Positions 1 to 64,000 of a stretch of DNA of 64,000 bases are shown in pieces. The DNA is from Clostridium niameyense. GTDB taxonomy: Bacteria; Bacillota; Clostridia; Clostridiales; Clostridiaceae. The first letter of the stretch is position 1, and the number at the start of each line of letters is the position of its first letter. The notes below the pieces were generated by a model. It saw only the letters and a list, made by a program, of their open reading frames with translations, did no database searches and had not been told where the DNA came from. The stretch is from NCBI RefSeq assembly GCF_001243045.1, contig NZ_LN849007.1:212970-276969 (forward strand), in the 5' to 3' direction. The position numbers and the translations under genes were made by a program.

Positions 1-270
1 ATGCAGTACCTAATCTAAAACTTGGAGAAAGATAGTATAATAATTATTTATATGGTTTTACTTTAAAATAGAATATATTTTAAAAAAATGATATAATATA
101 TTTAACAATATTATATCATTTTTAATATATTTTTAATAAATTAAAAAATACAACCCATAAATAATTTTTATTTAAATAAAAAAACACATAAATAATAAGA
201 AATTGATTATGAAGCGTACTGGATTTTGAATAGTTAGAGAACACAATTTATAAATAAAAGGGGGATAATA
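1..270. other. Upstream region of pyc
   Basis: No complete gene is visible here. Bases 3-35 could be the last ten codons and stop of a gene entering from the left, ending in the residues AVPNLKLGER, but this is too short to identify. A long AT-only hairpin lies at 83-123. A weak promoter-like pair, TTGATT at 203-208 and TTGAAT at 226-231 with 17 bp between, precedes a strong GGGGG ribosome site for pyc. Confidence 0.4.
83..123 (+). terminator. Hairpin terminator upstream of pyc
   Basis: Near-perfect inverted repeat with arms 83-99 and 108-124, an 8-nt loop, and a run of T on the 3' side. It probably ends the transcript coming from the left. The stem is almost all A-T, so it may be a weak terminator. 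Confidence 0.55.
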
Positions 271-3200
271 ATGAAAAAGTTTAAAAGAGTTCTTGTTGCT
301 AATAGAGGAGAGATAGCTATAAGAGTTTTTAGAGCTTGTCATGAATTAGGCATAAGAACTGTAGCTATATATTCTGAAGAAGATAAATTTGCACTATTTA
401 GAACTAAAGCCGATGAATCTTATTTAATAGGTAAAAATAGGGGACCTATAGAGGCATATTTAAATATTGATGAGATAATAAGTCTTGCTCTAAAAAAAGG
501 TGTAGATGCAATACATCCAGGTTATGGATTTCTATCTGAAAACCCAGAGTTTGCAAGAAAGTGTACTGAGGCAGGTATAGAGTTTATAGGACCTACTGCA
601 AATATGATGGAGAAACTAGGGGATAAAATTAAATCCAAAATTGTTGCTGAGAGTGTAAAAGTGCCTACTATACCAGGAGTTCAAAAACCAATTACATCTG
701 AAGCAGAAGCTATGGATTTTGCAAGATATTGTGGATATCCAGTAATGCTTAAAGCTGCAGCTGGTGGTGGCGGAAGAGGTATGAGAATTGTAAAAGATGA
801 AAAAGAACTAATATCATCTTTTAGAAGTGCTAAAAATGAAGCTAGAAAAGCCTTTGGTATAGACGATATGTTTATAGAAAAATATTTAGAAAATCCTAAA
901 CATATAGAGGTTCAAGTTTTAGGAGATAAAAAAGGTAATATTGTTCATTTATATGAAAGAGATTGTTCTATTCAAAGAAGACATCAAAAGGTAGTAGAGT
1001 ACACGCCTGCTTTTGCTTTGAGTGAAGAAAAAAGACAGGAAATTTGTAATGATGCTTTAAAAATAGCTAAAGCGGTAGATTATAGAAGTGCGGGTACATT
1101 AGAATTTTTAGTAGATAATTTTGGAAATCACTATTTTATAGAAATGAATCCAAGAATTCAAGTAGAGCATACAGTAACAGAAATGGTTACAGGAATAGAT
1201 ATAGTACAAAGCCAAATATTAATAGCAGAAGGATATGATTTAACTTCCGATGAAGTGGGAATAAAATCGCAAGAGGATATAAAAACAAGAGGGTTTGCTA
1301 TACAATGTAGAATAACTACAGAAGACCCATCAAACAATTTTGCACCAGATACAGGCAAAATTGAAGATTATAGAACAGGTTCTGGATTTGGTATAAGACT
1401 AGATGGAGGAAATGGATTTACAGGTGCTATTATAAGTCCTTACTATGATAGTTTATTAGTTAAAACTACAGCTTGGTCAAGAACTTTTAATGATGCTATA
1501 CGAAAGTCTATAAGATCTATTAAAGAACTTAAAATTTCAGGAGTTAAAACTAATATAGATTTTTTAATAAATGTATTGAATCATGAAAAATTTGTAGAAG
1601 GAAAATGTGGAACAAAATTTATTGAGGAAAATCCTAAATTATTTGATATACGTCCTAATGCAGATGAAGAGTTAAGAATAATAAAATTTATAGGGGAAAA
1701 GGTAGTAAATGAAACTCATGGTATAAAAAAAGATTTCGATGTACCTCAAGTACCTTTAATAAATGATGGTATAAATTTATCAGGAACAAAACAAATATTA
1801 GACAATGAAGGCCCAGAAGCACTAGTTAGCTGGATAAAATCTCAAAAGAAATTACTTTTAACAGATACTACTATGAGAGATGCTCATCAATCTCTTATGG
1901 CAACAAGAATGAGAACTATAGATATGCTTAAGATAGCTAAAGCTGAATCTTACTTAGCTAAAGATCTATTTTCTATGGAAATGTGGGGAGGAGCTACTTT
2001 TGATGTAGCTTATAGATTTTTAAAGGAATCTCCTTGGGAAAGGTTAGAAAAACTTAGGGAATTAGTGCCTAATGTTTTATTTCAAATGCTTATAAGAGGA
2101 GCTAATGCAGTAGGATATAAGAATTATCCTGATAATGTTATAAGGAAATTTATAAAGGAGTCTTCAAAGTCTGGAATAGATGTATTTAGAATATTTGATT
2201 CATTGAACTGGTTAAATGGAATGGAAGTAGCTGTAGATGAGGTATTAAACCAAGGTAAGGTTGCTGAAGCATGTATGTGCTACACAGGTGATATATTAGA
2301 TCAATACAGAGATAAATATACACTTCAATATTATGTAGATTTAGCTAAAAATATAGAGAAAAGCGGTGCTCATATATTAGGAATTAAAGATATGTCTGCA
2401 TTATTAAAACCTTATGCAGCAGAAAAACTTATAAAAGCATTAAAAAATGAAATATCTATACCAATACATCTACACACACATGATACTACGGGAAATGGAG
2501 TTGCTACAGTTCTTATGGCAGCCACTGCAGGGGTAGACATAGTAGATACTGCATTTAATAGTATGTCAGGTCTTACAAGTCAACCAGCTCTAAATTCGGT
2601 AGTTGCGGCTCTTGAGAATACAGAAAGAGATACGGGTATGGATTTAACACAATTACAAAGATTGTCAGATTATTGGAGTGCGGTAAGACCTGTATATAGC
2701 AATTTTGAGTCTGAGTTAAAATCCGGTTCAGCTGAAATATATAAATATGAGATACCAGGAGGACAATACTCAAATCTTAAACCTCAAGTTGCAAGTTTTG
2801 GATTAGAGCATAAATTTGAAGAAGTAAAGGAAATGTACAAAAAGGTAAATGAAATGTTTGGAGATATTATTAAAGTTACACCTTCTTCAAAAGTTGTAGG
2901 TGATATGGCTATATTTATGGTACAAAATGGCTTAACACCAGAGAATATATATGAAAAGGGTAAGAATATGGCTTATCCAGATTCCGTAGTAGCTTATTTT
3001 AAAGGAATGATGGGTCAACCAATGGGAGGATTCCCTGAAAAATTACAGAAGCTAGTTTTAAAAGATGAGAAGCCTATAACATGCAGGCCAGGGGAAATGT
3101 TAGAGGAAGAAAATTTTCATAAAATAAAAAAACATTTAAAAGAAAAGTTTAATTTAGATGCTAGTGAAAAAGAAATTATGAGTTACGCATTATATCCAGA

Positions 3201-3705
3201 AGTATTTGAGCAATACTTGAATTTCTTAAATGAATACGGAGATTTAAGTTCCATGGGTAGCGATGTGTTTTTCCATGGATTATATGAAGGTGAAATAGCC
3301 GAAATAGAAATAGAAGAAGGAAAGATATTAATAGTTCAGTTATCAGAAATAGGTAAGGTAGATTCACAAGGGTATAGAACATTAGTATTTGAGATAAATG
3401 GAAACAGAAGGGAAACAAAGATAAAGGACAAGTCCAGCTTAGCATCAAATTTAAAATTAGAAAATGAAATTAGAATGGCAAATCCAGAAGATAAAAGCAA
3501 TATAGGTTCTAGTATACCAGGAAATGTGGTTAAGGTTTTAGTTGATATAGGTGATGAAGTTAAAAAAGGTGATGATTTAATAGTTATAGAAGCTATGAAA
3601 ATGGAAACAAATGTAGTAGCTCATGAAGATGGGATTATAAAAAATATATTAGTTAAAGAAGGACAACAAGTAAAAACAGGACAATTACTTATAGAGATAA
3701 AGTAA
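271..3705 (+). CDS. pyc: Pyruvate carboxylase
   Basis: Biotin enzyme that carboxylates pyruvate to oxaloacetate using ATP and bicarbonate in the cytoplasm, feeding aspartate and anaplerosis. The 1144-residue length fits a single-chain pyruvate carboxylase. Residues 1-450 are the biotin carboxylase half, with an ATP-grasp glycine-rich loop (AAGGGGRGM) and the ERDCSIQRRHQK motif. Residues about 525-800 are the carboxyltransferase domain, starting LLTDTTMRDAHQS. The C-terminal biotinyl domain carries the AMKM motif with the biotinylated lysine at K1110. The start is supported by a GGGGG ribosome site 8 nt upstream. The gene is transcribed alone and closed by a strong terminator. Nothing is truncated. 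Confidence 0.97.
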   Translation: MKKFKRVLVANRGEIAIRVFRACHELGIRTVAIYSEEDKFALFRTKADESYLIGKNRGPIEAYLNIDEIISLALKKGVDAIHPGYGFLSENPEFARKCTEAGIEFIGPTANMMEKLGDKIKSKIVAESVKVPTIPGVQKPITSEAEAMDFARYCGYPVMLKAAAGGGGRGMRIVKDEKELISSFRSAKNEARKAFGIDDMFIEKYLENPKHIEVQVLGDKKGNIVHLYERDCSIQRRHQKVVEYTPAFALSEEKRQEICNDALKIAKAVDYRSAGTLEFLVDNFGNHYFIEMNPRIQVEHTVTEMVTGIDIVQSQILIAEGYDLTSDEVGIKSQEDIKTRGFAIQCRITTEDPSNNFAPDTGKIEDYRTGSGFGIRLDGGNGFTGAIISPYYDSLLVKTTAWSRTFNDAIRKSIRSIKELKISGVKTNIDFLINVLNHEKFVEGKCGTKFIEENPKLFDIRPNADEELRIIKFIGEKVVNETHGIKKDFDVPQVPLINDGINLSGTKQILDNEGPEALVSWIKSQKKLLLTDTTMRDAHQSLMATRMRTIDMLKIAKAESYLAKDLFSMEMWGGATFDVAYRFLKESPWERLEKLRELVPNVLFQMLIRGANAVGYKNYPDNVIRKFIKESSKSGIDVFRIFDSLNWLNGMEVAVDEVLNQGKVAEACMCYTGDILDQYRDKYTLQYYVDLAKNIEKSGAHILGIKDMSALLKPYAAEKLIKALKNEISIPIHLHTHDTTGNGVATVLMAATAGVDIVDTAFNSMSGLTSQPALNSVVAALENTERDTGMDLTQLQRLSDYWSAVRPVYSNFESELKSGSAEIYKYEIPGGQYSNLKPQVASFGLEHKFEEVKEMYKKVNEMFGDIIKVTPSSKVVGDMAIFMVQNGLTPENIYEKGKNMAYPDSVVAYFKGMMGQPMGGFPEKLQKLVLKDEKPITCRPGEMLEEENFHKIKKHLKEKFNLDASEKEIMSYALYPEVFEQYLNFLNEYGDLSSMGSDVFFHGLYEGEIAEIEIEEGKILIVQLSEIGKVDSQGYRTLVFEINGNRRETKIKDKSSLASNLKLENEIRMANPEDKSNIGSSIPGNVVKVLVDIGDEVKKGDDLIVIEAMKMETNVVAHEDGIIKNILVKEGQQVKTGQLLIEIK

Positions 3706-3736
3706 AAAAAACGCTGCTTATTAGCAGCGTTTTTAT
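3706..3736 (+). terminator. Rho-independent terminator of pyc
   Basis: Stem of AAACGCTGCT and AGCAGCGTTT around a 4-nt TATT loop, followed by a T run, immediately after the pyc stop codon. Confidence 0.93.
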
Positions 3737-4049
3737 TATGGGAAGTTTATAATGGGTTTTAAATGGTTTATCTATCTATTCTATGTATTTATTATATAAT
3801 AAAAAAATTATTCTGTCAAAACATTAACAAAAATAAAGTTAAAAACTAAGTGAAATTTAAATATTTTCTATTTAAATATAAAATTGTCTTATGTTTTTAT
3901 ATGTATATTATAAATATTTTGTTAAATATATAATTATATATTTGTTATATAAAATTAAATAGTAGTTTGTCTATGGTATAATTACTATTAATATAGGAAA
4001 ATAATACATATGAAATTAATTATTAGTAAAAGAGAGGAGAATAAAAAAT
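3737..4049. other. AT-rich intergenic region before the M16C protease
   Basis: No gene or RNA motif is recognisable in these roughly 310 bases. An extended -10 (TATAAT at 3977-3982, preceded by TG at 3974-3975) is the best promoter candidate for the protease gene. No convincing -35 box accompanies it. Confidence 0.4.
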
Positions 4050-6977
4050 ATGCGTTTGAAAGTTGGAGAAGTATACCATGGATTTAAGTTATTAAAAGAA
4101 GAAACTATAAAAGAGATAAATTCTATAGCTCAAGAGTTTTTACATGAAAAAAGTGGAGCTAAACTTTTATATTTAAATAATGATGATGATAATAAGGTGT
4201 TTTCTATAAGTTTTAGAACTCCTCCTAAAGATAGTACTGGTGTAGCTCATATATTGGAACATTCAGTTTTATGTGGTTCAAGAAAATTTCCAGTTAAAGA
4301 ACCATTTGTAGAACTCATAAAAGGTTCTTTAAATACATTTCTAAATGCCATGACTTTCCCAGATAAAACTATGTATCCTGTAGCTAGCACTAATGATAAG
4401 GATTTTATAAATTTAATGGATGTATATTTAGATGCAGTGCTTTACCCCAATATATATAAATATCCAGAAATATTAATGCAAGAGGGTTGGCATTATGAAC
4501 TAGAAAATAAAGAAGATGATCTTCAATATAAAGGTGTAGTTTATAATGAAATGAAAGGAGCACTTTCTTCACCTGATTCTATATTATTTAGAAAAATACA
4601 GGAGTCTTTGTTTAAAGACACAATTTATGGAGTAGAATCTGGAGGAGATCCTAAAGATATACCTAATCTTACTTATGAAGAGTTTTTAGATTTTCACAAA
4701 AAATATTATCATCCATCTAACAGCTTTATATTTTTGTATGGAAAAATGGACATAGTAGATAAATTAAAGTTTATCAATGATAACTATTTAAAAGATTTTA
4801 AAAAGATAGAAGTAGATTCAGAAATAAAACCTCAAAAATCTTTTAAAGAGCCACAATATATGGAAATTAAATATCCAATTTTAAATAATGAAAGTGAAAA
4901 GGACAAAACATATTTAAGTTTAAACTTTGCGGTAGGAAAATCAACAGATAAGGAATTATATTTAGCTTTCGATATTTTAGAATATATATTATTAGAAACA
5001 CCATCATCTCCACTAAAAAAGGCATTATTAGAAGCTAAAATAGGTAAAGATATATTTGGTGTATATGATAATAGTATACTTCAGCCTACTTTTAGTATTG
5101 TATTGAAAAATTCTAATGAGGATAAATTAGAAGAATTTAAGTCTATTGTGTATGATACTTTAAATAGATTAGTAGATGAAGGAATAGATAAAAAACTTAT
5201 AGAATCCTCAATAAATATAAAAGAGTTTGCTTTAAGAGAGGCAGATTATCAAGGATATCCGAAGGGCCTTATATATAATTTTAAATGTATGGATAGTTGG
5301 CTTTATGGTGAAAATCCAATTATTCATTTAGAATATAATGAAGTATTAAAGAATATAAAAAAGGCATTAAACACTAATTATTTTGAGGATTTAATAGAAA
5401 GATATCTATTAAATAATAACCATGCATCATTATTGGTTATAAAACCGGAAAAGGGATTAGAAGAAAAAAGAATTGAAGATGTAAAAAATAAACTTAAAAA
5501 ATATAAAGAAAGTTTAAAAGAAGATGAAATAGATAATTTAATTAGGGAAACTAAAAAACTACAAGAAAGACAAAAAAGTCGTGATTCTGTTGAGAATTTA
5601 AAGAAGATACCATTACTTTCAATAGATGATATAGATGAAAATGGAGAAAAGTTACCATTAGAAGAAAAAGAAATTTTAGGTATAAAAACTTTATATCATA
5701 ATATATTTACAAATAAAATTTCTTATATAAATTTATATTTTAATACTAAAGCTATTGAAAAAGAGGATATACCATACATATCTTTATTATCCTCAGTCTT
5801 AGGAAAAGTTAGTACTGAAAATTATAATTATGCTGATTTATCTAATGAAATAAATATAAACACTGGTGGTATTAAATATGGAGCAGAATGTTTTAGCGAC
5901 AGTAAGGACTTTAATAAATATTATCCTATGTTTGTTATAAATGCTAAATGTTTATCAAGCAAAGTTAAAAATTTAATGGAAATTTTAAAAGAAATAATTT
6001 CTAATACTAGATTTGATGAAAAGGAAAGATTAAGAGAAGTAGTAGAAGAATTAAAATCAAGAATGCAGATGGTTATGTTCGATAGAGGAGATATTGTAGC
6101 TGTAAAAAGATTATTTTCATATTTTTCTCCTTCAGGCAAATATGATGAAGTTTTATATGGAATAGAGTTTTATAAATTCATAGAAGATTTAGAGAAAAAT
6201 TTTGATGAAAAATTTGAAAAGGTGAGTTATTCACTTGAGAAAGTATTTAATAAAATTTTTAATATAAATAATTTATTAATAAGTGTAGCATCAGAAGAAG
6301 AAGATTTTGATAATTTTAAAAAAGAATTTAAAATATTAAAAGATGTCTTAAAAGATGAAGAATTAATTTATTATGATTATAACTTTAAACTAAATGAGAA
6401 AAATGAAGGTTTTATTACTACAAGCAAAGTTCAATATGTAGCTAAAGGATATAATTTTCAAAAGTTAGGATATGAATATAAAGGAAGATTACAGCTTATC
6501 AAAACTATAATAAGTTATGATTACTTATGGAATAAAGTTAGGGTACAGGGAGGTGCCTATGGATGCTTTACCTCTTTTATGAAAAATGGTAATACATTCT
6601 TTGCATCTTATAGAGATCCAAACTTAAAAGAAACTTTAAATGCATATGATAATGCTTCAAAGTATTTAGCTGATTTTGATACAGAAGAAAGGGAAATGAC
6701 TAAATATATTATAGGTACTATTTCTGATATAGATATGCCATTAACACCTTCTATGAAGGCCAGAAGAGCGGTAGATTATTATCTAAGAAATATATCATAT
6801 GAAGATATGCAAAGGGATAGAAAAGATATACTAGAAGCAAATCCTGTTTCTATAAGGGAAGTTAGCGCTTTGATTAAAGAATCAATGAATGAAAATTATA
6901 TATGTGTTGTAGGTAATGAAGAAAAGATAAAAGAAAATAAAGAAGAATTCAATAATATATTAAATATTTTTGAATAG
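4050..6977 (+). CDS. M16C-family zinc metalloprotease (PreP/insulinase-like)
   Basis: Large clan ME peptidase of 975 residues, the usual size for the M16C/presequence-protease group, in which two half-shells enclose and degrade peptides. The inverted zinc site HxxEH is at H67-I-L-E70-H71, and the distal zinc ligand is probably E167 in the NEMKGALSS motif. The second, catalytically silent M16 half fills the C-terminal part. No signal peptide is seen, so it is probably cytoplasmic peptide clearance, which suits a proteolytic amino-acid fermenter. It stands alone, with its own ribosome site (GAGAGGAG) and a terminator. Family assignment is firm; the substrate is unknown. Confidence 0.93.
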   Translation: MRLKVGEVYHGFKLLKEETIKEINSIAQEFLHEKSGAKLLYLNNDDDNKVFSISFRTPPKDSTGVAHILEHSVLCGSRKFPVKEPFVELIKGSLNTFLNAMTFPDKTMYPVASTNDKDFINLMDVYLDAVLYPNIYKYPEILMQEGWHYELENKEDDLQYKGVVYNEMKGALSSPDSILFRKIQESLFKDTIYGVESGGDPKDIPNLTYEEFLDFHKKYYHPSNSFIFLYGKMDIVDKLKFINDNYLKDFKKIEVDSEIKPQKSFKEPQYMEIKYPILNNESEKDKTYLSLNFAVGKSTDKELYLAFDILEYILLETPSSPLKKALLEAKIGKDIFGVYDNSILQPTFSIVLKNSNEDKLEEFKSIVYDTLNRLVDEGIDKKLIESSINIKEFALREADYQGYPKGLIYNFKCMDSWLYGENPIIHLEYNEVLKNIKKALNTNYFEDLIERYLLNNNHASLLVIKPEKGLEEKRIEDVKNKLKKYKESLKEDEIDNLIRETKKLQERQKSRDSVENLKKIPLLSIDDIDENGEKLPLEEKEILGIKTLYHNIFTNKISYINLYFNTKAIEKEDIPYISLLSSVLGKVSTENYNYADLSNEININTGGIKYGAECFSDSKDFNKYYPMFVINAKCLSSKVKNLMEILKEIISNTRFDEKERLREVVEELKSRMQMVMFDRGDIVAVKRLFSYFSPSGKYDEVLYGIEFYKFIEDLEKNFDEKFEKVSYSLEKVFNKIFNINNLLISVASEEEDFDNFKKEFKILKDVLKDEELIYYDYNFKLNEKNEGFITTSKVQYVAKGYNFQKLGYEYKGRLQLIKTIISYDYLWNKVRVQGGAYGCFTSFMKNGNTFFASYRDPNLKETLNAYDNASKYLADFDTEEREMTKYIIGTISDIDMPLTPSMKARRAVDYYLRNISYEDMQRDRKDILEANPVSIREVSALIKESMNENYICVVGNEEKIKENKEEFNNILNIFE

Positions 6978-6979
6978 TA

Positions 6980-7014
6980 AAAAAGCTGTCTCATTTTATT
7001 GAGACAGCTTTAAT
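6980..7014. terminator. Bidirectional terminator
   Basis: Perfect 12-bp stem (AAAGCTGTCTCA with TGAGACAGCTTT) at 6982-7011, lying between the convergent protease gene and the cstA-family gene. Confidence 0.92.
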
Positions 7015-7023
7015 AGCTTTTTA

Positions 7024-8445
7024 TTAAGCAGCATTATTCATATCTTTAGAGCTGTTTTTTACTGATTTATTAAGGAATAATACTAAAGCAACTAAAGCTG
7101 CTACCACACCGATAGGATATCCTATGCTTGCACTAAACTTAAATCCTTCTGGTGCTACAAGAATGTAAGTTACAGAAACTGCTGTCATAAATGTAGCAGG
7201 TATGCTTGCCATCCAATGAAGTTTTTTATTCTTAGCAAGATAAGCTGCTGCAGTCCATAATACTATCATAGCTAAAGTTTGGTTTGACCATGCAAAGTAT
7301 CTCCAAATTATATCAAAGTTGATTTTTGTTAATATAAATCCTACTACGAATAATGGTATACTTATAGCTAGTCTATTTTTTATAGGACCTTGTTCATAGT
7401 GTAATAAATCGGCAACTATGAGTCTTGAACTTCTAAAAGCTGTATCTCCAGAAGTTATAGGGCAGGCAACAACACCAAGTATGGCTAAAGCTCCACCAAA
7501 TTTTCCAAGTAAAGAGTTTGAAATAGTATTTACTACCCAAGCAGGTCCACCATTGGCTGCCATTTGTTTTCCTAGTTCACCAGTTCCACCGAAGAATGTC
7601 ATAGCAGCAGCAGCCCAAATTAAGGCTAATATACCTTCTGCAATCATTGCTCCATAGAATATTTGTCTTCCTTGCTTCTCGTTTGTTATACATCTAGCCA
7701 TTAATGGAGACTGAGTTGAGTGGAAACCAGAAATAGCACCACAAGCTATAGTTACAAACATTAAAGGCCATATTGGAAGATGTTTTGGATGTAAATTAGT
7801 TAAAGTTACTTCAGGAATATGATATCCATTTATAACTAAACTTCCACCTATACCTATAGCCATTATTAATAAACAGACACCGAATAGTGGATAAATTTTT
7901 CCGATTACTTTGTCAACAGGAAGCATAGTTGCAAGAACATAATATATGAATATTACATATATCCATACAACTTTATTAGTACCTGTTAATGTTTTTAAAA
8001 GACCTGCAGGTCCCATGATAAACACAACACCCGTTAATACTAGTAATATTACAGAAAAACCTCTCATGAATTGTTTAAATCCATTTCCAAGATACTTTCC
8101 AACAACTTCTGGGATACTTGCACCATCGTGTCTTACTGAAAGCATTCCAGAAAAATAATCGTGTACTCCACCTGCAAATATAGAACCTAAAACAATCCAT
8201 AAAAATGCAACTGGTCCCCAAAGTGCACCAGAAATGGCTCCAAATATTGGTCCTAATCCTGCTATATTTAGAAATTGAATCATAAAAATTTTCCATGCTG
8301 AAAGGGGAACAAAATCTACTCCATCTTCTAGTCTTACTGCTGGAGTTTTTATTGATTCATCTGCTCCAAACATTTTTTCTACAAACTTACCGTATGTAAA
8401 ATATCCAATTATTAAAGCGAATAATGATATAAAAAATGATACCAT
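7024..8445 (-). CDS. cstA: CstA-family carrier (carbon starvation protein / BtsT-like)
   Basis: Integral membrane protein of 473 residues with about a dozen hydrophobic segments. This is the short form of the CstA family, whereas E. coli CstA and BtsT are about 700 residues. Family signatures include a conserved GPIFGAISGALWGP stretch near residue 65 and GAISGFHSTQSPLMARC near 235. Characterised relatives import pyruvate or peptides, probably by cation symport. It is divergent from the LytS/LytTR pair at 8705-11096, the same partnership as E. coli BtsS/BtsR with the pyruvate carrier BtsT. A pyruvate-like substrate is therefore inferred from context and is not proved. Confidence 0.9.
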   Translation of the reverse strand: MVSFFISLFALIIGYFTYGKFVEKMFGADESIKTPAVRLEDGVDFVPLSAWKIFMIQFLNIAGLGPIFGAISGALWGPVAFLWIVLGSIFAGGVHDYFSGMLSVRHDGASIPEVVGKYLGNGFKQFMRGFSVILLVLTGVVFIMGPAGLLKTLTGTNKVVWIYVIFIYYVLATMLPVDKVIGKIYPLFGVCLLIMAIGIGGSLVINGYHIPEVTLTNLHPKHLPIWPLMFVTIACGAISGFHSTQSPLMARCITNEKQGRQIFYGAMIAEGILALIWAAAAMTFFGGTGELGKQMAANGGPAWVVNTISNSLLGKFGGALAILGVVACPITSGDTAFRSSRLIVADLLHYEQGPIKNRLAISIPLFVVGFILTKINFDIIWRYFAWSNQTLAMIVLWTAAAYLAKNKKLHWMASIPATFMTAVSVTYILVAPEGFKFSASIGYPIGVVAALVALVLFLNKSVKNSSKDMNNAA

Positions 8446-8578
8446 AATAAAATTAAACCTCCTGTTTCTTTTTGTTAAATCGATTACACTTGTTTCTTAA
8501 ATTATAATCCGTCTCTTTCATATAATAAGGTATTTTTAAATTTTTATTAATAATAAATGAATGAAAGGCAAAAAAACA

Positions 8579-8604
8579 AGGTTAACTTGTACAAAAGTTA
8601 GCCT
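8579..8604. promoter_or_regulatory. Candidate operator between cstA and lytS
   Basis: Inverted repeat with 10-bp arms and one mismatch around the spacer GTACAA (core TAACTT-N6-AAGTTA). It lies just upstream of the lytS promoter and in the shared divergent region, so it is well placed for the adjacent LytTR regulator. GTT-containing half-sites recur at 8581, 8597 and 8615, but the 16-18 bp spacing is shorter than typical LytTR direct repeats. Confidence 0.45.
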
Positions 8605-8619
8605 ATTTAACAAAGTTCA

Positions 8620-8649
8620 TATACAAAAAATTCTTATTTATTGTATAAT
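8620..8649 (+). promoter_or_regulatory. Promoter of lytS-like gene
   Basis: Consensus TATAAT at 8644-8649, with a weak -35 (TATACA, 8620-8625) 18 bp upstream. Confidence 0.5.
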
Positions 8650-8704
8650 TTATAAGGAATATATAAATATTTTGAGTTATTTAAAAAAATAGGGAGTAGG
8701 ATTT

Positions 8705-10345
8705 ATGATTTATATACAATTATTAGAGAGCATGTCATTGATAGGAATAGCTGCTTATTTATATAGTCAAACTAGAACATTTGAAGGTTTAATAAAGGAA
8801 GAATTAAATTTAAAAAATAAGATTATAATGATATTATTTTTTAGTACTTTATCTATATTAGGAACCTATACTGGAGTAAATGTAGAACATTACGCTTTGG
8901 CTAATACAAGGCCCATAGGAGCTATAGTTGCAGGATATATAGGCGGCCCTATAGTTGGTATTATTGTAGGAATTATAGCAGGGCTACATAGATACTCGTT
9001 AGGAGGATATACAGCATTGGCATGTGCTATATCTACTATAGTAGAAGGATTAGTAGGTGGAATAGGAAGTAAATTTTTAAAAAATGATGAGTTAAGTATA
9101 TCTATAGGTTTTATTTCGGCTATAGTTGCAGAAATACTACAAATGGTTATAATAATACTGATTTCTAAACCTTATGAATATGCTTTAAATTTAGAAAAAA
9201 TTATAGCTTTTCCAATGATAATAATAAATTCTGTTGGAGTAGCCATATTCATAAATATAATAAATAATACACAACAACGTTACAATGAAATAGGTGCTAT
9301 TCAGCTGCAAAAGGCGTTGAATATAGCTAAACGAACATCTATTTATCTGCGAAATGGATTTAATAAAGATATAGCATATAAGGTTTGTAATATTATATAT
9401 GAAATGATAGATACAAAAGGGGTATTTATATCTGATGGAAAAGATGTAGTATCTTATTTAGGTAAGAATATAGATGAAGGGGAATTGAAAGGTAGTATAA
9501 AAGATTATTGTAAGTACAAAAACTATGCAGTAATAAATTTAGTGCAAAGCAGGAAAAAATTTTACTGTATACCCATATATATAAAGGAAAAAGATTTTAA
9601 ATTTGTAATTGGGTTAGGTATAAAGCTTAGTAAAATAGATAAATATTTCATAGAATTTTGCAAAGAATTAAGTTCTCTTTTAGCAACACAAATTGAATTA
9701 TATGAATTAGACCAATTAGCACAGGAAGGAGCAAAAGCTGAATTTAAAGCATTAAGCGCTCAAATTCATCCTCATTTTCTATTTAATACTTTAAATACAA
9801 TAGCATCTTTTTGTAGAATTGATCCTAATAAAGCAAGAAAATTAATATTAGATCTTTCTAATTATTTTAGGCAAACTTTAAAAAAGGAAACAGATTTTGT
9901 TACATTAAAAGAAGAACTAGATTTTATAAATTCTTATTTGTCTATTGAAAAAGCTAGGTTTGGAGAAAGGTTAATTATAAGTAAAAATATTTCAGAAGAA
10001 TTAATGAATATAAAAATGCCGTTATTTATATTACAGCCCATAATAGAAAACTCCATAAAGCATGGTATTTTGATAAAACCAGAAGGAGGAGAGGTTAAAA
10101 TTATGGCTGTACAACAAAGGGATGAAATAAAATTTACTGTAGAGGATACTGGTATGGGAATGACAGAGAAGAGACTTAAAGAAGTATTAGAAAATTGGCC
10201 AGGAATAGGGTTATTTAATGTAAGTAAAAGATTGAAATTGTTGTATGGGGAAGATAATAATTTATATATAGAGAGTCATTTAAATAAAGGAACTAAAGTA
10301 AGTTTTTATATTCCCAAGGAGGTTATTAAAGTTGAGAAAAATTAA
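8705..10345 (+). CDS. LytS/BtsS-type sensor histidine kinase
   Basis: Membrane-bound sensor kinase of 546 residues. Residues 1-185 hold the five-helix LytS transmembrane receptor domain (5TMR-LYT), including the GxxGGxxG-like loops around residues 85-120. A GAF-like segment follows at about 195-330. The dimerisation and phosphoacceptor helix contains QIHPHFLFN, with H357 the likely phosphorylated histidine. The HATPase domain follows, with an N box (PIIENSIKHG) and a G box (VEDTGMGM). It overlaps the next gene by 14 bp and forms a two-component pair with it. Because cstA is divergent, the signal is probably extracellular pyruvate or a similar nutrient. The signal is inference; the architecture is clear. 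Confidence 0.93.
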   Translation: MIYIQLLESMSLIGIAAYLYSQTRTFEGLIKEELNLKNKIIMILFFSTLSILGTYTGVNVEHYALANTRPIGAIVAGYIGGPIVGIIVGIIAGLHRYSLGGYTALACAISTIVEGLVGGIGSKFLKNDELSISIGFISAIVAEILQMVIIILISKPYEYALNLEKIIAFPMIIINSVGVAIFINIINNTQQRYNEIGAIQLQKALNIAKRTSIYLRNGFNKDIAYKVCNIIYEMIDTKGVFISDGKDVVSYLGKNIDEGELKGSIKDYCKYKNYAVINLVQSRKKFYCIPIYIKEKDFKFVIGLGIKLSKIDKYFIEFCKELSSLLATQIELYELDQLAQEGAKAEFKALSAQIHPHFLFNTLNTIASFCRIDPNKARKLILDLSNYFRQTLKKETDFVTLKEELDFINSYLSIEKARFGERLIISKNISEELMNIKMPLFILQPIIENSIKHGILIKPEGGEVKIMAVQQRDEIKFTVEDTGMGMTEKRLKEVLENWPGIGLFNVSKRLKLLYGEDNNLYIESHLNKGTKVSFYIPKEVIKVEKN

Positions 10346-11096
10346 AGCACTTATAGTAGAAGATGAGGACCCAGCTATAGAAGAACTTAAATATATCTTA
10401 TCTAAATATGATTTTATTGATAATTTAAGTATAGCCAAAGATAGTATAACAGCTCATGATTTAGCTAAAAAAATAAACCCAGATGTAATTTTTATGGATG
10501 TAAATATTCCTATAGAAAATGGTATAAGTGTAGGAAAAAAAATTAAGAAATTTAATAAAGAAATAAATATCATATATATAACAGCTTACGAACAACATGC
10601 AGTTAGTGCTTTTGAGATAGATGCTTTAGATTATATATTAAAGCCTTTTGATGAATCTAGAATAGATATTACTATAGATAGACTCATACATAGAATAGAG
10701 AAAAAATCCACAGAAAAAGTGCCAATAGTTTTGGATGAAATATTAAATAAACTTGAAGAGGGAAAAAATGTCTTAAAGAAAATACCCTGTGAACGTAACG
10801 GAAAAATAATTTTAGTTAAGACCAAGGATATATATTATTGTTATACTTCAGAGGACAAAACTTATGTAAAGTTAAAAGATAAGCAATATATCACTAACAA
10901 TACTTTAAAAGAGATAGAAAGTAAAACTAATTTTTTTAGAGTTCACAGAAGTTATATAGTTAATATTGATAATATAAAGGAATTATATTCTTGGTTTAAC
11001 GGAACTTATAAAGTAGTTATGGATGATGAAGAAAATTCTGAAGTTCCTGTTAGTAGAAGTAATGTTAGAAAGATAAAAGAAGTATTAGGAATATAA
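10332..11096 (+). CDS. LytTR-family response regulator
   Basis: DNA-binding response regulator of 254 residues. The N-terminal receiver domain has the acidic pair near residues 10-12 and the phosphoacceptor D56 in the FMDVNIP motif. A linker leads to a C-terminal LytTR domain (about 150-254) with the typical FFRVHRSYIVNIDNI segment. The start is TTG with AAGGAGG eight bases upstream, inside the end of the kinase gene, so translation is coupled. The probable target is the divergent cstA promoter, by analogy with BtsR of E. coli. Confidence 0.92.
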   Translation: MRKIKALIVEDEDPAIEELKYILSKYDFIDNLSIAKDSITAHDLAKKINPDVIFMDVNIPIENGISVGKKIKKFNKEINIIYITAYEQHAVSAFEIDALDYILKPFDESRIDITIDRLIHRIEKKSTEKVPIVLDEILNKLEEGKNVLKKIPCERNGKIILVKTKDIYYCYTSEDKTYVKLKDKQYITNNTLKEIESKTNFFRVHRSYIVNIDNIKELYSWFNGTYKVVMDDEENSEVPVSRSNVRKIKEVLGI

Positions 11097-11098
11097 AA

Positions 11099-11136
11099 AA
11101 TTAAAGAGTTTTCGTATAAAACGAAAACTCTTTAAT
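11099..11136. terminator. Bidirectional terminator
   Basis: Stem of 15 bp with a 4-nt loop (arms 11101-11115 and 11120-11134, core GAGTTTTCGT) between convergent genes, with A and T tracts on either side. Confidence 0.92.
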
Positions 11137-13055
11137 TAAGACAAATCCTCCCATTGACTGTAGAGACTCTCCAGTAAGGATTGTTTTTCACTAATTTCTT
11201 TATTTACTTGTTGACTTTTTTCAGGATTAGAATATACTTCTTCAAGACAAAGTTGTGCTTGAAGATTTTCTATAGAATCTTCTAAATTCATTATAGAATC
11301 TTCTAAGTTTTTAATCTTATTTTTCAATTCTTTTTCTTTTTTTTGGGTTTCACGTTTCTTTTTCCTTTCTTGTTGAATTTGAGTTTTTGTTTTGGTGTTG
11401 GCGGTAGCTATTTCATCATATTGAAATCTTGTAGGATTATTTTTCTTATGAATATAATAGCTATAGTTTCCTAGGTATTCGCTTATACCATTTTCATTTA
11501 ATTCATAAATTTTATTTATAACTTTATTTAAAAAATATCTATCGTGAGATATTACAAGTACCGTTCCATCATAGTTTAAAATTGCATCCTCTAATGCTTC
11601 TCGAGACATTATATCTAAATGATTAGTAGGCTCATCTAGAAGTAAAAAGTTAGATTTAGATAACATAAGTTTTAGTAAATTTATTTTGCATTTTTCACCA
11701 CCACTTAATTTAGATATTTCTTTAAAAACATCATCACCAGTAAATAAAAATGAAGCTAAAACATTTCTTACTTCAGTAGTAGTCATGTCAGGAAATGAAT
11801 CCCATACTTCATCTAATATAGTTTTGTTTTCATTTAAGTCAGATTGTTCTTGATCATAATATCCTATTAACACGTTCTTACCTATTACTTTTGTACCAGA
11901 ATCTAAAGGAAGTTTATCCATTATTATTTTAAATAATGTAGTTTTACCACGACCGTTTTCACCAATTAAAGCTATATTTTCGCCTCTTTTTATATCCATA
12001 TTTACACAATTGAATAGCTTTTTTTTACCAAAACTTTTATTTAAATTTTCTATGAATAAAACATCATTCCCACTCTTAATTTTTGTCTTAAAAGTAATAT
12101 TAGTTGATTTAGGTAACTTATCAGGTGCATTTATCCTTTCGATTTTATCTAAAGCTTTTTGTCTGCTTTCTGCAGCTTTTATACTCTTTTCTCTATTAAA
12201 AGATCTATATTTTTCAATAATTTTTTCTTGTCTTTTAATTTCTTCTTGTTGAAGCTCATAGGCTTTTAATTTCGTTTCATATTCTTTTTTTCTAAGATCT
12301 ATGTATTTAGAGTAATTCCCATTATAAGAATTTATATGTCCATTAATAAGTTCGAAGGTTTTAGTGGTTATTTCATCTAAAAAATATCTATCATGGGATA
12401 TAATAAGTACAGTATTTTTGTAGGATTTTAGATATTCTTCAAGCCAAGAAATAGCTTCTAAATCTAGGTGATTAGTAGGCTCATCTAACAGTAGTATATC
12501 AGGGTTTTTAAGTAGAAGTTTACATAAAGCTACTCTAGTTTTCTGTCCACCGCTTAATATATTAATTTCTTTATTGAAGTCTTCCTCTGAAAATCCTAAA
12601 CCTTTAAGTACTCTGTGAATTTCTCCTTTATAAGTATATCCACCTCTATTTATGTATAAATCCGTATAAGTACTATAATCTTTTATTATTTTATTATGAT
12701 ACTCTTTTTTATCTTCATCATAAGGCTCTTTCATAAGTTTTTCTAAGTTTTCTAATTTTTTTTCTAAATTTATTAGATCTTGAAATACGTGTAAGATCTC
12801 TTGATAAATTGTGTTAGAGGATTTTAAAGATAGATGCTGTGCTAAATAACCTAAAGATTTATTTTTATCTATGAATATATCTCCACTATCCTGTTCTAAA
12901 TTCCCAATAAGAATTTTAAATAAAGTAGATTTTCCAGCACCATTAGGTCCTATTAATCCAACTTTTTCTCCTTCATTTATACTAAAATTTATATTATCTA
13001 AAATTAAAGTTACACCATAAGTTTTTATTATATTTTTGCAACTTAATACAGTCAT
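11136..13055 (-). CDS. ABC-F family ATPase (YdiF/Uup-like)
   Basis: Soluble protein with two ABC ATPase domains and no membrane segments. ABC-F proteins act on ribosomes as translation or antibiotic-resistance factors. Each half has a Walker A (GPNGAGKST and GENGRGKTT), a signature (LSGGQ and LSGGE) and a Walker B followed by DEPTNHLD. The long charged linker between domains (about 235-320) and the C-terminal coiled coil (about 535-635) match the YdiF class of about 640 residues. An ATG 12 bp further upstream exists, but GGTGA lies correctly only before the start chosen at 13055, giving 639 residues. It is more likely a housekeeping paralog than a dedicated resistance gene. Confidence 0.92.
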   Translation of the reverse strand: MTVLSCKNIIKTYGVTLILDNINFSINEGEKVGLIGPNGAGKSTLFKILIGNLEQDSGDIFIDKNKSLGYLAQHLSLKSSNTIYQEILHVFQDLINLEKKLENLEKLMKEPYDEDKKEYHNKIIKDYSTYTDLYINRGGYTYKGEIHRVLKGLGFSEEDFNKEINILSGGQKTRVALCKLLLKNPDILLLDEPTNHLDLEAISWLEEYLKSYKNTVLIISHDRYFLDEITTKTFELINGHINSYNGNYSKYIDLRKKEYETKLKAYELQQEEIKRQEKIIEKYRSFNREKSIKAAESRQKALDKIERINAPDKLPKSTNITFKTKIKSGNDVLFIENLNKSFGKKKLFNCVNMDIKRGENIALIGENGRGKTTLFKIIMDKLPLDSGTKVIGKNVLIGYYDQEQSDLNENKTILDEVWDSFPDMTTTEVRNVLASFLFTGDDVFKEISKLSGGEKCKINLLKLMLSKSNFLLLDEPTNHLDIMSREALEDAILNYDGTVLVISHDRYFLNKVINKIYELNENGISEYLGNYSYYIHKKNNPTRFQYDEIATANTKTKTQIQQERKKKRETQKKEKELKNKIKNLEDSIMNLEDSIENLQAQLCLEEVYSNPEKSQQVNKEISEKQSLLESLYSQWEDLS

Positions 13056-13255
13056 ATAATTCACCATCCTTAATAAGTACTATTTTACTATGTTATGAAA
13101 AAAATTTATAGTATTTATGATTCATATTTGATTTTTTTCTATTAAATAATGTAAAATATTTATATCCAGTTTATTAAAATGATGTATAATACATAATTAT
13201 ATGATACAATATAATTATGAAGAGACTGTAAAACATGATATTTACGAGGTGAATT

Positions 13256-13885
13256 ATGGAAAGAAAAAAAAATATTTCAATGGCAGTTATAAGAAGGTTA
13301 CCTAAATATCATAGATATTTGAGCGAGTTATTAAATAATGATGTGGATAGAATATCTTCAAAGGAACTAAGTGAAAAAATAGGATTTACCGCATCTCAAA
13401 TAAGGCAAGATTTAAATTGCTTCGGAGATTTTGGTCAACAAGGATATGGATATAATGTTAATGAACTTTATCATCAAATAAATAACATTTTAGGATTAAA
13501 TTCACCATATAATGTGATAATAATAGGTGCAGGTAACATAGGTCAAGCGTTAGCTAACTATACTAGGTTTCCAAAATTGGGGATTGAAATTAAAGCTCTA
13601 TTTGACTTAAATCCTAAATTGATTGGTTTAAAAATAAGAGAAAAAGAAATAATGGACATTGATTACTTAGCTCAATACTTGCAAAAAGAAAACATCGATA
13701 TAGCAATTGTATCAGTACCGAATACGAATGCTCAAAAGGTGTGTGATATTTTAGTAGATAACAAAATAAAGGGTATCTGGAATTTTGCTCCGGTAGATTT
13801 AGTAGTACCAGAGGATATAGTAGTGGAAAATGTACACTTAAGTGATAGCCTTTTAACATTAACTTGCCTACTTAATAAGAAATAA
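13256..13885 (+). CDS. rex: Redox-sensing transcriptional repressor Rex
   Basis: Represses fermentation genes and is released from DNA when the NADH/NAD+ ratio rises. The 209-residue protein has an N-terminal winged helix (about 1-75, including SSKELSEKIGFTASQIRQDL) and a Rossmann domain with GAGNIGQAL near residue 92. The C-terminal helix, which swaps between subunits, is present. It is preceded by GAGGTG and appears monocistronic. A Rex-like operator sits downstream at 13936-13953. Confidence 0.96.
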   Translation: MERKKNISMAVIRRLPKYHRYLSELLNNDVDRISSKELSEKIGFTASQIRQDLNCFGDFGQQGYGYNVNELYHQINNILGLNSPYNVIIIGAGNIGQALANYTRFPKLGIEIKALFDLNPKLIGLKIREKEIMDIDYLAQYLQKENIDIAIVSVPNTNAQKVCDILVDNKIKGIWNFAPVDLVVPEDIVVENVHLSDSLLTLTCLLNKK

Positions 13886-13935
13886 CAAATTTTATTATGT
13901 GACATAACAAAATTAAAGACCTTCGGGAATTTTTT

Positions 13936-13953
13936 TTGTTACGCTATTAACAA
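13936..13953. promoter_or_regulatory. Rex-like operator
   Basis: TTGTTA-N6-TAACAA, an 18-bp dyad matching the outer bases of the Rex consensus. It lies downstream of rex and 140 bp upstream of the glycosylase gene, not in the rex promoter. Confidence 0.55.
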
Positions 13954-13979
13954 AAATAGTGCTAAAAAGATTTATTTTA

Positions 13980-14012
13980 GACTCTCTTTTGATAAAAAGA
14001 GAGTCATATTTA
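13980..14012 (+). terminator. Terminator downstream of rex
   Basis: An 11-bp stem (GACTCTCTTTT with AAAAGAGAGTC) and a short loop, followed by a loose T-rich tail. A weaker UUCG-loop hairpin with a T8 tract at about 13913-13937 may be a first terminator. Confidence 0.75.
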
Positions 14013-14092
14013 TATGTAATTATGTAAAATCATAATTTAAGTAATATTAAAAAGGTTAAGTACTTATCAAATAAGAAAGAAGAAGGGATTAT

Positions 14093-15001
14093 ATGGATTT
14101 TGATAAAGTTTATGAGTTAGATAATGGAATAAAAATAAAAAACGTAAAAAACTTTGAACCCAAGCATATTTTTGAATGTGGTCAGTGCTTTAGATGGGAA
14201 ACGCAACCTTCAGGTTCATATATAGGTGTAGCTTATGGAAAAGTAATAGAAGTTTTGAAGGATGGATTTGATATTATAATATATAATACTACTAAGAAAG
14301 AATTTGAAGAGTTGTGGTGTGAATATTTTGATTTATCCAGAGATTACTCACAAATTAAAAACAAATTAAGTGAGGATGAAATATTAAAAAAATCTATAGA
14401 GTATGGATATGGAATACGATTATTAAAACAAGAACCTTTTGAAATAATAATATCCTTTATAATTTCAGCTAATAATAGAATTCCTATGATAAAAAGAGCC
14501 ATAAAAAATATATCTAAAAAATGGGGAGAGGCCATAGACTATAAAGGAAATATATATTATTCATTTCCTACAATAAATCGATTAAGTGAAGCTACTGAAG
14601 AAGAATTAGAACAATGTGGAACTGGATTTAGAGCAAAATATATAAAAGATACTGTAGATAAAATATATGGAAGTTATAATGAAAAAAATGAAAAATATTT
14701 AAAAGATTTTGATATAAACTACATAAAAAATCAGATAGATGACTTATGTCATAATGAATTAAAAAAATTTAAAGGTATTGGACCTAAGGTAGCTGATTGT
14801 ATTATGCTTTTTTCTATGGAAAAATATTCAGCTTTTCCTGTGGATGTATGGGTTAAGAGGGCAATGCAGCACTTTTATTTAGCACCAGATGTTTCTCTTA
14901 ATAAAATAAGAGAATTTGGAAGAGACAAATTTGGTGATCTCTCAGGATTTGCTCAGCAATATTTATTTTATTATGCTAGAGAGAATAAAATAGAGGTTTA
15001 G
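14093..15001 (+). CDS. ogg: 8-oxoguanine DNA glycosylase (OGG1-type, HhH-GPD)
   Basis: Base-excision repair enzyme removing oxidised guanine; bifunctional members also cut the strand as a lyase. The 302-residue protein carries a small N-terminal OGG_N domain with the short hook ECGQCFRW. It also has the helix-hairpin-helix GPD region, FKGIGPKVADC, with catalytic lysine K232 and aspartate D251 in the PVDVW motif, the arrangement of OGG1 rather than AlkA. A characterised relative is the C. acetobutylicum Ogg. It stands alone with AAGAAGGG upstream. The expected family residues are intact. Confidence 0.92.
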   Translation: MDFDKVYELDNGIKIKNVKNFEPKHIFECGQCFRWETQPSGSYIGVAYGKVIEVLKDGFDIIIYNTTKKEFEELWCEYFDLSRDYSQIKNKLSEDEILKKSIEYGYGIRLLKQEPFEIIISFIISANNRIPMIKRAIKNISKKWGEAIDYKGNIYYSFPTINRLSEATEEELEQCGTGFRAKYIKDTVDKIYGSYNEKNEKYLKDFDINYIKNQIDDLCHNELKKFKGIGPKVADCIMLFSMEKYSAFPVDVWVKRAMQHFYLAPDVSLNKIREFGRDKFGDLSGFAQQYLFYYARENKIEV

Positions 15002-15024
15002 ATATTAAGAAATTTTTAAAAAAT

Positions 15025-15066
15025 TACAACAAGTTGTAGATTAATTCTTGGGTTATTTGATATAAT
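15025..15066 (+). promoter_or_regulatory. Hydrogenase promoter with palindromic operator
   Basis: Consensus -10 TATAAT at 15061-15066. A perfect 14-bp palindrome, TACAAC-AA-GTTGTA, occupies 15025-15038 over the probable -35 region. No regulator is assigned. Confidence 0.5.
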
Positions 15067-15112
15067 TTGAGAGTTAGAATATTTTGTTTATTATTTTTGG
15101 GGGAGGGGTAAT

Positions 15113-16600
15113 ATGATTTTTGAAACGGAATTAAAAAAAATAAAGTATTCAGTATTGAAAGAAGTATGTAAACTTGCTCTAGATGACAATTTGAACAAAT
15201 TAGAAATGATGAAAATACCATATAAAATATTAGATACCGAAAAGGCAGAGTATAGATGTTGTATATATAGGGAAAGGATAATAGTTTATGAAAAATCCCA
15301 ATTAGCAGCTTGTTTTAAGCCAGATGATAATTTGACCAATGATTTACATAGTGTGGAAGATGAAGAGCAAATAGTATATGTACTATCTTCAGCTTGTGAT
15401 AAATGTCCTATAAATAGATTTACAGTAACAGAGGCGTGTAGGGGTTGTGTTCAACATAAATGTATGGAAGTATGCTCATTTAAAGCCATTGCAAGGATAA
15501 ATGGAAAGTCTTATATAGATCAAAATAAATGTAAGGAATGTGGTCTATGTAAAAAAGTATGTCCTTATAATGCTATAGTAGAAGTAATGAGGCCTTGTAA
15601 GAAAGTGTGCCCAACAGGCGCTTTAGAGATAAATCCAGAAAATAGAAGAGCCATGATAGAAGATGTTAAGTGTATAAACTGTGGTTCTTGTGTAGCAGCA
15701 TGCCCTTTTGGTGCTATATCAGATAAAAGTTATATAGTAAAGGTTATAAATTTGTTAAAACAAAAAAGAAAAGTATATGCAGTAGTGGCACCAGCAATTA
15801 CAGGTCAATTTGGAATTAAATCAAGTGTTGGACAAATGAAAACTGCTTTTAGAAAAGCAGGATTTATAGATATGGTGGAGGCGGCTTGTGGTGCAGATGC
15901 TGTAGCTGTCAATGAAACTTCAGAGTTTATAGAAAGAATGAAAAATGGTGAAAAATATATGACTACGTCTTGTTGTCCAAGCTTTGTAAAATATATAGAA
16001 AATGAATATAAAGATGTAGCTAGTAATGTATCTAACACAGTATCTCCAATGATAGCCACAGGAAGAATGATTAAAAATATGGATAAGGATGCTTGTGTAG
16101 TTTTCGTAGGACCTTGTATAGCTAAAAAAAGCGAAATTAAAAGACCAGAATTAAAGGATGCTGTAGATTACGTAATAACTTTTGAAGAAATAGCAGCATT
16201 ATTTGGTGCGCTAAATATAGAGGTAGGAACCTGTGATGAAGTTGATGTGGATGACGCTTCAAGTTTTGGTAGGGGATTTGCAGAAAGTGGTGGAGTTACA
16301 GCCTCGGTAGAAAACTATGTGAAATCTAAAAATGTAGATATAGAATTTAATCCATTAAAGGTTAGTGGTAGAGAACAGATTAAAAAGACAATTATGCTAG
16401 CTAAAATGGGTAAATTACCTCATAACTTTATAGAAGGTATGATGTGTGATGGAGGATGTATAGGAGGACCAGCTGCTAATACATCTATTATTAAAGCAAA
16501 AGGCCCATTAGCTAAATTTAGTAAAGAATCTAAAGAAAAATCTGTAATAGATAATAAAAAATTGTCTAGTTTTAAAAATATAAATATGAATAATAAATAG
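15113..16600 (+). CDS. Monomeric [FeFe] hydrogenase, group B type
   Basis: Interconverts protons and H2 or senses H2, with electrons passed through iron-sulfur clusters. Residues about 95-205 hold ferredoxin-like cysteine motifs, including CKECGLCKKVCP and CINCGSCVAACP. The H-cluster domain follows, with L1 TSCCPSF (C287, C288), L2 GPCIAKK (C335) and L3 MMCDGGCIGG (C445, C449). These variants are typical of group B rather than the classical HydA (group A) motifs. No signal peptide is present, and no partner hydrogenase or maturation genes are nearby. The physiological role of this group is poorly defined, so hydrogen production here is an inference. Confidence 0.93.
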   Translation: MIFETELKKIKYSVLKEVCKLALDDNLNKLEMMKIPYKILDTEKAEYRCCIYRERIIVYEKSQLAACFKPDDNLTNDLHSVEDEEQIVYVLSSACDKCPINRFTVTEACRGCVQHKCMEVCSFKAIARINGKSYIDQNKCKECGLCKKVCPYNAIVEVMRPCKKVCPTGALEINPENRRAMIEDVKCINCGSCVAACPFGAISDKSYIVKVINLLKQKRKVYAVVAPAITGQFGIKSSVGQMKTAFRKAGFIDMVEAACGADAVAVNETSEFIERMKNGEKYMTTSCCPSFVKYIENEYKDVASNVSNTVSPMIATGRMIKNMDKDACVVFVGPCIAKKSEIKRPELKDAVDYVITFEEIAALFGALNIEVGTCDEVDVDDASSFGRGFAESGGVTASVENYVKSKNVDIEFNPLKVSGREQIKKTIMLAKMGKLPHNFIEGMMCDGGCIGGPAANTSIIKAKGPLAKFSKESKEKSVIDNKKLSSFKNINMNNK

Positions 16601-16605
16601 TAAAA

Positions 16606-16652
16606 TGAAAAACACTAAGTTTTACTTAAAGTAAAGCTTAGTGTTTTTTATG
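16606..16652 (+). terminator. Terminator of the hydrogenase gene
   Basis: Long hairpin of AAAACACTAAG and CTTAGTGTTTT with an inner ACTT/AGT extension, ending in a T6 tract. Confidence 0.92.
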
Positions 16653-16787
16653 CTATTTATTTTACAAAAAAATATTAAGAGAATTAAATTATTGAAAAAA
16701 TTTAAAAAAATTTAAATTATATTAAATTAAAATTTGTGATATTATATTATATAAATTAAACTAATTATTTTGTTGAAGGGGATTCAA

Positions 16788-17498
16788 ATGCAAAAAAAAA
16801 TTAGAGAAAATGTAGAAGTCTTAAAAGAATTTATAAAACAAAATAAAGGTAGTATAATACTTTCTCTAGTATTTATATTTATTGCTTTTGCAGGATACGA
16901 ATATTATAAAAATATTTCAATATTAAGAGATCCTAATAAAATAAAAAAAATAATATTATCTTATGGGAACTACAGTATTTTAGTATTTTTAATTTTTCAA
17001 GTAATTCAAGTTATAGCTTTTTTTATTCCAGGAGAAGTTATTCAAATAGCTGGAGGATACATTTATGGAACTTTTCTTGGAACAGTATTTTCAATAATAG
17101 GAATTACTATAGGAAGCATGTTGGTTTATACTTTATCAAGATTATACGGTAGACCATTAGTTCAAAAAATAATTTCTACAAATAATTTAAAATTTTTTGA
17201 TAGGGTTTTAAATATAGGTAGAATAAATCTAGTAGTATTTTTATTATATTTAATACCAGGTATTCCTAAGGATGCATTAGGTTATATATGTGGTGTATCT
17301 GATATAAAAACTAAAGATTTTTTTGTTTTATCTACTATAGGAAGAATTCCAGGTGTGATAGTTTCATCTTATTTTGGAGCAAATATTAATCAAGGTAAAA
17401 AGCCTATATTAATAGTAATAGCGGTAATTTCTACTTTGCTATTTATATTAGGAATATTAAAAGGAGAAAAAATAATAAAAAAATTAGAAAAAAAGTAA
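16788..17498 (+). CDS. VTT-domain (TVP38/TMEM64, DedA-like) membrane protein
   Basis: Integral membrane protein of 236 residues with about five hydrophobic segments. It has the VTT signature: FFIPGEVIQIAGGYIYG near residue 80 and the conserved glycine-rich stretch around GRPLVQK. Family members include lipid scramblase- or transporter-like proteins, but the substrate of this one is unknown. A TTG 18 bp upstream is in frame, but AGGGG is spaced correctly only for the ATG at 16788. The gene is convergent with the Lit-like gene and shares its terminator. Confidence 0.88.
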   Translation: MQKKIRENVEVLKEFIKQNKGSIILSLVFIFIAFAGYEYYKNISILRDPNKIKKIILSYGNYSILVFLIFQVIQVIAFFIPGEVIQIAGGYIYGTFLGTVFSIIGITIGSMLVYTLSRLYGRPLVQKIISTNNLKFFDRVLNIGRINLVVFLLYLIPGIPKDALGYICGVSDIKTKDFFVLSTIGRIPGVIVSSYFGANINQGKKPILIVIAVISTLLFILGILKGEKIIKKLEKK

Positions 17499-17535
17499 GC
17501 TTAAGTCTAAAATATGATTTAAAGCTTACTTTTTA
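17488..17535. terminator. Bidirectional terminator
   Basis: Arms AAAAAGTAAGCTT and AAGCTTACTTTTT (13 bp), overlapping the stop codon of the VTT gene and serving the convergent Lit-like gene. Confidence 0.85.
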
Positions 17536-18154
17536 ATTTTATATATAAATAAATGTTAATCATTCCGCTTAAGGTTATTAAAGATGTAATTAGAAAAGCA
17601 CAGTGAAAGAAAAACTGCTCTGGTAATAAAGTGATTATTGGATCTTTAATTGGATCAAACAACCAGTAATCATTAGCAAAAAACATTCTATGAAAAATAT
17701 CAAAGCTTTTGTGAAAATTTAGAGAAAAAGGAATTAGTAATAAAGGAAAAGAAAGCAATAAAATAGAAGAATATTTTAAAAACTCTAAATTTTTATTTTT
17801 TAAATTTGTATAAATTAAAGGTAATGATATAATTAGTGAAACATTAAATATATTATATATGTTCAATATTATACTTTTTACCTCTTTAAAATGAATTACT
17901 CCTTCTTTAGAGGAAGGTAAATAAGGTAATATAAAATCGATATTTTTACGGGAATTTAAATAATAGATTAAATAATCATAAATGTTTTTTATTTGATCTA
18001 TAGTTAAGTCGACATCTTTATATATGAATAGATTATATATATCATTGTAGTATAATGTTTTATAACTAAGAGTTATTTTTATGGATAGAACTATAAATAT
18101 TATAGATATTAATATGGATGATATAATATTTATAATAAAATTTCTTTTGTACAT
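17519..18154 (-). CDS. lit: Lit-like lipoprotein intramolecular transacylase (TIGR01906/DUF1461)
   Basis: Membrane protein of 211 residues with four hydrophobic helices. The family member Lit of Enterococcus and Bacillus moves an acyl chain from the diacylglyceryl group to the lipoprotein N-terminus, making lyso-form lipoproteins. Both conserved histidine motifs are present: HFKEVK (H88) in the extracytoplasmic loop, and FHRMFF (H155) followed by the NDYWLFDP and LPEQFF blocks. A further ATG 18 bp upstream overlaps the ribosome site, AAAGGA, so the second ATG was chosen. Family membership is clear; Lit activity in this organism is inferred from the histidines. Confidence 0.8.
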   Translation of the reverse strand: MYKRNFIINIISSILISIIFIVLSIKITLSYKTLYYNDIYNLFIYKDVDLTIDQIKNIYDYLIYYLNSRKNIDFILPYLPSSKEGVIHFKEVKSIILNIYNIFNVSLIISLPLIYTNLKNKNLEFLKYSSILLLSFPLLLIPFSLNFHKSFDIFHRMFFANDYWLFDPIKDPIITLLPEQFFFHCAFLITSLITLSGMINIYLYIKLKSKL

Positions 18155-18349
18155 AATATTAATTCCTTTCATAGAAAAATTATATATTTATATTTTATCC
18201 AAAATTATGTATAAAATATACTATTAAGTGATAATAATAGATATATATGAATAACATAGAAAATAATATTAAAATGATAAAATAACGATATAAACTAAAA
18301 TAAATTGAAATAATCAATAAAATTAACTTAATTACTAGGTATTTAATAT

Positions 18350-18381
18350 TTGATATTATGCATATAATTATCTATTATAAT
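18350..18381 (+). promoter_or_regulatory. groESL promoter
   Basis: TTGATA at 18350-18355 and TATTAT at 18373-18378 with 17 bp between; an overlapping perfect TATAAT is at 18376-18381. The CIRCE operator begins 8 bp downstream. Confidence 0.7.
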
Positions 18382-18388
18382 AATTGTA

Positions 18389-18415
18389 TTAGCACTCAAC
18401 GATTAAGAGTGCTAA
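18389..18415. promoter_or_regulatory. CIRCE operator (HrcA binding site)
   Basis: Perfect TTAGCACTC-N9-GAGTGCTAA inverted repeat, positioned over the expected transcription start of groES. HrcA represses from this site and releases it on heat shock. Confidence 0.98.
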
Positions 18416-18471
18416 CAAAATATAAGAGTTAAAAATATTTAATTTATAAATAAATTGAAGGAGGGGTTTAA

Positions 18472-18759
<288 letters not shown>

Positions 18760-18786
18760 TAATTAAAAAAATAGGAGGGAATGTAA

Positions 18787-20412
<1,626 letters not shown>

Positions 20413-20436
20413 TAAGAACTTTTTAAATAAAGTTAT

Positions 20437-20477
20437 AAAAATAAAACCTTATGCAGTGCATAGGGTTTTATTTTTGT
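20437..20477. terminator. Bidirectional terminator after groEL
   Basis: Stem of AAAATAAAACC-TATGC paired with GCATA-GGTTTTATTTT around a 3-nt loop. It serves groEL and the convergent ttcA-like gene, whose stop lies inside the right arm. Confidence 0.9.
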
Positions 20478-21205
20478 TTCCATAAATTTAACATATCTAC
20501 ATTTGATAGTGAAGTTAAGATTCTATCTATAGATTCAGGATATAGATTTTCTAATTTTATTATTAAATTTTTCATTTCTTCTCTAGTGGTTTTTTTATCT
20601 TCAGGACAATTACTTTGTATTACTGGTAAATTATATTGTTCTACCAAAGATTTTATAAGATCCTCTCTTAAATACACTAAAGGTCGTATAATGTGAACAT
20701 ATTTATCTTTATAGGTTACGTGAGGATGAAAGGTACCCATTTTACCTATTTTAAGTACATTCATAAATAAAGTTTCAATTACATCGTCACAATTATGTCC
20801 TAATGCAATTTTGGTTGCACCTATAGATTTTGCAACTCTAACTAGTGCACCTTTTCTAAGTTTAGAGCAAAGAGAACAAGGGTTTTTTTCTTTACGATCA
20901 TTAAATATAACATCACCTATATTAGTTTTTTCTATAATCAATTCTATTTCATTTTCTTTACAAAAGTTTATTAGAGGATCTAAATTCATGCCTAAACCTA
21001 AATCTATGTTTATTCCTACTATACTTATATTTTTAAAAGCTGTTAGTTTAATAAGTTGTAGGCAATATAATAAGAATATACTATCTTTTCCACCAGAAAG
21101 GGCTACAGCTATTTTATCTGTAGGTTCTATCATATTATAATCATCAATAGCTCTTCGTACATATTTTAGAAAAAGTTTATTATAACTTTTATGAAATTTT
21201 ATCAA
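20468..21205 (-). CDS. TtcA-like tRNA 2-thiolation ATPase (PP-loop)
   Basis: Adenylating sulfurtransferase of the TtcA/TilS superfamily. TtcA makes 2-thiocytidine at tRNA position 32. The PP-loop SGGKDS is at residues 37-42. Cysteines C110 and C113 (CSLC) and C200 (SNCPEDKK) match the three ligands of the TtcA [4Fe-4S] cluster. An ATG 15 bp upstream would place GGAGG inside the coding region. The TTG at 21205, 8 nt after GGAGG, is the better start and gives 245 residues. It stands alone and is convergent with groEL. TtcA itself or a close paralog with another tRNA target are both possible. Confidence 0.85.
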   Translation of the reverse strand: MIKFHKSYNKLFLKYVRRAIDDYNMIEPTDKIAVALSGGKDSIFLLYCLQLIKLTAFKNISIVGINIDLGLGMNLDPLINFCKENEIELIIEKTNIGDVIFNDRKEKNPCSLCSKLRKGALVRVAKSIGATKIALGHNCDDVIETLFMNVLKIGKMGTFHPHVTYKDKYVHIIRPLVYLREDLIKSLVEQYNLPVIQSNCPEDKKTTREEMKNLIIKLENLYPESIDRILTSLSNVDMLNLWKQK

Positions 21206-21477
21206 ATTAACAACCTCCATATATTAATTATATTTTAATTTATATTACAAATAATAAGATAGTTGAATCAAATACGTCAATAATGTTTTAAAAAATATTT
21301 AAAAAAACCGAAAAAACAGCTATTTAATTATAATTTTATAGCTAAATTTATATATTTTAGCTATAAAGCATATTTGCTATTGAATTTATTCTTTTTATGA
21401 AGTATAATACTAACAAATATTTTTAATAAAAAGAATTTTTTATTTCTTTAAATAGAAATAATGCAATAAAAGATTCA

Positions 21478-21540
21478 ACTCATATATCCCCAAAATATGG
21501 TTGGGAGTGTCTACCGGAAACCCTAAATTTCTGACTATGA

Positions 21541-21542
<2 letters not shown>
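21478..21542 (+). ncRNA. Guanine riboswitch aptamer (purine class)
   Basis: Closing helix P1 of ACTCATA (21478-21484) with TATGAGT (21536-21542). The two hairpin loops and three-way junction segments, including the TCTACC motif, are canonical. The base that sets specificity in GACTATG is C, which indicates guanine or hypoxanthine rather than adenine. It lies about 100 bp upstream of guaB, consistent with feedback on GMP synthesis. Confidence 0.96.
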
Positions 21543-23099
<1,557 letters not shown>

Positions 23100-23110
23100 A
23101 GGAGGAACTT

Positions 23111-24643
23111 ATGAGTAGAGAACTAGTATTAGTAATAGATTTTGGTGGTCAATATAATCAATTAATAGCAAGACGTGTAAGAGATAATAATGTATATTGT
23201 GAAATAATACCAAGTACTTATTCAGTAGAAAAGATAAAAGCAAAAAATCCCAAAGGGATTATATTCACCGGTGGACCTAACAGTGTGTATACTGAAAAGG
23301 CACCTAGAGTTCAAAAAGAATTATTTGAAATAGGTGTTCCTATATTAGGTATATGCTATGGAGATCAACTTATGGCATATACTTTAGGAGGAGAAGTTAC
23401 AAGTCCTGATAAAAGAGAGTATGGAAAAACTGAAGTTGAATTAGATAATAATAATTTATTGTTTAGTGAAATGAAAGAAAAAGATCAATGTTGGATGAGT
23501 CATACAGATTATATTTCAAAAGTTCCAGCAGGATTTAAAATTATAGCTACTACTGATGAATGTCCTTGTGCAGCTATGATGAACGAAGAAAAGAATTTAT
23601 ATGGTGTGCAATTTCATCCAGAAGTAGAACATACTCTTTTTGGAAAACAACTACTTAAAAACTTCTTATTTAAAATATGTGCTTTAAAAGGTGATTGGTC
23701 TATGTCATCTTTTGCAGAAGAACAAATAAAAAGCATAAAAGAAAAGGTTGGAAATAAGAAGGTTATTTGTGCTTTATCTGGTGGAGTAGATTCATCTGTT
23801 GCAGCAGTTCTTGTGCATAAGGCTATAGGTAAGCAATTAACATGCATATTTGTAGATCATGGTCTTTTAAGAAAAGACGAAGGAGACCAAGTTGAACGTA
23901 TATTTAAAAAACAATTTGATATGAATTTAATTAGAGTAAATGCTCAAGATAGGTTCTTAGGAAAATTAAAGGGCGTAGGTGATCCTGAAAGAAAGAGAAA
24001 AATAATTGGAGAAGAATTTATAAGAGTATTTGAAGAAGAAGCTAAAAAATTAGGGGATATAAGCTTTTTAGTTCAAGGAACTATATATCCAGATATAGTT
24101 GAAAGTGGAACAGATACGTCAGCTACAATTAAGAGTCACCATAATGTAGGTGGACTTCCAGAGGATATGGAATTTAAATTAATAGAGCCTTTAAGAGATT
24201 TATTTAAAGATGAAGTTAGAGCTGTAGGAGAAGAACTAGGAATTCCTCATAACTTAGTCTGGAGACAGCCTTTCCCAGGACCAGGTTTAGCTATAAGAGT
24301 TTTAGGGGAAGTTACAGAGGAAAAGTTAGCCATAACAAGAGAAGCAGATGCTATATTTAGAGAAGAAATAGCTAATGCAGGATTAGAGGAAAAGATATGG
24401 CAATATTTTGCTTGTCTTCCTAACATAAGATCAGTTGGAGTTATGGGAGATGAAAGAACTTATTGTCATACTGTAGGACTAAGAGCAGTAACTTCAAGTG
24501 ATGCTATGACATCAGATTGGGCAAGGATTCCGTATGAAGTACTAGATAAAGTAAGTAGAAGAATAGTTAACGAAGTTAAAGGAGTAAATAGAATTGTTTA
24601 TGATGTAACTTCAAAACCACCATCAACTATTGAGTGGGAATAA
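23111..24643 (+). CDS. guaA: GMP synthase (glutamine-hydrolysing)
   Basis: Aminates XMP to GMP using ATP and ammonia from glutamine. The 510-residue protein has an N-terminal class I amidotransferase domain with nucleophile C82 in the GICYGDQ motif. The following PP-loop synthetase domain carries SGGVDSSVA, and the C-terminal dimerisation domain ends in the typical [10 protein letters not shown]. It forms an operon with guaB and has GGAGG upstream. Confidence 0.98.
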
Positions 24644-24691
24644 ATTTATTTAGATATAATTAATAGCTTAATATATACATGTGAAATATAT

Positions 24692-24748
24692 TAAAAAGTG
24701 TTTATGATATTTCTTAAATTAAAGAAATATCATAAACACTTTTTTGCT
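24692..24748 (+). terminator. Terminator of guaBA
   Basis: Very long perfect hairpin: arms 24693-24715 and 24722-24744 with core GTGTTTATGATATTTC, followed by a T6 tract. Confidence 0.95.
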
Positions 24749-25060
24749 TGAAATAAGACTTTGAATCTTTGGTTTATTTTATTTAATTAATAAATATAGA
24801 AAAATAAAATCTTATAATTAACAATTATTGTTATTTTTTAGTATATATAATTAATCGTATATTTCTTATAAACCAGTAAAGTATGTTAAAAAGTACAACA
24901 AAGTATTAAGATGGAGTAACTTATATTAAAAGAATAGTAATAATTATACAGAAAAAATAATAAAATTGTTATATTTATTTCAATAATATTATATAATATA
25001 TATTATAAAAAAATATTATAAACCGCATAATTTAAGGCTTTGTGGGATGTAACGTTTTTA
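24749..25060. other. AT-rich intergenic region upstream of brnQ
   Basis: No gene, T-box or leader peptide is recognisable. A 15-bp palindrome, TAACAAT-T-ATTGTTA, lies at 24819-24833. A less AT-rich block at about 25020-25052 directly precedes the brnQ promoter and could hold a regulator site. Confidence 0.4.
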
Positions 25061-25089
25061 TTGACTTGCATGTATTTTTATGGTACACT
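25061..25089 (+). promoter_or_regulatory. brnQ promoter
   Basis: TTGACT (25061-25066), 17 bp spacer, TACACT (25084-25089), about 36 bp upstream of the brnQ start codon. Confidence 0.75.
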
Positions 25090-25125
25090 GATAAAAAATA
25101 AACAAATTAAAAAGGAGTGTGAAAA

Positions 25126-26439
25126 ATGACAAAACAAAAAAGGTTTAATGATGTTTTTGTACTAGGATTCGCACTGTTTGCTATTTTTTTTGGAGCCGGG
25201 AATTTAATTTTTCCACCTAGTTTAGGATTGGCTGCAGGAAAACATTGGCCACTAGCTGCGTTAGGATTTCTTCTCACAGATCCGGTACTGCCAATCTTAG
25301 GTGTAATAGCAACATCTAAGGCTGGAGGAAAGGCGGAAGACTTAGGCAAAAGAGTTAGTCCTACTTTTGCAAAAGCTTTAGGAGCATTATGTATTTTAGT
25401 TGTTGGACCTTTATTTTCAATTCCTAGAACATCTGCTACAGTATATGAAATAGCAGTAAAACCTTTTATGCCCAATTCACCTATTATAATTACATCTGTT
25501 ATATTTTTTATTCTTACCTATCTTTTTGTTGTTAATCAGAATAGCGTTATGGAGAAAATCGGAAAATATTTAACACCTGCCTTATTAATTATACTAACTG
25601 TTATAATAATAAAAAGTATAATAAAGCCTATAGCACCAATGATAGATCCCAAGCCTAATAATTTCTTCTTACTAGGTTTTAGGGAAGGTTATCAGACTAT
25701 GGACGCTTTAGGAGCATCCCTTATGTCTGGAATAGTATTAACAGACTTGATTTATAGGGGATATAAAGAAAGAAAAGATCAAGAAGTTATGACTAATAAA
25801 ATTGGCTTAGTAGCTGGTGCTCTATTACTATTTATATATGGTGGTTTAACATATGTAGGAGCCACAGGCGGAGATTTATTTAAACCAGGTATTAGTAGAG
25901 TTGATTTGTTATTAGGATTAGTAACTAAACTTTTTGGAACTACAGGAGCAGTTGCCACTTCAATAGTAGTATCTTTAGCCTGTTTAACAACATCTGTAGG
26001 TCTTACAGCCACTACTGCGAATTATTTTAATAGTATAAGTAAAGGAAAAATTTCTTATAAATTCATGTCTATAGCTGTTGTTTTATGTAGTTTATTTTTA
26101 TCTTTAATTGGTGTAGAAGGTTTAATTAATATAGCAGTTCCAATCTTAGCTACTATCTATCCCGTAATAATAGTTTTAATTGTTATGACATTATTTGATA
26201 AGTACATTCCTAACGGTAATACTTACACAGGGGCTGTGTTAGGGGCATTTTTAGTTAGTTTTGTTATAAATGTAAATGATGCTACAGGATTATTAGGTGG
26301 ACCTATGAAAGTTGTGAAAAAATTACCTCTTTTTGAAGGCGGGTTTCCTTGGATTCTACCAGCTGTAGTTTTAGGAATTATATTTATGATTTATGGAAAG
26401 AGCAAAGAAACTAAGAATGTAAATCATGAGAATTTTTAA
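25126..26439 (+). CDS. brnQ: Branched-chain amino acid carrier BrnQ
   Basis: Sodium-coupled importer of leucine, isoleucine and valine (LIVCS family) in the cytoplasmic membrane. The 437-residue length and about 12 hydrophobic helices fit the family, and the N-terminal FFGAGNLIFPPSLG motif is diagnostic. In this metabolism it would supply branched-chain amino acids as Stickland electron donors. It is preceded by AAAGGAG and a good promoter, and is transcribed alone. Whether it prefers a particular branched-chain amino acid cannot be read from the sequence. Confidence 0.95.
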   Translation: MTKQKRFNDVFVLGFALFAIFFGAGNLIFPPSLGLAAGKHWPLAALGFLLTDPVLPILGVIATSKAGGKAEDLGKRVSPTFAKALGALCILVVGPLFSIPRTSATVYEIAVKPFMPNSPIIITSVIFFILTYLFVVNQNSVMEKIGKYLTPALLIILTVIIIKSIIKPIAPMIDPKPNNFFLLGFREGYQTMDALGASLMSGIVLTDLIYRGYKERKDQEVMTNKIGLVAGALLLFIYGGLTYVGATGGDLFKPGISRVDLLLGLVTKLFGTTGAVATSIVVSLACLTTSVGLTATTANYFNSISKGKISYKFMSIAVVLCSLFLSLIGVEGLINIAVPILATIYPVIIVLIVMTLFDKYIPNGNTYTGAVLGAFLVSFVINVNDATGLLGGPMKVVKKLPLFEGGFPWILPAVVLGIIFMIYGKSKETKNVNHENF

Positions 26440-26492
26440 TTATTTATAACATAATATAAAATATTATTTTTTTAAAAAATGGTATCTATTAA

Positions 26493-26525
26493 TGAAAACG
26501 TTTTAATGAATTTAAACGTTTTAAA
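26493..26525. promoter_or_regulatory. Tandem cre-like sites upstream of fldL
   Basis: Two copies of AAACGTTTTAA 18 bp apart. The first (26493-26506) matches the CcpA cre consensus TGWAARCGYTWNCA with one mismatch, and the second with two. This suggests carbon catabolite control of the fld operon. Confidence 0.45.
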
Positions 26526-26554
26526 CAGTAGGGAGATATACGGCGAAAAATTCC

Positions 26555-26687
26555 AAAATAAAACAATATTATACTTTAAAAGATATTTTTTTCAACAAAG
26601 TCCCATAAAATAATACGAATTTGACAAAAATAAAACAATATAATTTGACAAAAATAAAACAAATGCAATTGACAAAAATAAAACAAT
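26555..26687. repeat. Operator-like repeat array, 24-bp period
   Basis: The unit TTGACA plus AAAATAAAACAAW occurs at 26621, 26645 and 26669, exactly 24 bp apart. A fourth core, without the TTGACA, occurs at 26555, 72 bp (three periods) upstream of the next. The last unit forms the -35 of the fldL promoter. The arrangement looks like a cooperative regulator-binding array. Confidence 0.7.
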
Positions 26688-26697
26688 GTGATAATCT
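26669..26697 (+). promoter_or_regulatory. fldL promoter
   Basis: Perfect -35 TTGACA (26669-26674), 17-bp spacer, TAATCT (26692-26697). The element is closely repeated before fldH at 38071-38099. Confidence 0.8.
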
Positions 26698-26814
26698 GGT
26701 CTTGATGGAAAAGACAGAAAATAAAAAATAAATGCAATATAAAAAAAATTATTACACTATGCAAATGTTTATTTTATTTTTTATTAATAAATTTAAAGAA
26801 TTTGAGGTGTATTT

Positions 26815-28422
26815 ATGGGACTTTATAATATTACAATAGGCGATTATCTTAAAAATACTTGTAGAAAATTCCCGAATGATATTGCTATTCAATCTTTGAA
26901 AATGCACAAAAATATTTCATGGAGTGAGCTTGATAAAATTACAGATGATATAGCCAAAGGAATGATAGCTTTAGGATTAAAAAAAGGTGATCACTTAGTA
27001 CTTTGGGGTTCAAACAAAAAAGAATGGATATACATTTTTTTAGCATCAAGTAAAATTGGTGTATGTACAGTAACTTTAAATACTAATTATGTGTTAGATG
27101 AAGTAGAAAAGATTCTAGCCATGGCAGATGCTAAAGCTATAGCATTTATGGAGGAATTTTATAATACAAGCTATATAGATATTATTGAGAAGATTAAAGA
27201 AAGATATAATAAAGGTATATCTAAGATACCACAATTAATGAAGCATTTTATTTATTTTGGAGATAAAAAACGTCCAGAATATACAAATATAGATGATTTA
27301 ATTTCATTAGGTAAAAATATTAAAGAAGAAGATTTTAAATTAATTTGTAATAAAGTAAAACCAGATGAAGTAGTTAATATTCAATTTACATCTGGAACTA
27401 CAAGTGCTCCTAAGGGAGTTATGTTAACACATTATTCGCTTGTAAATACCTCCTATATTACAGGGAATAGTTTAGATATAACACATAAGGACAAACTATG
27501 TTTAGTTGTTCCATTTTTTCATTGTTTTGGTTTGTCAGCAGGAATACTTTTATGTATTGGAAGTGGATGTTCTATGGTTTTAGTAGAATCCTATAAGATA
27601 GATCCTCTTGTAAATTCTGTTAAACAATTCAAATGCACAGTTCTACATGGTGTTCCTACTATGTTTTGTAGAGTATTAGAGAATTCTAATGTAAATATGA
27701 AAGATTTTTCAAGTGTAAGAACTGGATTAATAGCGGGGGCAGCTGTTAGTAAAAAATTGCTTGATGGCATTTTAGAAAAAATGAATATAAAGGATATTCA
27801 AGTTGCCTATGGACAAACAGAAACTTCTCCAGGATGCACCCAAACTACAAAGGCAGATTCTGTAGATAAGAAATACACTACTGTTGGCAAATCATTACCT
27901 TATGTGGAAATGAAAATTTTCGATACAGTTTCTAAAAAAGAAGTAACTGTAAACAATGTAGGAGAAATATGTGTTAGAGGGTTCAACTTAATGAAAGGTT
28001 ATTATAAAAATCAACAATTAACTAATAAGACCATAGATGAAGATGGATGGCTTCATACTGGTGACTTAGGTTTTATAGATAAGGAAGGATATTATCATAT
28101 AACTGGAAGGATTCAGGATGTAATTATAAGAGGTGGAGAAAATATAAATCCTAAAGAAATAAGAGAAAATTTATTATTACATCCAGAAGTACAAAAGGCA
28201 GAGATTATAGGAATTCCAGATCAAAGATATGGGGAGGAAATAGCTGCCTGTATTATCTTAAAAGAAAATAGTTCTTTAAATAAAGAGGATATAAAAAAAT
28301 ATATGAGTGAAAGATTAGCTCATTACAAAGTTCCGAAGTATATCAAATTTTATAACGAATTCCCTTTAACAGATACAGGGAAAGTTAAAAAATGTGAATT
28401 AAAAAATAATTTCAAAAATTAA
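26815..28422 (+). CDS. fldL: AMP-forming acyl-CoA ligase of the fld cluster
   Basis: ATP-dependent CoA ligase of the adenylate-forming superfamily, 535 residues. Motifs are the phosphate-binding loop TSGTTSAPKG (about 194-203), YGQTETSPG (about 340), HTGDLG and GRIQDVIIRGGENI before the mobile C-terminal domain. The final catalytic lysine is in the TGKVKKCEL segment. In this position its likely substrate is an aryl-lactate, aryl-acrylate or aryl-propionate. It could supply the first aryl-CoA that FldA then exchanges. It has its own promoter, and 182 bp separate it from fldA. Substrate is inferred from context; the symbol follows the C. sporogenes cluster naming as I recall it. Confidence 0.85.
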   Translation: MGLYNITIGDYLKNTCRKFPNDIAIQSLKMHKNISWSELDKITDDIAKGMIALGLKKGDHLVLWGSNKKEWIYIFLASSKIGVCTVTLNTNYVLDEVEKILAMADAKAIAFMEEFYNTSYIDIIEKIKERYNKGISKIPQLMKHFIYFGDKKRPEYTNIDDLISLGKNIKEEDFKLICNKVKPDEVVNIQFTSGTTSAPKGVMLTHYSLVNTSYITGNSLDITHKDKLCLVVPFFHCFGLSAGILLCIGSGCSMVLVESYKIDPLVNSVKQFKCTVLHGVPTMFCRVLENSNVNMKDFSSVRTGLIAGAAVSKKLLDGILEKMNIKDIQVAYGQTETSPGCTQTTKADSVDKKYTTVGKSLPYVEMKIFDTVSKKEVTVNNVGEICVRGFNLMKGYYKNQQLTNKTIDEDGWLHTGDLGFIDKEGYYHITGRIQDVIIRGGENINPKEIRENLLLHPEVQKAEIIGIPDQRYGEEIAACIILKENSSLNKEDIKKYMSERLAHYKVPKYIKFYNEFPLTDTGKVKKCELKNNFKN

Positions 28423-28526
28423 TTAAAGCACTAATAGATTTCATTAATTAATCATAGGTATATATAAGTTGATATATTTAATTGTTATTAATTATGTAAA
28501 TGTTTATAAATTGATTTAGTCTATAT

Positions 28527-28559
28527 CATTGATTTCTTTCTACTTAAGAGAAATTAATG
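28527..28559 (+). promoter_or_regulatory. Leader hairpin upstream of fldA
   Basis: Stem CATTGATTTCT / AGAAATTAATG followed by a TATAACTTAATAGAAA block. A closely related hairpin plus block precedes acdA (33023-33110). It is not followed by a T run, so attenuation or RNA processing is more likely than plain termination. Confidence 0.5.
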
Positions 28560-28604
28560 TTCATATAACTTAATAGAAAAAATTATATTTAAGGAGGAGT
28601 TTTT

Positions 28605-29843
28605 ATGGGAAATAGTACAAACATGTTTGAAGGAGTAAAGGTTATAGAATTAGCTAATTTTATAGCTGCACCTGCAGCAGGAAGATTTTTTGCAGATGGT
28701 GGTGCAGAGGTAATAAAAATTGAATCTCCTAAGGGTGATCCTTTAAGATATACAGCTCCATCTGAAGGTAGACCATTAATTGAAAATGAAAATACTACTT
28801 ATGATTTAGAAAATGCAAATAAAAAGGCAGTTGTTATAAATCTTAAAAGTGAAAATGGTAAAAAGATATTACATGAAATGTTAGCAGAAGCAGATATATT
28901 ATTAACTAACTGGAGAACTAAAGCTTTAGTTAAACAAGGTTTAGATTATGAAACATTAAAAGAAAAATATCCTAAGTTAGTTTATGCCCAAATAACTGGT
29001 TATGGCGAAAAAGGTCCTGATAAAGATCTTCCAGGCTTTGATTATACTTCATTCTTTGCAAGAGGTGGTATTTCAGGTACTATTTATGAAAAGGGAACTG
29101 TGCCTCCAAATGTTGTTCCAGGACTTGGAGATCATCAAGCTGGTATGTTCTTAGCGGCAGGTATGGCAGGAGCTTTATATAAAGCAAAAACAACAGGAAA
29201 AGGAGATAAGGTAACAGTAAGTTTAATGCATAGTGCAATGTATACATTAGGTATTATGATACAAGCTGCTCAATACCCAGATCATGGTTTAGTATATCCA
29301 ATAAATCGTCAAGAAACTCCTAATCCATTTATAGTTTCATATAAATCTAAGGATGGATATTTTATTCAAGTATGTATGCCTCCATATGATGTTTTCTATG
29401 ATAGATTTATGACTGCTTTAGGTAGACAAGATTTAGTTGGAGATGAAAGATATAACAAAATAGCAAATCTAAATGCTGAACGTGTTAAAGAGGTAAGTAA
29501 GATACTTACAGAACAAATGGCTACAAAGACAAAAGATGAATGGGATAAAATATTTAGAGAAGCAGATATTCCGTTTGCTATAGCACAAACTTGGGAAGAT
29601 ATATTAGAAGATGAACAAGCTTGGGCAAATGATTATTTATACAAGATGAAATATCCAACTGGTAATGAAAGGGCATTAGTAAGACTTCCAGTATTCTTTA
29701 AAGAAGCAGGATTACCAGAATATAATCAAGCACCATTAATAGCAGAAAATACTGAAGAAGTATTAAAAGAAATGGGATATACAGATGATCAAATTAGGGA
29801 ACTAATTGAAAATAAAGATGTTATGGTAAGGAATGAAAAATAA
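28605..29843 (+). CDS. fldA: Cinnamoyl-CoA:(R)-phenyllactate CoA-transferase
   Basis: Family III (CaiB/BaiF) CoA-transferase that moves CoA from aryl-acryloyl- or aryl-propionyl-CoA to an incoming (R)-aryl-lactate. The 412-residue length is typical. D176 in the GLGDHQAG motif corresponds to the catalytic aspartate of the family. The N-terminal [25 protein letters not shown] is the family fold signature. AAGGAGGAG precedes the start. The stop codon overlaps the fldI start, so the two are translationally coupled. FldA copurifies with FldBC in C. sporogenes. Confidence 0.96.
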
Positions 29844-30637
29844 TGGCAGATATTTATACCATGGGAGTGGACATAGGTTCTACTGCATCTAAAACAGTAA
29901 TATTGAAAAATGGAAAAGAAGTTATAAGTCAGGCTATAGTAGATGTAGGGGCAGGAACAAGTGGGCCTAAAAGGGCAGTAGATGAAGTATTAAAAAAAGC
30001 AAATTTATCTATTGAAGATTTGGGGTACATTGTGTCTACGGGATACGGAAGAAATAATTTTGAGTTTTCTAACAAACAAATATCAGAATTAAGCTGTCAT
30101 GCAAAAGGTGTATATTTTGACAATCCTAAAGCAAGGACAGTGATTGATATAGGTGGTCAAGATATTAAAGTATTAAAATTAGCTGAAAGTGGAAGACTTT
30201 TAAATTTTATAATGAATGACAAGTGTGCTGCAGGAACAGGGAGGTTTTTGGATGTAATGTCTAGAGTAATTGAAATTCCAGTTGATGAACTGGGAAAGAA
30301 AGCATTACAAAGCAAAAATCCATGTACTATTAGTTCTACTTGTACAGTGTTTGCAGAATCAGAAGTTATCTCTCAACTTTCAAGAGGTGTTACAACAGAA
30401 GATTTAGTAGCAGGAATTTGTAAATCTGTAGCATCAAGAGTGGCTAGTCTTGCAAAAAGAAATGGTATTGAAGCGTTAGTAGTTATGAGTGGTGGAGTTG
30501 CTAAAAACGTAGGAGTAGTTGAAGCCATGAAAGATGAATTACAGACAGATATTTATGTATCAAAAAATTCCCAATTGAATGGAGCGTTGGGGGCAAGTCT
30601 ATATGCTTATGAAAGTTTTAAAAAAGAAAGGGGATAG
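29843..30637 (+). CDS. fldI: Activator ATPase of 2-hydroxyacyl-CoA dehydratase
   Basis: Archerase that hydrolyses ATP to push one electron into FldBC; it must act under strictly anaerobic conditions. The 264-residue protein has the ASKHA nucleotide motif [10 protein letters not shown] at its N-terminus. C128 ([11 protein letters not shown]) and C167 ([12 protein letters not shown]) would each supply ligands to the single [4Fe-4S] cluster at the dimer interface. The start shares one base with the fldA stop, and fldB follows after 5 bp. Confidence 0.97.
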
Positions 30638-30642
30638 AAAGC

Positions 30643-31866
30643 ATGACTGATAAGAAAAATGAGGTAAAACAAAAAAAAGCAAAGCATTACCTTAGAGAAA
30701 TTGTTGCAAAGCATTATGAAGATGCTCTTGAAGCAAAGAAAAACGGAGAAAAGGTGGGCTGGTGTGCATCTAACTTTCCCCAAGAAATACCTACAACATT
30801 AGGGTTAAAAGTTATCTATCCAGAAAACCATTCAGCAGTAGTAGCTGCAAGAGGAAATGGACAAAAAATGTGTGAACATGCTGAGGCGATGGGATTCTCA
30901 AATGATGTATGTGCTTATGCAAGAGTAAACTTGGCTATTATGGATCAAGGACATAGTGATGATCAACCAATACCTATGCCAGACTTCGTACTTTGCTGTA
31001 ATAATATATGCAATCAAATGATTAAATGGTATGAACATATAGCTAAAACTTTAAACATACCAATGATTTTAATAGATATTCCATATAACACAGAAGATAC
31101 TATCTCCGAAGATAGGGTTAAATATATTAGAGGACAATTTGAACATGCAATAAAACAACTTGAAGAAATAACAGGCAAAAAGTGGGATGATAAAAAATTC
31201 GAAGAAGTTATGGAAATATCTCAAGAAAGTTCAAAACAATGGTTAAGAGCTGCATCTTATGCAAAATATAAACCATCTCCATTTAGTGGTTTTGATTTAT
31301 TTAACCATATGGCAGTAGCTGTTTGTGCAAGAGGTACAAAGGAAGCTGCAAAAGCTTTTAAAATGTTAGCAGATGAATATGAGGAAAATGTTAAAACAGG
31401 AAAGTCGACTTATAGGGGAGAAGAAAAACAACGTATATTATTTGAAGGAATTGCTTGTTGGCCATATTTAAGACATAAGTTAAATGTTCTTAGTGAGTAT
31501 GGAATGAATGTAACTGCAACTGTATATGCGGAAGCTTTTGGAGTTATATATGAAAACACTAATGAATTAATGGCTGCTTATAATAAAGTTCCAAATTCAA
31601 TTAGTTTTGAAAATGCATTAAAGATGAGAGTTAATGCTGTTAAAAGCACTAATACAGAAGGTGCAGTAGTTCATATAAATAGAAGTTGTAAATTATGGAG
31701 CGGATTCTTATATGAATTATCAAGAAGACTAGAAAAAGAAACAGGAATTCCAGTAGTTTCATTTGATGGTGACCAAGCAGATCCAAGAAACTTCTCAGAG
31801 GCACAGTATGATACTAGAATACAAGGCCTTAATGAAGTAATGGTTGCTAAAAAGGAGGCTGAATAA
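30643..31866 (+). CDS. fldB: (R)-Phenyllactyl-CoA dehydratase, FldB subunit
   Basis: Larger subunit of the oxygen-sensitive dehydratase that removes water from (R)-aryl-lactyl-CoA by a ketyl-radical mechanism. The 407-residue protein belongs to the HgdA/FldB family, with conserved cysteines in FVLCCNNICNQM that ligate the cluster and a C-terminal YDTRIQGL motif. The start follows AAAGGGG, 5 bp after fldI. Its stop is one base before the fldC start, with GGAGG inside its end, so fldB and fldC are coupled and probably made in equal amounts. Confidence 0.96.
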   Translation: MTDKKNEVKQKKAKHYLREIVAKHYEDALEAKKNGEKVGWCASNFPQEIPTTLGLKVIYPENHSAVVAARGNGQKMCEHAEAMGFSNDVCAYARVNLAIMDQGHSDDQPIPMPDFVLCCNNICNQMIKWYEHIAKTLNIPMILIDIPYNTEDTISEDRVKYIRGQFEHAIKQLEEITGKKWDDKKFEEVMEISQESSKQWLRAASYAKYKPSPFSGFDLFNHMAVAVCARGTKEAAKAFKMLADEYEENVKTGKSTYRGEEKQRILFEGIACWPYLRHKLNVLSEYGMNVTATVYAEAFGVIYENTNELMAAYNKVPNSISFENALKMRVNAVKSTNTEGAVVHINRSCKLWSGFLYELSRRLEKETGIPVVSFDGDQADPRNFSEAQYDTRIQGLNEVMVAKKEAE

Positions 31867-31867
31867 T

Positions 31868-32992
31868 ATGTCAAATGTAGATAAATTGTTTAACGAGTTT
31901 AAGGACATAGTAGAAGATCCTAAGAAACATATAGAAAGATATATGAAGGAAACTGGTAAAAAGGCTATAGGGTGTATGCCTTTATATAATCCAGAGGAAA
32001 TCATAGTAGCATTAGGAATGTTCCCAGTTGGAGTATGGGGTTCTAATACAAGTCTTTCAAAAGCTAAAACATATTTTCCAGCATTTATTTGTTCAATACT
32101 ACAAACAACTTTAGAAGACGCTTTAAATGGAAAATATGATATGTTATCTGGAATGATGATTCCTAATTATTGTGACTCTTTAAAGTGTATGGGACAAAAT
32201 TTTAAACTAACTGTTGATACTATTGAATTTATTCCAGTAACTATTCCACAAAACAGAAAACTAAAGGCTGGAAAAGAATTTTTAAACAGTCAATATAAAA
32301 TGAATATTAAACAGTTGGAAAAGATATCTGGTAATAAGCTTACAGATGAATCTTTAGAAAAAGCTATAGAAATGTACAATGAACATAGCAAAACAATGAA
32401 TGAATTTTCAAAGTTAGCATCAGAATGCCCAGGTATAATATCACCAACTAAGAGAAATTATGTTATGAAATCTGCTTATTTTATGGATAAAGGGGAACAT
32501 ACTGAAAAAGTTAAAGAACTGATGAATGAAATAAGGAAAATAGAGTGTAAGCCATTTGAAGGAAAAAGAGTTATAACTACAGGAATAATTGCTGATTCAG
32601 AAGATTTATTAAAAATCTTAGAAGAAAATAATATAGCTATTGTTGGGGATGATATAGCTCATGAATCTAGACAATATAGAACATTGATACCAGAAGCAGA
32701 TACTCCATTGGATAGATTATCTGAACAATTTGCAAATAGAGAATGTAGTACTTTATACGATCCAGAAAGAACAAGAGGCAAAAATATAGTTGAGATGGCA
32801 AAGGAAAGAAAAGCGGATGGAATTATATTCTTCATGACAAAATTTTGTGACCCAGAAGAATATGATTATCCACAAATGAAAAAAGATTTTGAAGAAGCAA
32901 AAATTCCACATGTAATAATAGATACTGATATGCAAATGAAAGATTATGAACAAGCTAGAACTGCAATTCAAGCTTTTGCAGAAACACTTTAG
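31868..32992 (+). CDS. fldC: (R)-Phenyllactyl-CoA dehydratase, FldC subunit
   Basis: Smaller subunit of the FldBC dehydratase, 374 residues, HgdB family. The cluster-binding cysteines are in PNYCDSLKCMGQ (about residue 100) and FMTKFCDPEEYDYP (about 325). An upstream in-frame TTG at 31844 has no proper ribosome site, while AAGGAGG is placed correctly for the ATG at 31868. It pairs with FldB at the core of the aromatic reductive pathway. A 137-bp gap containing a hairpin separates it from acdA. Confidence 0.96.
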   Translation: MSNVDKLFNEFKDIVEDPKKHIERYMKETGKKAIGCMPLYNPEEIIVALGMFPVGVWGSNTSLSKAKTYFPAFICSILQTTLEDALNGKYDMLSGMMIPNYCDSLKCMGQNFKLTVDTIEFIPVTIPQNRKLKAGKEFLNSQYKMNIKQLEKISGNKLTDESLEKAIEMYNEHSKTMNEFSKLASECPGIISPTKRNYVMKSAYFMDKGEHTEKVKELMNEIRKIECKPFEGKRVITTGIIADSEDLLKILEENNIAIVGDDIAHESRQYRTLIPEADTPLDRLSEQFANRECSTLYDPERTRGKNIVEMAKERKADGIIFFMTKFCDPEEYDYPQMKKDFEEAKIPHVIIDTDMQMKDYEQARTAIQAFAETL

Positions 32993-33022
32993 CATATTAT
33001 TTAAGTATTTAGTATAAGAAAT

Positions 33023-33080
33023 AACATTGATTTTTCTTAAAATTAAATAGAATATTTTAATCTAGAGAAAAATCAATGTT
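33023..33080 (+). promoter_or_regulatory. Hairpin between fldC and acdA
   Basis: Perfect 15-bp stem (AACATTGATTTTTCT with AGAAAAATCAATGTT) with an inner TAAAAT/ATTTTA stem and no strong T run. It resembles the hairpin before fldA and is followed by the same TATAAGCTAATAGAAA block. It may be a partial terminator or processing site that sets the ratio of dehydratase to reductase. Confidence 0.55.
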
Positions 33081-33129
33081 TATATTTATATAAGCTAATA
33101 GAAATTCTTAAAATATTAGGAGGGATATG

Positions 33130-34263
33130 ATGATTTTCACAGAACAACACGAACTTATTAGAAAATTAGCAAGGGATTTTGCAGAAAAGGAAATAGAAAC
33201 TATAGCAGACGAAGTGGATAAAACTGCCGAGTTCCCTAAAGAAGTCATCGACAAAATGGCTAAGCTTGGATTTTTTGGAATAAAAATGCCTAAAGAATAT
33301 GGCGGTGCAGGGGCTGATACTAGAGCTTATGTAACTATAATGGAAGAAATATCCAGGGCTTCTGGCGTTGCTGGAATATATTTATCATCACCTAACTCAT
33401 TACTTGGAACACCATTTTTACTAGTTGGTACAGAAGAACAAAAAGAAAAATATCTAAAACCAATGATTAAAGGTGAAAAGAAATTAGCTTTTGCTTTAAC
33501 TGAACCAGGAGCTGGATCAGATGCAGGCGCTATTGCAACAACTGCTAAAGAAGATGGAGATTATTATATATTAAATGGAAGAAAAACATTTATTACAGGA
33601 GCTCCAATATCAGATAATATTATAGTATTTGCTAAGACAGACATGAGTAAAGGAACAAAAGGAATTACTACATTTATAGTAGATAGTAAACAAGAAGGAG
33701 TATCTTTTGGTAAACCTGAAGAAAAGATGGGTATGATTGGATGTCCAACTAGTGATATTATTTTAGAAAATGTAAAAGTTCATAAGTCAGATATACTTGG
33801 AGAAATAAATAAAGGATTTATAACTGCAATGAAGACTTTGAGTGTTGGACGTTTAGGAGTTGCAGCGCAAGCACTAGGAATAGCTCAAGCTGCTGTAGAT
33901 GAAGCGGTTAAATATGCAAAACAAAGAAAGCAATTTAATAGACCAATTGCTAAATTCCAAGCTATTCAATTTAAATTAGCTGACATGGAAACTAAATTAA
34001 ATGCTGCAAAATTATTAGTATATAATGCTGCTTACAAAATGGATAAAGGAGAAAAAGCAGACAAAGAGGCTGCTATGGCAAAATACTTTGCGGCTGAATC
34101 TGCTATTCAAATAGTAAATGATGCATTACAAATACATGGTGGCTATGGCTACATAAAAGAGTATAAGGTAGAAAGATTATATAGAGATGTTAGAGTAATT
34201 GCTATATATGAAGGAACTTCTCAAGTTCAACAAATGGTAATAGCGTCAAATCTTTTAAAGTAA
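33130..34263 (+). CDS. acdA: Acyl-CoA dehydrogenase (aryl-acryloyl-CoA reductase)
   Basis: FAD enzyme reducing cinnamoyl-, coumaroyl- or indoleacryloyl-CoA to the propionyl-CoA, with electrons from EtfBA. The 377-residue protein has the flavin-binding LTEPGAGSDAG motif (about 124-134). The catalytic base E361 is in the IYEGTSQVQ motif. Two tandem ATGs exist; AGGAGG sits 5 nt before the second, which is used here. etfB starts 12 bp after the stop, so acdA-etfB-etfA form one transcript. It is the counterpart of CarC in caffeyl-CoA reductase. Confidence 0.95.
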   Translation: MIFTEQHELIRKLARDFAEKEIETIADEVDKTAEFPKEVIDKMAKLGFFGIKMPKEYGGAGADTRAYVTIMEEISRASGVAGIYLSSPNSLLGTPFLLVGTEEQKEKYLKPMIKGEKKLAFALTEPGAGSDAGAIATTAKEDGDYYILNGRKTFITGAPISDNIIVFAKTDMSKGTKGITTFIVDSKQEGVSFGKPEEKMGMIGCPTSDIILENVKVHKSDILGEINKGFITAMKTLSVGRLGVAAQALGIAQAAVDEAVKYAKQRKQFNRPIAKFQAIQFKLADMETKLNAAKLLVYNAAYKMDKGEKADKEAAMAKYFAAESAIQIVNDALQIHGGYGYIKEYKVERLYRDVRVIAIYEGTSQVQQMVIASNLLK

Positions 34264-34275
34264 GGAGTGAACGAA

Positions 34276-35070
34276 TTGAAAATAGTTGTATGTGTAAAAC
34301 AAGTACCAGATACTAATGAAGTAAGAATAGACCCTGTAAAAGGAACCCTTATTCGTGAAGGTGTGCCTGCTATATTAAATCCAGATGATGCTAATGCTTT
34401 AGAGCAAGCATTAAGATTAAAGGATCAATATGAAAATGTAAAAGTTACAGTACTTACTATGGGAATACCATCTTCATCTTATATGTTAAGAGAATGTTTA
34501 GCAATGGGGGCAGATGAAGCTATATTAGTAACGGATAGAGCTTTTGCAGGAGCAGATACATGGGCTACATCTAATGCTTTAGCTTCAGCTTTAAGAAAGG
34601 TAGGAGATTATGACTTAATATTTGCTGGGAGACAAGCAATAGATGGCGATACAGCTCAAGTTGGACCTCAAATAGCAGAAAGACTTAATATCCCTCAAGT
34701 AACTTATGTTATGGGCTTTGATTATAATAAAGATAAAAATACACTAATTGTAGATAGACAATTAGAAGATGGATATGAAAGAGTTCAAATTAAATCTATG
34801 CCAGCTTTAATTACTGCCATTAATGAATTAAATGAGCCTCGTTATATGACTGTTGGAGGCATAGTAGATGCATATAAAAAAGATATTAAGATATTTACAA
34901 TTAAAGATTTAGATGTTACTCCAGATGAAGTAGGTTTAAATGCTTCTCCAACTTCAGTATTTAGATCATTCGCACCAGATAAAAAACAACAAGGTGTTAT
35001 GTTGAATGGAACACCTGAAGAAATGGTAGGAAAATTAGTAACAGAACTTCAATCTAAACATTATATTTAA
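34276..35070 (+). CDS. etfB: Electron transfer flavoprotein beta subunit
   Basis: Small ETF subunit of 264 residues, beginning [15 protein letters not shown] as usual for the family, with the AMP/FAD-binding [11 protein letters not shown] and the recognition-loop region around residues 190-200. The start is TTG at 34276 after AAGGAGTGA; a GTG 9 bp upstream is in frame but too close to the ribosome site. In bifurcating ETFs this subunit binds the FAD that splits electron pairs. It sits between acdA and the ferredoxin-fused etfA. Confidence 0.94.
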
Positions 35071-35087
35071 GTTTTGGGAGGGTTATT

Positions 35088-36290
35088 ATGGCTATTAATA
35101 TAAACAAAGAAAAATGCAAAGCATGTGGTATATGTGAAAAGCAATGCCCATTTGATGCTATTCATGTAGTTAACGGATTAGCAGAAGTAAATGAAAAGTG
35201 TACAATATGTGGATCTTGTGTAGAAGCTTGTCCATTTGATGCAATAGAAAAAGAAGAAAAAAAAGCTGTAAAAAAAGATATAAGTGCATATAAAGGTGTA
35301 TGGGTATATGCTGAACAAAGACAAGGAGAACTTACTCCAGTAGTAATAGAATTATTAGGAGAAGGTAAAAAATTAGCTGACGAAATAGGAACAGATTTAT
35401 CTGCAATTTTATTAGGTGATAATGTAGGAGCGTTAGCGGAAGAACTAGTAAAATATGGAGCAAATAAAGTATATGTAGCAGATGATAAAAAATTAGAAAA
35501 CTATACAACAGATGCTTATACAACAGTAATTTCAGATGCTATCAATGAATATAAACCGGAATCAGTTCTATTTGGAGCCACTCATATCGGAAGAGATTTA
35601 GCTCCTAGAATTGCAGCAAGAGTTGATACTGGACTTACAGCTGATTGTACAAAATTAGAAATAGATCCTGAAGCTAAAAACGTAAAACAAACTAGACCTG
35701 CATTCGGTGGAAACCTAATGGCAACTATAGTATGTAAAAACCATAGACCACAAATGTCTACAGTAAGACCTGGAGTTATGGAAAAGGCACAATTTAATGA
35801 AGATAATAAAGGTGAAATAATAAATTTAAAAGTAACCTTAAGTGAAGATGAGATAAGAACTAAAGTTTTAGAAATAATTAAATCTTCTAAAAAGCAAGTT
35901 TCTTTAGTTGATGCAGACTTTATAGTATCTGGTGGTAAAGGACTTGGAGATGCAGATGGATTTAAATTATTACAAGAATTAGCTGATTTATTAGGTGGAG
36001 TAGTAGGCAGTAGCCGTGCAGCTGTTGATATAGGATGGATAGATCATTCACATCAAGTTGGACAAACAGGAACTACAGTAAAACCAATAATCTATATTGC
36101 TTGTGGTATATCAGGAGCTATTCAACACGTAGCAGGTATGTCAAATTCAGATGTAATAATTGCTATAAATAAAGATGAAAATGCACCAATATTTGAAATA
36201 GCTGATTATGGAATAGTTGGTGATCTATATAAAGTAGTACCAATATTAATTGAAGAAATAAAAAAGATTAAAGAATCTAAAGCTGTATAA
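35088..36290 (+). CDS. etfA: Electron transfer flavoprotein alpha subunit with N-terminal ferredoxin domain
   Basis: The 400-residue protein is longer than a standard EtfA (about 320). The extra N-terminal 65 residues hold two [4Fe-4S] ligand sets, [12 protein letters not shown] and [12 protein letters not shown]. The EtfA core follows, with the FAD-binding [20 protein letters not shown] segment and the CGISGAIQH motif. Such fused EtfA proteins occur in the bifurcating caffeyl-CoA reductase (CarE) of Acetobacterium. Here it probably links AcdA to NADH and ferredoxin. It follows etfB with GGGAGG in the gap. The bifurcating role is an inference from architecture. Confidence 0.95.
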
Positions 36291-36301
36291 TTCAAGTAAT
36301 G

Positions 36302-36361
36302 AAATATATTACAAGGAATAAAACGAGAATCTTCTTATTTTGTTTCTTGTAATATATATTA
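36302..36361 (+). terminator. Hairpin after etfA
   Basis: Arms ATATATTACAAG and CTTGTAATATAT around a long partly paired loop, with no T tract after the stem. It may be a partial terminator that also protects the 3' end of the fld transcript. Confidence 0.5.
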
Positions 36362-36447
36362 GCTAACATAGTTAAAAAAATAACAAATATATTATATAAG
36401 AGGAATTAGTTACAATAATATATATGTTAAGGGGAGTGAATTTGTCA

Positions 36448-37584
36448 ATGGATAATAAAGATAAGAAAAATGAAACAAAAACAAAAAAGTCTGGGGTTCC
36501 TATATATCTAGGGATTGCAAGTGTATGGTTTGGTGCCCATTGTGGTCCAGGAGTAGCATCAGGTAAACAGACTGCAGTTTTTTATAGTGAGTTTGGTAAA
36601 TGGGCATTTATAACTCCTGTTATAGCAATGATATTAATGGGACTTTGCATTTACTGTTCTATAGAATATGCACGTATAACTAAGGTGAAAAATTTTAGGG
36701 AATTAACAGATAGTTTATTTCATCCATATGAGAAAATATTTTCAACATTTTTTGAAGTTACGTTTATAGCAACTGTTCTTATGGTAGTAGGAGGATGTAT
36801 AGCTACGGGAGCAGAAGTATTAAAAGAATATATAGGTTTACCTATATTTATAGGAAGTATAATATTAGTTGTAATTACTATACTTTTATCTATGTATGGA
36901 GCTAATTTAGTACGTTCTTCATCAACTGTTATGACTATATTTATAATAGTTTGTTTAATAGCTATGGTGGTACTAGGCTTACTTTCCCCAAAGGGGAATT
37001 TTTCAAGTAATTGGAGCACTAAATCTTTTAGTGATACTTCACCTTGGAAGGCTATAGCTATGGCAGTTGTTTATACTGGTTTCCAATCAGCAGGAAATAT
37101 TGCTAATGCAGTTTCTGTATCTCAAGGAATAGAAGGAAAAAAAGAGTCCAAAAAGGCAGCTATTTTAGGGGTAATATTAAATACATTACTTATTTTAGGC
37201 ATCGTATTTTTATTATTTGCGTACCCTCAATCAGTAACTAAAACTTTACCAAACTATTTTGTAGCGGAGAAAGTAGGATCTTCTGTATTATTATTTTCTT
37301 ATGTATTAATGGTTTTACTTGCGGTTATGAGTACTAATGTTTCTTTTGCTTTTTCTGTTGTATCCCGTTATGGAGAAAAGCTTCCTATGGAACCAGGAGT
37401 GAAAAGAGACTTTATTGTAACTACAGTTTTAATGATATTATGTGTAATAGTATCTGCATTAGGATTAGACACTATTGTAAGTAAGGGATATAAGTATTTA
37501 GGATATGCTTGTATATTTATAGTAGTTATACCAATAGTACTAGTTGGAAGTAAAAAAATTAAGAAATTAAGTTCAAATAAATAA
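36448..37584 (+). CDS. YkvI-like (COG3949) membrane transporter
   Basis: Integral membrane protein of 378 residues with about ten helices, related to the uncharacterised YkvI group of the APC/LeuT-fold superfamily. The N-terminal glycine-rich WFGAHCGPGVASGKQT region corresponds to the substrate site of helix 1. The start could be ATG 36448 or TTG 36442; AGGGGAGTGA is better spaced for the ATG. It lies between etfA and fldH in the aromatic cluster, so aromatic amino acids or their aryl-propionate products are plausible substrates. No substrate is proved. A hairpin precedes it and a terminator follows. Confidence 0.8.
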   Translation: MDNKDKKNETKTKKSGVPIYLGIASVWFGAHCGPGVASGKQTAVFYSEFGKWAFITPVIAMILMGLCIYCSIEYARITKVKNFRELTDSLFHPYEKIFSTFFEVTFIATVLMVVGGCIATGAEVLKEYIGLPIFIGSIILVVITILLSMYGANLVRSSSTVMTIFIIVCLIAMVVLGLLSPKGNFSSNWSTKSFSDTSPWKAIAMAVVYTGFQSAGNIANAVSVSQGIEGKKESKKAAILGVILNTLLILGIVFLLFAYPQSVTKTLPNYFVAEKVGSSVLLFSYVLMVLLAVMSTNVSFAFSVVSRYGEKLPMEPGVKRDFIVTTVLMILCVIVSALGLDTIVSKGYKYLGYACIFIVVIPIVLVGSKKIKKLSSNK

Positions 37585-37586
37585 GA

Positions 37587-37625
37587 TCCTAAAAGGTAGA
37601 TCTTTTTAGGGTTTACCTTTTATAT
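37587..37625 (+). terminator. Terminator of the YkvI-like gene
   Basis: Overlapping hairpins AAAAGGTA/TACCTTTT and CCTAAAA/TTTTAGG, ending in a T-rich tail. Confidence 0.65.
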
Positions 37626-38070
37626 TTATAATAGTTAGAATCTATAAATATAAAATTTTTATTAAGTACATTAATTATAATTTTGTTTTTTATAATATTT
37701 ATGTAAATATTTAATAAGGGTAATTACGACATTTTTCTTTTGAAGTTTAAAAAAATTTATAAAAATTAATCTTTTTTTAATATACTATAATAATTGATTT
37801 AATAATAGTTTAACAATATTTTCGGTAAGGATAAGTTATTTAAAGGTTTGTGAAAAAATGAAAGAATAATAAAATAAATTAAGATATTAGTTAAATATTA
37901 AAATTTTAATATTTGTTAAAGAAGATAGTTCCAAGGAGTTTAACTATATTAATGATAAAAAAATTGTTGAAAAATTAAATTAATAATGTATGGGTATATA
38001 AATTTTAAATTTGAATATAAATGTATTGAATCAATAAATGTATATAATTTCTATAAAATGTAACGAATGA
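37626..38070. other. Long AT-rich intergenic region before fldH
   Basis: About 450 bases without a gene. A short dyad, ATAGTT...AACTAT, lies at about 37924-37948, and an 8-codon ORF at about 37953 lacks a well-placed ribosome site. Nothing else is recognisable before the fldH promoter. Confidence 0.4.
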
Positions 38071-38112
38071 TTGACAAATAACAAACAATATGATATTCTG
38101 GAATTGATCGAA
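38071..38112 (+). promoter_or_regulatory. fldH promoter, twin of the fldL promoter
   Basis: TTGACA (38071-38076), 17 bp, TATTCT (38094-38099). Over 42 positions from TTGACA, 34 are identical to the fldL promoter, including ACAAT-N-TGATA in the spacer and -10, and TCTGG-NN-TTGAT after it. This implies shared regulation. Confidence 0.8.
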
Positions 38113-38139
38113 TATTATAAAAATTAGGGGGTATATTTC

Positions 38140-39129
38140 ATGAAGATTTTAGCATATTGTGTAAGACCAGACGAAGTTAGTTCTTTTGAAAAATTCTCAA
38201 AAAAATATGGACATGATGTAAAGATGATACCACAATCTTTTGGACCAGAAGTAGCTCATCTAGCTGAAGGATATGATGCGGTTTCAATATTGGGAAATTG
38301 TAAGGCTAATAGAGAAGCTTTAGAAAAGATAAAATTTTATAATATAAAATACTTAGCAACTAGATCTGCAGGGGTAAATAATATAGATTTCGAAGCTGCT
38401 AAAGAATTTGGCATAAATGTAGCCAATGTTCCAGCTTATTCACCAAACTCAGTTTCTGAATTAACAATAGGTATTACATTATGTTTAACTAGAAAAATAC
38501 CTTTTGCGTTAAAAAGAGTTGAATTAAATAATTTTGGATTAGCTGGACTTATAGGTACAGAATTAAGAAATGCAACTATAGGAGTTATTGGTACAGGAAG
38601 AATTGGATTTGAAGTAATTAAGGCATTCTCAGGTTTTGGGGCTAAGATGATAGGTTATGATATTATAGAAAATGAGAAAGCTAAGGAATATATAGAATAT
38701 AAAACTTTAGATGAAGTATATAAAGAAGCAGATATAATAACTTTACACACTCCTTTAACAAAGGAAAACTATCATATGATAGGAAAAGAAAGTATAGAAA
38801 AGATGAAAGATGGAGTTTTAATAATAAATGCAGCTCGTGGGGCATTAATTGATGGAGATGCATTAATAGAAGGATTAAAATCAGGTAAAATTGGAGGAGC
38901 AGCATTAGATAGTTATGAGTATGAACAAGGTGTATTCCATAACAATAAAATGAATGAAATTATGAAAGATGATACATTAGCAAGACTTAAGAGCTTTTCT
39001 AATGTAGTAATAACACCTCATATGGGATTCTATACAGATGAAGCTGTATCTAATATGGTGGAAACTACTCTTATGAATCTACAACAATTTGAAAAAGAAG
39101 GAAAATGTAAGAATCAATTAGGTAAATAA
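38140..39129 (+). CDS. fldH: Aryl-lactate dehydrogenase (D-2-hydroxyacid family)
   Basis: NADH-dependent reduction of phenylpyruvate, hydroxyphenylpyruvate and indolepyruvate to (R)-aryl-lactates, the first reductive step. The 329-residue protein has the Rossmann motif GVIGTGRIG (about 148-156), the substrate arginine in NAARGALIDG, and the catalytic H294 in the TPHMGF motif. The start follows AGGGGG. It has its own promoter resembling that of fldL, and a terminator follows. The D-lactate dehydrogenase fold agrees with the R-configuration needed by FldA and FldBC. Confidence 0.95.
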   Translation: MKILAYCVRPDEVSSFEKFSKKYGHDVKMIPQSFGPEVAHLAEGYDAVSILGNCKANREALEKIKFYNIKYLATRSAGVNNIDFEAAKEFGINVANVPAYSPNSVSELTIGITLCLTRKIPFALKRVELNNFGLAGLIGTELRNATIGVIGTGRIGFEVIKAFSGFGAKMIGYDIIENEKAKEYIEYKTLDEVYKEADIITLHTPLTKENYHMIGKESIEKMKDGVLIINAARGALIDGDALIEGLKSGKIGGAALDSYEYEQGVFHNNKMNEIMKDDTLARLKSFSNVVITPHMGFYTDEAVSNMVETTLMNLQQFEKEGKCKNQLGK

Positions 39130-39182
39130 TCCTAGCAGATATGAGTAAAAAAGCTATTATAATATATTATTAATTGATTTAT

Positions 39183-39217
39183 TAAAAAGTCCTATGCAAA
39201 TGCATAGGACTTTTATA
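39183..39217 (+). terminator. Terminator of fldH
   Basis: Stem AAAAGTCCTATGC and GCATAGGACTTTT with a 4-nt loop and T-rich end. Confidence 0.93.
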
Positions 39218-39299
39218 TTAAATAATATTTAACATATATATAATTAATGTATAATATATCTATAAAATATTATAAAATACCAGAGGGGAAGGAAATATT

Positions 39300-39599
39300 A
39301 TGAATTTTCAAGGTGTTTTTATAGGATTAATTACATTTTTAATTATAGGATTATTTCATCCTTTAGTTATAAAGGGGGAATATTATTTTAGTAAAAAAAT
39401 CTGGCCTATTTTTTTTATAGCAGGAATCATATTTATTATTTGTGCATTATTTACTAAAAGTAACATGATTAGTAATGTTTTAGGGGTAACGGGATTTTCA
39501 TGTTTATGGAGTATTTTTGAAATATTTGAGCAAGAAAAAAGAGTTCGAAAAGGATGGTTTCCTAGAAATCCTAAGAAAAAAATATTCATTAAACTTTAA
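39300..39599 (+). CDS. DUF4491 family membrane protein
   Basis: Small protein of 99 residues with three hydrophobic helices. The family features are visible: an N-terminal FIGLITFLIIGLFHPLVIKGEYYF, a middle helix, and WSIFEIFEQEKRVRKGWFP near the C-terminus with a basic tail. No function is known for the family. GAGGGGAAGG precedes the start. It stands alone between fldH and the DUF1002 gene and has no evident link with either. Confidence 0.85.
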   Translation: MNFQGVFIGLITFLIIGLFHPLVIKGEYYFSKKIWPIFFIAGIIFIICALFTKSNMISNVLGVTGFSCLWSIFEIFEQEKRVRKGWFPRNPKKKIFIKL

Positions 39600-39710
39600 A
39601 TTATATGTAACTATATTTATACTTTTAATATTTATATATATATTATAATATATATATGAACTAAAATATTATTTTTAGTTTTATATAAAAAGATAAAGGA
39701 GATTGAAAAT

Positions 39711-40655
39711 ATGAAATCTAAAATAATTATAAGCAGACTATTAGTTTTTATGTTGGCTATTACTATGGTAATATCTATATCAACAAAAAAAGTTTATGCA
39801 GATGCCTATAAGGTAGTTACGGTAGGTGCAGATTTAAATAAACAACAAAAAGATGATATGCTTAAATATTTTAAAGTTACTAAAGATGAGGCTAATGTAA
39901 TAGAAGTTACTAATTCTGAGGAAGAAAAATATTTAAATGGAGTAGCATCTAAAAAACAAATAGGAACTAAAGCTATATCATGTTCTTATGTAGAACCCAC
40001 AGATAAGGGTGGATTAAACGTATCTACTCATAATATATATTGGGTTACAGAAAACATGATAAAAAATGCTTTAATTACTGCGGGAATAGAAAATGCCAAC
40101 ATAAAGGTATCAGCACCTTTTAATGTATCAGGTACAGCCGCTCTTACAGGTATATTAAAGGGATTTGAAAAAAGTAAGGGTGGAGAAAAAATTGATGAAA
40201 AAAAGAAAAAGGCAGCTAATGAAGAATTAGTAGTTACAGGTAAATTAGGTGAAAAGATTGGACAAGATGAAGCAGCAGGATTAATTAATGAAGTTAAAAA
40301 AGAAGTTATTAAAGATAAGCCTAAAACAGAAAAGGAAATAGAAAAAATAGTTGTTAATGTAACTAATAATTATGGTAAGAATTTAAGTGATGAAGATATT
40401 AAAAGCATAAGTAAACTAATGGATAAAATAAATGGACTAGATTTAGATTTCAAACAAATAAAAAGTCAGTTAAATGATGTGACTAAACAATTAAAAGGAA
40501 AATTAACTAGTGAAGAAGCGCAAGGCTTTTTCAGTAAACTATGGAAATCAATTAAAGAATTTTTCTCAAACTCTTCTAAAGATAGCAGTTTTAATACAAT
40601 AGAACAAAATAATAAAAGTAACATAAATTTTTATAATAAAATAGAAAATTTATAA
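39711..40655 (+). CDS. Secreted DUF1002 protein
   Basis: Exported protein of 314 residues. A signal peptide with a basic start, a hydrophobic core and a cleavage-like KVYA-DAYK site ends near residue 31. The mature part begins KVVTVGADLNKQQKDDMLKYF, typical of DUF1002, and the rest is rich in lysine and glutamate with a likely helical C-terminus. The function is unknown. AAAGGAG precedes the start, and a strong terminator follows. It is probably surface-associated or extracellular. Confidence 0.87.
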   Translation: MKSKIIISRLLVFMLAITMVISISTKKVYADAYKVVTVGADLNKQQKDDMLKYFKVTKDEANVIEVTNSEEEKYLNGVASKKQIGTKAISCSYVEPTDKGGLNVSTHNIYWVTENMIKNALITAGIENANIKVSAPFNVSGTAALTGILKGFEKSKGGEKIDEKKKKAANEELVVTGKLGEKIGQDEAAGLINEVKKEVIKDKPKTEKEIEKIVVNVTNNYGKNLSDEDIKSISKLMDKINGLDLDFKQIKSQLNDVTKQLKGKLTSEEAQGFFSKLWKSIKEFFSNSSKDSSFNTIEQNNKSNINFYNKIENL

Positions 40656-40676
40656 AAATTAATATGAAATTATTCT

Positions 40677-40728
40677 AAAAGGCTGTATTAAAATAATTAT
40701 CACAAATTATTTTGATGCAGTCTTTTGT
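40677..40728 (+). terminator. Terminator of the DUF1002 gene
   Basis: Stem AAGGCTG-ATTAAAATAATT paired with AATTATTTTGAT-CAGTCTT, followed by TTTGT. Confidence 0.88.
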
Positions 40729-40842
40729 AATAAATTTGTAGGTTATGAATAAAATATAGTTATACTTTTATTACATATGGTAAATATAATTACTTAAATT
40801 CCATATTTTATTAATTCTATAACAATAAAATTAATATTTGTA

Positions 40843-40870
40843 TTGCTAGAAATGAAAAATGTAATATAAT
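40843..40870 (+). promoter_or_regulatory. Promoter of the TetR gene
   Basis: TTGCTA (40843-40848), 16 bp, TATAAT (40865-40870). Confidence 0.6.
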
Positions 40871-40881
40871 TAAATTAAGAA

Positions 40882-40894
40882 TGACTTTAAGTCA
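40882..40894. promoter_or_regulatory. Candidate TetR operator
   Basis: Perfect dyad TGACTT-T-AAGTCA located over the predicted transcription start, 24 bp before the tetR start codon. This position fits autorepression. Confidence 0.6.
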
Positions 40895-40917
40895 ATATAT
40901 ACTTAGGAGGATTTAGT

Positions 40918-41592
40918 ATGGTTTTAAAAACTAAGGCAAAGTCATCTGGTAGTAGTAAGATTAAGAAGGGTAGTAGATTTTTAGAAAAGAAATTATTAAA
41001 AGAAAAAAGATTATTTGACGCTGCCTACGAACTTTTTATATCTAAGGGTATAAATGATACTTCTATAGATGACATAGTAAAAAAAGCTGGGGTTGCTAAG
41101 GGTACATTTTATTTATATTTTAAAAACAAATATGATATTATAGACAGAATAATAATAAAGAAAAGTTTATCCATAATAAAGGAAGCTTTAGAATATACCA
41201 TGTCTAAGGAAAAAGATGATTTTATAGAATCAGTTTTATGTTTTACAGATTATATAATAGAGTACTTAAAGGATAATAAGAGACTTCTTAGATTAATACA
41301 TAAAAATCTTTCATGGGGAATATTCAGAAAAGCATTAACTAGTTCTACTCAAACGGTAGATATAGAAAATATTAGAACTGCATTTAATGAGGCATTAATT
41401 AAAGGTGATGTTGACGAAAAAGAATTTGAAAAAAGACTATTTATGATAATAGAACTTACAAGTACAGTTTGTTATAGCTCTATAATTTTAGGAGAACCAT
41501 ACTCTATAGGAGAAATGAAAGAATGCTTATTTGATGTAATAAGTAAAATACTCCAACCACTAGTTAAAAATAGTACATGTACGGTGGTATAA
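40918..41592 (+). CDS. TetR/AcrR family transcriptional regulator
   Basis: Homodimeric repressor of 224 residues. After a basic N-terminal extension of about 25 residues, the TetR helix-turn-helix occupies residues about 30-80, with TSIDDIVKKAGVAKGTFYLYFKNK, a classic recognition region. The C-terminal ligand domain is unspecific in sequence. The gene has its own promoter with a palindrome, so it is probably autoregulated. No transporter or enzyme target is adjacent on the same strand, so the regulated gene is not evident. Confidence 0.92.
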   Translation: MVLKTKAKSSGSSKIKKGSRFLEKKLLKEKRLFDAAYELFISKGINDTSIDDIVKKAGVAKGTFYLYFKNKYDIIDRIIIKKSLSIIKEALEYTMSKEKDDFIESVLCFTDYIIEYLKDNKRLLRLIHKNLSWGIFRKALTSSTQTVDIENIRTAFNEALIKGDVDEKEFEKRLFMIIELTSTVCYSSIILGEPYSIGEMKECLFDVISKILQPLVKNSTCTVV

Positions 41593-41663
41593 CTTGGAGT
41601 AAATATATATTGTATAGTAATTTATTTTATGATATAATAAATTATAGTTATATTTAATAGAGA

Positions 41664-41749
41664 TTTTAACTAGTAATCTTGGAGTATCATATCCCTTTTG
41701 TTTGGGAATAATATTCTTTAAAACTGGTTAAATCCCAAATAAAAGGAGG
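41664..41749 (+). promoter_or_regulatory. Structured leader of the zinc-ribbon miniprotein gene
   Basis: Outer helix TTTAACTAGT with ACTGGTTAAA encloses a hairpin TCCC (41692-41695) with GGGA (41704-41707). The same TTTGGGA (41701-41707) can instead pair with TCCCAAA (41733-41739), which borders the ribosome site AGGAGG (41744-41749). The two pairings exclude each other, as in a riboregulator. Confidence 0.5.
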
Positions 41750-41760
41750 ATCATTTAATA

Positions 41761-41928
41761 ATGGAAGATAAGCAATTAGTATGTGAAGACTGTGGAAAAG
41801 AATTTGTATTTACAGTAGGAGAACAAGAATTCTACAAAGAAAAGGGTTTTGAAAATGAACCAAAGAGATGCCCTGAATGTAGAAAGGCTAGAAAACAACA
41901 AAGAAACAACAGAGGTTTCAGAAAATAA
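41761..41928 (+). CDS. Zinc-ribbon miniprotein (zf-trcl type)
   Basis: Basic protein of 55 residues with two CxxC knuckles, C8-x-x-C11 and C40-x-x-C43, that would bind one zinc. The central segment EFVFTVGEQEFYKEKGF and the RCPEC motif are typical of the short zinc-ribbon proteins common in clostridia. The arginine- and lysine-rich tail (RKARKQQRNNRGFRK) suggests nucleic-acid or ribosome binding. AAAGGAGG precedes the ATG. The function is unknown. A terminator follows, and the 5' leader is structured. Confidence 0.9.
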   Translation: MEDKQLVCEDCGKEFVFTVGEQEFYKEKGFENEPKRCPECRKARKQQRNNRGFRK

Positions 41929-41942
41929 TTAATAAGCAAGAT

Positions 41943-41977
41943 TAAGCTGTTGGTAATATATCGACAGCTTTTTGTAT
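41943..41977 (+). terminator. Terminator of the zinc-ribbon gene
   Basis: Stem AAGCTGTTG with CGACAGCTT (one wobble pair), followed by T5. Confidence 0.88.
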
Positions 41978-42049
41978 TTTAAATAATAAAATAGCATAAA
42001 ATTATACAACATATATATAGTTTAATAAACAATTGGAGGTACTGAGCAT

Positions 42050-43396
42050 ATGTCATTAACATTAGATTTAACTAATACAAAACCTTATTTTAATAAAGGA
42101 GAATTGGATTATGTAAAATCTGTAGTAGAACAATTGCATAATAATCTTCATGGAAAAACAGGTGCAGGAAATGATTTTTTGGGATGGATTGATCTTCCGG
42201 TAAATTATGATAAAGATGAGTTTAAAAGAATAAAAAATGCTGCTAAAAAAATAAGAGATAATTCAGATGTACTTATAGTTATAGGTATAGGAGGATCTTA
42301 TTTAGGAGCTAGAGCAGCTATAGAAATGCTTTCACATACTTTTTATAACAATTTATCAAAGGATAAAAGAAAGTCTACGGAAGTGTATTTTGTAGGTAAT
42401 AATATAAGTTCAACATATATGGCCGATTTATTAGAATTAGTAGATGGAAAGGATATATCTGTAAATGTTATATCAAAATCAGGAACTACAACAGAACCAG
42501 CTATTGCGTTCAGAATATTTAAGGAACTATTAGAAAAAAAATATGGAAAAGAAGGTGCAAAGGAAAGAATATTTGCAACTACAGATAAGGAAAAAGGAGC
42601 ACTAAGAACTTTAGCTAATGAAGAAGGTTATGAAACTTTTGTAATACCAGATAGCGTAGGTGGAAGATTTTCAGTTCTAACACCTGTGGGATTATTACCT
42701 ATAGCAGCATCAGGTGTTGATATAGATGAGGTTATGAAGGGTGCTGCAGACGCTAGAGAAGCCTATTCATCACCTGATTTAGAAAATAATGATGCTTATA
42801 AATATGCAGCAGTTAGAAATGCTTTATATAGAAAAGGAAAAACTACAGAAATGTTAGTTAATTTTGAGCCATGTTTACATTATTTTGGAGAATGGTGGAA
42901 GCAATTATACGGGGAAAGTGAAGGAAAAGATGGAAAAGGAATATTCCCAGCAGCAGCAGATTTTTCAACAGATTTGCATTCTATGGGACAATACATTCAA
43001 GATGGACTAAGAAATTTATTTGAAACATTTATAAATGTAGAGAAACCAAGAAAATCAATTATCTTACAAAAAGATAAAGATAATTTGGATGGACTGAATT
43101 TCTTAGCAGGGAAAGATATGGATTTTGTAAATAATCAAGCTTTAAGAGGAACTGTTTTAGCTCATCATGATGGGGGAGTTCCAGTTATGATTTTAAATGT
43201 ACCAGAATTAACTGATTATTATTTTGGTCAATTAGTTTATTTCTTTGAAAAAGCTTGCGGATTAAGTGGATATTTATTAGGAGTAAACCCATTTAATCAG
43301 CCAGGAGTAGAAGCTTATAAGAAAAATATGTTTGCACTTTTAGGAAAACCTGGTTATGAAGATATGAAGTCTGAGTTAGAGGAAAGATTAAAATAA
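42050..43396 (+). CDS. pgi: Glucose-6-phosphate isomerase
   Basis: Interconverts glucose-6-phosphate and fructose-6-phosphate in the cytoplasm. The 448-residue protein is the short bacterial form. The SIS domains carry [11 protein letters not shown] (about 80-90), [10 protein letters not shown] (about 143-152) and the signature [14 protein letters not shown] (about 203-216). The C-terminal [13 protein letters not shown] holds the conserved lysine. GGAGGT precedes the start. The following gene begins 3 bp after the stop. Confidence 0.98.
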
Positions 43397-43399
43397 TAT

Positions 43400-43840
43400 A
43401 TGAGAATATTAGTGGATGGAGATGGATGTCCAGCTAGAAGTATAATAGAAAAGGTTGCTATAAAATATAAGCTTTCATTAATTATATTTTGTGATATTAA
43501 CCATATTCTAAAAAGTGATTATGCAATGATAAAATATGTAGATCATGGATTTCAAAGTGTAGATATGGTTATAGCTAATGAATGTAAGAAGGAAGATATA
43601 GTTATAACTCAGGATTATGGAGTAGCTGCTATGGTGCTTGGAAAAAAGGCTAGAGCTATAAGTCCTAAGGGCAAAGTATACAATGATAGTAATATAGAGC
43701 AAATGTTACTAGAAAGACATATAAATTCTAAACTCAGAAGAGCGGGATTAAAAACTTCTAAACATAAAAAAAGAAGCTTAGAAGATGATAAGAGATTAGA
43801 AGGAAATCTTATAAAAATTATAGAAGAACTGATGAATTAA
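43400..43840 (+). CDS. YaiI/YqxD family (DUF188) protein
   Basis: PIN-like fold protein of 146 residues. The start MRILVDGDGCP contains conserved acidic residues, and DIVITQDYGVAAM near residue 70 carries the second acidic cluster. The basic C-terminal half fits nucleic-acid binding, but no activity is established for the family. It follows pgi after 3 bp and is cotranscribed with it. A terminator hairpin overlaps its last codons. Confidence 0.92.
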   Translation: MRILVDGDGCPARSIIEKVAIKYKLSLIIFCDINHILKSDYAMIKYVDHGFQSVDMVIANECKKEDIVITQDYGVAAMVLGKKARAISPKGKVYNDSNIEQMLLERHINSKLRRAGLKTSKHKKRSLEDDKRLEGNLIKIIEELMN

Positions 43841-43863
43841 TCATCAGTTCTTCTATAATTATT
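43814..43863. terminator. Bidirectional terminator overlapping the stop codon
   Basis: Perfect 19-bp stem (AATTATAGAAGAACTGATGA region with its complement) around a 5-nt loop that contains the TAA stop of the DUF188 gene. It also serves the convergent small gene. Confidence 0.92.
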
Positions 43864-44023
43864 TCATATCTTTAAATTCTAAATTGTCTTGAGGTCCTTC
43901 AGGAAATAATAATCCATTTACGGTTCTTTCTAGAATTGGATATCCTTTATAAGATTTACCATAAGTTATAGTGTCCTTTTTATATACATAGTCAGCATCA
44001 TAATTACTAAATTTTTTTTCCAT
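43859..44023 (-). CDS. Small hypothetical protein, 54 residues
   Basis: Short protein starting MEKKFSNYDADYVYKKD, rich in tyrosine and lysine, without a membrane segment or signal peptide and with no family I recognise. An upstream in-frame ATG at 44056 is ignored because AAAGGAGG lies just before the ATG at 44023. That strong ribosome site and the shared terminator argue that it is a real gene. It is convergent with the DUF188 gene. Possible roles cannot be derived from the sequence. Confidence 0.75.
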   Translation of the reverse strand: MEKKFSNYDADYVYKKDTITYGKSYKGYPILERTVNGLLFPEGPQDNLEFKDMK

Positions 44024-44153
44024 TTTAAGTACCTCCTTTAATATAAGTTTTCCCATGAAGTATAATATTATAAATAGAATAAAATTCTATGACAAATTAT
44101 GGAATTATAGTATAATAGAAATGTAGTATAATTTAAGCAGGGGATGAGAGAAT

Positions 44154-46157
44154 ATGGAAGAATTAAATATTGTTTTTGATAAAGAGAGTCCTCAAGAAAA
44201 GGATAGTGTTATAAATATAATAGCTAATATGGAATGTGATAGAAAAATTGTTTATAAGTTTATAATAGGTAAGGATAGTATATGGAATACAGTAAGGCAA
44301 TTTACCGACAGTAATATTTATAAGTGGCATCCTAAGGAAGATGGTAAATATATTATAATGGTACAAGCTAAATATAAGGGAGAAAGTAAACCTTTTAACG
44401 CTATAGCTAAATGTGATTATATAATAGGTGAAAATGATGAAAAGCTTATAAAAAATGTATATTTAAATAAAGATGATTTAAATTTAGGAGAAAAGTTAGA
44501 AGTAGTGGTAGAGAGTACTAAATTTCCTTTAATGTTTAGATATTGGATAAGAGAGGATTCTAATTGGAGTATGTTAAAAGATTACTGTACGGAGAATATT
44601 GTCTCTTTTACAGTAAAAAAATCTGGTATTCAAGAATTATTAGTAGAGTGCAAAAGTTTGAATTCTACTAGTGAGTATGATGATTTTGCTACAGCAGTAT
44701 ATAAAGTTAATTCTATAGATAATATAGAAATAGTAGATTTCAAATGTTTAACAAATGATATTATATGTAATGAAGAACTAATTTTTAATGTAGAGGCTGT
44801 ATATTCAGAAGAAAGAAATATACTGTATAAGTTTATAAAGATAAATCCTCAAGGAGAATGTGAGTGTATACAAAATTATTCTAGTAAGAATATGGTGTGC
44901 TACAAAGAAAATAAAAGTGGTGAATATAAGTTACTTTGTTTGGTAAAAGATATTTATTCTCAAAATGAATTTGATGATAGAGCTGTTTTAAAATTTGTTG
45001 TTAAGCCTTACAAAGATGTAGTTATAAGAAAATTTACAGCAAATTTAAATTCGCCTCAAATGTGTGAAACACCTATAGAATTAAAAATAAACGCAGAAGG
45101 TGGACAAGAACTTTTATATAGATTTAAAATAGAAGGAAAGCATTCAGAAAATTCAGGATATACAAGAAGTTCAACATATTTATGGAACCCTATGTTAAAG
45201 GGAAAATATAAAATAGAGGCATCAGTTAAGGATGTATCAAGTGAGGAAGAGTATGAAGATATATCTTATATAGACTATAATATAGAAGAAAATTTTAATA
45301 AAGAACCTATAACAATAGAAAAAGTTATTTTGGATAAAGGAAATAATGTAGTAAAAGGACAAGAAGTAATAATTAGGGTTATGTCTGATGGCATGGATAA
45401 TGCAAGATACAGTTTTATCGTAAGAAAAAATGGTATAGAAAAAGAGAGAATAGAATATGGAAGCTGTAATTGGACCAAGTTTTTCCCAGATGAAATTGGC
45501 GTTTATGAAATAGAAGTATTAGCAAAACATAGGTATTCTTCAAGGGAATATGATTCTCATTTTATAACTTATATTAATAGTTATAGTTATATACCTGCAA
45601 ATATAGATTATGTTCTATATCCCATTAAGGAAAGCTATATAGTAGGAGATGAAATTTTAATAAAAGTTATTACTGAGAATTCTAAAGAAAATTTAGTGAA
45701 ATATATTTTGAATATAAATAATCAAAGAGTAGAGGAAACGGATTTTATATCAGATAAAAGCTTTATGTATGTGACTAAATGTAGTGGAGTCTATAATATA
45801 GAAATCTTAGCTAAAAATAAAAATAGTGATAGGGATTTTGACTCAAAGAAAGAAATAAATATAAACGTAAGAGAAGCTATGCCTATAACCAATACAAAAA
45901 TAAAAATAAATGATACAGATATAAAAATTAATGAAACTGTAACCTTTACAGTAGAAAGTGAAGGTGGTCAAGGAGTGTTGTATCAGTTTTATTTAATGAA
46001 TAAAGATGAGTGGCAATTAGTGCAAGACTATAGTAGAAAAAATTATTATACATTTATGCCTTTTAATAAAGGGAAATATGAGATATTGGCTCTATCTAAA
46101 AGTACTTATTGTAAATGTGCTTATGAGGATTATGATATATTAAGATTTAAAGTATAA
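44154..46157 (+). CDS. Triple-tyrosine (Y_Y_Y) repeat protein
   Basis: The 667-residue protein consists of about seven tandem beta-sandwich-like repeats of 90-95 residues. Each repeat ends in an aromatic-acidic turn such as SEYDDFA, NEFDDRA, EEYEDIS, REYDSHF and CAYEDYD. This is the triple-tyrosine domain pattern. There is no signal peptide, transmembrane helix or catalytic domain, so it may be a cytoplasmic scaffold or leave the cell by a non-classical route. A lytic transglycosylase that also lacks a signal peptide follows 59 bp later, suggesting a joint wall function. A regulatory role is less likely because no kinase domain is attached. Confidence 0.82.
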   Translation: MEELNIVFDKESPQEKDSVINIIANMECDRKIVYKFIIGKDSIWNTVRQFTDSNIYKWHPKEDGKYIIMVQAKYKGESKPFNAIAKCDYIIGENDEKLIKNVYLNKDDLNLGEKLEVVVESTKFPLMFRYWIREDSNWSMLKDYCTENIVSFTVKKSGIQELLVECKSLNSTSEYDDFATAVYKVNSIDNIEIVDFKCLTNDIICNEELIFNVEAVYSEERNILYKFIKINPQGECECIQNYSSKNMVCYKENKSGEYKLLCLVKDIYSQNEFDDRAVLKFVVKPYKDVVIRKFTANLNSPQMCETPIELKINAEGGQELLYRFKIEGKHSENSGYTRSSTYLWNPMLKGKYKIEASVKDVSSEEEYEDISYIDYNIEENFNKEPITIEKVILDKGNNVVKGQEVIIRVMSDGMDNARYSFIVRKNGIEKERIEYGSCNWTKFFPDEIGVYEIEVLAKHRYSSREYDSHFITYINSYSYIPANIDYVLYPIKESYIVGDEILIKVITENSKENLVKYILNINNQRVEETDFISDKSFMYVTKCSGVYNIEILAKNKNSDRDFDSKKEININVREAMPITNTKIKINDTDIKINETVTFTVESEGGQGVLYQFYLMNKDEWQLVQDYSRKNYYTFMPFNKGKYEILALSKSTYCKCAYEDYDILRFKV

Positions 46158-46216
46158 ATAATCTATAAACTATACGATAAATATAATAATAGCTATTTTA
46201 AAATGGTGGTGAATTT

Positions 46217-46885
46217 ATGAAGATAAATAATAATGAAGTTATGGCGCAACAAGTTTTACAGATGCAATTTATGGGACAAATACTAAAAGAGGCCTTCAAG
46301 AACTCTAACTCTTTTCAATTAGTTTTAGAAAGTTTATTAAAAGCTATGGAAGATAATGTAGGTAATAATCCTAATGAAGGTTTCTTAGGGTTTTTAGATT
46401 CAGATTTAAAAAATCTTGGTTATGGAGCAGGAGAAAAATTAGAAAAAGTCAAATTAGATATGAATAATATAAAGTCACAAATAAAGAGTGGAAATATGAC
46501 CATAGAAAATGCTGTAGAAAAAGCTGCAAGAAAATATGGAATAGATAGAAATCTAATAAAAGCAGTTATAAAGCAAGAATCAGATTTTAATCCTAATTGT
46601 GTATCCCACGCAGGAGCGAAAGGTCTTATGCAACTTATGCCAGGTACTGCAAGAGAAGTTGGGGTTTCAGATCCTTTTGATATAGAACAAAATATAGATG
46701 GTGGAACTAAATATTTAAAAAATATGCTAAATATATATGGAAATACAAAATTAGCTTTAGCAGCATATAATGCAGGTCCTGGAACATTAAAGTGGAGAGG
46801 TGTAAAAAACGACTCCGATATAAGTAGATTACCTAGTGAAACAAGACATTATGTAAAAAATATAATGAAAAATTATGGAAAGTAA
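46217..46885 (+). CDS. Lytic transglycosylase (SLT domain, CwlQ-like)
   Basis: Cleaves peptidoglycan glycan strands with formation of anhydro-muramic ends. The 222-residue protein has an SLT domain from about residue 105. The catalytic E121 is in the KQESDFNP motif, followed by [10 protein letters not shown] and [11 protein letters not shown]. The first 100 residues are helical, without a signal peptide, as in Bacillus CwlQ (YjbJ). It is likely cotranscribed with the preceding repeat protein. How it reaches the wall is not evident. Confidence 0.92.
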
Positions 46886-46919
46886 ATAAAATACTGACAA
46901 ATATACTTGAAAAGCATAT

Positions 46920-46997
46920 AAAAACTGGGGAATTAGTAATCATAATTCATTTTCTAAAGTGTGTTATAGTGAATTTGATGATAATTTCCCAGTTTTA
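46920..46997 (+). terminator. Long extended hairpin after the transglycosylase gene
   Basis: Outer 15-bp stem AAAACTGGGGAATTA with TAATTTCCCAGTTTT and an inner AATTCA/TGAATT stem, about 77 nt in all. No T tract longer than four follows. It probably terminates the upstream unit but is larger than an ordinary terminator. Confidence 0.6.
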
Positions 46998-47134
46998 GAT
47001 TGTTTATTTTTACTTACTTTACAAGTTACAATGTTTGTATAATAAGCTCTTATTATATATAATTTAAGTATTCAACTAATAAATCCATAGATTATTGTAA
47101 AAATAATAGTGTAGTGAATTTTAGGAGGAGTTTA

Positions 47135-47851
47135 ATGGAGAGATTAGATAGGGTATTAGCTAATTTAGGTTATGGTACTAGAAAAGAAGTTAAATCTTTA
47201 ATTAAAAAAGGAGAAGTTCAAGTAAATGGAAGCATAACCAAAGATAATGGTATGCAAGTAGATCCAGAAAAACAAGATATATTGGTTTTTGGTGAAAAGA
47301 TAAATTATAGAAAATACATATATTTGATGATGAATAAACCTCAAGGAGTTATTTCTGCAACTTATGATAATTATGATGAAACTGTTATAGATTTGTTAGA
47401 GGAAGAACATATAGTGTTTAATCCTTTTCCCATAGGAAGATTAGATAAAGATACAGTAGGGTTGCTTTTAATAACTAATGATGGGGAGTTAAATCATAGA
47501 TTAACTTCTCCTAAGTGGCATGTGGATAAAATATATTATGCTCAAATAGATGGTTTAGTAGATGAAAATGATATTAAAAAATTTAAAAAGGGAATTATAT
47601 TAGATGATGGATATGAATGTTTTCCTGCAAAATTAGAAATAATTCAAGCAGAAAATGAAAGATCAGAAGTTAAAGTTACTATACATGAAGGTAAATTTCA
47701 TCAAGTAAAAAGGATGTTTAAAAGTGTTGGTAAAAATGTTGTTTATCTTAAAAGGGAGGAATTTGGGCCACTTAAATTGGATAAAAACCTAGAAGAAGGA
47801 GAGTATAGGGAACTTACAGACAATGAAATAAAGTTATTAAAAGATATATAA
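47135..47851 (+). CDS. RsuA-family 16S rRNA pseudouridine synthase
   Basis: Isomerises a uridine in ribosomal RNA; RsuA modifies U516 of 16S rRNA. The 238-residue protein has an N-terminal S4 RNA-binding domain (about 1-50, RLDRVLANLGYGTRKEVKSLI). The catalytic domain has D104 in the GRLDKDTVGLLL motif and the C-terminal KFHQVKRMF motif. An in-frame GTG 21 bp upstream overlaps the ribosome site, TTAGGAGGAG, so the ATG at 47135 was chosen. Exact target base is by family analogy. Confidence 0.93.
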   Translation: MERLDRVLANLGYGTRKEVKSLIKKGEVQVNGSITKDNGMQVDPEKQDILVFGEKINYRKYIYLMMNKPQGVISATYDNYDETVIDLLEEEHIVFNPFPIGRLDKDTVGLLLITNDGELNHRLTSPKWHVDKIYYAQIDGLVDENDIKKFKKGIILDDGYECFPAKLEIIQAENERSEVKVTIHEGKFHQVKRMFKSVGKNVVYLKREEFGPLKLDKNLEEGEYRELTDNEIKLLKDI

Positions 47852-47929
47852 GTTTTAAAAATTATATTAATATAATGAATATTAAGCCATCATTTAAAAA
47901 AAATTCATAATAAACATTTGCAAAAAGTA

Positions 47930-47958
47930 TTGCAAATAGTTATTTGTTTTATTATAAT
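47930..47958 (+). promoter_or_regulatory. Promoter in the rsuA-yerC gap
   Basis: TTGCAA (47930-47935), 17 bp, perfect TATAAT (47953-47958). Transcription would start near 47965, before two hairpins and a T tract, with no gene in between. Confidence 0.7.
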
Positions 47959-47964
47959 TATATG

Positions 47965-48048
47965 TGCAAGGATAAGTAAAAAGAATAAATAGCCCCCTTT
48001 TTATTTATGATGAACAGCCTATACCCCAATAGGCTGTTTTGTTTTTTA
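47965..48048 (+). ncRNA. Candidate small RNA with two C-rich loops
   Basis: An 84-nt transcript is predicted between a consensus promoter and a terminator. Hairpin 1 (ATAAATA with TATTTAT, 47985-48008) shows the loop GCCCCCTTTT. Hairpin 2 (AACAGCCTAT with ATAGGCTGTT, 48013-48038) has the loop ACCCCA and is followed by T4-G-T6. C-rich single-stranded loops are known in Gram-positive small RNAs that bind G-rich ribosome sites. It may instead be an attenuated leader of yerC. It has no similarity that I recognise. Confidence 0.6.
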
Positions 48049-48050
48049 TT
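48011..48050 (+). terminator. Terminator of the candidate small RNA
   Basis: Perfect 10-bp stem with a 6-nt loop and a T-rich tail, 80 bp before yerC. Confidence 0.9.
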
Positions 48051-48130
48051 TAGTAATTTTATAGATTAATGTTTTAATACATGATAAGATTAAAGTAGAA
48101 AACAAAGAGAGATGTAAGGAGTTGAGTCAT

Positions 48131-48430
48131 ATGGAAGAATATAAATCTAAGTTACAAACTGAGGAGATGGACTCTTTATATGAAGCAGTGTTAAGTTTAA
48201 AGACAAAAGAAGAGTGTTATAGATTTTTTGAAGATATATGTACTATTAATGAAGTAAAGGCATTAGAACAAAGACTTCAAGTAGCAAAAATGCTTAGAAA
48301 AAAGAATACATACTTAGAAATAGCATCAGCTACAGGGGCAAGTACAGCTACAATTAGTAGGGTTAATAGATGTCTTAATTATGGTAGCGGAGGCTATAAC
48401 ATAATTTTAGATAGGTTAGAAGATAAATAA
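48131..48430 (+). CDS. YerC/YecD family TrpR-like DNA-binding protein
   Basis: Putative transcription regulator of 99 residues with a TrpR-type helix-turn-helix. The segment TYLEIASATGASTATISRVNRCLNYG (about 58-83) is the reader head. The family occurs throughout Firmicutes, often near pcrA and ligA as here. No ligand or target is established, and the tryptophan pocket is not assured. A TTG 9 bp upstream is too close to AAGGAG, so the ATG was taken. A terminator separates it from pcrA. Confidence 0.93.
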   Translation: MEEYKSKLQTEEMDSLYEAVLSLKTKEECYRFFEDICTINEVKALEQRLQVAKMLRKKNTYLEIASATGASTATISRVNRCLNYGSGGYNIILDRLEDK

Positions 48431-48451
48431 ATATTTTAAATAGTTTAAGTT

Positions 48452-48491
48452 TAAGAGTGTTAGTGTGTTTCCTAACACTTTTAATTTTTCA
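48452..48491 (+). terminator. Terminator of yerC
   Basis: Stem AAGTGTTAG-type arms (AGTGTTAG with CTAACACT) followed by TTTTAATTTTT. Confidence 0.88.
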
Positions 48492-48572
48492 ATTATTTTT
48501 TAATGTTTAAGTTAATAGTATAATGTTATAATATTAAAAGATTAAGAGAGTAATAACTAAGGAGTTGGTTAC

Positions 48573-52795
<4,223 letters not shown>

Positions 52796-52900
52796 TATTA
52801 ATTATATAAATATAGGTTTACAATAAATTAAAAAAAGTATATTATGTAATTGGTCTATAAACGTATATAATACTATAATGTATTAGTGGAGAGGATAATT

Positions 52901-53170
52901 ATGAAAAAAACTATAAATGCATTAGGGTGGATTATGGTTGTTTTAACTACAGTAGTTTTAATATGTACATTGCTTACAATATATCAGTTTACCTATATAA
53001 AGTATTTTGATACCTACTATACACTTCAGTGGTGTATATTTTTTACAATGATAATTTGGTCCGCCAAAATGTTAGAGAGTAAGAGGGGTTTAAAAAATAA
53101 ATTTTATTCTATTCTATGCATTCTTTTTGCAATTGCAAATATTTTTTTTATATATATGCAGGTATATTAA
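52901..53170 (+). CDS. Small membrane protein, 89 residues
   Basis: Hypothetical membrane protein with three hydrophobic segments (about 5-30, 37-55 and 66-88). The middle loops contain several tyrosines and an SAKMLESKRGLKNK linker. I do not recognise a family. An upstream GTG in frame is ignored because GAGAGG is spaced for the ATG at 52901. It lies alone downstream of ligA, and its function cannot be inferred. Confidence 0.75.
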   Translation: MKKTINALGWIMVVLTTVVLICTLLTIYQFTYIKYFDTYYTLQWCIFFTMIIWSAKMLESKRGLKNKFYSILCILFAIANIFFIYMQVY

Positions 53171-53200
53171 ACTGGCAAGTTATTGCCAGTTTTTTTATTT
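53167..53200 (+). terminator. Terminator
   Basis: Stem AAACTGGCAA with TTGCCAGTTT followed by T7, directly after the small membrane protein. Confidence 0.93.
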
Positions 53201-53250
53201 TTGTATTTAATATAAAATACAATTGTTTTTAAAATAAATACAAAAAATTA

Positions 53251-53279
53251 TTGACAATAGAAATAGAGGGTGTTATTAT
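53251..53279 (+). promoter_or_regulatory. Promoter of the DAACS symporter
   Basis: TTGACA (53251-53256), 17 bp, TATTAT (53274-53279). Confidence 0.7.
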
Positions 53280-53344
53280 AGTTTTGTACTCAAAAAATAA
53301 ACATGTGTACGCAAAATGTGGACACCAAAATCGGGGGGATAGTA

Positions 53345-54556
53345 ATGAAAAAAATAGGACTTTTAGGCAGACTTATATTAGGAATCATATGTGGAATATT
53401 AATAGGTTTTATATCAAAGACATTGGAAATGTATCATGTAGTGAGAGTGCTAACTACGTTTACCGGATTATTTGGTGGATTTCTTAACTTTTGCATACCA
53501 CTTATAATAGTTGGATTTGTAGCTCCAGGTATTGCAGAACTTGGTAAGGGTTCAGGAAAATTATTAGGAATTACTGTTATATTTGCTTATGTATCTACAA
53601 TAATATCTGGAATTGCAGCATTTTTATTAGGAAAATCTATATTACCAAGTGTTATAAAAAATGCAGGAAGTATAGCTAAATCTAAAGTTTATTTAGAACC
53701 GCTTTTCAAAATAGAAATTCAACCTATAATGGGAGTAATGTCAGCCTTAGTTATTGCATTTATATTAGGAATTTGTATGCCTTATATAAAGGGTAAAAAT
53801 TTATTTGAGATAACAAAAGATTTTAAAGATGTAGTAGAGATTATAATTAGAAACGTAATTATACCACTAGTACCTATTCATATAGCTGGTATATTTGCTA
53901 AATTAACAGCATCAGGAGAGATATTTCAAACTTTAAAAACTTTCTCAGCAGTATATTTAATTATAATACCTCTTCAAATTGTATATATTTTATTTCAATA
54001 TTTAACATCTTATTTACTTACAAGAAAAAATCCGGTTAAATCAATAAAAAATATGATACCTGGATATATGATGGCTTTAGGAACTCAATCATCTGCAGCA
54101 GCTATACCAGTTAATCTTGAGTGTGCTAGAAAAAATAATTTATCTGATGATATAGTAGATTTTGTAATACCACTATGTGCTACTATACATTTAGCTGGTG
54201 ATACAATAACATTAGTATTAGGAGCTATGGGAATAATGTTTATGTCAGGTCAAACTCCTACAGCAGCTATAATGATACCTTATATATTTATGCTAGGAGT
54301 AACAATGGTAGCAGCACCTGGAATACCGGGGGGAGGAGTTTATGCTACATTAGGACTACTAAAGGATATGCTTGCATTCAATCCAGCACAACAAGGATTA
54401 ATGATAGCAATACATTTTGCGCAAGATAGTTTTGGAACAGCTACAAATGTCTGTGGTGATGGAGCTATTGCTATAATGATAGATAGGATATTTAAAAAGA
54501 AGGAAATATCACAAAAAACAGTTATAAAAAATGAAGAATTGGAAAATGCTATATAA
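53345..54556 (+). CDS. Dicarboxylate/amino acid:cation symporter (DAACS)
   Basis: Sodium- or proton-coupled carrier of the GltP/GltS-like SDF family, 403 residues with eight helices plus two re-entrant hairpins. The conserved GTQSSAAAIP (HP1, about 258-267) and the PGIPGGGVYATLGLL (HP2) and NVCGDGAIAI (TM8) segments are present. These motifs resemble serine/threonine and glutamate carriers. The substrate remains open. An upstream ATG gives a 14-residue extension, but GGGGGG is placed correctly for the ATG at 53345. A terminator follows. Confidence 0.93.
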   Translation: MKKIGLLGRLILGIICGILIGFISKTLEMYHVVRVLTTFTGLFGGFLNFCIPLIIVGFVAPGIAELGKGSGKLLGITVIFAYVSTIISGIAAFLLGKSILPSVIKNAGSIAKSKVYLEPLFKIEIQPIMGVMSALVIAFILGICMPYIKGKNLFEITKDFKDVVEIIIRNVIIPLVPIHIAGIFAKLTASGEIFQTLKTFSAVYLIIIPLQIVYILFQYLTSYLLTRKNPVKSIKNMIPGYMMALGTQSSAAAIPVNLECARKNNLSDDIVDFVIPLCATIHLAGDTITLVLGAMGIMFMSGQTPTAAIMIPYIFMLGVTMVAAPGIPGGGVYATLGLLKDMLAFNPAQQGLMIAIHFAQDSFGTATNVCGDGAIAIMIDRIFKKKEISQKTVIKNEELENAI

Positions 54557-54559
54557 TAT

Positions 54560-54598
54560 ATGAAAGCTGCCTTTATTTTACAGGCAGCTTTCATTTTG
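54560..54598 (+). terminator. Terminator of the symporter gene
   Basis: Stem TGAAAGCTGCCT with AGGCAGCTTTCA, loop of 9 nt, T-rich tail. Confidence 0.92.
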
Positions 54599-54700
54599 GA
54601 ATGTAAAAACATAATATTTGTGGTAAAATAAAAATGTTAGACTTAAAGAAAAATATGTTATTATTTTTAAATATATATGTATAAGGAAGTGAGGGATAAA

Positions 54701-54988
54701 ATGTCAGTTTCAAAGAAAGATGTAGAATATGTAGCAGAACTTGCAAAACTAGAGTTTAATGAAGAACAAAAAGAAGAATTTGTAGATGATTTGAACAAAA
54801 TATTAACTTATATGGAAAAGTTAGATGAGTTAGATACTAACGATGTAGATATAATAGTAAATCCATATTATATTGAAAATAAGTATAGAGAAGATGAAGT
54901 TCAAGAATCTATGAAATTAAATGATGTTATAGAAAATTCACCAGATCATTTAGAAGAATATATAATAGTTCCTAAAGTTATAGACTAA
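54701..54988 (+). CDS. gatC: Asp-tRNA(Asn)/Glu-tRNA(Gln) amidotransferase subunit C
   Basis: Small subunit that stabilises GatA with GatB. The 95-residue length is normal, starting [18 protein letters not shown] with the family's helical motif. An in-frame ATG 24 bp upstream was rejected because GTGAGGG is placed before the ATG at 54701. It is the first gene of gatCAB. The complex makes Gln-tRNA(Gln), and possibly Asn-tRNA(Asn), by amidating misacylated tRNA. Confidence 0.95.
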
Positions 54989-55021
54989 TAAAATTTAATT
55001 TCTGAAAAAGGAGGAAAGAAA

Positions 55022-56479
55022 ATGGATGTAACTAAGCTTACAGCACATGAACTTAAAGAACTTTTAAAAAATAAAGAAATAAAAGCAGAAGAAATTACAA
55101 AAGCTTTTTTAGATAGAATAAAGTCTGTAGATGATAAGTTAGGTGCATATTTATATGTAGCGGAAGAAGAGGCTTTAAATAAGGCAAAAGAAATAGATAA
55201 AAATTTAGAAAAGGGTGCAACTCTAAAAGGGTTAACAGGCATACCTGTAGGTGTAAAAGATAATATAAATGTTAAAGGAATGCAAAATACTTGTGCTTCA
55301 AAAATATTACAAGGTTATACATCTCCTTATGATGCTCATGTAACTCAAAGAATAAAAGAAGAAGAAGGTATAATAATTGGAAAGTTAAACATGGATGAAT
55401 TTGCAATGGGATCTTCTACAGAAAACAGTGCATTGAAATTATCAAGAAATCCATGGGATATAAATAGGGTACCAGGTGGATCTTCAGGTGGTTCAGCAGT
55501 ATCAGTTGCAGGTCTTGAATCTCCATTATCTATAGGAACAGATACAGGTGGTTCTGTAAGACAACCAGCTTCATTTTGTGGTGTAGTAGGTTTAAAACCT
55601 ACTTATGGAAGAATATCAAGAAGTGGAGTAGTTGCTTTTGGTTCTACATTAGATCAAGTTGGACCTATGGGAAGAGATGTAGAAGATTGTGCTTTATTAA
55701 CTAATTGTTTAGCAGGATTGGATCATAAAGATTTTACTACAGCAAATATAAAAGTTCCAGATTACTCAAAAAGTTTAACTAAAGATATAAAAGGTAAGAA
55801 AATAGGAATTCCAAGCGAATTCTTTAAAGAAGGATTAGATGAAAATGTAAGGTCTGCAGTAGAAGAAGCTATAAAGGTTTTGGAAGCTAATGGTGCAGAA
55901 GTAAAAGAATGCTCACTACCTTTAGCTGATTATGCTTTAGCTGCATATTACATAATATCTAGTGCTGAGGCTTCTTCAAATTTAGCTAGATTTGATGGAA
56001 TAAGATATGGATATAGAGCAAAAGAATTTGCAGATTCTAATGATATATATTTAAAATCTAGAAGTCAAGGTTTTGGTGATGAAGTTAAGAGAAGAATAAT
56101 GCTAGGAACTTATGTGTTATCAGCGGGATATTATGATGCTTACTATAAAAAGGCATTAAAAGTTAGAAATCTTATTAAAAATGATTTCCAAAGAGTATTT
56201 AAGGAATTCGATGCTATGGTTTGTCCAACTTCACCAACTACAGCATTTAAAATAAATGAAAAAAAAGATGATGTAATGGCTATGTATCTTTCAGATATAT
56301 ATACAGTACCAGTAAGTGTAGCAGGAGTGCCAGCTATATCTTTACCATGTGGTATGGTAGATGGACTTCCAGTGGGTCTTCAAATTATAGGAGATTATTT
56401 CAAGGAAGATGTCCTATTTAACTTAGCATATAGTTATGAACAATCAACAGATTGGCACAAAATGATAGCGGAAATTTAA
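55022..56479 (+). CDS. gatA: Amidotransferase subunit A
   Basis: Glutaminase subunit of 485 residues, belonging to the amidase signature family. The GGSSGGSA motif (about 151-158) and [11 protein letters not shown] (about 172-182) hold the serine of the Ser-cisSer-Lys triad. The lysine is in the GVKDN motif near residue 80. Ammonia released from glutamine is channelled to GatB. It follows gatC by 33 bp with GGAGG, and gatB follows after 35 bp. Confidence 0.97.
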
Positions 56480-56514
56480 AAATAACTAGAAATTAAAAGG
56501 AGTGAAAAGTGTAG

Positions 56515-57945
56515 ATGGAGTTTGAAGCAGTTATTGGATTAGAAGTTCACTCAGAACTTTCTACTAAAACTAAGATATATTGTGGATGCAGTACGGAGTT
56601 TGGAGGACAGCCAAATACTCATGTTTGTCCAATATGCCTAGGATTGCCAGGAGCATTACCTCAATTAAATAAAAGAGTTGTGGATTATGGAATAAAAGCA
56701 GGATTAGCTTTAAATTGTTCTATAAACAAACTTTGTAGAATGGATAGAAAAAATTATTATTATCCAGATTGTCCAAAGAATTACCAAATTACTCAAGATG
56801 AGCTTCCACTATGTTATGATGGATATATAGAAATAGAATTAGAAAGTGGAGAAAAGAAAAGAATTGGTATTGAGAGGATACATATAGAAGAAGATGCAGG
56901 AAAGCTTCTTCATACTAATGCGGGAACTTTAGTAGATTATAACAGAGCAGGTGTTCCTTTAATAGAAGTAGTATCAAAACCAGATATAAGAACTCCAGAA
57001 GAAGCAACAAAATACTTAGAAAAATTAAAGAGTATTTTATCTTCTATAGAAGTATCTGATTGCAAAATGGAGCAAGGTTCTTTAAGATGTGATGGTAATA
57101 TATCTGTAAGACCTAAAGGTTCAGAAGAATTTGGAGTAAGATCTGAAATAAAAAATATGAACTCATTTAAAGCTTTAGAAAAAGCTTTTGAATATGAATA
57201 TAAAAGACATATAGAGGCAGTTCAAAATGGAGAAAAACTTGAACAAGAAACTAGAAGATGGGATGAAACCAATGGTGTTACTATATCTATGAGAAGTAAG
57301 GAACATGCAAATGATTATAGATATTTTCCAGAAGGAGATCTTGTTACTTTAAATATTTCTGATGAGTGGATAGAAGAAGTTAGAAGTACTATTCCAGAAT
57401 TGCCACACGAAAAAGCTGAAAGATTTGTTCAAGAATTTGCTATACCAAAATATGATGCTAGTGTATTAACCTTAACTATGGATATGGCTAATTTCTATGA
57501 AAGAACAGCTATAGAAAGTGAAGATCCTAAGGCTGCATCTAACTGGTTAATGGGAGATATATCTAGACTTATGAATGAAAAAGCTATGGAAGTTACAGAT
57601 TTAAAATTTACTCCTTCTCAGTTAGCAGAATTAATAAAGTTAATAAATAAAGGTACTATATCTAATAATATAGGTAAAAAAGTTATAACTGAAATGTTCA
57701 AAACAGGAAAAAGTCCTAGAGACATAGTGGAAGAAAAAGGATTGGTACAAAATAATGATGAAGGTGCTATACTTGAAGTTGTAAAAAAAGTAATCGAAGC
57801 TAATCCTAAATCCATAGAAGATTATAAAAATGGTAAGAAAAGAGCAGTAGGGTTCCTTATAGGACTTGTAATGAAAGAAACAAAAGGTAAAGCGAATCCA
57901 CAAATAGTAAATAAATTAGTAAATGAAGAAGTAAGTAAATTATAA
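56515..57945 (+). CDS. gatB: Amidotransferase subunit B
   Basis: Activates misacylated Glu- or Asp-tRNA with ATP and accepts ammonia from GatA. The 476-residue protein has the N-terminal kinase-like cradle (FEAVIGLEVHSELST), Cys-rich CGCSTEF...HVCPICLG, the MDRKNYYYPDCPKNYQITQ segment and the C-terminal YqeY helical domain (about 405-475). It is the last gene of gatCAB. The upstream AAGGAGTG is the ribosome site. Confidence 0.97.
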   Translation: MEFEAVIGLEVHSELSTKTKIYCGCSTEFGGQPNTHVCPICLGLPGALPQLNKRVVDYGIKAGLALNCSINKLCRMDRKNYYYPDCPKNYQITQDELPLCYDGYIEIELESGEKKRIGIERIHIEEDAGKLLHTNAGTLVDYNRAGVPLIEVVSKPDIRTPEEATKYLEKLKSILSSIEVSDCKMEQGSLRCDGNISVRPKGSEEFGVRSEIKNMNSFKALEKAFEYEYKRHIEAVQNGEKLEQETRRWDETNGVTISMRSKEHANDYRYFPEGDLVTLNISDEWIEEVRSTIPELPHEKAERFVQEFAIPKYDASVLTLTMDMANFYERTAIESEDPKAASNWLMGDISRLMNEKAMEVTDLKFTPSQLAELIKLINKGTISNNIGKKVITEMFKTGKSPRDIVEEKGLVQNNDEGAILEVVKKVIEANPKSIEDYKNGKKRAVGFLIGLVMKETKGKANPQIVNKLVNEEVSKL

Positions 57946-57959
57946 TAAATAAAATTAAA

Positions 57960-57998
57960 AAGCTACTAATGTAGAATATACATTAGTAGTTTTTTATA
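57960..57998 (+). terminator. Terminator of gatCAB
   Basis: Stem CTACTAATGT with ACATTAGTAG followed by T6. Confidence 0.93.
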
Positions 57999-58126
57999 AT
58001 TAAAATATGATTAATAATATATTAAAGTTTTATAAAATTATGTTAGATTGGTTTATTTTTCGTTTGGAGGGTAATAATTTAAATATGTAAATTAGAAATT
58101 AAATTATTCTAATTAGGGGGGAAAAT

Positions 58127-59683
58127 ATGAAAAGAATTTTATGTATTTTTTTAATGTTTTTAATGGTTCTTTTTGGTGGATGCGTAGAAAAAAATAAAAA
58201 GGTTAATTCCTATAATAAGGATAGAAATTATTTAATATATAATATAGAAACTATACCTAAAGATTTAATTATGTTACATAATAAAAATGAAAGGGAAGAG
58301 GACTTATTAATATGTTTATTTGATGGATTAGTTACATTAGACAAGGAAAATAATATTGTACCTGAACTAGCAGAAAAGTGGGAAATAAGCGATGATGGCA
58401 TAAGTTATAGATTTCATTTAAAAAATAATATATATTGGAGCAATGGTAAAAAAATAACCGCTAGTGATTTTGTTGAATTTTTTAAAGATATATTAATATA
58501 TAGAAGAGATTATGATATTAAAAATAATGAATTAGATTGTATCTATGGTGCACGAGATTATAGGTATAAAGGTAATTTAGAAGGTTTAGCTATAAGAGAA
58601 TTAGATAATGAAACTTTAGAAATAAGGTTAAATAGTAAATGTCCTTATTTTTTAAAATTATTAGCTAAACCACAGTATAAATTAAGAAAAATAGATATGA
58701 ATATTAAGGATTATAAAAATCATTATAAAGATTTAATTTATACTGGAGCATTTATTATAGATAGTATGAGTGATGATAAAATAGTGCTTAAGAAAAACAA
58801 CCAATATTGGGATAAGCAAAAGATAAAAAGTGACAAGATAGTATTAACAGCTATAAAGGGAAGTGAAAATTCTTTAGCTGCCTTGAAAACATCTCAAATA
58901 GATGCCTTTATTAATCCCCCTATTTCCGAGATAGAGAGTTTAACTTCTGAAAATTTAATAAAAAAGAGAGAGACATTACAAGGAGCTGCTATGATTTTTA
59001 ATAAAAACCGTAATGATATAGATGAAGATTTAAGAGCATCTATAAGTTATTGTATAGATAGAGGTCATATATGTAAGGACATTTTGTGTGATACGGCTAC
59101 ACCAGCAAAAGCGTATATACCAAATTATATCTATAAAAATAATAATTTAAACTGTTTTTATGAAAATAAAAATATTAATAAAGCTAAAGAATATTTTAAT
59201 AAGAGCAAATGGAATAAATCTGAAAATACTATAAAGGTAATATCGTTAAATAATTGTATGTTTAAAAATATTAGTGATGATTTGGTTCAAAATGTAAAGA
59301 AAAATTTAAATATAAATATAGATTTTCAAGGATATGATGATGAAGTAAAATTAAAAAATGCACTTAAAAATGGAGATTATGATTTAGCATTAATACCTTA
59401 TAAAGGTTCATACAATGGAGAAATAGGGTTTTTACAAAATTGGAGAGGTGATTATAATAAAGAATATAATGATATTTTAGATTCTATAGATAAAGAAGAA
59501 AATGAATGGAAGAGACAACAACTAATAATTAAAGCACAAAATTTATTATTAAAAGATAATTACATAATACCTATTGCTTTTTTTGATATGGTATTATGTA
59601 AAAAAAGTAGGGTTAAAGATATATATATAAATAATTTTGATAATGTAATTATAAAAAATTCTTATAAAGCTCCTTTAAATTAG
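58127..59683 (+). CDS. Peptide-binding lipoprotein (SBP family 5, OppA/DppA-like)
   Basis: Extracytoplasmic solute-binding protein of 518 residues. The signal peptide ends in the lipobox FGGC, with lipidation at C19. The family 5 fold shows PELAEKWEISDDGISYRFHLKNNIYWSNGKKITASDFV (about 85-122), the usual peptide-binding motif. Normally it delivers oligopeptides to an ABC permease, but no permease or ATPase gene is adjacent, so it may serve a transporter encoded elsewhere. AGGGGGG precedes the start. Confidence 0.9.
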   Translation: MKRILCIFLMFLMVLFGGCVEKNKKVNSYNKDRNYLIYNIETIPKDLIMLHNKNEREEDLLICLFDGLVTLDKENNIVPELAEKWEISDDGISYRFHLKNNIYWSNGKKITASDFVEFFKDILIYRRDYDIKNNELDCIYGARDYRYKGNLEGLAIRELDNETLEIRLNSKCPYFLKLLAKPQYKLRKIDMNIKDYKNHYKDLIYTGAFIIDSMSDDKIVLKKNNQYWDKQKIKSDKIVLTAIKGSENSLAALKTSQIDAFINPPISEIESLTSENLIKKRETLQGAAMIFNKNRNDIDEDLRASISYCIDRGHICKDILCDTATPAKAYIPNYIYKNNNLNCFYENKNINKAKEYFNKSKWNKSENTIKVISLNNCMFKNISDDLVQNVKKNLNINIDFQGYDDEVKLKNALKNGDYDLALIPYKGSYNGEIGFLQNWRGDYNKEYNDILDSIDKEENEWKRQQLIIKAQNLLLKDNYIIPIAFFDMVLCKKSRVKDIYINNFDNVIIKNSYKAPLN

Positions 59684-59714
59684 TTTACTATAATTTTTCG
59701 GGAGCTTTTTTAAT
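59664..59714. terminator. Shared terminator
   Basis: Arms AAAGCTCC (59666-59673) and GGAGCTTT (59701-59708) with T6, overlapping the ends of the convergent lipoprotein and small cysteine-rich genes. Confidence 0.65.
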
Positions 59715-59855
59715 TTTTTCTATATTTTTAGGTATAAAATAAGCACAGTGCGCATCACAGTTGTGAATACTTAAAAAGGAATCGATATAATTTAAAATAC
59801 ATCTCCCATCTTTATTATGTTTACATTTTTCAGAACAAGCTATAGTCATATACAT
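59688..59855 (-). CDS. Small cysteine-rich protein, 55 residues
   Basis: Protein with five cysteines in the pattern C7-x3-C11-x7-C19-x13-C33-x3-C37 and a histidine at H13, which suggests a metal site. The middle motif is HNKDGRCILNYID and the C-terminal half has CDAHCAYFIP. AGGAGG lies 4 nt before this ATG, and the next ATG two codons on is also possible. Similar clostridial mini-proteins have been given misleading enzyme names, and I assign no function. It is convergent with the lipoprotein gene. Confidence 0.75.
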   Translation of the reverse strand: MYMTIACSEKCKHNKDGRCILNYIDSFLSIHNCDAHCAYFIPKNIEKIKKAPEKL

Positions 59856-59944
59856 TATTCCTCCTTATAAAAAAGTATTTTATTACCAATGCTTGTACTA
59901 TACCAATAAATTTATTATATGTAAAAATAAAAATTTTATATATA

Positions 59945-59992
59945 ATTTAATCCCATCTAATGATTGGCATTAGATGGGATTAAATTTTTGAT
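59945..59992. terminator. Perfect hairpin, probable terminator
   Basis: A 17-bp perfect stem (core ATCCCATCTAATG) with a 5-nt loop and T5 on the plus side, at 59946-59984. It most likely ends the minus-strand gene at 60027-61403. Confidence 0.75.
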
Positions 59993-60026
59993 ATAATAAA
60001 AATTTAAAATAAGGTCTTTCATATAA

Positions 60027-61403
60027 TTAGAGATTTTTTAAATATAATATTAAGAATAAAATAAGCATATTTTTATTGCTATCAAAAGAAACTCTACATT
60101 TAGTATATTTTTGTTTCTTTTTATTAAAGGTTACATATTTGCCGAATACGGGAGCTATTTCAATACTATCAGGAGATGGAACAGAAGCCATTCTAAAGCA
60201 TTGTTCTTCAAGTAAATCTTCAGATTTCAATGAGTAGTTTTTATATCTTTCTGGACTGCTTAAACTTGGAGCTTCAGGCCAACTTAATATTATTCCACAA
60301 TCAATTAACTGATTTTTATAATATTCAATTAATGTAGTTTTGTTCTTCTCATCTGCATTTTTATAATTAATAAGTAAAATTAATAAGTATAACATTAATT
60401 CAGCACAAGTAAATTTAATTTCTTTATCATCACTTTCTTTTAAGAAGATATTTAAATCATTATTATACAAATTTAAGAGATTTTCATATATACTATTTGC
60501 TTGTTGCTTAAATTTTAAAATACCTATGTTTTTATAAAGGAACATAAAGTTAAGGTAAGTTAAACAAGATATTTCTATATTATCACCTTTATATAAGTTA
60601 TTTAATTCTTTATATTTTTCAAGCAAAAATTCAGATAAATCTAGTAAGAGCATTTTACTTTCTTCATTTTTAGAGTATTTATAAAATATGTTTAAGCCTA
60701 AGCATGTTCTAGAAATTTCATCTAATGAAAGAGTATAGAGTTCATTTTTAAATTCTAAGAACATATTAAGTATATCCAATGAGAAAGTTTCGTAGTTTGA
60801 ACTGTACTCGTCATCATCCAATAAAGAAGTACCATAGTAAGCTGCCATTAATAAAGCTTGATTTCCATAATTGAATTTTTTATTTTTTTCTTTGAAATTT
60901 ATTTTTCCTATTATAGAGTCAGATGTATCAGCTTTATCTACAAAAATACCTTCTTCATTTCTTAAGTAAGTTGCAAAGAATTCTAATTGTTTTTTACATA
61001 GTTTGCTGTATAATTTAGAATATGAATATAAATTTTTATTTTTATCTTTAAATTGTTTATAATATTCAATTAATTCTAATAGACTTAATGTCATTAAGCT
61101 ATTACCTAATATATTTACTTCTTTTTTAAATTTATCTTCGTTCCACGTTAATTTATCATTAGAAGTGATTAATTTAGGATTTGCTTTTTTATATATACAA
61201 AGTAGTGGAAATTTAGATTGAAATTGATCAAAATTTGATTGATCTTTATTTTTTAATTTTAGTTCTTTAAAGGGAATACATATTCCACATTTTGAGTTAA
61301 GTACTATGTGATTTAAAGATTCTTTAGCTAAGAAATTTATTTGGGAATATATGTCTTCAGCTTTTAATGTATTTATTCTTAAAAAAGGACCTATATATTT
61401 CAA
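60027..61403 (-). CDS. Hypothetical protein, 458 residues
   Basis: Unrecognised soluble protein without signal peptide or long hydrophobic stretches. It is predicted to be largely helical, with repeated leucine-rich helices in the middle (for example NILGNSLMTLSLLELIEYYKQF and LLMAAYYGTSLLDDDE), reminiscent of an alpha-alpha toroid. The last 50 residues are basic. The start is TTG at 61403 with AGGTG 8 nt upstream. It lies divergent from rdgB and is followed by a hairpin. No catalytic motif can be named. Confidence 0.75.
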   Translation of the reverse strand: MKYIGPFLRINTLKAEDIYSQINFLAKESLNHIVLNSKCGICIPFKELKLKNKDQSNFDQFQSKFPLLCIYKKANPKLITSNDKLTWNEDKFKKEVNILGNSLMTLSLLELIEYYKQFKDKNKNLYSYSKLYSKLCKKQLEFFATYLRNEEGIFVDKADTSDSIIGKINFKEKNKKFNYGNQALLMAAYYGTSLLDDDEYSSNYETFSLDILNMFLEFKNELYTLSLDEISRTCLGLNIFYKYSKNEESKMLLLDLSEFLLEKYKELNNLYKGDNIEISCLTYLNFMFLYKNIGILKFKQQANSIYENLLNLYNNDLNIFLKESDDKEIKFTCAELMLYLLILLINYKNADEKNKTTLIEYYKNQLIDCGIILSWPEAPSLSSPERYKNYSLKSEDLLEEQCFRMASVPSPDSIEIAPVFGKYVTFNKKKQKYTKCRVSFDSNKNMLILFLILYLKNL

Positions 61404-61512
61404 AAAAATACACCTACCATAAATTAATTCTTATATTATAATATGATATGTATGTAATAAATATTGATATTAAAACTAAATATTTTTTACTTAAAGGAAA
61501 GGGGTAAAATAT

Positions 61513-62112
61513 ATGAATAAAAAAGTTATAGTAGCCAGCAATAATTCACATAAGATAAGAGAGATAAAAGAAATATTAATAAAATATAATATGGAAGTTA
61601 TGTCTATGAAGGAAGCTGGAATAGAGGTAGACATAGAAGAAAACGGAAAGACATTTATGGAGAATGCTTTTAAAAAAGCAGATACTATACATAAACTTAT
61701 GCCGAAATGCATGATAATAGCAGACGATTCAGGTCTTATGGTAGATGCATTAGGCGGTGCTCCAGGAATATATTCTGCTAGATTTGCAGGAGAGCATGGT
61801 AACTATAAAAAAAATAATGAAAAATTATTAAGTCTTTTAAAAGATGAAAAAAATAAAAATGCAAAATTTGTTTCTGCAGTAGTTTTTATAATTAATGATG
61901 AAGAAATAATAAAGGTTCAAGGAGAAATAAATGGTGTTATTATAGATGAAGAAAAAGGGGAAAATGGATTTGGATATGATCCATTGTTTTATGTACCAAA
62001 ATATAATAAAACATTTGCTCAAATGGAATCAGAATTAAAAAATGCAATAAGTCATAGAGCTAATGCATTAAGTAAATTACAAAGGGAAATAGAGAAGTAT
62101 GTAGAAAAATAG
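61513..62112 (+). CDS. rdgB: XTP/dITP diphosphatase (RdgB/HAM1)
   Basis: House-cleaning pyrophosphatase that hydrolyses dITP, ITP and XTP to monophosphates. The 199-residue protein starts [18 protein letters not shown], with the substrate-binding segment FVSAVVFI and the conserved [24 protein letters not shown] (about 71-94) and [11 protein letters not shown] (about 149-159) motifs. Magnesium ligands are intact. GGAAAGGGG precedes the start. A phosphodiesterase gene follows after 12 bp, so the two are probably cotranscribed. Confidence 0.96.
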
Positions 62113-62124
62113 GGGGAATTAGTT

Positions 62125-62598
62125 TTGAGAATAGGAGTGATAAGTGATACTCATAGATATATATATGATATAAATTTTCTATTAGAGGAACTTGGGAATG
62201 TAGATGTAATTATACATTTAGGTGATAATGTAGAGGATGTAAAAAGTATATACAAATATTATGATGGAAAAATAATAAATGTTAGAGGAAATTGTGATTT
62301 TAATTTAAGTGCTCCCTTAGAATTGGTAGAAGAAATAGAGGGAAAAAGATTTCTCATAACTCATGGACACAAGTATAATGTTAAATATAGTTTAGCAAAT
62401 CTAAGATATAAGGCTTTAGAAGTTGAAGCAGATGTAGTTTTGTTTGGTCATACCCATGTATCACAGATAGAATTTATGGATAATATATGGTTTATAAATC
62501 CTGGAAGTGTTTCTTTACCACGAGATGGTGGGAAAAGTATAGGAATTATAACTATAGAAAATGGCCAAATTAAGCCAATTATCAAAAGAATAAAATAA
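62125..62598 (+). CDS. YfcE/MJ0936-type phosphodiesterase
   Basis: Calcineurin-like metal-dependent phosphodiesterase of 157 residues. The metal-binding series begins VISDTHR (D8, H10) and continues with HLGDN, VRGNCD, THGHKY and FGHTHVS. Relatives cleave model phosphodiesters, and the natural substrate is uncertain. The start is TTG at 62125 after AGGGGGAA. It is cotranscribed with rdgB, as in many Firmicutes. Confidence 0.93.
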   Translation: MRIGVISDTHRYIYDINFLLEELGNVDVIIHLGDNVEDVKSIYKYYDGKIINVRGNCDFNLSAPLELVEEIEGKRFLITHGHKYNVKYSLANLRYKALEVEADVVLFGHTHVSQIEFMDNIWFINPGSVSLPRDGGKSIGIITIENGQIKPIIKRIK

Positions 62599-62634
62599 AA
62601 ATTATAAAAAAATAAAAAAAAATTAAAAAAAGTA

Positions 62635-62663
62635 TTGACGAATATGAATATATCGTGTAGAAT
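62635..62663 (+). promoter_or_regulatory. tRNA operon promoter
   Basis: TTGACG (62635-62640), 17 bp, TAGAAT (62658-62663). Confidence 0.8.
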
Positions 62664-62677
62664 AGTTTATGTCGTTG

Positions 62678-62712
62678 AGAGTTGCAAGAAACAAGTTCTT
62701 CCAAGCAACTCA
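62678..62712 (+). other. Leader hairpin of the tRNA operon
   Basis: Stem GAGTTGC with GCAACTC and inner AAGAA/TTCTT, between promoter and first tRNA. It is probably a processing or folding element. Confidence 0.5.
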
Positions 62713-62726
62713 AACAAATGACCTTT

Positions 62727-62802
62727 CGGGGTGTGGCGCAGATGGGAGCGCGCGTGGTTTGGGACCATGAGGTCGCAGGTTCAAGCCCTGTCACCCCGAC
62801 CA
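62727..62802 (+). tRNA. tRNA-Pro (UGG)
   Basis: Acceptor CGGGGTG pairs with CACCCCG; the anticodon loop centre is TGG; the 3' CCA is encoded. First gene of the ten-tRNA operon. Confidence 0.96.
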
Positions 62803-62805
62803 CTT

Positions 62806-62879
62806 GCGGGTGTAACTCAATGGTAGAGTGCTAGCCTTCCAAGCTAGTTACGAGGGTTCGATTCCCTTCACCCGCTCCA
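62806..62879 (+). tRNA. tRNA-Gly (UCC), copy 1
   Basis: Acceptor GCGGGTG with CACCCGC; anticodon TCC in a CTAGC/GCTAG stem; encoded CCA. Identical to the copy at 63403-63476. Confidence 0.96.
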
Positions 62880-62885
62880 ATATAT

Positions 62886-62962
62886 GCGTCTTTAGCTCAG
62901 CTGGATAGAGCAACGGCCTTCTAAGCCGTGTGCCAGGGGTTCGACTCCCTTAAGACGCACCA
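62886..62962 (+). tRNA. tRNA-Arg (UCU)
   Basis: Acceptor GCGTCTT with AAGACGC; anticodon TCT in an ACGGC/GCCGT stem; encoded CCA. Confidence 0.96.
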
Positions 62963-62970
62963 AAATTTGC

Positions 62971-63047
62971 GGTGGGTATAGTTCAGTTGGTAGAGCGCCA
63001 GATTGTGGTTCTGGTTGTCAAGGGTTCGAATCCCTTTACTCACCCCA
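62971..63047 (+). tRNA. tRNA-His (GUG)
   Basis: Extra G at position -1 pairing with C73, typical of tRNA-His; anticodon GTG; encoded CCA. Confidence 0.95.
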
Positions 63048-63050
63048 TGT

Positions 63051-63125
63051 TGGGATGTCGCCAAGCGGTAAGGCATAGCACTTTGACTGCTACATGCGTA
63101 GGTTCGAATCCTGCCATCCCAGCCA
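63051..63125 (+). tRNA. tRNA-Gln (UUG)
   Basis: Acceptor TGGGATG with CATCCCA; anticodon TTG in a TAGCA/TGCTA stem; encoded CCA. It is probably charged through the gatCAB route encoded upstream. Confidence 0.95.
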
Positions 63126-63130
63126 TATAT

Positions 63131-63206
63131 GATCTACTAGCTCAGTCGGTAGAGCACATGACTTTTAATCATGGTGTCCGGGGTTCGATTCCCCGGTAGA
63201 TCACCA
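63131..63206 (+). tRNA. tRNA-Lys (UUU)
   Basis: Acceptor GATCTAC with GTAGATC; anticodon TTT in a CATGA/TCATG stem; encoded CCA. Confidence 0.96.
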
Positions 63207-63216
63207 ATTTAATTAT

Positions 63217-63300
63217 GCAGATGTGGCGGAATTGGCAGACGCACTAGACTTAGGATCTAGCGCCTTTGGCATGGGGGTTCGACTCCCTTCATCTGCACCA
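63217..63300 (+). tRNA. tRNA-Leu (UAG)
   Basis: Long variable arm (84 nt in all); acceptor GCAGATG with CATCTGC; anticodon TAG in a CTAGA/TCTAG stem; encoded CCA. Confidence 0.96.
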
Positions 63301-63316
63301 TATTTTTTTTTATTAT

Positions 63317-63391
63317 GCGGGAGTGGCTCAGTGGTAGAGCGTCACCTTGCCAAGGTGAACGTCGCGAGTTCGAATCTCGTCTTCCGCTCCA
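63317..63391 (+). tRNA. tRNA-Gly (GCC)
   Basis: Acceptor GCGGGAG with CTTCCGC (one wobble pair); anticodon GCC in a TCACC/GGTGA stem; encoded CCA. Confidence 0.95.
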
Positions 63392-63402
63392 ATTAATTAC
63401 AT

Positions 63403-63476
63403 GCGGGTGTAACTCAATGGTAGAGTGCTAGCCTTCCAAGCTAGTTACGAGGGTTCGATTCCCTTCACCCGCTCCA
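63403..63476 (+). tRNA. tRNA-Gly (UCC), copy 2
   Basis: Same 74 bases as 62806-62879; anticodon TCC; encoded CCA. Confidence 0.96.
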
Positions 63477-63499
63477 TTTTTATGTTTAAAATTAATTTA

Positions 63500-63576
63500 G
63501 CACCTATAGCTCAGCTGGATAGAGTTACGGACTTCGAATCCGGAGGTGGCAGGTTCGAATCCTGCTAGGTGCACCA
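63500..63576 (+). tRNA. tRNA-Arg (UCG)
   Basis: Acceptor GCACCTA with TAGGTGC; anticodon TCG; encoded CCA. The outermost anticodon-stem pair is an A-G mismatch. Last tRNA of the operon. Confidence 0.93.
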
Positions 63577-63613
63577 TAGTTTTTTAAAGTGTTTCGTACA
63601 GGGTTAATAGAAA

Positions 63614-63658
63614 AGAAGAGGTCTTATAGAATATTATTCTATAAGACCTCTTTTTTAT
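63614..63658 (+). terminator. Terminator of the tRNA operon
   Basis: Stem AGAGGTCTTATAGAA with TTCTATAAGACCTCT, 5-nt loop, T6 tail. Confidence 0.95.
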
Positions 63659-63828
63659 TATAGAGGAGAAGAGTATTTTTGAACGAGTTTTAACATTATT
63701 AGTACAAGTTCTATAAAAAAGTATTATAATACTACACTATAATCATAAATTTTTAAAATAACTTCTACTGTTTAGGTGTGTTAAAATAAAAATAAAGCAT
63801 TTAATTATTAATTATGGAGGGTAAGTAT

Positions 63829-64000
63829 ATGGGGGATTATAGAAAACTTTGGACAGATTTAGGAGTTAATTTAGAAAAGCATGATCAATTATGCGCAGTG
63901 TTACCAGAACTTTATGGTGCTACATATTTAAATCAAGAAAATAGACCTGAGGGAATGAATTACTTTAATTTTGTAGTTTCAGAAGTGCATGGACTTAGAA
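63829..64000 (+). CDS. Double-cubane-cluster reductase, N-terminal part
   Basis: Start of a gene cut by the window end; 57 codons are visible. The segment beginning MGDYRKLWTDLGVNLEKHDQ, then NQENRPEGMNYFNFVVSEVHGLR, resembles the double-cubane-cluster anaerobic reductases (DCCP, HgdB/FldC relatives) that use an FldI-like ATPase for low-potential reductions. The cluster cysteines lie beyond the window. GGAGG is 8 nt before the ATG. A perfect 14-bp palindrome containing TATAAT lies upstream at 63720-63733. The assignment rests on the N-terminal motif only. Confidence 0.7.
   Translation, partial: MGDYRKLWTDLGVNLEKHDQLCAVLPELYGATYLNQENRPEGMNYFNFVVSEVHGLR

What the first reader, a model, noticed from the sequence alone, without database searches (positions are those of the whole stretch)
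26555..26697. 24-bp-period operator-like array ending in the fldL promoter
Seen directly: the unit TTGACA plus AAAATAAAACAAW recurs at exactly 24-bp steps (26621, 26645, 26669), with a further core 72 bp (three steps) upstream at 26555. Only the last copy has a -10 box, so the other TTGACA copies are not working -35 elements. Regular spacing suggests cooperative regulator binding. No known regulator is assigned to this motif as far as I know.
Basis: partly seen in the sequence, partly recalled or inferred. Interest (0 to 1): 0.72.

Follow-up and report, generated by a model that had tools for sequence, protein, structure and literature searches.

The report
Iterated promoter half before Stickland operon
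Ahead of a clostridial operon that reduces amino acids such as phenylalanine, half of the operon's own promoter is repeated three times at exact 24-base steps, probably as extra binding sites for whatever controls it, although no binding protein is known and no close relative could be compared.

Summary
The array is real. TTGACAAAAATAAAACAA stands at 26621, 26645 and 26669 without a mismatch; a fourth AAAATAAAACAA core lies 72 bp upstream in register. In 1000 intergenic shuffles no 3-copy run exceeded 10 bp. Only copy 3 completes a sigma-A promoter (17-bp spacer, TG-extended, weak -10 TAATCT).

The window's fldH promoter (38071) has it once. In 9 of 12 relatives read, one promoter with a similar A-rich spacer precedes fldI, uniterated. 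The relatives carry a CTTGT..ACAAG element (7 exact, 4 variant, of 12) and a GntR homolog in the locus (11 of 12); the window shows neither.

Variable columns fall only in the 6-bp linkers (P 0.003), so the 18 bp look constrained. Best reading: an operator cluster made by copying a promoter half, for an unidentified regulator. Neutral duplication is a serious rival. Rex sites, bent DNA and the GntR element were tested and do not fit. No close relative was held, so conservation is untested.

The parts
26496..26521 (.). two AAACGTTT palindromes 18 bp apart (LacI/CcpA-type operator look; the first lies in a cre-like site with 1 mismatch)
   Evidence: the only exact AAACGTTT in the 64 kb; cre consensus recalled
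26555..26572 (+). distal core copy AAAATAAAACAATATTAT, without TTGACA, 72 bp (3 steps) above the core of copy 1
26605..26620 (+). eroded, 1-bp shifted partial copy
   Evidence: TRF array starts at 26605
26621..26644 (+). unit 1: TTGACAAAAATAAAACAA + linker TATAAT
26645..26668 (+). unit 2: TTGACAAAAATAAAACAA + linker ATGCAA
26669..26697 (+). unit 3 = fldL promoter: -35 TTGACA 26669-26674, 17-bp spacer, TG at 26689-26690, -10 TAATCT 26692-26697
   Evidence: start site not mapped
26815..28422 (+). fldL-like acyl-CoA ligase, first gene of the operon; GAGGTG ribosome site 26804-26809
28605..36290 (+). fldA, fldI, fldB, fldC, acyl-CoA dehydrogenase, etfB, etfA
   Evidence: fldI passes the CoA_E_activ cut-off; fldB and fldC match HadB and HadC models best but below their cut-offs; etfB and etfA named from recall, not scanned
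38071..38099 (+). fldH promoter: one copy of the same half, TTGACA-17-TATTCT with TG extension
38140..39129 (+). fldH-like D-2-hydroxyacid dehydrogenase
   Evidence: models below cut-off

Best explanation
The array is the -35/spacer half of an fld promoter, copied in tandem upstream of the fldL operon. One sigma-A promoter (unit 3) is complete and drives the operon; fldH has the same promoter half once. Shown: the sequence, the promoter anatomy, the spacer likeness to fld promoters of relatives, identical 18-bp units with divergent linkers. Inferred: a regulator recognises the 18-bp half; bound at unit 3 and at fldH it competes with RNA polymerase, and at fldL the further copies at 24-bp pitch let several dimers sit side by side and sharpen the response, much as in phage-type operator clusters. 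It would take the place of the GntR/CTTGTwwACAAG control that the relatives' loci suggest.
For: Three exact 18-mers at 24 bp, 0 of 1000 shuffles. All 5 variable columns lie in the 6-bp linkers; P = 120/42504 = 0.003 with free choice of frame. fldL unit 3 and fldH are the most alike of 1830 pairs of promoter-like sites in the window outside the hexamers, 24 of 33 against mean 10.0. Fld promoters of relatives share the A-rich spacer: 8.8 vs 4.6 of 14 positions for 9 fld sites against 16 other TG-extended sites, Mann-Whitney 3e-5; the 8 best of 25 are fld sites, the ninth fld site (G122) scores among the others. The distal copy keeps the A-rich core and not TTGACA. In the relatives: GntR homolog in 11 of 12 loci, CTTGT..ACAAG element in 11 of 12 leaders (7 exact, 4 variant; 11 of 902 control pieces, which include the fld leaders themselves); neither in the window.
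Against: No regulator identified and no binding, start-site or expression data. fldL/fldH likeness is weaker against AT-rich shuffles (best 31-bp pair 26 matches, reached by 3 of 500), and about one hit with up to 3 mismatches to the unit is expected per window (1.14 in shuffles). The 8 fldH leaders read in relatives show no TG-extended promoter, so a common fldL/fldH promoter half is seen in the window only. The spacer likeness among relatives is not independent (shared descent) and part of it is A-richness; unit 3 itself would fail the -10 rule used there (3 of 6, rule 4). fldH has only one copy, so iteration is not needed for the promoter. Three recent copies can be identical because they are young.
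Confidence: 0.42

Rival explanations
1. Neutral microduplication: slippage copied a 24-bp promoter piece; units 1 and 2 are inert and only unit 3 matters.
For: Outer steps are eroded or lost (26573, 26597, 26555); the 9 relatives' fldI promoters have no copy 24 bp up (4 to 8 of 18 identical, against 18 of 18 in the window), so one copy suffices there; fldH has one copy.
Against: Variable columns all in the linker, P 0.003; the 72-bp register of the distal core is kept.
Confidence: 0.32
2. The upstream halves are docking sites for RNA polymerase or A-rich UP-like DNA that strengthens the promoter, without a dedicated regulator.
For: Perfect -35 hexamers and A-tracts in each unit; similar TTGACA/A-rich promoters occur at 16S rRNA operons (2 of the 4 hits, read). 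Just above the array (26572-26612) the predicted bend lies at the 85th to 92nd percentile, and for 26540-26700 only 6% of shuffles bend as much over 63 bp.
Against: The array itself is not bent: 17.5th percentile at 26652, array segments not above shuffles; 24-bp pitch is not helically phased; the distal copy lacks TTGACA.
Confidence: 0.15
3. An array of Rex redox operators (18 bp, TTG...CAA ends; rex is encoded at 13256-13885; the fld pathway consumes NADH).
For: Length and outer triplets agree; Rex protein confirmed (362.6 bits, cut-off 233).
Confidence: 0.05

Closest known systems
fldI promoter with GntR/FCD regulator gene and CTTGTwwACAAG element in other genomes of the order (as read here)
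   Same: TTKACA-17-TG-extended -10 promoter with A-rich spacer ahead of the same pathway
   Different: not iterated; element starts 40-41 bp after the first base of the -35; different gene order (mostly fldI-B-C-ligase-acd-etfBA-fldA); window lacks regulator gene and element in its 64 kb
Lambda-type operator clusters (recalled)
   Same: 17-18 bp sites with 6-7 bp linkers, about 24 bp centre to centre, last site overlapping a promoter
   Different: unit is palindromic only in its outer 3 bp (TTG...CAA); no repressor known
Rex operators of Clostridia
   Same: 18 bp, TTG...CAA ends, NADH-linked pathway
   Different: central AA-N4-TT core incomplete (4 mismatches)
CcpA cre / LacI-type operators
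   Same: palindromes AAACGTTT lie in the same intergenic region (26496, 26514)
   Different: they are separate from the array

Membership tests
sigma-A promoter (unit 3) | TTGACA, 16-18 bp, -10 or extended -10 | tested here: met
   TTGACA-17-TAATCT with TG; -10 matches TATAAT at only 3 of 6, helped by TG; the scan, which asks for 4 of 6, does not list it
sigma-A promoter (unit 3) | mapped transcription start | not testable with these tools
   no transcript data
sigma-A promoter (units 1, 2) | -10 at 16-18 bp | tested here: not met
   TTTGAC and ATTGAC stand at 17 bp
Rex operator | 18 bp with TTG...CAA ends | tested here: met
Rex operator | at most 2 mismatches to TTGTTAANNNNTTAACAA | tested here: not met
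   4 mismatches by eye; criterion from PMC5367854 passages
GntR/FCD element of fld operons | CTTGTwwACAAG or the variants seen in relatives near the promoter | tested here: not met
   no match, exact or variant, on either strand of the window; best 5 mismatches to CTTGTATACAAG ahead of fldL and 4 ahead of fldH
GntR/FCD element of fld operons | GntR homolog in the locus | tested here: not met
   none in 64 kb by tblastn 1e-5; 11 of 12 relatives have one
lambda-type cooperative operator cluster | about 24-bp centre spacing, 17-18 bp sites | tested here: met
   the feature itself is recalled
lambda-type cooperative operator cluster | palindromic operator | tested here: inconclusive
   only TTG...CAA is palindromic
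lambda-type cooperative operator cluster | cognate dimeric repressor binding cooperatively | not testable with these tools
   needs binding assay
phased A-tract bent promoter | curvature of the array above shuffles | tested here: not met
   segments 26600-26700 and 26615-26695: fraction of shuffles at or above observed 0.40 to 0.66; the wider segment 26540-26700 gives 0.63 (31 bp) and 0.06 (63 bp)

The most novel reading that the evidence does not exclude
A still undescribed regulator reads the -35/spacer half of fld promoters; in this lineage its site was multiplied into a 24-bp cluster after the GntR control of the pathway was lost, so that fldL and fldH form a rewired two-promoter regulon for reductive aromatic Stickland metabolism (indolepropionate and phenylpropionate formation).
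Probability: 0.27. Interest if true: 0.62.

Novelty: new variant of a known kind. Interest (0 to 1): 0.42.

Why it matters
The fld pathway makes indolepropionate and related gut metabolites (established knowledge). In eight literature searches no listed title or abstract start named a regulator of the fld genes. The data suggest two control layouts for one pathway: GntR plus palindrome in most of the relatives read, and a promoter-half array in this lineage. That gives a defined DNA bait, two target promoters and a clear deletion test.

Tried and rejected
Rex array: rejected on consensus. Bent DNA: the array is not curved, though the stretch above it is somewhat. CodY: no site with up to 2 mismatches lies in the fldL or fldH intergenic region; 3-mismatch sites were not listed in full. 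GntR element: absent. RNA leader: no Rfam family there at gathering threshold; 26699-26840 folds no better than shuffles (z -0.37). A small ORF through the array (24 bp = 8 codons): set aside by reading, since the 18 bp agree at all positions and I saw no ribosome site. Phage or plasmid origin: the exact 18-mer is in 16 viral contig stretches, singly and in other settings; AAACAATNTGATANTCTGG in 2, inside coding-like DNA; FldH has no viral relative; the fld region gave no match in plasmids or phages except three weak Spiroplasma/Stammera hits to 26546-26595; hits of 42900-64000 shown lie near the tRNA cluster. TTGACA x3 at 24 bp, up to 1 mismatch: 4 of 206 genomes, among them an 8-bp satellite (G461) and an exact 24-bp repeat of another sequence (G420, contig 226, not its fld contig 53); the reversed control matched in 15 genomes by my count, so this is background. 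That pattern would miss TTTACA arrays; one search covers the 9 fldI promoters directly. Composite fldL/fldH pattern, up to 3 mismatches: 4 of 206 genomes, control 3 of 206, none at fld genes. Close relatives by FldL protein at 1e-160: 0 of 225 genomes of the order.

Full report
WHERE IT LIES. The array is in the 375-bp space (18.4% GC) between a branched-chain amino acid transporter gene (brnQ, 25126-26439; Pfam Branch_AA_trans) and an acyl-CoA ligase gene (26815-28422). The ligase is followed by a CoA transferase, dehydratase activator, dehydratase subunits closest to HadB/HadC models, acyl-CoA dehydrogenase, etfB and etfA, an amino-acid permease, and at 38140 a D-2-hydroxyacid dehydrogenase. 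The order guaB-guaA-six genes-acdA-etfB-etfA agrees with locus numbers cbo3296 guaB, cbo3295 guaA, cbo3288 acdA, cbo3287-3286 etfB2A2 that I saw in passages of PMC3933689, so the window most likely comes from the C. sporogenes / C. botulinum Group I lineage. That is an inference; no tool named the source.

OBSERVATION. Units TTGACAAAAATAAAACAA at 26621, 26645, 26669 are identical; linkers are TATAAT, ATGCAA, TGTGAT. The AAAATAAAACAA core returns at 26555, 72 bp above the core of unit 1, without TTGACA. Shuffles of the intergenic region never gave a three-copy run above 10 bp in 1000 trials; the array has 18. Of 24 columns 5 vary, all inside the 6-bp linker; allowing any circular frame the chance is 120 of 42504, 0.003. 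So the array is real and the 18 bp seem constrained relative to the linkers.

PROMOTER. Only unit 3 is complete: TTGACA-17-TAATCT with TG one base before the -10; the -10 itself is weak (3 of 6). Unit 1 has a TATAAT in its linker, but 12 bp from its TTGACA. The window holds one other site with 0 mismatches to TTGACANNNANNAAACAATNTGATANTCTGG, at 38071, ahead of fldH; the next best has 7 mismatches (the pattern was derived from these two sites, so the gap is not a test by itself). Among 61 promoter-like sites with 17-bp spacers, the fldL/fldH pair is the most alike of 1830 pairs outside the hexamers (24 of 33, mean 10.0, sd 2.8). Against this, the best ungapped 31-bp match of the two AT-rich spaces (26) is reached by 3 of 500 shuffled pairs, and 1.14 hits with up to 3 mismatches to the unit are expected per window; five were seen: the three units, fldH, and one on the minus strand at 24983. 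The shared promoter half is therefore likely, not certain.

RELATIVES. No genome is held for the window and no close relative turned up: the full-length FldL relatives in the genome-contig scan reach 43% identity, with one partial match at 50% (best 80 of 104 kept), and 0 of 225 genomes of the order of G122 reached 1e-160 (the tool warns that an empty answer without a positive control shows little). One (G394) has too short a contig; the other 12 were read for 450 bases upstream of fldI. Where the stretches read show the whole cluster, the order is mostly fldI-fldB-fldC-(permease)-ligase-acd-etfBA-fldA, unlike the window. In 9 of 12 one promoter-like site TTKACA-17-TAnnnT with TG extension precedes fldI; G420, G395 and G430 lack it by this rule (-35 at least 5 of 6, -10 at least 4 of 6). 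The window's unit 3 would itself miss that -10 rule. The first 14 spacer positions of these sites resemble unit 3 (mean 8.8 of 14) more than 16 other TG-extended sites in the fetched loci do (4.6; Mann-Whitney 3e-5), and likewise the fldH spacer (8.6 vs 4.3, 3e-4); the 8 best of 25 are fld sites, the ninth (G122) scores 7 like three others. The sites are related by descent and A-rich, so the p-values are optimistic. None of the 9 has a copy of its promoter half 24 bp up (4 to 8 of 18 identical; window 18 of 18; best at any step of 18-30 bp is 11). Of 8 fldH leaders read in relatives none has a TG-extended promoter, so the fldL/fldH likeness is not repeated there.

THE OTHER LAYOUT. Seven of 12 fldI leaders hold an exact CTTGTwwACAAG and 4 more a variant (CTTGTATACTAG or CTTGTTACTAG), 11 in all; in the 9 with a promoter the element starts 40-41 bp after the first base of the -35. 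The motif was chosen after seeing the leaders, but 902 control pieces of the same loci hold only 11 (variants included), the fld leaders among them. Eleven of 12 loci hold a GntR homolog, 9 at 51% identity or more (one of the nine is the query itself, one match in G498 is broken into pieces) and 2 at 36-37%; G420 has neither element nor homolog. The query was confirmed as GntR plus FCD. None of the 8 fldH leaders has the element. The window has no homolog in its 64 kb and no such element, exact or variant, on either strand; a homolog elsewhere in its genome cannot be excluded.

WHAT IT IS. The unit is best described as the -35/spacer half of an fld promoter. In the window it has been iterated upstream; I saw no such array at the fld promoters of relatives. 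Copying by slippage explains the origin. Whether the copies do anything is the open point. Constraint on the 18 bp against the linkers, the kept 72-bp register of the distal core, and the survival of its A-rich part without TTGACA favour binding sites for a protein. Eroded outer steps and the single copy at fldH favour a neutral or weakly useful duplication. The 24-bp pitch (2.3 turns) is not in helical phase, but 17-18 bp sites with 6-7 bp linkers are the layout of lambda-type operator clusters (recalled, not tested), so cooperative side-by-side dimers are possible.

OTHER REGULATORY LOOKS. Two AAACGTTT palindromes, the only exact ones in 64 kb, lie at 26496 and 26514; the first sits in a cre-like site with one mismatch, one of two such places in the window, so carbon control may act beside the array. 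A strong promoter-like site on the minus strand (TTGAAA-16-TATAAT, 26595 to 26568, 11 of 12 matches) lies between the distal core and unit 1 (that scan found 7 sites where shuffles give 4.5, sd 2.0). The stretch 26572-26612 above the array is somewhat bent (85th to 92nd percentile), the array is not. Rex, CodY and RNA-leader readings gave no support.

LITERATURE. I saw search listings (titles and abstract starts of the top rows), and passages only of PMC3933689, PMC5583490, PMC5367854 and PMC8457756. Nothing listed describes control of fld genes or this array; most subscription papers are not in the library. PMC3933689 passages put acdA among strongly repressed and etfB2A2 among moderately repressed genes after cold shock, which suggests that the operon is regulated but not how.

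VERDICT. Observation confirmed; interpretation partly supported. A new variant of a known kind (promoter with iterated putative operator), moderate interest, mainly because it marks what may be a second, GntR-free control layout for the fld pathway and gives a testable bait.

Noticed in passing
26597-26609 and 26812-26824: 13-nt perfect inverted match: AAAGTCCCATAAA above the array is the reverse complement of the fldL start-codon region; if a longer transcript existed it could cover the start codon. Not tested for chance.
   Followed up: no
26568-26595, minus strand: Promoter-like TTGAAA-16-TATAAT (11 of 12) facing brnQ; possible antisense RNA.
   Followed up: no
26496-26521: Twin AAACGTTT palindromes 18 bp apart, unique in the window; cre/LacI-type.
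   Followed up: partly
13936-13953: TTGTTACGCTATTAACAA, 1 mismatch to the Rex consensus, just downstream of the rex gene.
   Followed up: no
   Followed up: partly
21460-21557: Purine riboswitch ahead of guaB.
   Followed up: no
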